38,186 bases of DNA from Promethearchaeota archaeon. Its GTDB lineage: Archaea > Asgardarchaeota > Lokiarchaeia > Sigyniarchaeales > SOKP01. Of this stretch, positions 1-38,186 are shown piece after piece (position 1 is the stretch's first letter; each line of letters begins with the position of its first letter). The stretch spans positions 1 to 38,186 of the forward strand of contig JAEOTH010000204.1 in the NCBI GenBank assembly GCA_016839915.1, given 5' to 3'. The position numbers and the translations under genes were made by a program. The notes under the pieces are model-generated. The model worked only from the letters and a program-made list of their open reading frames with translations, was not told the DNA's origin and did not search any database.

Positions 1-155
1 GAATCAACAAGCATTTTTGACATCCCTTTTGGGCCAAGAGTTGATCGGACAGTTTCCGCAATTGCGACCATTGCTGTGATATTCTGTTTTCGGGCTTCTC
101 TTTCACGAACTTCCTCAGTTCCTTCCTTTAAAATAATTATTGGAACTTGTGACAT
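1..155 (-). CDS. Thermosome / group II chaperonin subunit, N-terminal part (cut by window edge)
   Basis: The minus strand from the ATG at 153-155 encodes about 52 residues that run off the left edge. They match the start of archaeal group II chaperonins: a short lead followed by [10 protein letters not shown], then [22 protein letters not shown]-type residues, which is the conserved first helix and the nucleotide-binding LGPKGM turn. The family forms a double-ring ATP-dependent folding machine in the cytoplasm. Only about a tenth of the expected 540 or so residues is visible, so subunit type (alpha, beta, gamma) cannot be decided. A TATA-like box lies a few tens of bases upstream and would give an almost leaderless transcript. 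Confidence 0.93.
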
Positions 156-180
156 ATTTTTTTTCACTTTTAAAAATAGT

Positions 181-189
181 ATTTATAAA
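181..189 (-). promoter_or_regulatory. Probable TATA box of the chaperonin gene
   Basis: On the minus strand these bases read TTTATAAAT-like. The centre is about 30 bases before the ATG at 155, which predicts a transcription start only a few bases before the start codon, typical of archaeal short-leader mRNAs. Inferred from spacing and composition in an AT-rich background. Confidence 0.4.
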
Positions 190-253
190 GATCTCTAAGT
201 CATAAAATTAAAAAAAGTTTTCTAAAAAAACTATAATGGTTGACGAAGATGGT

Positions 254-712
254 CTATAATGCAACATAAGAACTGTTTTTGTATTCCTTAAGAATCATAT
301 TTGAATTAGTTCGTGTAATATATTCTTTTTGATTTAGATCTCGAATGAATTTATGAACATCTTCACTCTCTTTAAAGCGGCAGATTAATGCGGCGGATTG
401 TTCTCCAGTTGTATGAAAGATTGAACATACTTCAGGAATTTTTGTAAGATCATTCAAAATTTTTTCAGTAAATTTGCCATCGCAGTTGATTCTTATTAGG
501 AATGTCAATTTATAACCTAATTTTTCATTATTAAGTTTGAGGGTGTATCCCTCAATTACTCCATACTTTTTTAATTTTGAAATTCGATTATGAATAGTTC
601 CTATTGAGATGCCTAATTCATCCTGGATCTCTCTGTAGCTCTCTCTCGCATTTGATTGTAAAATTCTGAGTATGTCTCGATCGATTTCATCGAGAGCTTT
701 TTCTTTCTTCAT
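254..712 (-). CDS. Lrp/AsnC family transcriptional regulator
   Basis: This 152-residue protein has the two-part build of the Lrp/AsnC family. Residues 6-60 form the winged helix-turn-helix (LDEIDRDILRILQSNAR, then the recognition helix ISIGTIHNRISKLKKYGVIEGY). The rest is a RAM/ACT-like effector and oligomerisation domain. Length is normal for the family. Such proteins bind DNA as dimers or octamers and respond to amino acids or related metabolites; the effector cannot be read here. The ATG at 710-712 is the natural start because the HTH begins directly after it. A perfect inverted repeat sits over the predicted transcription start upstream, which suggests autoregulation. The chaperonin gene lies downstream on the same strand but has its own TATA box. 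Confidence 0.9.
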   Translation of the reverse strand: MKKEKALDEIDRDILRILQSNARESYREIQDELGISIGTIHNRISKLKKYGVIEGYTLKLNNEKLGYKLTFLIRINCDGKFTEKILNDLTKIPEVCSIFHTTGEQSAALICRFKESEDVHKFIRDLNQKEYITRTNSNMILKEYKNSSYVAL

Positions 713-752
713 TAAAAATAAACCTAAATATGAGTATGAAGTTTTAGATCGA

Positions 753-786
753 TCAATATATTTTATTGAACGAACTATATAAAATT
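753..786 (-). promoter_or_regulatory. Promoter of the Lrp/AsnC gene with overlapping inverted repeat
   Basis: TCAATA and TATTGA form a perfect 6-bp inverted repeat with a 5-base spacer at 753-769. On the minus strand a TATA-like stretch (TTTATATAG-like) lies at about 776-786, placing the expected transcription start near 755, inside the repeat. Such placement is classic for an archaeal repressor blocking polymerase recruitment. The most likely binder is the adjacent Lrp/AsnC protein. The repeat is seen; its role is inferred. Confidence 0.45.
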
Positions 787-867
787 TTTTGAAAAATCTT
801 AGAAAAATTGAAAATTTTTTAACATCAGTTTCTATAGCTTCTTATAGACTTAAAATTTATTATTCTG

Positions 868-877
868 TATATATTTT
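868..877 (+). promoter_or_regulatory. Probable TATA box of trpS
   Basis: A TATATATTT-like stretch centred about 40 bases before the ATG at 913 predicts transcription starting near 898 and a short leader of about 15 bases. Inferred from spacing only. Confidence 0.35.
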
Positions 878-912
878 TAATATCAATAAATATGAAAAGA
901 GTGAAGTAAGGC

Positions 913-2007
913 ATGGTTGATGATTTTAAAATAGACCCTTGGGGGGTTTCTGCTATAGATGATTATGATAGATTAATTAGGGAATTCGGGATTGAGGAAA
1001 TAACAGAATCTCTTAGACAAAAGATGATTAAGAACCGATTTATCAGAAGAAAAATCATCTTCGGTCACCGTGATTTAGGTCTTATTTACAAAGCTATGGA
1101 ACAAGGTCAACCATGGGCCGTCATGTCAGGAATTAAACCTTCAGGACCATTTCACTTAGGAACATCAACTACCGCTCTAGAGATCGTGGAATTCCAGCGA
1201 ATGGGTGGTAAAGTATATTATGGAATTGCAGATATAGAGTCATGGGAGGACAACGGTATACCATGGGAGGAAGCAGAAGAAACTGCTGTAGATAATATTG
1301 CTGACATATTAGCATTCGGATTAGATCCATCTCCAGAAAAAGCATATATTTGGAGACAATCAAAAGAGCCAAAAGTTAAAGATGTTTGTTTTAAGGTGAG
1401 TAGATTAGTAACACAAAACATGCTAAACGCAATATATGGTGAACGTACATTCGGACTCTATATTGCATCACTAATACAAGTAGGAGATATCGTGCTCCCA
1501 CAAGTGGTAGAAGGTCCTCAACCAACTATAGTGCCTGTAGGAATTGATCAAGATCCTCATATTCGGCTTACTAGAGATTTAACCAGAAGAAATTATAAGA
1601 AATTTTTCTTGCCAGGTGCAACATATCATTATTTATTAGCAGGAATAGATGGCTCAGAAAAAATGGCTAAGAGAAACCCTAATAGCTATTTCACATTCAA
1701 TGAACCTCTTGATGCGGTTGAGAAGAAAGTTAAAGGAGCACTAACTGGTGGCAGAAAAAACTTAAAAGAGCAAAAGGAATTAGGTGGTGATCCTCAAAAA
1801 TGCATGGTTTATAAAATGCTAATGTACCATTTTGAGGAAAATGATGAAACATTGAAGAAAGATTTTGAAATGTGCGTCAAAGGTGAATTAATGTGTGGGG
1901 ATCATAAACGAGAATGCGTTGAGAAAGCACTAAAATTTATAAAAAATCACAGAAAGAAAAAGGAAAAACTTATTGACAAGGCTCGAAATCTTCTCAAAAT
2001 AGATTAA
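913..2007 (+). CDS. trpS: Tryptophanyl-tRNA synthetase (archaeal/eukaryotic type)
   Basis: A class I synthetase of 364 residues that charges tRNA-Trp with tryptophan using ATP. The N-terminus has the FKIDPWGV segment typical of archaeal and eukaryotic TrpRS. The HIGH-like signature is SGIKPSGPFHLG at 72-83 and the KMSKS-like loop is EKMAKR at about 249-254. The block PVGIDQDPHIRLTRDL near 208-223 and the C-terminal LTGGRKNLKEQKELGGDPQKC block are diagnostic of TrpRS and separate it from the related TyrRS. Length matches single-domain archaeal enzymes. The ATG at 913 fits the conserved N-terminus. It stands alone, convergent with the Rag-type GTPase gene. Confidence 0.95.
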   Translation: MVDDFKIDPWGVSAIDDYDRLIREFGIEEITESLRQKMIKNRFIRRKIIFGHRDLGLIYKAMEQGQPWAVMSGIKPSGPFHLGTSTTALEIVEFQRMGGKVYYGIADIESWEDNGIPWEEAEETAVDNIADILAFGLDPSPEKAYIWRQSKEPKVKDVCFKVSRLVTQNMLNAIYGERTFGLYIASLIQVGDIVLPQVVEGPQPTIVPVGIDQDPHIRLTRDLTRRNYKKFFLPGATYHYLLAGIDGSEKMAKRNPNSYFTFNEPLDAVEKKVKGALTGGRKNLKEQKELGGDPQKCMVYKMLMYHFEENDETLKKDFEMCVKGELMCGDHKRECVEKALKFIKNHRKKKEKLIDKARNLLKID

Positions 2008-2033
2008 AAATATTCTTTTGCCTTTAATTTAGT

Positions 2034-2957
2034 TTAGATCAATTGTTCTAAAATTTTAACTAAATCATCAAGAAAATCAGGGAATCTTTCAAAGAATTGT
2101 TCTTTTTGTTCCTCTTTAAGTACTGCTGATACGAAAAACAACTCATCCTTTATTTTCTTTCTTAGTAAATAGGAAAAGAGGATCCCTTCAGTTGTGGTAA
2201 AGTCAAAATTCCCCTCAATTTTTTCTTCTTCCATCCTTTTAAGTAGAAAAAGATGTTCCTTCATTGATTCTAGCAATGACACGTAAACGTCAGGGTCAAT
2301 ATCGTTGTAATATTCAGAAATAATTATCCCATTACGATCAAATATAATTAGTGCTTGGCTGTTAAAAATTTCTAAATAGTATTCCAAAAGTTCTGAAAGC
2401 TCGAAAAATTTCTTATCAAACACGGAAAGCCCGTATGAAACTAATTGAACTATTGAAATTATGTCATATATTGATGATTGCTGAAACAAAATATTAAAAT
2501 CTGGATAATCACTTAATATTTTTTCTCTAAGTTTATCAATATTAGCTAGGATTTTTTCATCAGCCTTCAACTCAGGATCATATTTATGAAATGTTATTAT
2601 TATTGGAACATTCATTTCACTCTCTGAGAAAAAGGTTAAAATCGAGTTTAAATATTCAAGTGAGTTATCGAAGCGATTTGGATCTTGAATATCAATTACA
2701 TAGATAAGTAAATCAGTAGCATCAAAATAAACATCCTGATAGTTAATATAAATATCTCTATATTGCTCTTGGCCACCCATATCCCAGAAAACTGTGTTAT
2801 TTCTCAAAAAATTCATCTTATGATATTCGACTCTAATAGTGGGTTTAAGTTGGACAATATCTTTCTCAAAGTCATATTTTTTATCTAATGCTGTTAAGAT
2901 TGATGTCTTACCTGCTTCATCCAAGCCAGATATAATAATTTTTAGAAAGCTCTCCAT
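2034..2957 (-). CDS. Rag/Gtr-type small GTPase with C-terminal roadblock-like domain
   Basis: A 307-residue protein with a Ras-superfamily G domain (about 1-180) and a C-terminal alpha/beta domain (about 188-307). Visible motifs: P-loop GLDEAGKTS (11-19), switch I threonine in KPT (about 40), switch II WDMGGQEQYR (58-67), and G4 HKYD at 124-127 instead of NKxD. The HKxD form, the GGQ switch II and the SSIYD segment (about 161-165) in place of SAK are hallmarks of eukaryotic Rag/Gtr GTPases. The tail reads like the Rag roadblock domain: helix, then QALIIFDRNGIIISEYY. Eukaryotic Rags form heterodimers that recruit TORC1 to lysosomes in response to amino acids; what the archaeal protein does is unknown. 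A TATA-like box lies near 3005-3014. The roadblock reading is from pattern, not structure. Confidence 0.85.
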   Translation of the reverse strand: MESFLKIIISGLDEAGKTSILTALDKKYDFEKDIVQLKPTIRVEYHKMNFLRNNTVFWDMGGQEQYRDIYINYQDVYFDATDLLIYVIDIQDPNRFDNSLEYLNSILTFFSESEMNVPIIITFHKYDPELKADEKILANIDKLREKILSDYPDFNILFQQSSIYDIISIVQLVSYGLSVFDKKFFELSELLEYYLEIFNSQALIIFDRNGIIISEYYNDIDPDVYVSLLESMKEHLFLLKRMEEEKIEGNFDFTTTEGILFSYLLRKKIKDELFFVSAVLKEEQKEQFFERFPDFLDDLVKILEQLI

Positions 2958-3256
2958 CTATTTTCAACTTTTAATTATTAATGAATTTAATAAAATAATA
3001 GACTCATATAAATTTAAACTTCTGTGAAAGTAAAAGAGAGTTTTTAAATTTTAAGTTTATAGCTATAGGGCGTATTGATTGTTATAATATCAAGATCTCA
3101 TCTATATATTATTCCTATGTTTTTAATTTCAATTTTTTGAGAGGATTTACAATAAACGCAGTGATTATAGAGTAATTTAGATGACATTTATATGATATTT
3201 ATATTTTTTAAAGCAGATGAACTGATTTTACTCAATGATTTAATTCATAAAAGAGG
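2958..3256. other. Divergent intergenic region (299 bases)
   Basis: Very AT-rich, with no tRNA or other RNA gene that I can recognise. It holds a probable minus-strand TATA box for the Rag-type GTPase (about 3005-3014) and TATA-like stretches near 3185-3206 that could serve the small gene at 3257. An AAGAGG purine stretch sits directly against the ATG at 3257. Confidence 0.4.
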
Positions 3257-3496
3257 ATGATGTATTTGATAGAATTAGATAATAAATTTTTGAAAAATTT
3301 AGAGTATCAGATCAGTTTAAAAGAAAACACATATAAAACGCTTAAAAAAATACCTGTGTTTACGGAACAAGTTAAGCAATTTGATAGTTCAGTCTCAGAA
3401 CTCACAAATAAATTTGAAAGAATTAGGCTTCGAGACAAATATCAGATAATTATAACAGAACTAGATAATCTAATAAAAAACGCTAAACCAAAATAA
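3257..3496 (+). CDS. Small helical protein of unknown function (79 aa)
   Basis: I do not recognise this protein. It is 79 residues long, charged, without cysteines or membrane segments, and looks mostly alpha-helical with heptad-like hydrophobic spacing across two segments (about 8-40 and 45-77). Two ATG codons lie in tandem (3257 and 3260). The AAGAGG stretch directly before them is too close for the first but slightly better for the second, so the start is uncertain. A run of nine T residues follows the stop, as expected for an archaeal terminator. Its position between a Rag-type GTPase and a pseudo-GTPase operon makes a link possible, but nothing in the sequence shows one. Confidence 0.6.
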   Translation: MMYLIELDNKFLKNLEYQISLKENTYKTLKKIPVFTEQVKQFDSSVSELTNKFERIRLRDKYQIIITELDNLIKNAKPK

Positions 3497-3507
3497 ATAT
3501 TACTTTA

Positions 3508-3516
3508 TTTTTTTTT
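3508..3516 (+). terminator. T-tract terminator after the 79-aa gene
   Basis: Nine consecutive T residues begin 11 bases after the stop of the small gene. Archaeal termination commonly uses such oligo-T tracts without a hairpin. Confidence 0.45.
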
Positions 3517-3531
3517 AATAATCTGAAATTC

Positions 3532-3954
3532 TTAATCACCGACAATCATACAGTAGATTTTTCTTGATCTCGCTTTTTCATCACATTCGATGAAAATTAT
3601 TTGCTGCCAAGTACCTAAAATTAACTTTTGATTTTTAAATGGGAAAGATTGAGAGGTTTTGATTAGGAAACTTCTTAAATGTCCAGCTCCGTTATAATCA
3701 TGCCACGTCTTATGATGTGCATAATCTTCTTTATATGGAATTAATTTTTCCAATAGCTCTTTAATATCATGTTTCACGAGCCCTGGTTCATATTCTACGG
3801 TTGAAATTGCACCTGTCGATCCGGCAACATGAACGTTCACAATTCCGTTGTTGACATTACTATTGTTAATACACTTTTGAACTTGTTGTGTAATATCAAT
3901 GATGTCACAATAAGCTTTAGTTCTTAACTCAAAAGTTTTTAATATTGCCGTCAT
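3532..3954 (-). CDS. YjbQ / UPF0047 family protein
   Basis: A 140-residue protein that fits the YjbQ (UPF0047) family at full length. Visible family features are VHVAGSTGAISTVEYEPG in the first half, the histidine-rich YAHHKTWHDYNGAGHLRS segment in the middle, and LGTWQQIIFIECD near the end, where LGTWQ is strongly conserved. Family members are small trimeric proteins; a weak thiamin phosphate synthase activity has been reported for some bacterial ones, but the true role is not settled. The ATG lies 3 bases after the TGA of the upstream pseudo-GTPase gene, so the two are almost certainly cotranscribed and perhaps translationally coupled. Confidence 0.9.
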   Translation of the reverse strand: MTAILKTFELRTKAYCDIIDITQQVQKCINNSNVNNGIVNVHVAGSTGAISTVEYEPGLVKHDIKELLEKLIPYKEDYAHHKTWHDYNGAGHLRSFLIKTSQSFPFKNQKLILGTWQQIIFIECDEKARSRKIYCMIVGD

Positions 3955-3957
3955 TTT

Positions 3958-5001
3958 TCATTTTATACCTTTTTCACATATATTAATGTTGAATATTTGT
4001 TTTAAGACAGATCGTGGCAAGTTATTTTCATTTCCTTCTATTAAAGCAAGGATTTTACTTAAGATAAGAATCTCATTTTGTTCAAAGCCTTGAATATTTG
4101 TCCACCCTATTGACTTTTCTGCTTCAATACAAATGAAGAATGGTGCTCTTTTATATTTCAAGCATGTTATATCCTTACATTTCTCACATACTTTAGGGTA
4201 ATAATAAACGTTACCATTTTTAAGATAAATTGAAAAAATACCGAGTTTTTTATTTATAAACTTAAGCCAATTATCAGATTCAAGGTAACAATTCAGATTT
4301 AATTTCAAAATATACTTAACCAATTGTTCTGTGTTTATAGTTTTACTGATATTTACATTACGAGTTTCAGGTTCATAATAGTCATGACATTCATCAGTTA
4401 TGTCTGAACGAACGAAAAGTAGATCTAAAGGAATAAAGTTAATGAAATAAGAATTTTCTAACTCTTTAGATTTATTTCTTTTTAAAGAAATTGAACAAAT
4501 TTGATTTAAAATTTCTGAGCTTTCAAATATCTCAGCAATTTGGATGTTGTTTGCTTTTATTATTGACTCAAACTCATCAATCTTGAAATATTTATGAACA
4601 ATCTCATCTATAGTATATTCCTCGAGGATTATACAAAATACAATGGTTATCGATGAAATTCTATCTTGGATTTCATTAAAATATTGTAGAAATTGATCCA
4701 CCTTTGTTTCCGATATAAAGATAATTATAGCTTCAGCACCATTATAAAAAATAGTACGTAAATAAGCTCTTGGTTGCCTACAATCAATATTCCATAAAAG
4801 AAATTCAAATTTTTCATTCTCTTTAAATAAATAATCAATCTTACTTATGTTTACTCCAATATTACGCTTATTTTCGATTGAGAGGCTATTTGAACTTAAT
4901 TCTATTTGAAATTCATCCTTATAATTTTCTTGGCCACCAAGGACACAGATTTTCTTTTTTAAAACGTATTTTTCCTGAAGAGGAGATTCTAAAAAGCTCA
5001 T
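3958..5001 (-). CDS. Degenerate small-GTPase-like protein with cysteine-containing C-terminal domain
   Basis: 347 residues. The first 170 or so keep the outline of a Rab-like G domain but lack the catalytic motifs. KKICVLGGQENYKDEF sits where the P-loop should be, without GK[ST]. RNIGVNISKID mirrors switch I. LLWNIDCRQPRAYLR followed by the strand AEAIIIFIS mirrors the WDTAGQERFR switch II and next strand. No NKxD is visible. It should therefore not bind GTP normally, if the fold reading is right. Residues 190-347 are an unrecognised domain with a CEKC-x4-C cluster near 270 that may bind metal. A purine-rich GGAAGG stretch precedes the ATG by about five bases. It is the first gene of a pair with YjbQ. 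The fold assignment is inference from spacing of motifs. Confidence 0.65.
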   Translation of the reverse strand: MSFLESPLQEKYVLKKKICVLGGQENYKDEFQIELSSNSLSIENKRNIGVNISKIDYLFKENEKFEFLLWNIDCRQPRAYLRTIFYNGAEAIIIFISETKVDQFLQYFNEIQDRISSITIVFCIILEEYTIDEIVHKYFKIDEFESIIKANNIQIAEIFESSEILNQICSISLKRNKSKELENSYFINFIPLDLLFVRSDITDECHDYYEPETRNVNISKTINTEQLVKYILKLNLNCYLESDNWLKFINKKLGIFSIYLKNGNVYYYPKVCEKCKDITCLKYKRAPFFICIEAEKSIGWTNIQGFEQNEILILSKILALIEGNENNLPRSVLKQIFNINICEKGIK

Positions 5002-5119
5002 CTTGCCTTCCTTTAATTTTTAAAGAATATAGGCTAACTCTATTAAATAATAAAATTATTTATGAATTTATTATTTATTCTTTTTAATAGAGAATAGTTT
5101 TATAATTTTTGATTTAACA

Positions 5120-5545
5120 ATGAGTTCTAAAAGGCTTGAAAATTTCTTGAACAAAATCCACAATAAAAAAAATAAGATTCCAGAATATGCTACAATAATT
5201 ATTCGCCCTGGAAAGAAACTTCTTGATTTCAAAATTAAAAAGGAGGAAGCTAATATCTTAAAAGTGATTGCCCATGATCAAAAATCATCTGGATGGTTTC
5301 TACACTCTGTCCATATCCCTTTAAAAAATTTAGGTTTATCTTATGAATCCAAAGATAAAGAAATATTAGATTATTTATCTCAACCAAATAGAATTACAAG
5401 TAGTAAACCTACAAAACAGTATATTGAAGATTTATTAAGGAAGTACGTTGACATATTACCAGAAAAAAAGAAACATTTCTTTAAAACTGAACGGTTTAAA
5501 AAAAAGAAAGAGTTCAAAACTGGTGCTCAATTGAAAGGATTTTAA
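5120..5545 (+). CDS. Basic protein of unknown function (141 aa)
   Basis: I do not recognise this gene. The protein is strongly basic, especially at both ends (RLENFLNKIHNKKNK and a lysine-rich tail from about 115). It has no cysteines, signal peptide or membrane segment. The middle (about 20-60) looks like alternating strands and helices, with YATIIIRPGKKLLDF and SGWFLHSVHIPLKNLG. The charge would suit nucleic-acid binding, but that is a guess. Its TAA stop abuts the stop of the tRNA-binding gene on the other strand with no base between, so the two genes are exactly back to back. Confidence 0.6.
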   Translation: MSSKRLENFLNKIHNKKNKIPEYATIIIRPGKKLLDFKIKKEEANILKVIAHDQKSSGWFLHSVHIPLKNLGLSYESKDKEILDYLSQPNRITSSKPTKQYIEDLLRKYVDILPEKKKHFFKTERFKKKKEFKTGAQLKGF

Positions 5546-5888
5546 CTATTTTATTTTAGTGCCTGGAGGAATTGGTTTTCTCTCATCAACTTTTAATAAA
5601 AAAGGCTCATTGCTGAGATCCGCGGCAAGAAGCATACCTTGACTTTCAATACCCATAATTTTCCGTGGTTTTAAATTTGTTAAGACAATAATCTTCTCAT
5701 CAATCAATTCTTCAGGAGTGTAATTATGAACAATTCCAGTAATAATTTGTTTTAGGTTTTTCTCCCCACAATCAACCATTAATTTATAGAGATTTTTTGA
5801 TTTAGGTATTCTTTCACAGGTTTTTACTAATCCAACTCGTATATCTAGTTTTGAAAAATCGGCATAATCAACTTTTATGATAACTCAT
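5546..5888 (-). CDS. tRNA-binding OB-fold protein (MetRS-beta/CsaA/Arc1p-like), apparent frameshift at its start
   Basis: The longest ATG-initiated frame begins at 5779, but the same frame continues upstream without a stop to the TGA at 5885-5887 and encodes VDYADFSKLDIRVGLVKTCE, the essential first strands of the family (compare DFxKLDxRVG). The domain then runs through NLKPRKIMGIESQGMLLAA, the signature of PF01588-type tRNA-binding domains. There is no ordinary in-frame start for the full domain. An ATG at 5886-5888 overlaps the TrmI stop as ATGA, one frame off; removing one A from the run of four at 5873-5876 would join it to give MSYHKVDYADF. Alternatives are initiation at ATC/ATA codons (5876-5881), a programmed frameshift, or an inactive short form from 5779. 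The family binds tRNA alone or with methionyl-tRNA synthetase. Confidence 0.8.
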
Positions 5889-6751
5889 CCCCTTAATGGC
5901 ATACCATTCGTAGGTATTGTTTCTGGTGCTTTAGGTTTTTGTTCTCTATATGGATTTTTTATATCTTTGACTTTGCGCCCAAATGTTAAATACCCCGTAT
6001 GGCCAATCATTCTCACTTCTGGTCTTGTGGCATTTTTCTTTACTTGTAATCTCCTTTTTATTAATTCATAGGTATTTACCTCAATAAAATTGTGAATTCT
6101 CAGCGCAAATACTGTTTTTTTAACCTGTTCAATTGTAGGAGAAAAAGATGTAAGAGTACCACTGTATTTTAAATAATTTTTAACTTTCTCAATTGCATCC
6201 CAAGGAGTGGCCATATCTAGAACAACAATATCTACATTCTTTTGCTGAAGATCATCATTTAAAATATCTCCATACTGAATCGTGACATAATCTTCTAATT
6301 TAGCTTTTTTTACGTTTAATTCTGCTCTTTTAAGAGATTTTTCGCTAATATCATATGAATATATATGTCCATTTGGACGGACTATATTACCTAATATGCA
6401 TGTTAGAGATCCAGAACCACAACCTGCTTCAATAACCGTACTTCCCGGCCCAATTCCTGAATATACTAAAATCAGTCCAGTATCTTCAGGATATATTATT
6501 TGAGTTTTTCGAGACATGTGAAGAACATAATCAGATGGTAATGGTTTTAATACATAAAATTTATAACCTTGAGTTTCAATAGGTTTCGAAAATACAACTG
6601 ACCCAAAATATTTTCCAATAATATCGTTAAACTCAACTATGCCTCTATGTGTATGAAAAGTGCCCCCAGATTTCACTTGAACTAACCATCTTCTTTTTTC
6701 ATCAAGAATCAAAAAGATTAGATCATTTTCTTTAATTATTTCAGAGCTCAT
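5885..6751 (-). CDS. trmI: tRNA (adenine-N1)-methyltransferase TrmI
   Basis: 288 residues. An N-terminal beta domain (about 1-75) is followed by a Rossmann SAM-binding domain. Motif I is EAGCGSGS (108-115), the acidic end of strand 2 is YSYDIS, and VVLDMATPW (177-184) is the catalytic/substrate motif typical of TrmI. The C-terminal RRLQVKKNATRPEVRMIGHTG block is also family-specific. Archaeal TrmI methylates A57 and A58 in the T-loop of tRNAs. A 25-residue proline- and lysine-containing tail extends beyond the usual end. The TGA overlaps the presumed ATG of the tRNA-binding gene downstream, so the pair forms a natural tRNA-processing operon. Confidence 0.93.
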   Translation of the reverse strand: MSSEIIKENDLIFLILDEKRRWLVQVKSGGTFHTHRGIVEFNDIIGKYFGSVVFSKPIETQGYKFYVLKPLPSDYVLHMSRKTQIIYPEDTGLILVYSGIGPGSTVIEAGCGSGSLTCILGNIVRPNGHIYSYDISEKSLKRAELNVKKAKLEDYVTIQYGDILNDDLQQKNVDIVVLDMATPWDAIEKVKNYLKYSGTLTSFSPTIEQVKKTVFALRIHNFIEVNTYELIKRRLQVKKNATRPEVRMIGHTGYLTFGRKVKDIKNPYREQKPKAPETIPTNGMPLRG

Positions 6752-6922
6752 TTACGATTTTATCTTTTTTTATTTCAAAAGTATCTAAATCTTTATTTCT
6801 TAATAAGAAAGCTTTCTTTTATTTTTAATTCATTTACAAAAAATATATATAAAAACTTTAACTCTCAAATATATTGGACTTATAAAAAATCTATAGATAA
6901 TTACTCTTTAATGAATTAGTTT

Positions 6923-7840
6923 ATGAGTAGAGAAGGAAGCAGGAATACTCAATCATCCCGAACGTCTTTTAGAGAGCTTCAGTTCCAAATTGAAGATTTA
7001 CGGCAAAAGAGAGATGAACTAAATAAAAAAACTAAAAATTATATTAATGATCTCCAAGAAATTGAAATAGAAATTGCAAATTCTTTAAAAATTGCTAAAG
7101 AAAAATACAAAAAGAAAAGAGATTATTGGAATAATAAGGTCAAACAATTAAAGGAAAAGAAAGTTGAATATATTACATTATTAGATCATTTTATTGAAGA
7201 CAAGAAAAAATTTCAAAAACCAGAAAAAGATACGAAGAATAAAAAGCAAATTATCTCAATGAAGCAAATAGAACGTAAAATTGATAATTTAGAAAGAAGA
7301 ATTGAGACCGAAAAACTCGATATAGCGGAAGAAAATACTATAATTGATAAAATTAGAGAATTAGCAGCTATGAAACAAGATTATTTATTAGAAGAAAATA
7401 CTAATGAGCTGTTGAAAATTGAGAGAAAAATTGAAATTGTGAAGATCAATCTGAATAAGATCTATGAACAGCTAAACAAATGGTCAGATAAATCTCAAGA
7501 AAATCATGCTAAAATGCTAGAGGAGTTTCAAAATGTTGACAAATTAAAAGAAGATAAGAAAAAGCTTGAAGAAGATTTAATTGAGAATAAGAAAACAGCT
7601 GATCGTTATCATGAGCAATATTTAAAGTTAATGAACCAAAGTAAAAAGAGGTTTAGGGGTAAAAATCCTTACGGACAAGGAAAGATACCAAGTGAAAGAT
7701 TCAAGGAAATGACAAAAAAGAATCAAATGCTAGAAAAAATTAAACAAGAAAAATTAGCAACAGCTTTAGAAAAGCAAAAAGCTGGAAAAAAATTAAATTT
7801 ATTTGAAGCTAGACTAATTCTTGAAAAATCTAAAGAATAG
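6923..7840 (+). CDS. Archaeal long coiled-coil protein (COG1340-like)
   Basis: 305 residues, nearly all charged alpha-helix with heptad spacing from about residue 15 to 235, preceded by a short polar Ser/Arg/Thr-rich lead. The only break is a Gly/Pro-rich stretch (RFRGKNPYGQGKIPSE, about 243-258). The end reads ALEKQKAGKKLNLFEARLILEK, which resembles the conserved short C-terminal helix of the archaeal COG1340 coiled-coil family, for which no function is firmly established. Low complexity makes homology assignment by eye risky, and part of the match may be compositional. It is preceded by TATA-like stretches (about 6838-6852 and 6879-6890) and is followed by SHMT in the same direction with a 140-base gap. 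Confidence 0.75.
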   Translation: MSREGSRNTQSSRTSFRELQFQIEDLRQKRDELNKKTKNYINDLQEIEIEIANSLKIAKEKYKKKRDYWNNKVKQLKEKKVEYITLLDHFIEDKKKFQKPEKDTKNKKQIISMKQIERKIDNLERRIETEKLDIAEENTIIDKIRELAAMKQDYLLEENTNELLKIERKIEIVKINLNKIYEQLNKWSDKSQENHAKMLEEFQNVDKLKEDKKKLEEDLIENKKTADRYHEQYLKLMNQSKKRFRGKNPYGQGKIPSERFKEMTKKNQMLEKIKQEKLATALEKQKAGKKLNLFEARLILEKSKE

Positions 7841-7980
7841 AAAATCGTTCGATAATTTTAAGACTTATTTATTTTTGATTGGAAATTTTTTATCCTAAAA
7901 CTAAGAGATCTAAAAAAGGTTTAAAAAAATTGTAGAGTTATTATTTAAATAAAGCTTAATAATAAATGGATTGATAAAAA

Positions 7981-9309
7981 TTGAATAAAAAAGTTGCTGA
8001 AATCCGAAATCTTTTATTAGAACACCACGAATGGTTCCAAAATTCAATTCCTTTAATTGCATCTGAAAATATTACCAGTCCAGCAGTGGATGAAGCTTGT
8101 GCTTCTGATTTCTCGCATCGATATGCAGAAGGGTGGAGCGGACAGAGAGTCTATGCTGGATGCACCTATATCGATCATGTGGAAGATATTTGCATGGAAC
8201 TTACTAAAAAGTATTTTAATTGTATACATGCTGACGTAAGACCAGTTTCGGGAGTTGTGGCGAATTTAGTGATGTATAATGCATTTACATCTGATAATAA
8301 TGGTAAAATGTGTTGTATGTCTATTGTTAGAGGTGGACATATCTCTCATGGTCCTAGATTTGCAAAAAGTGGGAGAGAAATTTTTGGTACTGCTGGAACG
8401 ACAAGAGGAATAAATGTCGAATATTTAGCATTTGATAATGATGAAATGAATCTTGATATTGATGCTTCTGCAAAAATAATAAGAGACTTTGAACCTGAAT
8501 TAGTCTTATTTGGTGGCTCTGTATTTTTATTCCCTCACCCAGTTAAAGAACTTGGAGAGGTTGCTAAGGAAGTTGGAGCAAATATAGGATATGATGCAGC
8601 ACACGTAGCAGGTTTAATCGGTTCAGGATATTTTCAAGATCCTCTAAGAGAAGGTGCTGATGTTATGACTATGAGCACACATAAGACACTTCCTGGACCA
8701 CAACATGGAGCTTTATTGTCAAATAGAGAAGATTTAGTTGATACTCTGAGATCATGTGCCTTTCCAGCCTTGTTATCTAATCATCATCTTCATAACGTTG
8801 CTGGATTGGCAATTAGTTTAGCAGAGATGTTAGAATTTGGTAAAGACTACCATAAAAATGTCATTGAAAATGCAAAAGCTCTCGGTCAAGCTTTATCTGA
8901 GCAAGGTTTAAAAGTATTGATGGAACACAAAGGGTTTACTGAATCTCATCAGATCGTTGTCGATATTACAGAATTTGAGAAAACACTTGGATTGGGTGGA
9001 GATATCGAGAAATTATTGGAAGAAGCGAATATAATTCTTAATCGTAATCTTTTACCTTATGATCTTGCTCAGGGTAGACATTATCAAAATCCAGGTGGTT
9101 TGAGAATGGGTACTTCAGAAGTCACAAGGCTGGGAATGGGCAGAAGTGAAATGATTGATATTGCAGATTTTTTTAAGAAATTAATAATTGATAAGAAAGA
9201 CCCCAAGAAAGTAAAAAGTGAAGTAGCAGAATTTCGAAAAGATTTCCAACAAATAAAATATTGTTTTCAATCTCAGAATAAAGCTTATGAATATTTGAAG
9301 TTTTATTAA
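7981..9309 (+). CDS. glyA: Serine hydroxymethyltransferase
   Basis: A PLP enzyme of 442 residues that interconverts serine and glycine using a folate or tetrahydropterin one-carbon carrier. The PLP lysine is K235 in MSTHKTLPGPQHG, and the cofactor aspartate is D205 in YDAAHVAG. SENITSPAV near 28-36 and RYAEGWSGQRVYAG near 47-60 are family hallmarks. Length agrees with archaeal SHMT. The start is TTG at 7981; the in-frame ATG at 7966 is followed at once by stops, so TTG is the best choice. A TATA-like stretch near 7941-7950 would give a short leader. A T-rich stretch follows the stop. Confidence 0.95.
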   Translation: MNKKVAEIRNLLLEHHEWFQNSIPLIASENITSPAVDEACASDFSHRYAEGWSGQRVYAGCTYIDHVEDICMELTKKYFNCIHADVRPVSGVVANLVMYNAFTSDNNGKMCCMSIVRGGHISHGPRFAKSGREIFGTAGTTRGINVEYLAFDNDEMNLDIDASAKIIRDFEPELVLFGGSVFLFPHPVKELGEVAKEVGANIGYDAAHVAGLIGSGYFQDPLREGADVMTMSTHKTLPGPQHGALLSNREDLVDTLRSCAFPALLSNHHLHNVAGLAISLAEMLEFGKDYHKNVIENAKALGQALSEQGLKVLMEHKGFTESHQIVVDITEFEKTLGLGGDIEKLLEEANIILNRNLLPYDLAQGRHYQNPGGLRMGTSEVTRLGMGRSEMIDIADFFKKLIIDKKDPKKVKSEVAEFRKDFQQIKYCFQSQNKAYEYLKFY

Positions 9310-9315
9310 CAATAA

Positions 9316-9334
9316 TTTTTCTTTCTTTTTCTTT
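9316..9334 (+). terminator. T-rich terminator after glyA
   Basis: A stretch of almost only T with two C residues begins 7 bases after the glyA stop and precedes the rpoD promoter. Consistent with archaeal oligo-T termination. Confidence 0.4.
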
Positions 9335-9364
9335 AGAATAATAAAACTTATCTAAAATGATAGC

Positions 9365-9375
9365 TTTTATAATTT
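9365..9375 (+). promoter_or_regulatory. Probable TATA box of the rpoD-L18e-L13-S9 operon
   Basis: TTTTATAATTT lies about 45 bases before the rpoD ATG, predicting transcription from about 9395. It is the only clear box between the glyA terminator and rpoD. Inferred from position. Confidence 0.4.
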
Positions 9376-9414
9376 AATCGAATTTTATAGTGAAGTTTAA
9401 CATTTTGTATCATT

Positions 9415-10248
9415 ATGAGTCTTGAAATTCTTGAAAGAACAGACCACAACTTAAAATTTGTCGTATCTGGAATCTCTATTGAGATGGTAAATGCTATTCG
9501 TAGAGTTATTATCTCTGAGATTCCTGTTATGGCCGTGGATGAAGTAATCATTCTTAAAAATGATTCACCTCTGTATGACGAGATTATTGCTCACAGGCTT
9601 TCAATGATCCCTTTAACTACTGATTTAGAAGTATATAAACTGCCGCGGGAGTGCTCTTGTGGAGGATACGGGTGTCCACTTTGCCAGGTATCATTAACTT
9701 GTGAAGTTACCAATACAACAAATACCCCAATAGAAATTTATTCCAGAGATTTGAATTCAAATGACCCTAAAATAATCCCTGTTGATCCAAATATTCCAAT
9801 TGTAAAAATTGATAAAAATAATAAGGTAATAATCGAAGCGTATGCTATATTGGGATTAGCCAAAGATCATGTCAAGTGGCAAGCAGTTTCAAACATTTTT
9901 TATAGATTTTATCCCCAAATTAATTTTGATGATTCCAAATGTGAAAAATGCTCCGATAAATGTATTGTTTCAAGAATGTGTCCTGAAGGATTATATGACT
10001 TTACTAATAAGAAATCACCCATATTAGTAGAAGATTATTGGAAAACTTGCACTCTATGTAATTCTTGTAGAAATGAATGTCCTGAAGAAGCAATAAAAGT
10101 AGGATGGAAAGAAAATTCTTACATCTTTTCAATTGAGAGTGATGGAGTGCTTCCTTTTAAAGCAATTATGAAGAAAACATTTGAGATTTTCTTAGAGAAA
10201 ATAGATGAATTTGTAGAAAAGCTTGGAGAAGTAGAGATAGAATCGTAA
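9415..10248 (+). CDS. rpoD: DNA-directed RNA polymerase subunit D with ferredoxin-like insert
   Basis: 277 residues. The N-terminus (NAIRRVIISEIPVMAVDEV and HRLSMIPL) is the alpha/Rpb3-type assembly domain, which pairs with subunit L to nucleate the polymerase. A cysteine loop CSCGGYGCPLC (80-90) is a likely zinc site. The inserted domain (about 171-230) carries eight cysteines in two groups, C176/C179/C183/C189 and C212/C215/C218/C222, each followed or flanked by proline as in ferredoxins, so two Fe-S clusters look possible; in some archaea only one or none remains. It heads the classic archaeal cluster rpoD-rpl18e-rpl13-rps9. Unlike many archaea, rpoN and rpoK do not follow here. Confidence 0.95.
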   Translation: MSLEILERTDHNLKFVVSGISIEMVNAIRRVIISEIPVMAVDEVIILKNDSPLYDEIIAHRLSMIPLTTDLEVYKLPRECSCGGYGCPLCQVSLTCEVTNTTNTPIEIYSRDLNSNDPKIIPVDPNIPIVKIDKNNKVIIEAYAILGLAKDHVKWQAVSNIFYRFYPQINFDDSKCEKCSDKCIVSRMCPEGLYDFTNKKSPILVEDYWKTCTLCNSCRNECPEEAIKVGWKENSYIFSIESDGVLPFKAIMKKTFEIFLEKIDEFVEKLGEVEIES

Positions 10249-10314
10249 ATTATCAAAAAATTATTAAAATATTAAAAATTAAAAATATCAAAATTAATTA
10301 GAGCGTCGTTACAC

Positions 10315-10671
10315 ATGTCTCATAAAATTTCCGGACCTTCGAATTATTACATTAGAAAACTGATAAGAGATTTATGGAAAACAAAGATTAAAATATGGAA
10401 AATAATCTCGAAAAAATTGAGTGGTCCTAGGAGGAATAGAGTTAAAACAAATCTATATCACATTAATAAGAAGACAAAAAAAGGTGATGTAATCATTGTT
10501 CCAGGTAAAATTTTAGGGATGGGAGATTTGGATCATACTCTAACAATAGCGTGCTTAGAATCTTCAAAATCAGCTAAAAAGAAAATTGAATCATCTGGGA
10601 GCAAACTAATCTCTATTGAAGAATTATTAGAGCTAAACCCCAGAGGAAGTGGAGTAAAAATTTTTTATTAA
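10315..10671 (+). CDS. rpl18e: Large ribosomal subunit protein L18e
   Basis: 118 residues, basic, matching archaeal L18e (eukaryotic eL18, related to bacterial uL15). The central VIIVPGKILGMGDLDHTLTIACLESSKSAKKKI stretch (read here in part) is the conserved core, and the chain ends in SGVKIFY-type residues near a glycine. It binds 23S rRNA in the large subunit. It sits in its standard place between rpoD and L13; the next gene starts 13 bases after its stop with a GGTGA ribosome-binding site, so the operon is continuous. Confidence 0.93.
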   Translation: MSHKISGPSNYYIRKLIRDLWKTKIKIWKIISKKLSGPRRNRVKTNLYHINKKTKKGDVIIVPGKILGMGDLDHTLTIACLESSKSAKKKIESSGSKLISIEELLELNPRGSGVKIFY

Positions 10672-10684
10672 AGGTGAAACATCC

Positions 10685-11158
10685 ATGGTAATAGAATATC
10701 AATTATATGATGCAACAAACAAGATTTTAGGAAGATTCTGCAGTCATATTGCTAAAAAAGCTCTCTTAGGAGAACACATTGTAATTATCAATGCGAAGGA
10801 TGCAATTATTAGTGGAAAAAAAAGGGATATCCATGAAAAATATTTAGCAAGATTAAATATCTCAACAGCAACTAATCCACGTAGGGGTCCATTTCATGAG
10901 AGAAGACCAGATACTTTTATGAGAAGAGTTATTAAACAAATGTTGCCAAGAAAAAAGCTAAGAGGTAAAGAAGCTATTAAAAGAGTCCATATTTATATTT
11001 CAGATATTCCAAATCGTTTTAAAAATAAATATCAGAAATTAGAACCAAATGAAATTGCTGATGTAGACAAAAAACGGCTTTCATATTACAATAGATTTAT
11101 AACGTTAGAAAATTTATGTTTGAGAATAGGTTGGAAAAAAAATGAAATTGAGGCCTAA
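10685..11158 (+). CDS. rpl13: Large ribosomal subunit protein L13
   Basis: 157 residues, archaeal/eukaryotic-type L13 (uL13). Features seen: DATNKILGRFCSHIAKKALLGE at the start, VIINAKDAIISGKK, then the RRGPFHERRPDTFMRRVIKQMLPRKK region (partly quoted), which is the conserved rRNA-binding segment. The start ATG at 10685 has a clear Shine-Dalgarno-like GGTGA at 10673-10677 with 7-base spacing, one of the better ones in this window. S9 begins 3 bases after its stop, so the two are tightly coupled, as in nearly all archaea. Confidence 0.95.
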   Translation: MVIEYQLYDATNKILGRFCSHIAKKALLGEHIVIINAKDAIISGKKRDIHEKYLARLNISTATNPRRGPFHERRPDTFMRRVIKQMLPRKKLRGKEAIKRVHIYISDIPNRFKNKYQKLEPNEIADVDKKRLSYYNRFITLENLCLRIGWKKNEIEA

Positions 11159-11161
11159 TAA

Positions 11162-11572
11162 ATGTCAATGAAGGTAATTCAAGCATCTGGAAAAAGAAAG
11201 ACAGCAATTGCTAGAGCTGTTTTAAGACATCCATCCAAAGGGCAAATAAAAATTAATAATGTACCTTTACAATTATACGAACCTGAAATAGCTCGATTAA
11301 GGATTCAGGAAGTATTAGAAATTGTAAGTCATCCAAAACTTGAAAAATGCGACATTAATATTAAGGTTAAAGGTGGTGGTCAGATGGGACAATGTGACGC
11401 AATTAGAATGGCAATAGCTAAATCTATCAATAAATTCATAGGAACAAAAACGATTGAAAGAACATTTAGGGAATATGATGACTCTTTATTAAGCGGAGAC
11501 TCGAGACGGACAGAACCAAAAAAATTTGGTGGAAAAAAAGCGCGTTCTAGAAGACAAAAAAGTTTTAGATAA
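11162..11572 (+). CDS. rps9: Small ribosomal subunit protein S9
   Basis: 136 residues, archaeal-type S9 (uS9). It begins with QASGKRKTAIARAVLR, has the GGGQMGQCDAIRMAIAKS loop, and ends in the very basic KKARSRRQKSFR tail that reaches the P-site tRNA in the ribosome. Length and both ends are intact. It is the last gene of the rpoD operon here: EPSP synthase lies only 5 bases beyond on the other strand, so the rpoN-rpoK-rps2 continuation seen in many archaea is missing at this locus. Confidence 0.95.
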   Translation: MSMKVIQASGKRKTAIARAVLRHPSKGQIKINNVPLQLYEPEIARLRIQEVLEIVSHPKLEKCDINIKVKGGGQMGQCDAIRMAIAKSINKFIGTKTIERTFREYDDSLLSGDSRRTEPKKFGGKKARSRRQKSFR

Positions 11573-11577
11573 ATTTT

Positions 11578-12900
11578 CTAACTATAAACTACTTCTATAT
11601 TAACTCCTAATTCTTTTAAATCTTCAAAAAATGAGGGATATGAATCTTTCACAATTTCACTTTTTTGAATGTGTGAACTAGAATCTGCATTTAGAGCAGC
11701 AATAGTACATGCCATAGCAATTCTATGATCGTTATTATGATTTATCGTACTTCCTTTAAGCATATTGCATCGAAAGATTGTTAATTTATCATTTTCTTCA
11801 ATAACTCTAACTCCCATTTTATTTAATTCTCGAGTCATGGTAGATATTCTATCTGTCTCTTTTAAACGCAGATTAGACGCATTATAAAGTATTGTTTTTC
11901 CCTCCGCAAAAGCACCAATAACAGATAATATGGGAAATAAATCGGGAATGTCTGTACAATCGACTTCAATCCCTTTTAAAGGATATTTTTCAAGATCTCC
12001 ATTTATGATTATTCGTTTTTTTAGATTTTCAACTTTAATGTTTGCACCCATTCTCTGTAGAATCTCAATGATTTTTTTGTCTCCTTGTTTATTTTTTTCC
12101 GTAAGATTATTTATAATAACAGATGATGGTTTTTTTGATATAACTGCTGCAGCAATAATATTTGCAGCAGAAGAGATATCTCCTGGAATTTCATAAGACT
12201 GGGACCGATAATTTTGCTCATTTGTTATATAAAACTTTCCAGTCTCAAAATTTGCTTGAATATTAATTCCAAACTCTTCCAAAACATCTAAAGTTATTTC
12301 TATAAATGGTTTAGAGACTAATGGTAGGCTAGATTCAATTTCGATAAAATCACTGTTTTTACATTTTAATAGGGGGCATAATATTAGTAAAGCAGTTATA
12401 AACTGCGAACTTAGATCTCCTTGGATTTTAATTTTATTACAATCTTCATTACTCCGTTTGATTTTAAGTTTTTTACTAGATAATTTGAACTCTGCTCCCA
12501 GTTGTTGTAGTGAATTGAGAAGAGGAAGGATTGGTCTTTGAAGTCTTAAAAATTCCCCTTTTAAGCTGAGACCTCCTTCAATAATTAAACTTAAAGCACT
12601 GAAAATTCTTATTGTAGTTCCAGAATTTCCACAATCAAAAGCCTTTTTGAGAGGTCTGTAGGACCCTTTATCACGCTTCACAATATAGGTATTTTCAGTC
12701 TTTTTTAGAATTTTGACTCCTAATAATTTCAAAATATCAATAGTGAAAGCTAAATCTCCTTTCAATAAAGGATTTTTAATGATTGAAATACCATCAGCTA
12801 AACTTGCAGCAATGAAAGCTCTGTGTGAATAACTTTTAGATCCTGGTGCTGTGATCTCGCCTTTCAAGCAGTTCAGGATTGGATAAATTTTAAGATTCAT
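11578..12900 (-). CDS. aroA: 3-phosphoshikimate 1-carboxyvinyltransferase (EPSP synthase)
   Basis: 440 residues, full length. It joins shikimate-3-phosphate and PEP to make EPSP, the sixth shikimate-pathway step. Signatures seen: APGSKSYSHRAFIAASLADG at 19-38 (substrate-binding KS and R), DCGNSGTTIRIFSAL near 89-103 (the N-x-G-T-x-x-R motif), and LRLKETDRI near 344-352 (the R-x-K-E-S/T-D-R motif). The aspartate in DCTDIPDLFP corresponds to the catalytic one. It is transcribed divergently from chorismate synthase, the next enzyme, with 80 bases between them holding a palindromic TATA-like box. Other pathway genes are not in the window. Confidence 0.95.
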   Translation of the reverse strand: MNLKIYPILNCLKGEITAPGSKSYSHRAFIAASLADGISIIKNPLLKGDLAFTIDILKLLGVKILKKTENTYIVKRDKGSYRPLKKAFDCGNSGTTIRIFSALSLIIEGGLSLKGEFLRLQRPILPLLNSLQQLGAEFKLSSKKLKIKRSNEDCNKIKIQGDLSSQFITALLILCPLLKCKNSDFIEIESSLPLVSKPFIEITLDVLEEFGINIQANFETGKFYITNEQNYRSQSYEIPGDISSAANIIAAAVISKKPSSVIINNLTEKNKQGDKKIIEILQRMGANIKVENLKKRIIINGDLEKYPLKGIEVDCTDIPDLFPILSVIGAFAEGKTILYNASNLRLKETDRISTMTRELNKMGVRVIEENDKLTIFRCNMLKGSTINHNNDHRIAMACTIAALNADSSSHIQKSEIVKDSYPSFFEDLKELGVNIEVVYS

Positions 12901-12935
12901 TATGTTATAAATAGAAAGTTATAGATATAATATTA

Positions 12936-12945
12936 ATTATATAAT
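12936..12945. promoter_or_regulatory. Palindromic TATA-like box between aroA and aroC
   Basis: ATTATATAAT is a perfect 10-bp palindrome near the middle of the 80-base divergent gap. It lies about 26 bases from a suitable transcription start in each direction (near 12914 for aroA, near 12966 for aroC), so one box could serve both genes. A second 6-bp inverted repeat, ATTAAT-GTAT-ATTAAT, lies just before aroC. Roles are inferred. Confidence 0.35.
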
Positions 12946-12980
12946 CATCAAGGATTAATGTATATTAATTCTAAATAGAT

Positions 12981-14096
12981 GTGGAAATTTTGGATAATTC
13001 TTTTGGTACTATCTTCAAAATAACTTCATTTGGAGAGAGTCATGGAGATTTAATAGGAATTATATTAGATGGTGTACCCGCAGGATTAGAATTTGATTTA
13101 GAATTTATCCAAAGCGAAATTGATAGACGAAAACCTAATCAATCCCATTTAACAACTCCCCGTTTTGAAGAAGATAAAGTTAAAGTGCTGTCAGGTCTTT
13201 TTAAAAATAGGACAACAGGAGCACCTATCTGTTTAATTATTGAAAACCAGGATATCGAGTTATCAATATATGAAAAATATAGAAATTTCTTACGACCTTC
13301 CCATGTTGATTATTCTGCATTGAAAAAATATGCTGGATTCTCCGATTTTCGAGGATCAGGACGCTTTTCTGGGAGAATTACTGCGGGATTTGTAATAGCA
13401 GGCGCCGTTGCGAAACAAATTTTAAAAAGATATAATATTCGGGTTTTTGCTTATACAAAAAGTATTGGAAATATTGTCGATGAGACAAGATATTCTTCAG
13501 ATGAGATTAAAAAATTATATGACCTAAGACATAACTCTCTTGTTGGAGCCATTGACCATGCGAAATCGAAATCAATGGAGTTTCTAATTGAAACAGTTAA
13601 AAATCAGAAGGATTCTATTGGTGGAACAATAAAATGCATAGTTGATAACTTTCCAGCAGGAAAAGGAGGACCTATCTTCAATCGTATTGATTCAAATATT
13701 AGTAAAGCCATTTTTGCAATTCCTTCAATTAAAGCTATAGAGTTTGGTGCGGGCTTTAAATCAGCTAAGATGAGAGGTTCTGAGCATAATGATCCATGGA
13801 TTTTAAAGAATGGAAAAGTGCAAACAACTAAAAACGATGCCGGTGGAATTATTGGTGGGATCTCTACTGGAATGCCAATTGAGTTTACAGTTGCTGTTAA
13901 ACCAACTGCTTCAATAGGTATTCCTCAGAAAACTGTCAATATTAAAACAATGGAAAATGTAGAATTTGAATTCTCTGGTCGACACGACCCATGTATAGTT
14001 CCTAGAGTAATTCCAGTGATAGAAGCTATGACAGCAATTGTTTTACTTGATTGTTTATTGATTGAAGGACACATTCCAAGAGTTTTTAATTCTTAA
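12981..14096 (+). CDS. aroC: Chorismate synthase
   Basis: 371 residues, full length. It converts EPSP to chorismate using reduced FMN, the last common step to aromatic amino acids. Signatures: FGESHGD near 17-23, SHLTTPRFEEDKVKVLSG near 55-72, the block around RPSHVDYSALKKYAG and GSGRFSGRITAG, and the C-terminal GRHDPCIVPRVIPVIEAM (FMN/substrate site). The start is GTG at 12981; the ATG two bases earlier is in another frame, and the encoded N-terminus already fits the family. It pairs with divergent aroA. Confidence 0.95.
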   Translation: MEILDNSFGTIFKITSFGESHGDLIGIILDGVPAGLEFDLEFIQSEIDRRKPNQSHLTTPRFEEDKVKVLSGLFKNRTTGAPICLIIENQDIELSIYEKYRNFLRPSHVDYSALKKYAGFSDFRGSGRFSGRITAGFVIAGAVAKQILKRYNIRVFAYTKSIGNIVDETRYSSDEIKKLYDLRHNSLVGAIDHAKSKSMEFLIETVKNQKDSIGGTIKCIVDNFPAGKGGPIFNRIDSNISKAIFAIPSIKAIEFGAGFKSAKMRGSEHNDPWILKNGKVQTTKNDAGGIIGGISTGMPIEFTVAVKPTASIGIPQKTVNIKTMENVEFEFSGRHDPCIVPRVIPVIEAMTAIVLLDCLLIEGHIPRVFNS

Positions 14097-14181
14097 AATT
14101 TGAGCTAAAAGCAAGATACGAATTTATATTAAAAAAAGAAAGGATTAATAATAATTAAAACATAATAAAATGTGAAATATC

Positions 14182-14427
14182 GTGCCCGAATCTGAAAAAC
14201 AAAAAATTTTAGATGATATTTCAAATCTAATCGACAGATGGTCATTTGAGCAATGCGCTTATTGCAAAGATGGAATATTGATTTCAATTGAGGGTATGCT
14301 TGATTTCAAGTGTAGTAAATGTGGAAAAACAATGAATCCCCTCTTATACTTAGGTGAGATAGCCAAAATTGTTTATAGTTACAGAGAAAAGTTTAGAAAT
14401 CCTAATGAACAAAGCAAGATCGAATAA
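14182..14427 (+). CDS. Small zinc-ribbon protein of unknown function (81 aa)
   Basis: 81 residues with one probable zinc ribbon: CAYC near 28-31 and CSKC near 51-54, on either side of a short beta hairpin (DGILISIEGMLDF). Helices flank it on both sides. The start is GTG at 14182. I do not recognise a family; such stand-alone ribbons often act in transcription, RNA or protein contacts, but nothing here decides it. It follows chorismate synthase by 85 bases with A/T-rich DNA between, so it may have its own promoter. Confidence 0.65.
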   Translation: MPESEKQKILDDISNLIDRWSFEQCAYCKDGILISIEGMLDFKCSKCGKTMNPLLYLGEIAKIVYSYREKFRNPNEQSKIE

Positions 14428-14515
14428 TTAGCTACTTATTTAAGAACTAATTGATTAAAATAAATATTTAATATTTTCAAACTCAATCTATAAGTTCCTT
14501 TTCTAGGTTATTATT

Positions 14516-15940
14516 ATGAATTTACCAATTAAAGCTATTTTAATAGGAGCTGGAAGGAGAGGAGTTCAAGTTTATGGAAGATATGCTCTCAAAAATAAAA
14601 AGAAAATTAAATTTATTGCAGTAGCAGACCCTATAAAGACAAGACGTCAAAAATTTGCTAAATTACACGGGATAGCTCCAAACAGATGTTATAAAAGCTG
14701 GGAAGCCATACTTAAAGGGGACAAATTGGCAGATATAGCTTTTATTTGTACACAAGATCAATTGCATACAGAACCTTGCTTGTTAGCGCTAGAAAAAGGT
14801 TATCACGTACTCTTAGAGAAACCCATGGCTCATACATTAGAAGATTGTATTAAGATTGTGAAAAAAGTAGAAAAAACAGGAATGATGTTAGGTGTGAGCC
14901 ATGTTTTAAGATACACCGACTTTTTCTCAACGATTTTTAGAATAATTCAAAAAGGTGTCTTAGGAGATATCGTAAATATTACTCATAGAGAAAATGTTAT
15001 GTGGTATCATTATGCTCATAGCTATATCAGGGGCCCTTGGGCTAATTTAGAAAAATCTTCTCCAATGATTTTAGCAAAATGTTGTCATGATTTTGATTTA
15101 CTTTTTTATATGGTTGGCTCATATCCAAAGAAAATAAGTTCTTTTGGAAACCTATTACACTTTAAACCAGAAAATGCGCCAAAAGGAGCCCCACACTATT
15201 GTTTAGATGGTTGTCTTGCTAAGGATAATTGTTTATATTACGCTCCAAGAATATATATTGATATTAAGCCACAAATTCAATTAATGGAAAAAAGTGAAAA
15301 TAAACTTTTGAAAATGTTAGCAAAATTAAGAAAGAATCATGTAAACTTTTTGACATATATCTCTAAACTAATACCCCAATTTAAGGTATTAAGGTATTAT
15401 AAAGGGTTTCCTGTATCTTACTTATATACAGATCAAAAAGAAGATTATTCAGATGGAGCAAAAGCTAAGATTTTAAAAACTAGTCCTTATGGGAGGTGTG
15501 TATATCACTGTGATAATAATGTGGTTGACCATCAAGTAGTTAATATAGAATTTAAAAATGGAGTTACAGCAAATTTGACAATGCATGGTTTCAGTGAACG
15601 TGAAGGTCGTACTTTGAGAATCGATGGAACAAAAGCAACGTTGATAGGTGAATTTCATATAAGTGGTGAGAAAATTGTTTTGTATGATCATTTTTCTGGA
15701 AAAGAAAAACTTGTTTTTAAAAAAAAATTAACACGTGAATCTGGGGAACATGGTGTGGGAGATTTTGAACTAGTCGATGCTTTTATTGAATCACTCATTT
15801 ATAAAGAAAAAGCTCAACCGTTAACAAATGCACGGGAGACAGTCGAGAGTCACTTAATGGCATTTGCGGCAAATGAATCACGTTTAAAAGGAATTGTGAT
15901 TGACATGGATGAATTTCGTAAAAGAGTGGAACAATTCTGA
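14516..15940 (+). CDS. Gfo/Idh/MocA family NAD(P)-dependent oxidoreductase
   Basis: 474 residues. The N-terminal Rossmann domain has the dinucleotide motif IGAGRRG (10-16) and the family EKP at 101-103. The second, substrate-binding domain has KCCHDFDL at 188-195, corresponding to the usual GGHxxD with the catalytic histidine. At over 470 residues it is longer than the common 330-400; the extra stretch (about 205-330) has three cysteines (C229, C233, C239) and a later GRCVYHCDNNVVDHQ block, a pattern seen in a subgroup of the family. Substrates in the family are mostly sugars, sugar acids and inositols; this one cannot be named. Transcribed alone. Confidence 0.88.
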   Translation: MNLPIKAILIGAGRRGVQVYGRYALKNKKKIKFIAVADPIKTRRQKFAKLHGIAPNRCYKSWEAILKGDKLADIAFICTQDQLHTEPCLLALEKGYHVLLEKPMAHTLEDCIKIVKKVEKTGMMLGVSHVLRYTDFFSTIFRIIQKGVLGDIVNITHRENVMWYHYAHSYIRGPWANLEKSSPMILAKCCHDFDLLFYMVGSYPKKISSFGNLLHFKPENAPKGAPHYCLDGCLAKDNCLYYAPRIYIDIKPQIQLMEKSENKLLKMLAKLRKNHVNFLTYISKLIPQFKVLRYYKGFPVSYLYTDQKEDYSDGAKAKILKTSPYGRCVYHCDNNVVDHQVVNIEFKNGVTANLTMHGFSEREGRTLRIDGTKATLIGEFHISGEKIVLYDHFSGKEKLVFKKKLTRESGEHGVGDFELVDAFIESLIYKEKAQPLTNARETVESHLMAFAANESRLKGIVIDMDEFRKRVEQF

Positions 15941-16049
15941 ATAATTTCTCAAAACTGAACTTATATTATTATGTTGAAATTATAGTTAATTTATTATAAT
16001 TAACACTATAAGATATTATATATTTGAATTCAAATTTTAGATAATTAAA

Positions 16050-16277
16050 ATGGATAGAAAAATTGATACTTCTGCACAATTTATAGAATTCTATAAGAAA
16101 AAAGGAGACTATTTGGTAACACTTTCAGAAAATCATTTCAAGAATATAGAATATCGAAAATGTCTTGAATTATTGAATCAAGCTTATGCAATGTACGTAA
16201 AGGGCAATTATACTGATCTAGCAGAAAAAACGAAAAAAAAATTCTTAGAGATCAAAGAGAAGTATTTTAAAAAATGA
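16050..16277 (+). CDS. Small helical protein of unknown function (75 aa)
   Basis: I cannot name this protein. It is 75 residues, charged, and predicted by eye to be two or three helices. NHFKNIEYRKCLELLNQAYAMYVKGNYTDLAEK resembles a single tetratricopeptide-like helix pair, but one repeat is too little to be sure. It has its own ATG and coding-like composition. Its stop is 2 bases from the stop of the Mut7-C gene on the other strand. Confidence 0.6.
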   Translation: MDRKIDTSAQFIEFYKKKGDYLVTLSENHFKNIEYRKCLELLNQAYAMYVKGNYTDLAEKTKKKFLEIKEKYFKK

Positions 16278-16279
16278 AT

Positions 16280-16777
16280 TTATTTATCAAATTTTAAAGT
16301 ATTCGCGATTTTATATTCAATATCTTTTATATGAGAACCTTGCCAATAGATTTTTCTACATTGAAGATTTAAGCATTGATAAAATTCATTGTAGTTATTA
16401 TAGGTTTCTTGTAATACACAATCTTTTATTAATTTCTTATTTGCTACTTTTTCTAACTGTGAATTGCAGATTGAACATCTTGCAAATTTTAGTTCAAATT
16501 TAAATCGTAATCCAAGTTGCTTATTAAGTAGATCAAGATAATTGTATATACCTTCTCCCGTAAGATAAATAGCTTTATTTTTATAACTCTTGTATAGAGG
16601 AAAGTCTTTTGTAATGATAATCCTGTCATTTTTGCTAGCATAATCAACTAACATCTCATCAGGAACAGGATCCAATTTAAAATAGTCAATTAAGTCATTA
16701 GCATATATTGTATCATATCCGAAAATTCGTAAAAAACGTGTTAATTTTCCTAACATTGAATCCGCTAAAAATTTCAT
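16280..16777 (-). CDS. Mut7-C family RNase-like protein (PIN-fold with zinc ribbon)
   Basis: 165 residues, full-length match to the Mut7-C/DUF82 pattern. It starts MKFLADSMLGKLTRFLRIFGYDT, with the family's conserved D6. An acidic residue lies in the TKDFP segment at 56-60, where PIN-like nucleases hold a catalytic aspartate. The C-terminal zinc ribbon is CSIC (101-104) plus C135 and C140 followed by KIYWQGSHI; the last pair is spaced CxxxxC rather than the common CxxC. The family is predicted to be ribonucleases acting in RNA turnover. Convergent with the 75-aa gene. Confidence 0.88.
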   Translation of the reverse strand: MKFLADSMLGKLTRFLRIFGYDTIYANDLIDYFKLDPVPDEMLVDYASKNDRIIITKDFPLYKSYKNKAIYLTGEGIYNYLDLLNKQLGLRFKFELKFARCSICNSQLEKVANKKLIKDCVLQETYNNYNEFYQCLNLQCRKIYWQGSHIKDIEYKIANTLKFDK

Positions 16778-16881
16778 AATATTAAGGTTGAGGGTTTATT
16801 AAGAACTTCTAAATTAAATATATTATAAATAATTAAATAAATTATATATATCTGAAATTTGATCATATTATGTGGTTTTAA

Positions 16882-17409
16882 ATGGAAGCTAAAGATTTGA
16901 TGGAAAAAGCGGTAAGATTTCATGGTCATATTTGTCCAGGCTTAGCGATTGGTGTTTTAGCTGCTAAATATGTTTTAGAACATGGATACGATTATTCGCC
17001 AAATGAAGAGTTAGTTGCTGTTGTTGAAAATGATAATTGCAGTATCGACGCGATTCAAGTGATATTAGGGACAACATTTGGGAAGGGAAATCTTGTTCAT
17101 CAAGATTATGGCAAAATTAATTACTATTTTTATGATAGAAGAACTAAAAAAGGTATAAGATTGGCGATAAATAGTAAAAAGTTTGATGCCAAAAAATTAT
17201 CGAGAGATGAAAAGATTCAGTTTCTATTAAATTCAAAGCCAGAAGATATATTTAATATATATGAAATTGAATATAATCCTCCAGGATTAGCTCAAATTGA
17301 AGAATCAGTGCCTTGTGAAATATGTGGTGAACCCACTATGAATAGTAGACTTATGACATACAACGGTTCTGAAATGTGCATTCCTTGTTATAAAAAAATG
17401 AGAAGTTAG
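16882..17409 (+). CDS. FmdE-like protein with C-terminal zinc finger
   Basis: 175 residues. The N-terminal FHGHICPG (13-20) and the NDNCSIDAIQ / GTTFGKGN blocks (about 50-70) define the FmdE family, with the cysteine and histidines likely binding metal. The C-terminus has a second zinc site, CEIC (145-148) and CIPC (166-169). The family was named for co-occurrence with formylmethanofuran dehydrogenase, but members are widespread outside methanogens and their exact activity is unsettled. No other Fmd/Fwd or methanogenesis gene is in the window, so the name should not be taken as evidence for that pathway. Confidence 0.88.
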   Translation: MEAKDLMEKAVRFHGHICPGLAIGVLAAKYVLEHGYDYSPNEELVAVVENDNCSIDAIQVILGTTFGKGNLVHQDYGKINYYFYDRRTKKGIRLAINSKKFDAKKLSRDEKIQFLLNSKPEDIFNIYEIEYNPPGLAQIEESVPCEICGEPTMNSRLMTYNGSEMCIPCYKKMRS

Positions 17410-17465
17410 ATAAAGAAATATGGTATTGGTATTTTTATTAATAAGTTAGATTGACTTGATGAAAA

Positions 17466-18230
17466 ATGCATAATAAGAATCATTTAATAATGCCTGGAGC
17501 AGGTCCATTTTATTATGAAGGAAATAAAATTGGAATTCTCTTGATACATGGCGGTGGGGGAGGAACATGTGCAGATTTAAAACCTCTAGCAGAAGATTTG
17601 CACATGAAGGGAGATTATACCATTAGTCTTCCTTTACTTCCTGGGTATGGAACTACACCTGAGGATTTAAAAAATATTCATATTAATGATTGGAAAACTT
17701 TTTTAATCCAAGATTTATCCAAATTAAAGGATAAATGTGACATAGTTGTACTAGGGGGGCATTCAATGGGAGGTGCCTTGACTTTAATATTAGCAGCAAA
17801 TTATAGTCCAGATGCTATTTTCACTATTAGCGCTCCCATCGGAATTCAATCTTATTTGTTTTATTTGGTTCCAATTTTCAAAATTTTCGTAAAGTATTTT
17901 ACTATTAATTCAGAGCAATTCATAAAAGATACAAATGGTAAATGGGTTGGATATGATAAGATACCCTTAAATGTTGCCACAAAGATGAAAAAACTTATAA
18001 AAGAGGTGAAGAAATCTTTATCTAACATTAAATGTCCAGCATTAATATTACAGGGCAGTTTAGATTCTGATATTAAAAGGAATAGTATGGATTATATTTT
18101 CAAAAACATCGAATCTAAGATAAAGAGAAAAGTCTGGTTAAAGAATAATGCTCACCCAATCTTAGATAGCCGAGATCATGATCAAATTGTTTTAGAACTT
18201 GTAAAATTCATAAATGAAATTTGTCCTTAA
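17466..18230 (+). CDS. Alpha/beta hydrolase, carboxylesterase-like
   Basis: 254 residues with an alpha/beta hydrolase fold. The oxyanion region is LLIHGGGGG (26-33), the nucleophile elbow is GHSMGG (98-103, S100), the acid is probably D199 in QGSLDSD, and the histidine H229 in NNAHPILD. The start MPGAGPFYYEGN and the small size resemble the Est30/thermostable carboxylesterase group, acting on short- to medium-chain esters. No signal peptide or membrane segment, so cytoplasmic. It follows the FmdE-like gene by 56 bases in the same direction. The T-rich stretch after it (18232-18243) probably ends the transcript. Confidence 0.88.
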   Translation: MHNKNHLIMPGAGPFYYEGNKIGILLIHGGGGGTCADLKPLAEDLHMKGDYTISLPLLPGYGTTPEDLKNIHINDWKTFLIQDLSKLKDKCDIVVLGGHSMGGALTLILAANYSPDAIFTISAPIGIQSYLFYLVPIFKIFVKYFTINSEQFIKDTNGKWVGYDKIPLNVATKMKKLIKEVKKSLSNIKCPALILQGSLDSDIKRNSMDYIFKNIESKIKRKVWLKNNAHPILDSRDHDQIVLELVKFINEICP

Positions 18231-18231
18231 A

Positions 18232-18243
18232 TTTTTTATTTTT
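18232..18243 (+). terminator. T-rich terminator after the carboxylesterase-like gene
   Basis: Two T runs separated by one A start directly after the stop codon. Typical of archaeal oligo-T termination. Confidence 0.35.
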
Positions 18244-18440
18244 AAATATATTACTAAAAATATCAAGTGTAGACTTATGTAATTTTTGAAAAACTTAAAT
18301 TATGATTAAATGGAACTTTCTAGATATGTTATTAGGCTATGAATACTTTATCTCTTTAAAAAAACAAAATAGTACCTTAGAGAAATTAAATCATAATTGA
18401 ATAACGATTCGAATTACTCTATATATATGATGATTTGTAT

Positions 18441-19658
18441 ATGATTAAGGATGTTAGTAAGGGACATACGTTATTAGTGAAAGGCCCAGCAAGAATCACT
18501 TTGTTAGAAGGAAAGATTGATGTTTTTGGGAAGATTTTTCTTCCAGAAAAAGAGGAATCATCATCAGCGGGTATAAATGATGTTTTAATCGTGCCAAGTG
18601 CTCACAGTTATCCAATTTATGCATTAGAGAAATCTGTATTAGAGATTTATACAAAAAACGAAGATAATCTTATAAATATTGAAGAAAATTCGATTTCTCC
18701 TATTTGGAATGAAATTAAAGATTCTATAATAAAAGAATTGAAACAGAAATCTACTCCAATAAAGATAATGGTTTTGGGAATCAGCAGTGGAAAAACAACA
18801 TTTATAAAATATTTAGCAAATAATTTTCTACAGGAAGGATTAAAGGGAGGTTATCTTGATTCTGATTTAGGGCAGCAGATAATATATATCCCCACTACGA
18901 TCAACATAGGTTCTATCAATGACTTCATTATTTCAAGTGAAAATATTACTTCAGAAGAAACAGTTTTTATAGGTGCTACTTTTCCTAAGGGGAGTAATAA
19001 ATTCATAGTTTCTCTTTCATGTAGAAGATTATTAGATGATTATATCGCTAAAAACAAGGATATCAATTTTGTTTTAATTGATACAGATGGTTGGATTAAA
19101 ACTGAAGCGGGGATTCTTTACAAGACTTTTTTTATTAAATCAGTAGATCCAGATATTTTAATTATATTTCATGATGAAGCAATTGAGGAACTCCAAAGTA
19201 TAGAAAAAGCAACCTCAAGTTCAAGAAAAGATAGAAAAATATATTTAATTAAAGAGAAAAATAAATATTTTTATGAAAAAGATAAGGAAGAAAGAAGATT
19301 CTTGCGTCAAAGTCAATTCTCTAAAAAATTTGAGACATTTAGAAAGATTTCGATCCCTTTAAATCATATGAAGTTTATAAAAGTAGAATTTGATAAAGAA
19401 ACAGATCAAACTTTTGAAAAAGATATAGATATTAACGAACTCGTAAATCTTCCTTACCATTATGTTATAATTGGCTTAATGACTGAAAAATCCGAACTAA
19501 TAGAAATAGGACTTCTTTTTACAATTAATATCGAGAAAAATTATATTTTGTTATATTCCAATTTAACATATAAACAACAAATTAATGTAAAGAAAATCCT
19601 ACTTGGGAGTCTTAGATTATCAACTAAAGGAAACCATCAAGGATATTTATATCTCTAA
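18441..19658 (+). CDS. Clp1/Grc3-type polynucleotide 5'-hydroxyl kinase
   Basis: About 405 residues. The N-terminal domain has VSKGHTLLVKGPARITLLEG and PSAHSYPIYALEKS, both typical of archaeal Clp1/Grc3 proteins. The kinase domain has the LIDTDGWI motif and the lid-like RRFLRQSQFSKKF segment. The family phosphorylates 5'-OH ends of RNA or DNA and acts in RNA processing. One oddity: the Walker A loop reads VLGISSGKTTF, one residue short of GxxxxGKT. A TTG at 18435 gives six more bases of coding, but the ATG at 18441 fits the family start and is preferred. It stands alone after a 200-base gap in which I see no RNA gene. Confidence 0.87.
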   Translation: MIKDVSKGHTLLVKGPARITLLEGKIDVFGKIFLPEKEESSSAGINDVLIVPSAHSYPIYALEKSVLEIYTKNEDNLINIEENSISPIWNEIKDSIIKELKQKSTPIKIMVLGISSGKTTFIKYLANNFLQEGLKGGYLDSDLGQQIIYIPTTINIGSINDFIISSENITSEETVFIGATFPKGSNKFIVSLSCRRLLDDYIAKNKDINFVLIDTDGWIKTEAGILYKTFFIKSVDPDILIIFHDEAIEELQSIEKATSSSRKDRKIYLIKEKNKYFYEKDKEERRFLRQSQFSKKFETFRKISIPLNHMKFIKVEFDKETDQTFEKDIDINELVNLPYHYVIIGLMTEKSELIEIGLLFTINIEKNYILLYSNLTYKQQINVKKILLGSLRLSTKGNHQGYLYL

Positions 19659-19720
19659 TTTTTAATTTTCTCCTTATTCAAGACTAATTTTTTTAAATTG
19701 TGATGTAATAATTTTAATTT

Positions 19721-21166
19721 ATGAAGGAAGATCTTCTCACAAAGTTTCTGAAATTAATGTCCTCAAAAATTTCAGATTCAGATTTAGAACTTATCAATTT
19801 GGGAAAATCTTTAGGATTGGATTTAGTATCTTTTGCCGATTTGAGAGCCTCTCAAGAAGATAAATTTACTGATGAAATAAGGATTAAAGCTTTAGATATA
19901 ATGAACAAAAATAAGGAGAATGTATTAAATACAACAGATTCATTTTATGTAGGTAGTATCGATTTTATGGTATCTGATGAACCAAAAGGCAAAAGTTTTT
20001 TCCTTTTAGAAACAAATGGAGGTTCTCACAGAGGAGTTTCAATTATTACTAAAAAGCAACAAAGTCTTTTATATGATGGATATTTGGAAGCTATAAATCA
20101 AGCAATTAAAAGAAAGAAGATTAATCTCAAAAAAGTGTTTATACTAATTGGAGTCACTATTAATGATGAATTAATCCATGAAAAAGTAATAATGGTTGAA
20201 TATTTTAGAAAAAAACTTAAATCTAATGGGTATTCAGTAAAAATTTTTAATACTAAAAATTATGATAAAAACTTTAAAGCTGAAGTAGTTTTTTTGATCG
20301 CTGATTATAGACAATTATCAAAATCTCTTTCATTTTCTAATAAGTGGATTAAATATAAAGGGGAAAAAGTTAGTGTTTTAATAGGAGACGGCATTACAAG
20401 ACGTTTCAAGAATAAAAATTTCTCAAAATTAATTCGAAAAGATTTTCGAGGAATCGAATCAATTATAGTGAATCCCATATATAAGATAACTGATGATAAA
20501 TCTTTAACTTATCTAGCTAGCTATTTTTGCAAAAATCTTCTCAAAAAGTATAATTTGAAGTATCTTTTATTTACAAAAGCGTTTAATGAAAAAGAATTGG
20601 TTGATAAATTAAAATTTTTCATAAAGGAATATAAAAAGTCATTTATTATTAAGCCTAGTGGAGGTTCTGGAGGAGCTGGAGTTATACCAATCTCTAAGCG
20701 TGAAGATCTTCTTAATATTAAAAATCTTGTTGAAAAAAGTAAAAATGAATTTTTTGCTAAGTTTAGGAAAGACAGAGATCCTTTTCCATATACCATTCAG
20801 GAGATGGCTAATTTCTCCTTAATAGATTGGCAGGAGGGAAAACATACATTTGATTTACGGATTTATTTAGCTCAAAGAGAAGGTAAAGTTATTCCTATTG
20901 GAGGTTTAGCTAGAATTGCACGAGAAGAATTTATTCACAAACAAAACCTAAATAAGCAAGAATTTGTAGTTAATTTATCTGGTTATAATGGTCAAATTGA
21001 AGTTGAACGTGGAATAGGTTTCTCAAATAATAACAGTAAGCTATTAAATTTAACAATAGAAGATTTTACAAATATGTTCTGCATCGGTTGTGTTTTATTT
21101 GCAAGCATGGTGAAGAATTATTATAAAATTATCAATTTCTCAGATTGGGGAAAAATTATTGATTGA
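19721..21166 (+). CDS. ATP-grasp domain protein of unknown substrate
   Basis: 481 residues. The second half is an ATP-grasp ligase/kinase fold: FIIKPSGGSGGAGVIPIS (about 308-325; K311 would contact ATP), IQEM-type strand, then HTFDLRIYLAQREG (about 375-388) and GGLARIAREE, where the acidic and arginine residues bind metal and phosphate. The first half (1-220) contains LLETNGGSHRGVS near 95-107 and is not recognised. No pathway neighbour identifies the substrate. The usual carboxylate-amine or -thiol ligases of this fold make peptides, cofactors or modify proteins (RimK type). A 55-residue ORF starts one base after the stop and probably belongs to the same transcript. Confidence 0.8.
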   Translation: MKEDLLTKFLKLMSSKISDSDLELINLGKSLGLDLVSFADLRASQEDKFTDEIRIKALDIMNKNKENVLNTTDSFYVGSIDFMVSDEPKGKSFFLLETNGGSHRGVSIITKKQQSLLYDGYLEAINQAIKRKKINLKKVFILIGVTINDELIHEKVIMVEYFRKKLKSNGYSVKIFNTKNYDKNFKAEVVFLIADYRQLSKSLSFSNKWIKYKGEKVSVLIGDGITRRFKNKNFSKLIRKDFRGIESIIVNPIYKITDDKSLTYLASYFCKNLLKKYNLKYLLFTKAFNEKELVDKLKFFIKEYKKSFIIKPSGGSGGAGVIPISKREDLLNIKNLVEKSKNEFFAKFRKDRDPFPYTIQEMANFSLIDWQEGKHTFDLRIYLAQREGKVIPIGGLARIAREEFIHKQNLNKQEFVVNLSGYNGQIEVERGIGFSNNNSKLLNLTIEDFTNMFCIGCVLFASMVKNYYKIINFSDWGKIID

Positions 21167-21167
21167 A

Positions 21168-21335
21168 ATGAACCTTGAAACGTTAAAAGCATTGTTAGAT
21201 ATTCCTAACCGGGATATTTTATTTACTGAAATTCTAAGTAAACTAGAAAAAGTAAAGAGTTTAGATTACACCAATTATCAGATTTATGAGACTTCTGAAC
21301 GTATGATTCCTATTATAAGAATTGCTAAGCCTTGA
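21168..21335 (+). CDS. Possible small protein (55 aa) behind the ATP-grasp gene
   Basis: An ATG one base after the TGA of the ATP-grasp gene opens a 55-codon frame ending in TGA. It begins MNLETLKALLDIPNRDILFT and continues with two predicted helices and a short hydrophobic strand near the end (MIPIIRIAK). Tight spacing points to translational coupling. I do not recognise it. It could also be the remnant of a longer ATP-grasp C-terminus after a frameshift, since such enzymes often end with helices, but the preceding protein ends plausibly on its own. Confidence 0.45.
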   Translation: MNLETLKALLDIPNRDILFTEILSKLEKVKSLDYTNYQIYETSERMIPIIRIAKP

Positions 21336-21377
21336 AGTTATAAAAGAAATGATTAAATTATTTTGACTATCAGGAAA

Positions 21378-22376
21378 CTATGAATTTATAAAATTTAGAG
21401 TCGCTCCTACTAAAACGCATTCATTTTTTTTTTGTGAGTGTCCACCTTTTTTCAATATTAATATATTCTTCTCTGGAGATTCTAAAATTATTCTATTTTC
21501 TTTTAAATTTTTGAATTTTATTACTCTGTCATTTTTACAATGAATTAGCATAACCCTTTTAGAAAAATCTTCCCATTCTTTTGATGTTAATTCATTTTTT
21601 GCATTTTTTATCAAAATACAAGGAGATAATAGATTATTTTCTTCTTTAGTTGGAAATAATTTTACCCCTTTTATTAAATAACTTAATATAACAACAGGAT
21701 TGTATTTTGGTATATTTTGCTTAAAATAGGACATAGCTGAAATCGCAATAATTTTCTGAATGTCTTTATCAATAAAACCTCCAGATACAACAGTAATAGC
21801 ACCAATACTAAATCCGATACAATAAATTTTCTTATTTGAAAAATCTTTTTGATTCTTTACCCATTTAACGATGGCTTTAAAATCTTCAATTCTCTTTAAA
21901 AACTCACTTCTGTTTCCGGTTTTTTTAGACTTTCCTGTACCTCTTGCATCATATGCTAAAATGGTGTATCCTTGATAAGCGAGAGGGAAATAGAAATATT
22001 GAAGGGTTTCTTTTGTGTCAGAAAAACCATGACAGATTATAATTATCGCATTTTTTAAATCAATTTTAGATTGATTCCGATTTTTTACCAGATTTGCTGA
22101 TAAGAATCCATCAGATATATGTATTTTTAAAGTTGAAATATCTAAATCCTTGAGAAAAAGTTTTTTCCACCGATCGAACCAGAGTTCTCTAAATGACCAA
22201 TAAATTTCAAATGGTGTATAAATGATTAAGAATGTTGTAACAGATAATGTTAAACATTTTGAGAAAGATGTTGTGTAACACGGATTTCCAAATGAAACAT
22301 TAACTTCCCAAATATACCAGCTAAATAAAATATCAATAATTATTAATACAATGCGTTTTATAATATTAGAAAACAA
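21378..22376 (-). CDS. Membrane-anchored alpha/beta hydrolase
   Basis: 332 residues. A hydrophobic segment at about 7-24 and another at about 42-60 suggest an N-terminal membrane hairpin or anchor. The hydrolase domain starts near 85: oxyanion motif IICHGFSD (113-120), AYDARGTGKS (141-150), nucleophile elbow GFSIGA (188-193, S190), acid D283 in HCKNDRV and H313 in GGHSQKK. This layout resembles the serine aminopeptidase/BAAT-like esterases. The active site is probably cytoplasmic, but topology cannot be decided by eye. It is one of three unrelated-looking alpha/beta hydrolases in the window. It follows the acidic cysteine-tailed gene by about 70 bases. Confidence 0.85.
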   Translation of the reverse strand: MFSNIIKRIVLIIIDILFSWYIWEVNVSFGNPCYTTSFSKCLTLSVTTFLIIYTPFEIYWSFRELWFDRWKKLFLKDLDISTLKIHISDGFLSANLVKNRNQSKIDLKNAIIIICHGFSDTKETLQYFYFPLAYQGYTILAYDARGTGKSKKTGNRSEFLKRIEDFKAIVKWVKNQKDFSNKKIYCIGFSIGAITVVSGGFIDKDIQKIIAISAMSYFKQNIPKYNPVVILSYLIKGVKLFPTKEENNLLSPCILIKNAKNELTSKEWEDFSKRVMLIHCKNDRVIKFKNLKENRIILESPEKNILILKKGGHSQKKNECVLVGATLNFINS

Positions 22377-22445
22377 TGTTCTTCACTAAAAGAATGTAAT
22401 TATTAGTGATTTTAGCTTAATTAATAAAAAAATAAAAGATAGATT

Positions 22446-22760
22446 TTATGGCTTCTTTGGTTTTGGACACCCATAATCATGTGCGATTTTACAATCGGGC
22501 TTACTTTTCAGGCCAGGGCAAGGTTTACATTTAACATCTCGCAACATTTTCACGACATCATCAACTTCCATGCCAAATTCTTCATCTTCAGATTCCTCCG
22601 CAACCATTTCATCATCATCAGGGATTTTATATATAATATCCTCTTCTAAATTATCTTTCCAATCTGTTAAATCTATTATCTCATCTCCATCTTCATCAGT
22701 TTTTCCACTTGGAATTTCATATTCTTCCTCTTCACTTGGAGCGCTCTTTTTTTTAGCCAT
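22446..22760 (-). CDS. Acidic protein with cysteine-rich C-terminus, unknown function
   Basis: About 104 residues. A short basic start (AKKKSAPS) is followed by some 60 residues dense in Asp and Glu, then a tail CKPCPGLKSKPDCKIAHDYGCPKPK, which holds four cysteines and one histidine and may bind zinc or iron. I do not recognise the family. A GTG at 22769 would add three residues; the ATG at 22758-22760 is preferred. The coding reading is supported by the clean change of composition between acidic and cysteine parts; the serine-rich frame on the other strand is a mirror of the Asp/Glu codons. Such acidic tails often contact basic proteins such as ribosomal or DNA-binding ones; that is speculation. 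Confidence 0.65.
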   Translation of the reverse strand: MAKKKSAPSEEEEYEIPSGKTDEDGDEIIDLTDWKDNLEEDIIYKIPDDDEMVAEESEDEEFGMEVDDVVKMLRDVKCKPCPGLKSKPDCKIAHDYGCPKPKKP

Positions 22761-22876
22761 AGTTCTCACTCATAATTTTAATTGATTTACTAATTATTAG
22801 TTTTATTATATAATCTTTGCTAAAATTTAATTTTAATTCGATTTTGTTTAGAGAAAAACTATATGAGAATTTACTT

Positions 22877-24958
22877 TTAGCTGAACTTATGTTTATTTAT
22901 ACTATCTATTTGATCTATTAATTCTGTATTATTATGTAGTTGGTTATATAATTTGCTTATTTCAGTTAAAATGAAATCTACTTCATTTAATGAATAAACC
23001 TTAAAATTAATTATATCGGTTCGGGGAATTAAGAATTTATACGGTACTTTGAGTGCTTCTATTTTTAAATTGCACAAATCTCTTAGAAAATTATAATCTA
23101 AATTAGAATCTAAATAAAATTCATCTAAAAATACTAATTTCACCAAAGAATTACTCAGTGTATTGAAAAATTTAAGTTGAGAAATTATGTCATTTTTATG
23201 TTTCATCATTAATTTATCCAATTTTGGATATTTTTTATATGAATCAATATGATATTTTAATTGTGAAAGTAATTGTAGAATTTTTCCCAATTGCGATAGA
23301 AACACAGGAAATTTTCTTGGCATCGGTAATCTTTTAATAAAACTACCATTAAACCTTAAATACCCACCAGACATATGTAGTGTACCAAATAGTGTTTTAA
23401 ACACAGAATCCAATAATTGAGAATTTAAAATTGCTAATAGACTAAATAATTTGGCAGTATCAAACGAAGCAATTTTTATGAAATAAAGACCTGTTATATT
23501 AGCAAATACACCTGGATCATAATAACAAGTCAAATCCTTTGCTATTTCTCTGAAAATTATTTTTTCGCTATTTAAATCGTTCCAAATATGTTTAAAGTTA
23601 GAATGATAATTAAAATATGATATTTTAATATTTTTCCCCGCAATTTTTATTCTTTTATTAAATTTAATATGATATTTTTCTATATTGCCCGTTCCAATTA
23701 ATAATAAGTCGTTATTAGATTGGTATTCATCACTAATGTTATCAAAATGTTTGATATATTTTAAAAAACCAAAAGGTCGATATATTATCTTTAAATCCTT
23801 AAAAGTCTCAGCAAATGATTTAAAATTTTTATATAAATATGTGATTAGTTTAATATTTCCTGAGATAGGAATTACTTTAGAAGGAAAACTATTAATTAAG
23901 TTCTGACGGAATTTTATGGTTTTAATTCCACTATTTTCTATAAATTCATCCATATCGTTGAAAACCTTAATTATTATCTCATTATCCCTGATTTGTTTAA
24001 CTTTTTTCAAAGATAAAATAATAGGATATGCAGCTATATTTTGGAATATAGGTAAAGAGGATATATTTATGATTTCTTTAATTTCTGAGTCATTTAATAA
24101 TAATTCTCTGATTTTAATACCATAATCCGCAGATAAGAATTTATTAGGTAAAATTAAGGAGAGATATCCATCATCTTCTAATAATTCAAGAGATCTCTCA
24201 ATAAATATGATAGATAGATCAAATAATCGATAAGCTGTTGTAAATCTTTTAGTTATATTTTTCTTAAACTCAATATCTTTAATCTTTTTGTTTTCTACAT
24301 AAGGAGGATTTCCAATTATAATATCAAATTTCTCAGAATTAAATTCTAAAAGAAAATCTAAGTTGAAAATATTAAATTTTATACCAAATTTTTCAATAAT
24401 CTGTTTAAAATTTGTAAGTTTTAAATTCTTTAAGGTGATAATCTGAGAGGTTAAATTGTTTGAAATAGAAGCAAGAAGCCATTTAATTAATCTTAGCTTT
24501 GAGATAATAATTGCATAGTTTTCAATTTCAATTCCATACAGATTTTTCTGAATTATTAGTTTCTTTATTTCAAAATTGGAGGATTCAGGTACTACGATTT
24601 GATAAAGGTCATAAAGTTTTTCTGCTGCGGATACTAAAAATCTTCCAGATCCACATGAGGGATCTAAAACCCTTATATTTTTAATTATTTTAATTAATTT
24701 TTCTTTATCTTTCTTAGTTCGCATCAGGTTTTTGATTAGTTCTGTTAAATTGCAATCGTCACAATGATCATTTTGAGGATTTAATATTTCTTGAAAATAA
24801 TTTTTGAAAGTATTAGATACTATATAATCTACAATCTGATTTGGGGTGTAAATTACTCCAAGATTACGATTCTTATTCTTTTCAAGTAATTTTTCATTTT
24901 CAAAACTATCGATATGCGTTTGAATTTGATTTATTAACTGAACTACTGATTCTTCCAT
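22877..24958 (-). CDS. Orphan adenine-N6 DNA methyltransferase (Eco57I/TaqI-like)
   Basis: 693 residues. The methyltransferase domain has a motif X-like GVIYTPNQIVDYIV (34-47), motif I LDPSCGSGRFLVSA (98-111) and the catalytic NPPY (217-220). The last third has TaqI-like specificity-domain features: ISGNIKLITYL, SLLAILNSQLLDSVF and GGYLRFNGSFIKRLPMP. The architecture matches type IIG/Eco57I-like enzymes that methylate adenine in a specific sequence. No PD-ExK nuclease domain is visible at the N-terminus and no restriction gene lies beside it, so it is probably a solitary methyltransferase. The gene is even more AT-rich than its neighbours, compatible with horizontal acquisition. It is divergent from the PPP phosphatase across an 80-base gap. 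Confidence 0.88.
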   Translation of the reverse strand: MEESVVQLINQIQTHIDSFENEKLLEKNKNRNLGVIYTPNQIVDYIVSNTFKNYFQEILNPQNDHCDDCNLTELIKNLMRTKKDKEKLIKIIKNIRVLDPSCGSGRFLVSAAEKLYDLYQIVVPESSNFEIKKLIIQKNLYGIEIENYAIIISKLRLIKWLLASISNNLTSQIITLKNLKLTNFKQIIEKFGIKFNIFNLDFLLEFNSEKFDIIIGNPPYVENKKIKDIEFKKNITKRFTTAYRLFDLSIIFIERSLELLEDDGYLSLILPNKFLSADYGIKIRELLLNDSEIKEIINISSLPIFQNIAAYPIILSLKKVKQIRDNEIIIKVFNDMDEFIENSGIKTIKFRQNLINSFPSKVIPISGNIKLITYLYKNFKSFAETFKDLKIIYRPFGFLKYIKHFDNISDEYQSNNDLLLIGTGNIEKYHIKFNKRIKIAGKNIKISYFNYHSNFKHIWNDLNSEKIIFREIAKDLTCYYDPGVFANITGLYFIKIASFDTAKLFSLLAILNSQLLDSVFKTLFGTLHMSGGYLRFNGSFIKRLPMPRKFPVFLSQLGKILQLLSQLKYHIDSYKKYPKLDKLMMKHKNDIISQLKFFNTLSNSLVKLVFLDEFYLDSNLDYNFLRDLCNLKIEALKVPYKFLIPRTDIINFKVYSLNEVDFILTEISKLYNQLHNNTELIDQIDSINKHKFS

Positions 24959-24988
24959 TGAAATTTAACTATTAATTCTAAATTGCTT

Positions 24989-25027
24989 TATTTATAAAAA
25001 TATAAGAAACTATTATAAAAATAATAG
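24989..25027. promoter_or_regulatory. Divergent promoter with inverted repeat between the methyltransferase and the phosphatase
   Basis: TTATTTATAAAAA (about 24989-25000) is TATA-like on both strands. For the phosphatase it predicts transcription near 25021, which falls within a perfect inverted repeat, CTATTAT-AAAA-ATAATAG, at 25010-25027. That placement suggests an operator. The sequence is AT-only in most positions, so a chance repeat is possible. Confidence 0.35.
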
Positions 25028-25038
25028 AACTATTAAAA

Positions 25039-25947
25039 TTGAGTTTGAATTTGATCGAAAATTCGTTTTTATATGATTTAATAAATGAACCGCATAAAAT
25101 TTCTAAATTAAAATTTGATAGTATTTCAAAAATAATAAGGACCGCTATACGTATTTTAGAGGAGGAAAATTTATTCCTTAAGTTTGATGTGTATAAAGAC
25201 GAAGAGGTTTATGTAATAGGAGATATTCATGGAAATTTAGAGACATTAATGAAACTATTAGAAATCATAAATAATAATAATCCAAAATTAGTAATTTTTT
25301 TAGGAGATATTGTTGATCGTGGTCCAAAACAACTAGAATGTTTATTAATAGTCTTAGCTCTAAAAATTCTTTCTCCTCTAAAATACTATATAGTAAGAGG
25401 AAACCATGAAACTTTAGAAATGAATAAACATTACGGATTCTTTCAAGACTTCATTTTAAGATTCCATGACCAAATTAAATACAATGAAATCCTAAGTATT
25501 TATGATAGAATTCCGATATGCGCAGTAATTAATGAATCAGTCTTATGTTTACACGGAGGGATCCCTCAAGATATTGACATTTTGAAGAAATTAAATGGAA
25601 AAAAAAGTAAGGATTTCAGTACATTATTGAATTTAGTTTCACAAGGTGTATTTCAAATTATGTGGAATGACCCTAAATCTGGATTACATGGATTTTCTGA
25701 CAGTTTCAGAGGTTCAGGGATTAAATTCTTTGGTAGTAATGCTTTTGAGAATTTTATGAAATATAATAATCTCAAATATCTCATAAGGGCACATGAATGT
25801 TTTCCTGAAGGATATCGATGGTATTTTAATAATCGATTGTTATCTATATTTTCTTCAGCAAATTATAGAGGATTTTATGCTCCAAATCCAGCATCTTATG
25901 CAATAATTAGAAATAATGAAATAATTCCAAAACTATTAGAACTGTAA
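25039..25947 (+). CDS. PPP-family Ser/Thr protein phosphatase (PP1/PP2A-like)
   Basis: 302 residues. All PPP metal-site motifs are present: GDIHGN (61-66), GDIVDRG (89-95) and RGNHE (120-124), then LHGGIP (about 171-176), MWNDP, RGSGIKFFG, RAHE and FSSANYRG. The last blocks follow the order of eukaryotic PP1/PP2A (HGGL, WSDP, RGxGxxFG, RAHQ, SAPNYCG) more closely than bacterial diadenosine-tetraphosphatase-like members. It should hydrolyse phosphoserine/threonine using two metal ions. The start is TTG at 25039; no in-frame ATG exists before the first motif. No kinase except RIO2 is close by. Confidence 0.9.
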   Translation: MSLNLIENSFLYDLINEPHKISKLKFDSISKIIRTAIRILEEENLFLKFDVYKDEEVYVIGDIHGNLETLMKLLEIINNNNPKLVIFLGDIVDRGPKQLECLLIVLALKILSPLKYYIVRGNHETLEMNKHYGFFQDFILRFHDQIKYNEILSIYDRIPICAVINESVLCLHGGIPQDIDILKKLNGKKSKDFSTLLNLVSQGVFQIMWNDPKSGLHGFSDSFRGSGIKFFGSNAFENFMKYNNLKYLIRAHECFPEGYRWYFNNRLLSIFSSANYRGFYAPNPASYAIIRNNEIIPKLLEL

Positions 25948-25968
25948 AACTCAGAAGGAATATATTTC

Positions 25969-26232
25969 TTATGTAATTTGAGATGCGTCAGGCTTAATAA
26001 ATAAGAGATTATTACCACGAATGAATATTTCATTGTATTTTGCAACAGGTGTTCCCTCTAAGAGTTCTGTTGCGTCCTCTAAAATCATGTTCATATAAGC
26101 ATCTATCTCCCTTAGTAAACCTTTATATTCCGTTCCATCTTTTAATCTGAGTAAGATTATGGATCCTTGGCTGTTTTGTAGAATCTGTAGGGGATTTTTA
26201 GATCTCTGTTGATTGTTGTTTTTACTTGACAT
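25969..26232 (-). CDS. Sm-like archaeal protein (LSM)
   Basis: 87 residues with both Sm motifs: Sm1 from about 20 to 51 (GSIILLRLKDGTEYKGLLREID, with conserved D-G, followed by AYMNMILEDA) and Sm2 at about 69-79 (IFIRGNNLLFI). A polar 13-residue lead with many Asn and Gln precedes the core. The family forms heptameric rings that bind U-rich RNA and takes part in RNA metabolism. It is divergent from the small methyltransferase at 26358 and convergent with the phosphatase, 21 bases apart. Confidence 0.93.
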   Translation of the reverse strand: MSSKNNNQQRSKNPLQILQNSQGSIILLRLKDGTEYKGLLREIDAYMNMILEDATELLEGTPVAKYNEIFIRGNNLLFIKPDASQIT

Positions 26233-26357
26233 TTTTAATTCTTAAATCAAAAAAATTATTATTATATTTATTAAAAAGATAATTTAAAGCTAGATTTTTT
26301 TGAATTAAAACCTTACGACATTTAATTTTACAAGATAAAATTCATCTGGTTATCATC

Positions 26358-26960
26358 TTGGAAGAGCAATCTAAAAATTGTAATAAAAAGAAAAAAATCA
26401 TTGAAAAATACAACTCAACCTCAGATTTTTATGACAAAAGATATAAGGCAATACAAGAAGAAAAATATGAAATTGTATTGAAAAACTACAAAGCAAATGA
26501 AAAAATTATTTTAGATATGGGTTGTGGTACTGGTTTATTTTTTGATTATATTACAAAATCAATAAAGAAGCAAGGAGAAATAAAGTGTAATTACGTAGGA
26601 GTAGATATCTCTTGGAATATGTTATTGAGATTCAAATCCAAGGTTATTAATTATAATTTTAATAAATATGCTTTAAATTTGTTACTATCAGATATGGAAT
26701 ATTTACCTTTCAGAGAGAATATCTTCTATTCAATGTTTTCACTTACTTCTTTCCAAAATTTACCTCATATTCAAATTGGAATCATAGAATCGTTTAGAGT
26801 AAGTAAAAATAATGCTGATTATAAATTTTCAATATTAAAGAAAAATTTAGATTTACAATGGTTATTAAAAATATTAAAACCTAAGATTGAAGAAATAGAA
26901 GTAATAGAAAAAGAAAATCTAGAAGATATTATAATTCAAGGAAAGGTATTAAAAGATTAA
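26358..26960 (+). CDS. Class I SAM-dependent methyltransferase, substrate unknown
   Basis: 200 residues. Motif I is ILDMGCGTGLF (about 51-61), the acidic end of strand 2 is in GVDISWNML, and LSDMEYLPFRENIFYSMFSL gives motifs II-III of small-molecule type methyltransferases (UbiE/COQ5-like pattern). It is short, lacking a visible substrate domain after strand 7. The start is TTG at 26358; no better ATG lies before motif I. Its stop is 17 bases from that of RIO2 on the other strand. Substrate cannot be inferred. Confidence 0.82.
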   Translation: MEEQSKNCNKKKKIIEKYNSTSDFYDKRYKAIQEEKYEIVLKNYKANEKIILDMGCGTGLFFDYITKSIKKQGEIKCNYVGVDISWNMLLRFKSKVINYNFNKYALNLLLSDMEYLPFRENIFYSMFSLTSFQNLPHIQIGIIESFRVSKNNADYKFSILKKNLDLQWLLKILKPKIEEIEVIEKENLEDIIIQGKVLKD

Positions 26961-26977
26961 TTAGTTTAAATTCATTT

Positions 26978-27850
26978 TTAATAAAAAGAACTAATAATCT
27001 CGTTTACATTACTTTCGATACTAAATTTTTTTTGAAAATAGTTGCATATGTTTTCGATATCCCTTTCTAACAGTGAATTAGCATTAGGATGATCTGATGA
27101 TACCCACTGCACCCAATCAATTATTAGAATGTTTCCTTGTTCGTCTAAAACAATGTTAAATTCTCCCAAATCTCCATGTATCATGTGTGCTTTTTTATAA
27201 ATTTCCCTATATTGCTTTAAAATCTTATTAAAAATTTTTAGAGGTCGTTTTATGCTTTTAAAATATATTAATTCTTTTCCTCTCAAATAAGACATTATAA
27301 TAATATGTCTGTTATATCCGATTGGTTTTGGAGTATCTAATTTGAGTTTGTATATCTCTTCAAGAGCTTCATATTCTTTTTTGGCTGCAAGTCTATTAAC
27401 ATATAGCCAAGAGGTGTGTCCTCTTTTCCCAATAATATCTCTTAATTGTTTAATACTCTTAAAGCTAGTTCTCCCCATTCGGTAAAATTTAGCAGCATAT
27501 ATATTTTCATTATCATCCATGCAACTATATACATCTGATTCTTTTCCCTTACCTATAAGAGGTCCAAGTTGACTTATTATATTTTTTTCTACTAAAGTAT
27601 GCAAAGCAAGTAAATCATATGCCTTAGAATTAAGTGTGTAAGCAATTTGATGTTTAGAGGCATCTCTAATAATTAAACCAAGCTTATGAACCTTTTTTAA
27701 CCTAAAAAGAGTCTCTTCTATCTTATATCTCGAATAGAATTTAATATTATTAATTGTGACGAATTCTGATCTCTTCATCCCAATTTCAATTGCCATAAGT
27801 ATTCTAAGATCTTCCTTTTCCATTTCAGTAAGAAGATTTGCTACTTCCAC
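26978..27850 (-). CDS. rio2: RIO2-type atypical Ser/Thr kinase
   Basis: 290 residues. A winged-helix domain (about 8-85) precedes the RIO kinase fold, the combination that defines RIO2. Seen: glycine loop IGKGKESDVY (99-108), lysine in AAKFYRMG (K121), hinge region MSYLRGKEL, catalytic loop HGDLGEFN (225-232, D227) and metal-binding IIDWVQWVSSDHPNA (from 243, D245). In eukaryotes and archaea RIO2 acts in late maturation of the small ribosomal subunit as an ATPase/kinase. It is the second gene after the gelsolin-like membrane protein, 11 bases apart. Confidence 0.95.
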   Translation of the reverse strand: MEVANLLTEMEKEDLRILMAIEIGMKRSEFVTINNIKFYSRYKIEETLFRLKKVHKLGLIIRDASKHQIAYTLNSKAYDLLALHTLVEKNIISQLGPLIGKGKESDVYSCMDDNENIYAAKFYRMGRTSFKSIKQLRDIIGKRGHTSWLYVNRLAAKKEYEALEEIYKLKLDTPKPIGYNRHIIIMSYLRGKELIYFKSIKRPLKIFNKILKQYREIYKKAHMIHGDLGEFNIVLDEQGNILIIDWVQWVSSDHPNANSLLERDIENICNYFQKKFSIESNVNEIISSFY

Positions 27851-27861
27851 ACTTTTTTCAG

Positions 27862-28644
27862 CTAAAAAATGAATTTTCTATAGGTTTTGAAAAAAGACAT
27901 TAATTTATATATATTTGGAATTTCAAAAATCAGTATTGCACTTAAAATAAAACCCAAGAAGAGAAAAATATCTTTTTGCAATATCACATAGTTCGTTAAA
28001 GTCCAACCTTCTTGAAATAGAAATAAAAAAGTACCTTGGTTTAAATATAATAATAATCCTAATGAGATAATAAAACCATTTAATGAAAAAATTATAACTT
28101 GAGTTTCATATTCAATTATTCCAATCAAAATGTTAATAAGAAAAAAGATTAATATAATTAAACTGAAAAATTTCGAACTATTTATCCAATTGGCGTAAAT
28201 AAGACTATTTATGTAATAATTACTATTAATCTTTGTCCAAAACAACGATGTGCTTAAATTTAAAAAGAATATGATTGGTAAAATTACGGTGATAATTATT
28301 GAAATACTATATATTCGTATAGTTGAGAATCTACTAAATTTCAAAGCTTTTTTACTTCCTAATTTCATAGATTCTGATAACTTATCTATTATCTTTTGAA
28401 TTTCTATTGGAAAAATTTTTTTTGTCATAACAAATTGAATATCCAATTCTGGAAATTTAGAAGTTAATTCTTTTATTTGTTTATATCCCTTTCTAAATTT
28501 TGCTTTTTTGCTTTTTGAGCCAGCCCAGAGATATATAATTTCCTTTTCTTCATCTAAAATTGCGCAAACATCATGTAATAACAAATGATTTTCTTCTTCG
28601 ATCCAATGAGATTTGAACTCATCAAATATGAATGTTCTCAGCAT
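27862..28644 (-). CDS. Membrane protein with gelsolin-like N-terminal domain
   Basis: 260 residues. The first 85 or so look like one gelsolin repeat: HDVCAILDEEKEIIYLWAGS (24-43) corresponds to the canonical strand DxFILD-x-IFVWxG, followed by a long charged helix (KKAKFRKGYKQIKELTSKF) and strand LDIQFV, then a helix. From about 108 to 245 there are four strongly hydrophobic segments (about 110-130, 159-177, 181-201, 222-242), so it is an integral membrane protein, with no signal peptide and the gelsolin-like part presumably cytoplasmic. Gelsolin domains bind actin and are known in Asgard archaea, usually in soluble proteins. The domain call is by eye and should be tested. It precedes RIO2 by 11 bases, likely cotranscribed. 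Confidence 0.65.
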   Translation of the reverse strand: MLRTFIFDEFKSHWIEEENHLLLHDVCAILDEEKEIIYLWAGSKSKKAKFRKGYKQIKELTSKFPELDIQFVMTKKIFPIEIQKIIDKLSESMKLGSKKALKFSRFSTIRIYSISIIITVILPIIFFLNLSTSLFWTKINSNYYINSLIYANWINSSKFFSLIILIFFLINILIGIIEYETQVIIFSLNGFIISLGLLLYLNQGTFLFLFQEGWTLTNYVILQKDIFLFLGFILSAILIFEIPNIYKLMSFFKTYRKFIF

Positions 28645-28734
28645 ATATCTCTACTTAACTTAACTAAATTAAACTTTTATTTTTTACTATAAGTTAATAA
28701 AAATCGAAAAAAAGGCTAAGAAATTAGTTAAGAG

Positions 28735-29634
28735 TTATTGATTATTAAGTCTACTTTTTATTCCATTCCACATATTCTCAATATACTCTTCATATATTTT
28801 CGTAGTGGTATCAGCAATAGATTTAAATCTTTTTTGAGTCTTCAAATATTCTGCTATTGGTTTTCTTTTTGATGAGTCTAAATACCTTTTACTTGGTTTT
28901 GATATTTCAATCCTACCATTAATAACTTCATAAAGTGGCCAAAATCCTGTTTCATTTGCTAGTCTACCTATTAACATTGTGTCTTTTGGTTCATAACCCC
29001 ATCCAGGGGGACAGGGTGATAAGATATGGAAATATTTTGGGCCTATTATATCTTTCGCTCTTTTAAATTTTTCAAATAAGTCTAGAGGGTAAGCTGCATT
29101 AGCAGTAGCTACATAGGGAATAACATGTGCTTCTAATATTTTGGGCATATTCTTTTTCTGCACTTTTTTTCCTTCAGGTGTTGTAGTCGTTCGAACGCCT
29201 AGTGGAGTTGAACCACTTCTCTGAACTCCAGTATTCATATACGCTTCATTATCATAACATGCATAAATAAAATTTGTTCCTCTTTCGGCAGCACCACTTA
29301 GAGCTTGTATCCCAATATCAGTAGTTCCACCATCTCCTGCAAAAGCAAGAACGGTAATTTCATCTTCTAACCCTTTATCTTCTAAAGAAGCTAAAATTCC
29401 AGAAGCAGAAGCTCCTGTTGTAGCAAAAGGTGTATGGTATACAGATATTTTCGTTGAACAAAAGCCTTGCATCCCATGTAATACCGTTAAACAAGATGCA
29501 GGTACAGTTGCTATCGTTTTAGATCCTAGGGCTTTAAGAGCAATTCTATAGATCAATGCCATACCACATCCAGCACACGCACGAGTGCCGGGGTATATAA
29601 ATTCCTCTTCAGGAAGATCCATTACATTAACCAT
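28735..29634 (-). CDS. porB: Pyruvate:ferredoxin oxidoreductase, beta subunit
   Basis: 299 residues, the thiamine-pyrophosphate subunit. CAGCGM near 20-25 starts the cysteine set for its Fe-S cluster, and FAGDGGTTDIG followed about 25 residues later by CYDNEAYMNTG is the GDG...N pyrophosphate/Mg site. LSPCPPGWG near 203-211 is also typical of PorB. The enzyme converts pyruvate and CoA to acetyl-CoA, CO2 and reduced ferredoxin, reversibly. It is the last gene of porDAB; a GGGTGA ribosome-binding site overlaps the porA stop, six bases before its ATG. Related 2-oxoacid enzymes share the build, but the whole set fits POR best. Confidence 0.93.
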   Translation of the reverse strand: MVNVMDLPEEEFIYPGTRACAGCGMALIYRIALKALGSKTIATVPASCLTVLHGMQGFCSTKISVYHTPFATTGASASGILASLEDKGLEDEITVLAFAGDGGTTDIGIQALSGAAERGTNFIYACYDNEAYMNTGVQRSGSTPLGVRTTTTPEGKKVQKKNMPKILEAHVIPYVATANAAYPLDLFEKFKRAKDIIGPKYFHILSPCPPGWGYEPKDTMLIGRLANETGFWPLYEVINGRIEISKPSKRYLDSSKRKPIAEYLKTQKRFKSIADTTTKIYEEYIENMWNGIKSRLNNQ

Positions 29635-29640
29635 TTTTAG

Positions 29641-30933
29641 TCACCCTTTTTTAAAATAAGTTGATTCATCATAATCACTTAATTCATCTAATCTTAAACC
29701 AAGAAATTCAGTCGTATTAGTAAACATTCCTTGTTTAAATCCATTTAAAGCTTTATAAACACCAGCAGTGATATGTTCTGTTTTTACATCCCTACCACCT
29801 AAACCAACTATGAATCCCTTGATATTAGGTCGACTCTTTAAACCGTAAAGTGCGGACTTCAATTCATATGACAAAACCCCTTCATATCCATAACCAATAT
29901 CCCGATCAAACACAATAATATTTTCTTTATCTTTAAAAAATTCCCTTAAATCTTCCCAGGGATGCGGTCTAAATAGTTTTAGGCTTAAGATTCCAATCTT
30001 TAATCCCTCTTCTCTTAATTGTTTAATTGCAACTCTAGCTTGAGATGCAACTGAACCCATAGCATATATTATTGTATCAGCATCTTCAGTTTGAACAGTT
30101 TTATATATACCGTTTCCATAGGATCTCCCAAATTTTCTGGCAAATTCATCATGTGCCTCTTTAATTATATCGATGGAGTTTTCTAATGATTTTTGAAGTG
30201 CATATCTGTATTCATAATAACCTGGAGCTGTTCCTTCTGCTCTCTTAACAATATGAGGTGTTGTTACTGGATCAATTCCTTTTACTTGTGAAATGTCAGA
30301 TAAGTTAATATGGTGGTCAAGAGGTGGTAAAAAATCATCAATTTTCTCTTGATTTTCTAATTTAACAGGCATCATTGTATGACTAAGTATATACCCATCA
30401 TAAGCAACTATTGCAGGTAGGAATACACGGGGATCTTCAGCAATTTTAAATGCTTGAAGATTTGTATCATAAATCTCTTGATTATTTTCACACATAAACT
30501 GAATCCATCCTACATCTCTTATTGTGATAAAATCAGAGTGATCAGTCCAAACTGACCATGGTGCTCCAAGTGATCTTGTTGCCAAATTAATTATAATAGG
30601 TAATCTATTTCCTGCTGCCCAAGGTAACATCTCATACATTAATTCTAAACCATGAGCAGATGTAGCCGTACCAACTCTTGATCCCGTTGCAGAAGCAGCA
30701 CAACATACTGCTAAGGCAGAATGTTCCGATTCTACTTTAACAAATCTAGCTTTTAATTTGCCCTCGGAAATAAATTCAGCAATTTTTTCAACCACAGGAC
30801 TTTGGGGTGTAATTGGATAGGCAGAAATGACACCTACTTTAGCTTGTCTGAATGCATGAGCTGCTGCATGATTTCCAGTTAAAATCATTAAATCTCCATT
30901 AATTTTAACTTTACTTTCTTCAGTCTCAGTCAC
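29641..30933 (-). CDS. porA: Pyruvate:ferredoxin oxidoreductase, alpha subunit
   Basis: 430 residues, with the pyrimidine-binding domain at the start (SAYPITPQSPVVEKIAEFI), VESEHSALAVCCAASATG, and the ATSAHGLELMYEMLPWAAG stretch characteristic of PorA. Domain II follows with IYAMGSVASQARVAIKQL and the LRPHPWEDL region. The start is GTG at 30933. It overlaps the end of porD by 8 bases and has a perfect GGAGGTGA Shine-Dalgarno at 30940-30947 with 6-base spacing, so translation is coupled but initiated de novo. It works with PorB, PorD and PorG. Confidence 0.95.
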   Translation of the reverse strand: MTETEESKVKINGDLMILTGNHAAAHAFRQAKVGVISAYPITPQSPVVEKIAEFISEGKLKARFVKVESEHSALAVCCAASATGSRVGTATSAHGLELMYEMLPWAAGNRLPIIINLATRSLGAPWSVWTDHSDFITIRDVGWIQFMCENNQEIYDTNLQAFKIAEDPRVFLPAIVAYDGYILSHTMMPVKLENQEKIDDFLPPLDHHINLSDISQVKGIDPVTTPHIVKRAEGTAPGYYEYRYALQKSLENSIDIIKEAHDEFARKFGRSYGNGIYKTVQTEDADTIIYAMGSVASQARVAIKQLREEGLKIGILSLKLFRPHPWEDLREFFKDKENIIVFDRDIGYGYEGVLSYELKSALYGLKSRPNIKGFIVGLGGRDVKTEHITAGVYKALNGFKQGMFTNTTEFLGLRLDELSDYDESTYFKKG

Positions 30934-31228
30934 TAGATTTCACCTCCTCCATTGTAATAGCTTTAACCGGACATTCTTCCATACAAATTCCACATCCTTT
31001 ACAGTGCACTAAATCAATCTTTGGCGGAATTGTTCTTGTGACTACTGCCTCGGGGCAAAAAAGCCAACAATTAAAGCAACTTGGTTTTCCAGATTTGACG
31101 GGAATACATTTATTTAGATCAATTATTGGTTTTTTCGAACTCCATGTTCCCGTTTTACCGGCTTCGCCAATTACTGGCTTTTGAACTGAACCTAATATTT
31201 TTTGATAATCCTTTTTTGAATCTGTCAT
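30926..31228 (-). CDS. porD: Pyruvate:ferredoxin oxidoreductase, delta (ferredoxin) subunit
   Basis: 100 residues with two 4Fe-4S sites. The first is CIPVKSGKPSCFNCWLFCPE, where the leading cysteine pattern is the widened PorD form; the second is CKGCGICMEECP (about 80-91). It passes electrons from the thiamine site to external ferredoxin. It is the first gene of the porDAB transcript here, while porG, its usual partner in front, lies beyond a kinase gene on the same strand. A TATA-like box near 31299-31309 may drive porDAB. Confidence 0.94.
   Translation of the reverse strand: MTDSKKDYQKILGSVQKPVIGEAGKTGTWSSKKPIIDLNKCIPVKSGKPSCFNCWLFCPEAVVTRTIPPKIDLVHCKGCGICMEECPVKAITMEEVKSSD
30940..30947 (-). 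promoter_or_regulatory. Strong Shine-Dalgarno of porA
   Basis: The minus strand reads GGAGGTGA, a full match to the anti-Shine-Dalgarno pairing region, six bases before the GTG at 30931-30933 and inside the end of porD. Most genes of the window have weak or no such sites, so this one stands out and supports the GTG start. Confidence 0.75.
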
Positions 31229-31538
31229 CTGTTCATCATAAATAAATATAAATCAGATTCTGTATGAAATCAAACGTAGATAAGTTTTTAATTCTTACCA
31301 TTTATAAAAATAAAAGATTAAGGCAAATTTCATGTAATTTATTAACTATTGCATTACTTAATTAAGAGAATTAACGTGGATTGAGCAAATGATAATATTT
31401 GCTTTTAAATAAAAATTAAATACTTGATATTTCATTAGACTCATAGTAATAAATTACTAAGTTTGAATGATTTTGTATCTCTTTTGAAATTATATGTTTT
31501 TTAAATAATAATTAATAAAATGCGGGTTAAGGTTAAAG
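31229..31538. other. Divergent intergenic region between porD and the histidine kinase (310 bases)
   Basis: No coding frame or RNA gene is recognised. It holds a probable minus-strand TATA box for porD (about 31299-31309) and two perfect 7-bp inverted repeats: AGCAAAT-GATAAT-ATTTGCT at 31384-31403 and TAGTAAT-AA-ATTACTA at 31444-31459. They are candidate operators for one or both genes. Confidence 0.45.
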
Positions 31539-33818
31539 TTGGAATTTTCAAAAGATAAATTTATACAAATAATAGAGAATATTAAAGAATGTTATTTTGA
31601 AGTTGATTTAAAAGGGACATTTACTTATTTTAATGAATCCTTGTGCAAAGTTACTGGCTATTCGAGAGATGAATTATTGGGATTAAACTTTAAATACATT
31701 ACTGATGAAGAAAATAGAAAAAAAGTGTTTAAAGGCTTTAATCAAGTTTACAAGACAAGTGAACCATTAGCTGATTTCGAATATCAGTTTAAGAATAAAG
31801 CTGGAGTGAAAATTATTGGTGAAACTTCTGTATATTTAAAATACGATTCTACCGGAAATAAAATCGGTTTTTATGGAATATTTCGTAACGTTACTGAGAG
31901 AAAAGAAGAGGAAGAAAGATTTAAACAAGAATTAGAGCAATTAGTAAATATAAGAGCTCAAGAATTAAGGGAATCTGAAGAAAAGTATAGCAATCTCTTC
32001 CATTATTCAAACGATGGAATAATTCTTCATGATTTAGAAGGGACTATCATAGATGTTAATCAAAGAGCTTTAGAGCAATTTGGATATATGAAAGAAGAGA
32101 TTTTAGGATTAAAAATTCCGGAACTTCATCCGATAAGTGAATTGGAATCATCTAAAAAAGCATTTGAAGAGATAGCAAAGAAAGGATTTGTAAGATTTGA
32201 AATATGCTTTAAAAAGAAAAATGGGAAAATTTTCTTCACTGAGGTTTCATCAAGTCTATTTGATATGGGAGGGAAACAAGTAATTCAAGGTAATATTCGT
32301 GATATCACAGATCGTGTTTTGACTGAAAAAATGTTAAAGGAATCTGAAGAAAAATATAGGAATTTAATAGAGAATGCTCAAGAAGGTGTGTGGGCAGTGG
32401 ATGAAAACGATAATACAATTTTTGTTAATCCAAAAATATGTGGAATGCTTGGTTATACTAGAGATGAGATAATGGGTAAAAGTTTACATAGTTTTTTAGA
32501 AGCCCCAATGATAGAATTGATCATTAGTTTTAGAGATCGTAGGAAAAAGGGCCTGAAAGATACTTATGAACTTGAATTTGTAAAAAAGGATGGAACTCTA
32601 TTAAGTACTAGTATAAATGCTGCTCCAATTTTAAACGAAAATGGAGAGTTTAAGGGTTCATTTGCATTCGTTACTGATATTACAAATAGAAAAATTGCAG
32701 AGCAAAAATTAAAAGAATCTGAGGAAAGATATCGGAATTTAATTGAATCTGTACCATTTTCAATTGCCTTAATAGATCAGCAAGGAAAAGTGATTTATTG
32801 TAATCCCGCTATTGAAAAGTTAGTTGGTTATAGAAGAGATGAATTAATCGGTAATGAATTTAAAAATCTTCCTGTAATTAATGCAGAATATGTACCCTTA
32901 TTGCTTAAGCGATTCCAAAAAGTTCTAAAAGGTGAAATTCTAGCACCACTAGAAATGGAGTTATTTAAGAAAGATGGAGATTCGGTTTGGGTTAAATATC
33001 AATCTACTTTACTCAAATTAGGTGATCAAATCTTATTGCAAACAATATTAAATGATATTACAGAACAAAGAAAGGCAAATCTTCTTATTGAAGAAGAACT
33101 TGTAAAATTAAAAGAGTTAGATCAGATTAGGAAGGATTTAATATCTAGAGTTTCACATGAACTTAAGACACCCCTAGTATCTGTTTGCGGGGCTACCGAA
33201 CTTCTTTTAGATTTATATATAGAAGAATTTAAAGGGGATACAAAAGAACTTCTTCAAATAATCGAAAAAGGAGGTATAAGATTAAAACATCTAGTTGATA
33301 ATTTGGTTGATATCACTAGAATTGAATACCAAAAATTCGAACTAATGAAAAATGTAAATGATTTAAATCAAGTGATTAGAGATTGTGCAAAAGAACTGAT
33401 GTATCTTATAAAAATGCGAGAATTAAATTTAGAACTTAACCTGACAGATGATATATTTTTAGAATTTGATAAAATAAGAATTGAACAAGTAATATTAAAT
33501 CTTCTTTCCAATGCAATAAAAAATACACCTCCTAATGGAAAAATTTTTATAAAATCCTTGAAAAGAGATCAATTCGTTAAATTAAAAATAACTGATACTG
33601 GAATTGGTCTTACTAAGGATGAGATGGATAGACTATTTACTAGATTTGGGAAAATAGAAAGATATGGAGATGGATTAGAATACATAGATATTCAAGGAAC
33701 GGGTCTTGGATTATATATTTCAAAAGAAATAATAGATCTACATGAAGGTCATATTAGAGTAGAATCAGAAGGTAGAAATAAGGGAAGTACTTTTATTGTG
33801 AAATTACCAATAATTTAA
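31539..33818 (+). CDS. Cytoplasmic histidine kinase with four PAS domains
   Basis: 759 residues. Four PAS domains in tandem can be placed at about 8-120, 147-258, 271-382 and 395-508; each ends with the PAC-type D/NITxR/E pattern followed by a helix. Then comes the dimerisation domain with the phospho-acceptor H540 in VSHELKTP, and the ATPase domain from about 640 (LLSNAIKNT, DTGIGL, GTGLGLYIS). No membrane segment or signal peptide is visible, so it senses something in the cytoplasm. The start is TTG at 31539; the upstream ATG at 31520 is in another frame. No response regulator lies next to it, so its partner is elsewhere. It sits between porG and porDAB on the opposite strand. Confidence 0.93.
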   Translation: MEFSKDKFIQIIENIKECYFEVDLKGTFTYFNESLCKVTGYSRDELLGLNFKYITDEENRKKVFKGFNQVYKTSEPLADFEYQFKNKAGVKIIGETSVYLKYDSTGNKIGFYGIFRNVTERKEEEERFKQELEQLVNIRAQELRESEEKYSNLFHYSNDGIILHDLEGTIIDVNQRALEQFGYMKEEILGLKIPELHPISELESSKKAFEEIAKKGFVRFEICFKKKNGKIFFTEVSSSLFDMGGKQVIQGNIRDITDRVLTEKMLKESEEKYRNLIENAQEGVWAVDENDNTIFVNPKICGMLGYTRDEIMGKSLHSFLEAPMIELIISFRDRRKKGLKDTYELEFVKKDGTLLSTSINAAPILNENGEFKGSFAFVTDITNRKIAEQKLKESEERYRNLIESVPFSIALIDQQGKVIYCNPAIEKLVGYRRDELIGNEFKNLPVINAEYVPLLLKRFQKVLKGEILAPLEMELFKKDGDSVWVKYQSTLLKLGDQILLQTILNDITEQRKANLLIEEELVKLKELDQIRKDLISRVSHELKTPLVSVCGATELLLDLYIEEFKGDTKELLQIIEKGGIRLKHLVDNLVDITRIEYQKFELMKNVNDLNQVIRDCAKELMYLIKMRELNLELNLTDDIFLEFDKIRIEQVILNLLSNAIKNTPPNGKIFIKSLKRDQFVKLKITDTGIGLTKDEMDRLFTRFGKIERYGDGLEYIDIQGTGLGLYISKEIIDLHEGHIRVESEGRNKGSTFIVKLPII

Positions 33819-33834
33819 CATTTCCCTAAAAAAA

Positions 33835-34422
33835 TCATTTAATTTTTGCTAAATTATATCCCTGTTCAATTAATTCATAATTAATTTTACCTAAATTTTT
33901 TCCCATTCGCTTAAGAACAACGGTTTTCAAATTATCCAAATTTAGATCTGGTAAAGCTTTAGATAGTAACCCCAAAATGGGTGTGTTAATTACTGGATTT
34001 CCATCTATAGTAAGATCTTTTTCAATTGCTAGTTTACTAATATCCGCAGCAACAATCTTAGTTTCGTTGCTTAAATTGAATTTACTAATAAAATATTCAG
34101 GTTCTTTTTCAGAATTGATTATAAAGACCCCATCTTTTCTCAGAGAAGAAACAATCTCATGATTTAACACAGTTTCATCAAATATTATTAAAATATTTGG
34201 ATTTTCTATTTGTGCCCTGTCCCATATAGTATCTAACCGAGAGAGTTTAGTATATGCTTGGACGGGTGCCCCTCGCCTCTCTGCTCCAAATGATGGATAT
34301 GCGTGTACATCAACAAAATTACCACTTAAAAAAGCGGCCTCAGCAATAATTTCACAAGCAGTCACTGCTCCTTGTCCTCCTCTCCCATGAATGATGATTT
34401 CAATATTTTCTGTTTGATTCAT
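33835..34422 (-). CDS. porG: Pyruvate:ferredoxin oxidoreductase, gamma subunit
   Basis: 195 residues, typical PorG. GRGGQGAVTACEIIAEAA (13-30) is the conserved glycine-rich start, and PSFGAERRGAPVQAY (about 43-57) is the family signature. It completes the alpha-beta-gamma-delta enzyme whose other genes lie 2.6 kb away on the same strand. In most archaea the order is porG-porD-porA-porB without a break; here a kinase gene facing the other way separates it, so porG must have its own promoter upstream of 34422 and its own stop. Confidence 0.94.
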   Translation of the reverse strand: MNQTENIEIIIHGRGGQGAVTACEIIAEAAFLSGNFVDVHAYPSFGAERRGAPVQAYTKLSRLDTIWDRAQIENPNILIIFDETVLNHEIVSSLRKDGVFIINSEKEPEYFISKFNLSNETKIVAADISKLAIEKDLTIDGNPVINTPILGLLSKALPDLNLDNLKTVVLKRMGKNLGKINYELIEQGYNLAKIK

Positions 34423-34631
34423 AAATAAGACTTAAGAAAATTGGATAAATATTATTTATTATGAAGTTCAGCGGATAATATAAAATTTTTTTAAATTTCT
34501 TAAGGGAAGATAATTACTAAAAAATAATTGAATTATCAATTTAATAAAAGAAAGAATATTAATAAGATAAAGAAATTATAAATTATCATTAACTCAATAA
34601 TTAGCGATTCTAAAGTCTAGGCGAAAATATT

Positions 34632-35477
34632 GTGAAAAATGAGACAGGATATTTTGAAGGAAGAGGATTAAAAAAATTATTTTATCAATGCTGGTTACCT
34701 GATGATGGAGAAATAAAGGCATATATTATTGCTATTCATGGATGGGGTACACATTCGGATAGATTAAAAACTCCTGCTGAATATTTTACAGAAAAAGGAT
34801 ATGTCATCTATTCGTTTGACTTAAGAGGGCATTGGCGAAATGCTGGTGATATACCTGGGCATATAGAAAGCATGGATCATATCCAAAAAGATACACTTCT
34901 CTTCATGGATTTTATCCGTGAAATTGCAAAAGATAAAAAGATATTTTTAATGGGGCATTCATTTGGTGGATTAGCCAGTTTAATTTTTGCTCTACACCAT
35001 CCTGCACTGCCAGGAGTGCTAGTTTCCTCACCATTGTTAGGAATGTTTTTGAAATTATCAATGGGGAAAAAAGTAATAAAATCATTATCGAATACACTAG
35101 GTAAATTAGCACCAAATAAAATATTAGAGAATATTATTGATCAGAATCAATTGACAAGTGATTTAAAAATTTTAAGACACCATATATCAGATAAACATAA
35201 AATAGAAGTTATTTCTGCCAAATCAGCAACTGAAATTGATAAGTTTTCAAGATGGGCATTGGAAAATTCATCAAATCTATTATGCCCAATATTGCTAATG
35301 CAAGGCGGGGATGACAAAATCGTAGATAAAGATAAAACAAGAGAGTTTTTTGAGCAAGTTAGAAGCAAAGATAAGACATACCGGGAATATGACGGTTTTC
35401 TTCATGAATTATGGAATGAAAAAGGTAGAGCTCAAGTATATCAAGATATGTATGTATGGCTTGAAAAGCATTTGTGA
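34632..35477 (+). CDS. Alpha/beta hydrolase, monoacylglycerol lipase / lysophospholipase-like
   Basis: 281 residues. It has the layout of the MGL/Hydrolase_4 group: AIHGWGTHSDR (34-44), SFDLRGHWRNAG (61-72), nucleophile elbow GHSFGG (108-113, S110), acid D228 in MQGGDDKIV and H258 in DGFLHELWNE. Such enzymes release fatty acid from monoacylglycerols or lysophospholipids. The start is GTG at 34632; there is no in-frame ATG before the fold. No signal peptide. In an archaeon with ether lipids the natural substrate is uncertain; it may act on imported or fatty acyl compounds. The membrane flippase-like gene follows in the same direction with about 70 bases between. Confidence 0.88.
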   Translation: MKNETGYFEGRGLKKLFYQCWLPDDGEIKAYIIAIHGWGTHSDRLKTPAEYFTEKGYVIYSFDLRGHWRNAGDIPGHIESMDHIQKDTLLFMDFIREIAKDKKIFLMGHSFGGLASLIFALHHPALPGVLVSSPLLGMFLKLSMGKKVIKSLSNTLGKLAPNKILENIIDQNQLTSDLKILRHHISDKHKIEVISAKSATEIDKFSRWALENSSNLLCPILLMQGGDDKIVDKDKTREFFEQVRSKDKTYREYDGFLHELWNEKGRAQVYQDMYVWLEKHL

Positions 35478-35546
35478 TATAAAAATAAAATTATATATAT
35501 TGCAAAAATTCATCAATAATTACTGTTAATAAACCAATCTTTTTTG

Positions 35547-38186
35547 ATGAAAATGTCAAAACCTAATCGAAAAATCTCAAAAATTTTACTAATCAGTTTG
35601 ATAGTCTTAGCAGCTAGTAATGTCTTTGTTTTTTTTTTGATAAAACCTACTTTCGGACAAACCAGTAATAAGAAAAACGTGTTATTAATCAGTAAAGGAA
35701 ATGACGACTTGTTTGTACAAAGCATTGGAATTGATCAGGATAATTTTAACATTTCAAAAGTTTCTGATAGTGTCCCATTAGTATCAATTGGCTCTTGGAT
35801 TGATGTTGTTATCCTTTTTGATGTCCAATTTAATTCCTCAGAACAACAAATTGTTTCCAGTTTTGTTGATGCAGGTGGAGCTATTGTTATTTTTATGGGC
35901 CAGAATTTGCATGAGAATGCTACTTTATTGGATAAACTGGAAATAATAGATAATACGATATTCGAAGCAGGTAAATCAAAAAATCAAGAGCTTATGTTAT
36001 CCATAGTAAGTAATTACAGCCATCCAATTAGTAATAAAATTGATTGGAATTCTGCACCTGAGATGAAGGTTGATAATATGACAGTAATTCCTTCAGCTAG
36101 CTTAAATTCTTCCATTAAAAGAATAGTCGATGTTTATCCCGCTTCTAAGAATTTACAAATTGATCTATACCGCCAGCCATTCATACTAGAAAGAGTAATG
36201 GGAAGTGGAGAAGTAATTTTATTCTCTGGCTGGTTAGAAGCTGGAGCTAATTTAGATTTCAAAGTATGGCCATATTTCAATTATCTCTTATATGGGCTAA
36301 TATTTGAAAGTTTAGATTTACCATTTCAGACATACCCAGGATGGGCATATTCTCCAGTTCCACACTTTTTCGAACAAATAATAATAGGAATAATCATCTT
36401 AGTTCTCGCAGTTTTAGCAATTGCTTTATTTATTGTAGTTAAAAATAAATCTAGATCAAGTATGGATCAACAAACTATAGAAGTCCTAAAACTTAAAGCT
36501 GAGGAAGAAGAAAGAAAAAGATTAGAAGAATCTAAAGCTTTAGAAAAAAAATTAGATGAACAAGTGGATTTAAAAGATGATTGGGAAGTAATAGGAGTTC
36601 ATCGCCAATTAGGAGGATTTCTTTTTACATTTTTCATTGGTTTAATTTTAGTTTTACCACAATTACTTATCTCAAATTTCATAATGCCTCAGTTCATCCA
36701 ACCTTATCCTCAGGCCGCTGGTTGGTATAATTATGCTTACAATTTCTTTCAAATAGTATGGATTCTATTCGATTTTGGAACAAGTTTCGCGTTAGCCAAA
36801 TATTTCTCCCAATATCGAGTTAAAAATCCAGAAAAAGCAGTCCATTATATTCAGATTTATGTATGGTGGCAAATTTTTACTGGAATTATTCAAGTATCAC
36901 TAATTGCATTCATGGGTTCATTTATTTTTCCTTATACAAACCTTGCTCACATGAGTTGGATTTTCGTAGTTTACTCTTTTGTTCAATATCCTGGTGTATT
37001 TTTAGTCTTCATGTATAGTTTTCAAGGAATGCAACGCTCAGATTATTATCTGATATTATATATAGTATGGGAAATAGTATTTTTACTAATAGGACAAGTA
37101 ATTTTCTGTTACCTTGGTCGTTTATGGGGTGCTGCAAATCCAGTTTTTGGTGAAGCCTTAGGTGCTGGAATAGGATATGCTATTGCTAGATGTTTTGATT
37201 ATTGGATGACATTTATAATTTCAATTTTAATCTTTAGAAAACAAGGATTCTCTCCTAAAACGTGTTTTAGAATAGATTTTTCAAAAAAAGAGGTTAAAGA
37301 ATCGCTAGTTTATGGATCAAAATTAGGTATTGGAGAAGGTTTCGTACAATTAGGTTGGTTTATACAAGTAATAATAACGTCCTTATTTGTAGCAAATTAC
37401 TCCAACAATTTGGGTTGGTTTAATTTGGTTTGGACATTAGGGTTAGTTGTTCAACTTGTATCCCTCTTCTCAAATACTCTTCTTGGGGCATATAGTGAAT
37501 CAAGTTCTCATAATAAACAAAATTTAACAAAATTATACGTCTATCAAGCGTTTAGGTGGGGAAACTATTTTGCATTTTTCTTAATATCGGTTCTATTTGC
37601 TACAGGGGCGAAATTTTTGGTTGGAGCTGCTGGTGAGGAATATGGAGCTCCTGCTGTTAAATTTTTAATACCAATATTATTCTTCCATATTGGGGGTATC
37701 TTTTCCTGGTTGGTTGATCCTGTATTCCAAGGTACTGGACATACTGGTTATGCAATGATAGCGTGGATAATCGAACAATTGACTCGATCATTACTTATGT
37801 ATATTTTTGTAATACTTTTCAGAGATATGGTATTCGTTATTATAGCTTATATTCCTGCTGTTTTTGCTAAGGATATCATTGCCTGGTTAATTGTACGAAA
37901 AAAAATTATTAAATTTAAATTATATCCCTTTAAGACATTTTTAACACCGGCTATTTCAGCAATACTAAATTATATTGTCTTATTTTTTGTTGGTGAACTA
38001 ATATGGGCAATTCCTTTGGGAGATAAAATCATTAACACTGCTATATTGTTCCTATTAGGTATTTTTATTTTCATGTTCTTCTATGCTTTCTTAGATGGTT
38101 TTCTTGGTGGTTATGATGATAATACTTTAAAAGAATTTCAACGTGCGGCATCAATGGTAACTACTAGAGGAATTAGATTTTTCCCA
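35547..38186 (+). CDS. Large membrane protein: extracytoplasmic domain fused to a MOP/Wzx-like flippase (runs off window)
   Basis: An open frame from the ATG at 35547 to the last base gives at least 880 residues without a stop. A first hydrophobic segment (about 12-31) is followed by an extracytoplasmic domain (about 38-280) with DVVILFDVQF, SSFVDAGGAIVIFMG and GSGEVILFSGW, a pattern like glutamine-amidotransferase-fold or DUF4350-type sensors without an obvious catalytic cysteine. A second segment (about 286-308) leads to a charged coiled linker (about 310-355). From about 365 there are at least ten membrane helices with the DFGTSFALAKYFSQYR motif and layout of the oligosaccharide/polysaccharide flippase (MOP) superfamily. 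A second ATG two codons on (35553) is an alternative start. The last segment contains a loop after the final helix, so the true end is probably close beyond the window. Confidence 0.8.
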   Translation, partial: MKMSKPNRKISKILLISLIVLAASNVFVFFLIKPTFGQTSNKKNVLLISKGNDDLFVQSIGIDQDNFNISKVSDSVPLVSIGSWIDVVILFDVQFNSSEQQIVSSFVDAGGAIVIFMGQNLHENATLLDKLEIIDNTIFEAGKSKNQELMLSIVSNYSHPISNKIDWNSAPEMKVDNMTVIPSASLNSSIKRIVDVYPASKNLQIDLYRQPFILERVMGSGEVILFSGWLEAGANLDFKVWPYFNYLLYGLIFESLDLPFQTYPGWAYSPVPHFFEQIIIGIIILVLAVLAIALFIVVKNKSRSSMDQQTIEVLKLKAEEEERKRLEESKALEKKLDEQVDLKDDWEVIGVHRQLGGFLFTFFIGLILVLPQLLISNFIMPQFIQPYPQAAGWYNYAYNFFQIVWILFDFGTSFALAKYFSQYRVKNPEKAVHYIQIYVWWQIFTGIIQVSLIAFMGSFIFPYTNLAHMSWIFVVYSFVQYPGVFLVFMYSFQGMQRSDYYLILYIVWEIVFLLIGQVIFCYLGRLWGAANPVFGEALGAGIGYAIARCFDYWMTFIISILIFRKQGFSPKTCFRIDFSKKEVKESLVYGSKLGIGEGFVQLGWFIQVIITSLFVANYSNNLGWFNLVWTLGLVVQLVSLFSNTLLGAYSESSSHNKQNLTKLYVYQAFRWGNYFAFFLISVLFATGAKFLVGAAGEEYGAPAVKFLIPILFFHIGGIFSWLVDPVFQGTGHTGYAMIAWIIEQLTRSLLMYIFVILFRDMVFVIIAYIPAVFAKDIIAWLIVRKKIIKFKLYPFKTFLTPAISAILNYIVLFFVGELIWAIPLGDKIINTAILFLLGIFIFMFFYAFLDGFLGGYDDNTLKEFQRAASMVTTRGIRFFP

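What the first reader, a model, noticed from the sequence alone, without database searches (positions are those of the whole stretch)
2034..2957. An archaeal Rag/Gtr GTPase with the complete eukaryotic domain layout
The G4 motif is HKYD, not NKxD; switch II is WDMGGQEQYR; a SSIYD segment stands in for SAK; and a roadblock-like domain follows. This combination marks eukaryotic Rag/Gtr GTPases, the amino-acid branch of TORC1 signalling, so the gene bears on the origin of that pathway. Seen: motifs and order. Known: Rag GTPases carry HKxD and a roadblock tail. Inferred: common ancestry and possible heterodimer formation.
Basis: partly seen in the sequence, partly recalled or inferred. Interest (0 to 1): 0.8.

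Follow-up and report, generated by a model that had tools for sequence, protein, structure and literature searches.

The report
Lokiarchaeal Rag-like GTPase, roadblock tail
This gene of an Asgard archaeon makes a molecular switch related to the Rag proteins that report amino acids in our cells, but it is one of about a dozen such genes in its genome, sits on an archaeal side branch rather than next to ours, and its kind was already known.

Summary
ORF 2034-2957 (-) of a Lokiarchaeia genome encodes 307 aa with the stated motifs and a C-terminal domain predicted as a roadblock fold. Arf (78.9 bits) and Gtr1_RagA (72.7 bits) profiles both match. A 77-row G-domain tree puts it with Asgard and eukaryotic Rags, apart from Arf/Ras (99/97). 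It shares the long switch II of Rags (31 residues; 27 in Arf/Ras) and HKxD. The first 41 Foldseek hits in PDB are chains of Rag/Gtr entries, led by LokiRagO (8yl2), a solved lokiarchaeal RagA-like homotetramer.

The larger inference is weaker. Within the Rags it lies in a lokiarchaeal branch with LokiRagO; a clade with eukaryotic RagA/Gtr1 is rejected (AU p 4e-7). Thirteen Rag-branch genes of this genome are in the tree, and another one (contig C39) is the Gtr1-like one (5e-26). An Arf-ward placement of the branch is not formally excluded (p 0.145). Orthologues: 21 of 23 sampled genomes of one family, 0 of 96 others. Most likely a GTP/GDP switch that self-associates through its roadblock domain; pathway unknown. 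Rag-like roadblock-fused lokiarchaeal GTPases are in print since 2016: a new member of a known kind.

The parts
2034..2957 (-). Rag-like GTPase gene, 307 aa
   Evidence: Open frame; Gtr1_RagA 72.7 bits and Arf 78.9 bits; 14 orthologous loci
2901..2927 (-). G1 P-loop GLDEAGKTS, residues 11-19
   Evidence: G11, K17, T18, S19 invariant in 15 rows
2691..2783 (-). G3 and switch II to the end of the next strand, residues 59-89 (31 residues, Rag-type length)
   Evidence: Lengths compared over 81 G domains
2577..2588 (-). G4 HKYD, residues 124-127
   Evidence: H124, K125, D127 invariant in 15 rows
2463..2477 (-). G5 region SSIYD, residues 161-165
   Evidence: S162-D165 invariant in 15 rows; TSI[WY]D in Gtr1, RagA and RagC
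2040..2414 (-). Predicted roadblock domain, residues 182-306
   Evidence: AlphaFold2 model; Foldseek matches to Rag/Gtr entries over both domains
3006..3018 (-). TATA-like stretch TTTAAATTTATAT about 50 bases before the start codon; possible own promoter (weak)
   Evidence: Sequence; similar, not identical, in most of 11 upstream regions, L009 departs
913..2007 (+). Tryptophanyl-tRNA synthetase, tail to tail with the GTPase gene
   Evidence: trpS over its cut-off; opposite strand downstream in 25 of 26 loci with downstream sequence
254..712 (-). Lrp/AsnC-type regulator
   Evidence: Pfam; nearby in 19 of 27 distinct loci
3532..3954 (-). UPF0047/YjbQ protein, upstream neighbour
   Evidence: Pfam and NCBIfam; upstream in 23 of 25 loci with at least 1.1 kb upstream
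3958..5001 (-). Pseudo-GTPase-like protein: Rab-like G fold predicted, no P-loop; a neighbour, not an obligate partner
   Evidence: found in 11 of 27 distinct loci

Best explanation
The gene encodes a lokiarchaeal Rag-like GTPase: a Rag-type G domain followed by a roadblock domain, a paralogue in the lokiarchaeal branch of the Asgard Rag family to which the solved LokiRagO belongs. It most likely works as a GTP/GDP switch that pairs with itself through the C-terminal roadblock domain; the GTP state would expose a surface for an effector, and separate roadblock or longin proteins may act as exchange or GTPase-activating factors. Shown here: the reading frame, the conserved nucleotide-binding and switch residues, the tree position, the predicted fold. 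Inferred: GTP hydrolysis, self-association (by analogy with LokiRagO), regulators. Unknown: effector and signal.
For: Gtr1_RagA over cut-off. Invariant G1-G5 residues in 15 orthologues. Rag-type switch II length and HKxD. Tree: Rags against Arf/Ras 99/97, window gene with LokiRagO and LokiRagM in a 25-row branch 94/91; the Rag split stays at 98/91 without the motif columns. Best PDB matches are LokiRagO 1.8e-32 and LokiRagM 1.7e-19 (4.4e-42 and 3.6e-25 with the profile). Foldseek ranks 1-41 are chains of Rag/Gtr entries. Own-genome C-terminal domain of L003 plus LokiRagO matches this one, P 2.8e-5, best of 51 decoys 0.0044. Homotetramer in the title of 8yl2.
Against: Arf profile scores higher than Gtr1_RagA, and with the orthologue profile Arf1 (1.9e-14) and RagA (3e-14) are level. 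AU does not reject the whole branch with Arf (p 0.145) or the orthologues with Arf and Ras (p 0.196). Without motif columns and six long rows the branch falls to 84/59 and loses two members. No Pfam roadblock, and profile comparison with Pfam-recognised roadblock proteins of the genome is at decoy level (P 0.0047). LokiRagM, in the same branch, is monomeric by its PDB title, so self-association is not a property of the whole branch. Model confidence is moderate.
Confidence: 0.72

Rival explanations
1. It is an Arf-branch (ArfR-like) GTPase that gained a roadblock tail; the Rag likeness is convergent.
For: Arf profile 78.9 against Gtr1_RagA 72.7 bits; Arl3 2.6e-13 ahead of RagA 5.1e-11 among eukaryotic PDB chains; AU does not reject the branch with Arf, p 0.145.
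Against: Tree split 99/97, 98/91 without the motif columns; orthologues with Arf alone p 0.045. HKxD and long switch II, none of the 24 rows with the 27-residue switch II has HKxD. Strand 1 starts at residue 4, so there is no room for the N-terminal helix said to mark Arf and ArfR.
Confidence: 0.12
2. It is the archaeal orthologue of eukaryotic RagA/Gtr1 and so bears directly on the origin of TORC1 signalling.
For: Shared HKxD, long switch II, SSIYD and roadblock-type tail.
Against: Clade with RagA/Gtr1 rejected, p 4.1e-7; with RagC added p 1.8e-4. Contig C39 of the same genome matches yeast Gtr1 at 5e-26 over residues 96-382 and has a Pfam-recognised roadblock, while this protein reaches Gtr1 at 3.7e-10. 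Orthologues in 21 of 23 sampled genomes of one family, 0 of 96 others.
Confidence: 0.02
3. It is a Rag-like GTPase that works as a heterodimer with another Rag-branch protein of the genome, as RagA does with RagC.
For: 13 Rag-side rows from this genome; a tandem second copy in L011; an operon pair of MK-D1 modelled as a heterodimer in print (PMC10933270, passage).
Against: No Rag-like gene beside it in the window; the tandem copy was seen in 1 of the 14 loci; LokiRagO is a homotetramer by title. Not testable here: the structure tool takes single chains.
Confidence: 0.14

Closest known systems
LokiRagO, RagA-like GTPase of Lokiarchaeota, PDB 8yl2 (released 2025-09-10)
   Same: Best PDB match by sequence (1.8e-32) and by Foldseek (ranks 1-3); same branch of the tree; HKFD, 31-residue switch II, TTIYD
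   Different: About 25% identity in the structural alignment; its closer relative in this genome is L003 (100/100); oligomeric state of the window protein unknown
LokiRagM, monomeric Rag-like GTPase of Lokiarchaeota, PDB 8zla and 9m28
   Same: Same branch of the tree, HKxD and 31-residue switch II
   Different: Long end branch, 20% identity in the structural alignment, monomeric by title
Eukaryotic RagA/Gtr1 and RagC
   Same: Layout G domain plus roadblock-type domain, HKxD, long switch II, TSI[WY]D
   Different: Other branch of the tree; common clade rejected; no sequence likeness of the C-terminal domains (P 0.31 and 0.48)
Rag-like GTPase-RB proteins of MK-D1 and Lokiarchaeum in print (PMC10933270 of 2024; PMC4917890 of 2016; passages)
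   Same: GTPase fused to a roadblock domain, switch II insert, often annotated as Arf by sequence; roadblock fused to Rag-like GTPases
   Different: Whether this very orthologue is among their proteins could not be checked; their supplements are not available here
Arf, Arl3 and Asgard ArfR
   Same: Related G domain, GLDxAGKT P-loop, GGQ
   Different: 27-residue switch II, NKxD, N-terminal helix

Membership tests
Rag/Gtr family in the wide sense (Asgard and eukaryotic) | Gtr1_RagA profile over its cut-off | tested here: met
   72.7 bits, cut-off 22; but the Arf profile scores 78.9, and many Rab-like proteins of the genome also pass
Rag/Gtr family in the wide sense (Asgard and eukaryotic) | HKxD in G4 | tested here: met
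   Invariant in 15 rows; 50 of 55 long-switch rows against 0 of 24 short-switch rows
Rag/Gtr family in the wide sense (Asgard and eukaryotic) | Extended switch II | tested here: met
   31 residues; RagA and Gtr1 32, RagC 30, Arl3 27
Rag/Gtr family in the wide sense (Asgard and eukaryotic) | Tree grouping with Rags and not with Arf/Ras | tested here: inconclusive
   Support 99/97 and 98/91, but AU does not reject Arf-ward alternatives, p 0.145 and 0.196
Rag/Gtr family in the wide sense (Asgard and eukaryotic) | C-terminal roadblock domain | tested here: met
   Predicted fold and Foldseek; sequence profiles do not show it
Rag/Gtr family in the wide sense (Asgard and eukaryotic) | Dimer through the roadblock domains | not testable with these tools
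   Only single chains can be predicted
Eukaryotic RagA/Gtr1 or RagC/Gtr2 orthologue | Common clade with the eukaryotic proteins | tested here: not met
   AU p 4.1e-7 and 1.8e-4
Eukaryotic RagA/Gtr1 or RagC/Gtr2 orthologue | Acts on TORC1 through Raptor, with Ragulator | not testable with these tools
   Raptor_N 0 of 119 genomes but no control rang; FAT 20 of 119, partial and weak, none in the own genome; NPR2 2 of 119, both under the cut-off
Arf / Asgard ArfR | NKxD and 27-residue switch II | tested here: not met
   HKYD and 31 residues
Arf / Asgard ArfR | N-terminal amphipathic helix before the G domain | tested here: not met
   Strand 1 begins at residue 4; the feature is taken from a passage of PMC12554972
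MglA | Groups with bacterial MglA | not tested
   No named MglA reference was put in the tree; no MglA among the 60 PDB rows shown or the 50 shown

The most novel reading that the evidence does not exclude
The Asgard Rag family had split into two deep branches before eukaryotes arose. One led to eukaryotic Rags and TORC1; this lokiarchaeal one has a nutrient-signal role of its own, reflected in its lasting linkage to the genome's tryptophanyl-tRNA synthetase and an Lrp/AsnC regulator, so that amino-acid sensing by Rags would predate TORC1.
Probability: 0.08. Interest if true: 0.75.

Novelty: new member of a known kind. Interest (0 to 1): 0.27.

Why it matters
Rag GTPases carry the amino-acid branch of TORC1 signalling, and their Asgard relatives are the place to look for its origin. 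The specific result here is that, in this genome, the gene to study for that origin is the one on contig C39 (L001) and not the window gene, which belongs to a lokiarchaeal side branch. Its conserved place beside TrpRS and an Lrp-type regulator gives a cheap, testable hint about what such side-branch switches might sense, though conserved order alone can also mean slow rearrangement.

Tried and rejected
Pseudo-GTPase 3958-5001 as the partner: its N-terminal half has a predicted Rab-like G fold without a P-loop, but it was not found in 12 loci with 3.9 kb or more of upstream sequence, so it is not an obligate partner.

One operon with the upstream genes: thought unlikely; a 574-base gap and a TATA-like stretch before the gene. 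This is weak evidence.

Sequence proof of the roadblock: comparison with eukaryotic Rag tails and with ten Pfam-recognised roadblock proteins of the genome gave nothing beyond the best of 51 decoys (P 0.0044). Matches better than the decoys: C-terminal domain of LokiRagO plus L003 (P 2.8e-5), of L005 (P 1.8e-4), and N-terminal domains of two own GTPases (P 4e-4), which Pfam does not recognise as roadblock. The first run of this comparison used a wrong alignment switch and was redone.

TORC1 parts: Raptor_N, FAT, NPR2 gave nothing usable; for Raptor_N no control rang either, so absence is not shown.

Special TrpRS: dropped; it is the only match over the trpS cut-off in the genome.

Rows left out: one search reduced 112 matching frames to 93 distinct ones. 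From these plus 8 references (101), 81 were aligned, after dropping 11 close orthologues (L010, L012-L017, L020, L021, L067, L068), 3 near-copies of C39 (L070-L072), 2 contig-edge fragments (L025 at 3, L027) and 4 weak GTPases. One search used 77 (also without L092 at 2428, L089 at 1150, L091 at 1168, L043); one search used 71 (also without L008, L096, LokiRagM, L032, L088 at 3, L004). The census used the 81. Asgard rows from outside the window's class were chosen by best Gtr1_RagA score, so the sampling of weaker paralogues there is thin.

Papers: PMC10933270, part 1 of 6 of the text plus passages; PMC4917890 and PMC12554972, passages; others as search listings only. Vargova et al. 2025 is known to me here only through PMC12554972. 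Zhu et al. 2025 (PMC11914678) is not held. No held paper contains LokiRag or the three PDB codes. Organism names of the two Arl3 references in the tree are recalled.

Full report
What is there. The window is G000 contig C184, and the 14 orthologous loci found all come from records titled Lokiarchaeia or Lokiarchaeota. ORF 2034-2957 on the - strand encodes 307 residues. It looks like a working GTPase.

Family by profile. Pfam gives Arf 78.9 bits and Gtr1_RagA 72.7 bits, both far over their cut-offs. Gtr1_RagA also passes many Rab-like proteins here: 58 matches at E up to 1 in this genome, the window gene 12th and a gene on contig C39 first with 143.9 bits; 10 of 14 control genomes have some match, 2 of 14 over the cut-off. 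Profile scores alone do not decide between Arf and Rag.

Family by traits. On 81 aligned G domains the stretch from the Asp of G3 to the Asp after the next strand is 30-33 residues in one class and 27 in the other (two rows have 23). The window protein has 31, RagA and Gtr1 32, RagC 30, both Arl3 27. G4 follows the same line: of 55 rows with 30 or more residues 50 have His, 3 Asn, 2 Ser; of 24 rows with 27 residues none has His (18 Asn, 4 Ser, 2 Thr); the two rows with 23 have His. Related rows are not independent, so this is agreement of two traits, not a probability. A switch II insert in GTPase-RB proteins is already in print (PMC10933270, passage).

Family by tree. A 77-row maximum-likelihood tree sets 54 Asgard and eukaryotic Rag rows against 23 Arf and Ras-like rows with support 99/97. 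The Rags fall into a branch of 25 rows with the window gene, LokiRagO and LokiRagM (94/91; apart from the two PDB entries its rows are from the window's genome or family, from records titled Lokiarchaeia or Lokiarchaeota, or, for L090, from another family of its class), and a branch of 29 rows with eukaryotic RagA/Gtr1 and RagC, C39 of this genome and Rags of other Asgard groups (97/84). Without the motif columns and six long rows the split from Arf/Ras is 98/91 and the branch with eukaryotic Rags 99/97, but the lokiarchaeal branch drops to 84/59 and L023 and L026 leave it. AU tests: orthologues plus RagA/Gtr1 as one clade rejected, p 4.1e-7; plus RagC, p 1.8e-4; orthologues plus Arf and Ras not rejected, p 0.196; orthologues plus Arf p 0.045; the whole lokiarchaeal branch plus Arf not rejected, p 0.145. 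So it is not an orthologue of eukaryotic RagA, and its place among the Rags is well supported but not proven. L007 and RagC are long rows whose places are unsure.

C-terminal domain. AlphaFold2 on the 15-row alignment gives mean pLDDT 72.5 and pTM 0.61; residues 182-306 follow the roadblock order. Foldseek against PDB ranks three chains of 8yl2 first; ranks 4-41 are chains of Rag/Gtr entries (for large complexes judged by entry title) and the two LokiRagM entries; rank 42 is chain G of 9edt, called Cin4. TM-scores of ranks 1-41 are modest, 0.34-0.55 by query length. Sequence evidence is weak: no Pfam roadblock; hhalign P 0.0047 against ten roadblock proteins of the genome, in register around strands 1-2 and helix 2, no better than the best of 51 decoys, 0.0044.

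Nearest known proteins. phmmer against PDB: 8yl2_A 1.8e-32, 8zla_A 1.7e-19, then Arl3 2.6e-13, RagA 5.1e-11, Gtr1 3.7e-10; with the orthologue profile 8yl2 4.4e-42, 8zla 3.6e-25, then Arf1 1.9e-14 and RagA 3e-14, level with each other. The PDB titles call 8yl2 a homotetrameric RagA-like GTPase of Lokiarchaeota (LokiRagO) with GTP, and 8zla/9m28 a monomeric Rag-like one (LokiRagM). In this genome L003 is the LokiRagO relative (100/100). By contrast C39 matches yeast Gtr1 at 5e-26 over its residues 96-382 and Arl3 only at 1.9e-9, and has a Pfam-recognised roadblock. Thirteen Rag-side rows of the tree are from this genome, the window gene included; fragments at contig ends were left out, so the true number may differ.

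Distribution. With the orthologue profile, matches of 285 bits or more occur in 21 of the 23 sampled genomes of the window's family and in none of the other 96 of 119; apart from a second fragment in G064 (219 bits) the next matches are at 201 bits or less, which I take for paralogues. All 27 genomes with any match at E up to 1e-40 are of the window's class. PF04670 at E up to 1e-20 occurs in 57 of 119 genomes of the phylum and in 0 of 14 control genomes.

Surroundings. There are 574 bases between this gene and UPF0047, with a TATA-like stretch about 50 bases before the start that is similar in most of 11 aligned upstream regions. TrpRS lies downstream on the opposite strand in 25 of 26 loci with downstream sequence, within 250 bases in 20 of 26; in L100 a 33% identical protein stands there on the same strand. 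UPF0047 lies upstream in 23 of 25 with at least 1.1 kb upstream, the Lrp relative nearby in 19 of 27, the pseudo-GTPase in 11 of 27. Conserved neighbours can mean function or slow rearrangement; the region as a whole is conserved.

How it probably works. From the invariant switch residues it should bind and hydrolyse GTP; from the roadblock-type tail and LokiRagO it should self-associate; what it signals is unknown. Searches for TORC1 parts gave nothing usable in this genome, but the Raptor_N control was silent, so absence is not shown.

Known or new. PMC4917890 (2016, passages) reports lokiarchaeal GTPases with homology to Rags, and roadblock domains fused to Rag-like GTPases. PMC10933270 (2024, part of the text and passages) describes Rag-like proteins of MK-D1, notes that many had been annotated as Arf, reports the switch II insert in GTPase-RB proteins, and models an operon pair as a heterodimer and others as homodimers. 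The window gene is a further member of that kind.

Noticed in passing
window 3958-5001 (-): A 347-aa protein whose N-terminal half is predicted as a Rab-like G domain (Foldseek best 1.8e-6) but whose P-loop is lost in all 11 aligned orthologues; the C-terminal part has conserved cysteines. All 11 match the Roc profile weakly.
   Followed up: partly
L001 1231-2430 (-), contig C39 of the genome: The most Gtr1-like GTPase of this genome (yeast Gtr1 5e-26). The gene before it, 2427-3599 (-), 390 aa, overlaps it by 4 bases and has no Pfam match.
   Followed up: partly
L002 and L003, contig C115, and similar pairs in at least ten other genomes of the listing: Same-strand pairs of a shorter (about 315-340 aa) and a longer (about 475-505 aa) Rag-like gene, 4-6 kb apart; candidates for cooperating Rag pairs.
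   Followed up: no
L011 3603-4532 and 5001-5924: Two tandem copies of the window gene (62% and 85% identical to it) head to tail; the pseudo-GTPase was not found at this locus.
   Followed up: partly
L007 1489-2403 (contig C92) and L092 1072-2412: Rag-like proteins with an odd G3 (DSPGQ, DSSGQ) that fall near RagC in the tree; long branches, so possibly an artefact, possibly a RagC-type line in archaea.
   Followed up: no
window 913-2007 (+): The genome's only TrpRS over the trpS cut-off reads HLGT and KMAKR where I recall the class I motifs HIGH and KMSKS.
   Followed up: no
window 5120-5545 (+): A 141-aa protein without a Pfam family at E up to 1 that is kept beside this gene group in most loci with enough upstream sequence.
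   Followed up: no
L038 end (contig C99) and L027 start (contig C163); L025 at 3-359 (contig C17) and L003 (contig C115): One Rag-like gene appears cut across two contig ends that share some 40 residues, and a near-copy of L003 lies at another contig edge: assembly breaks or strain mixture (contamination 6.89%), so the paralogue count is approximate.
   Followed up: no
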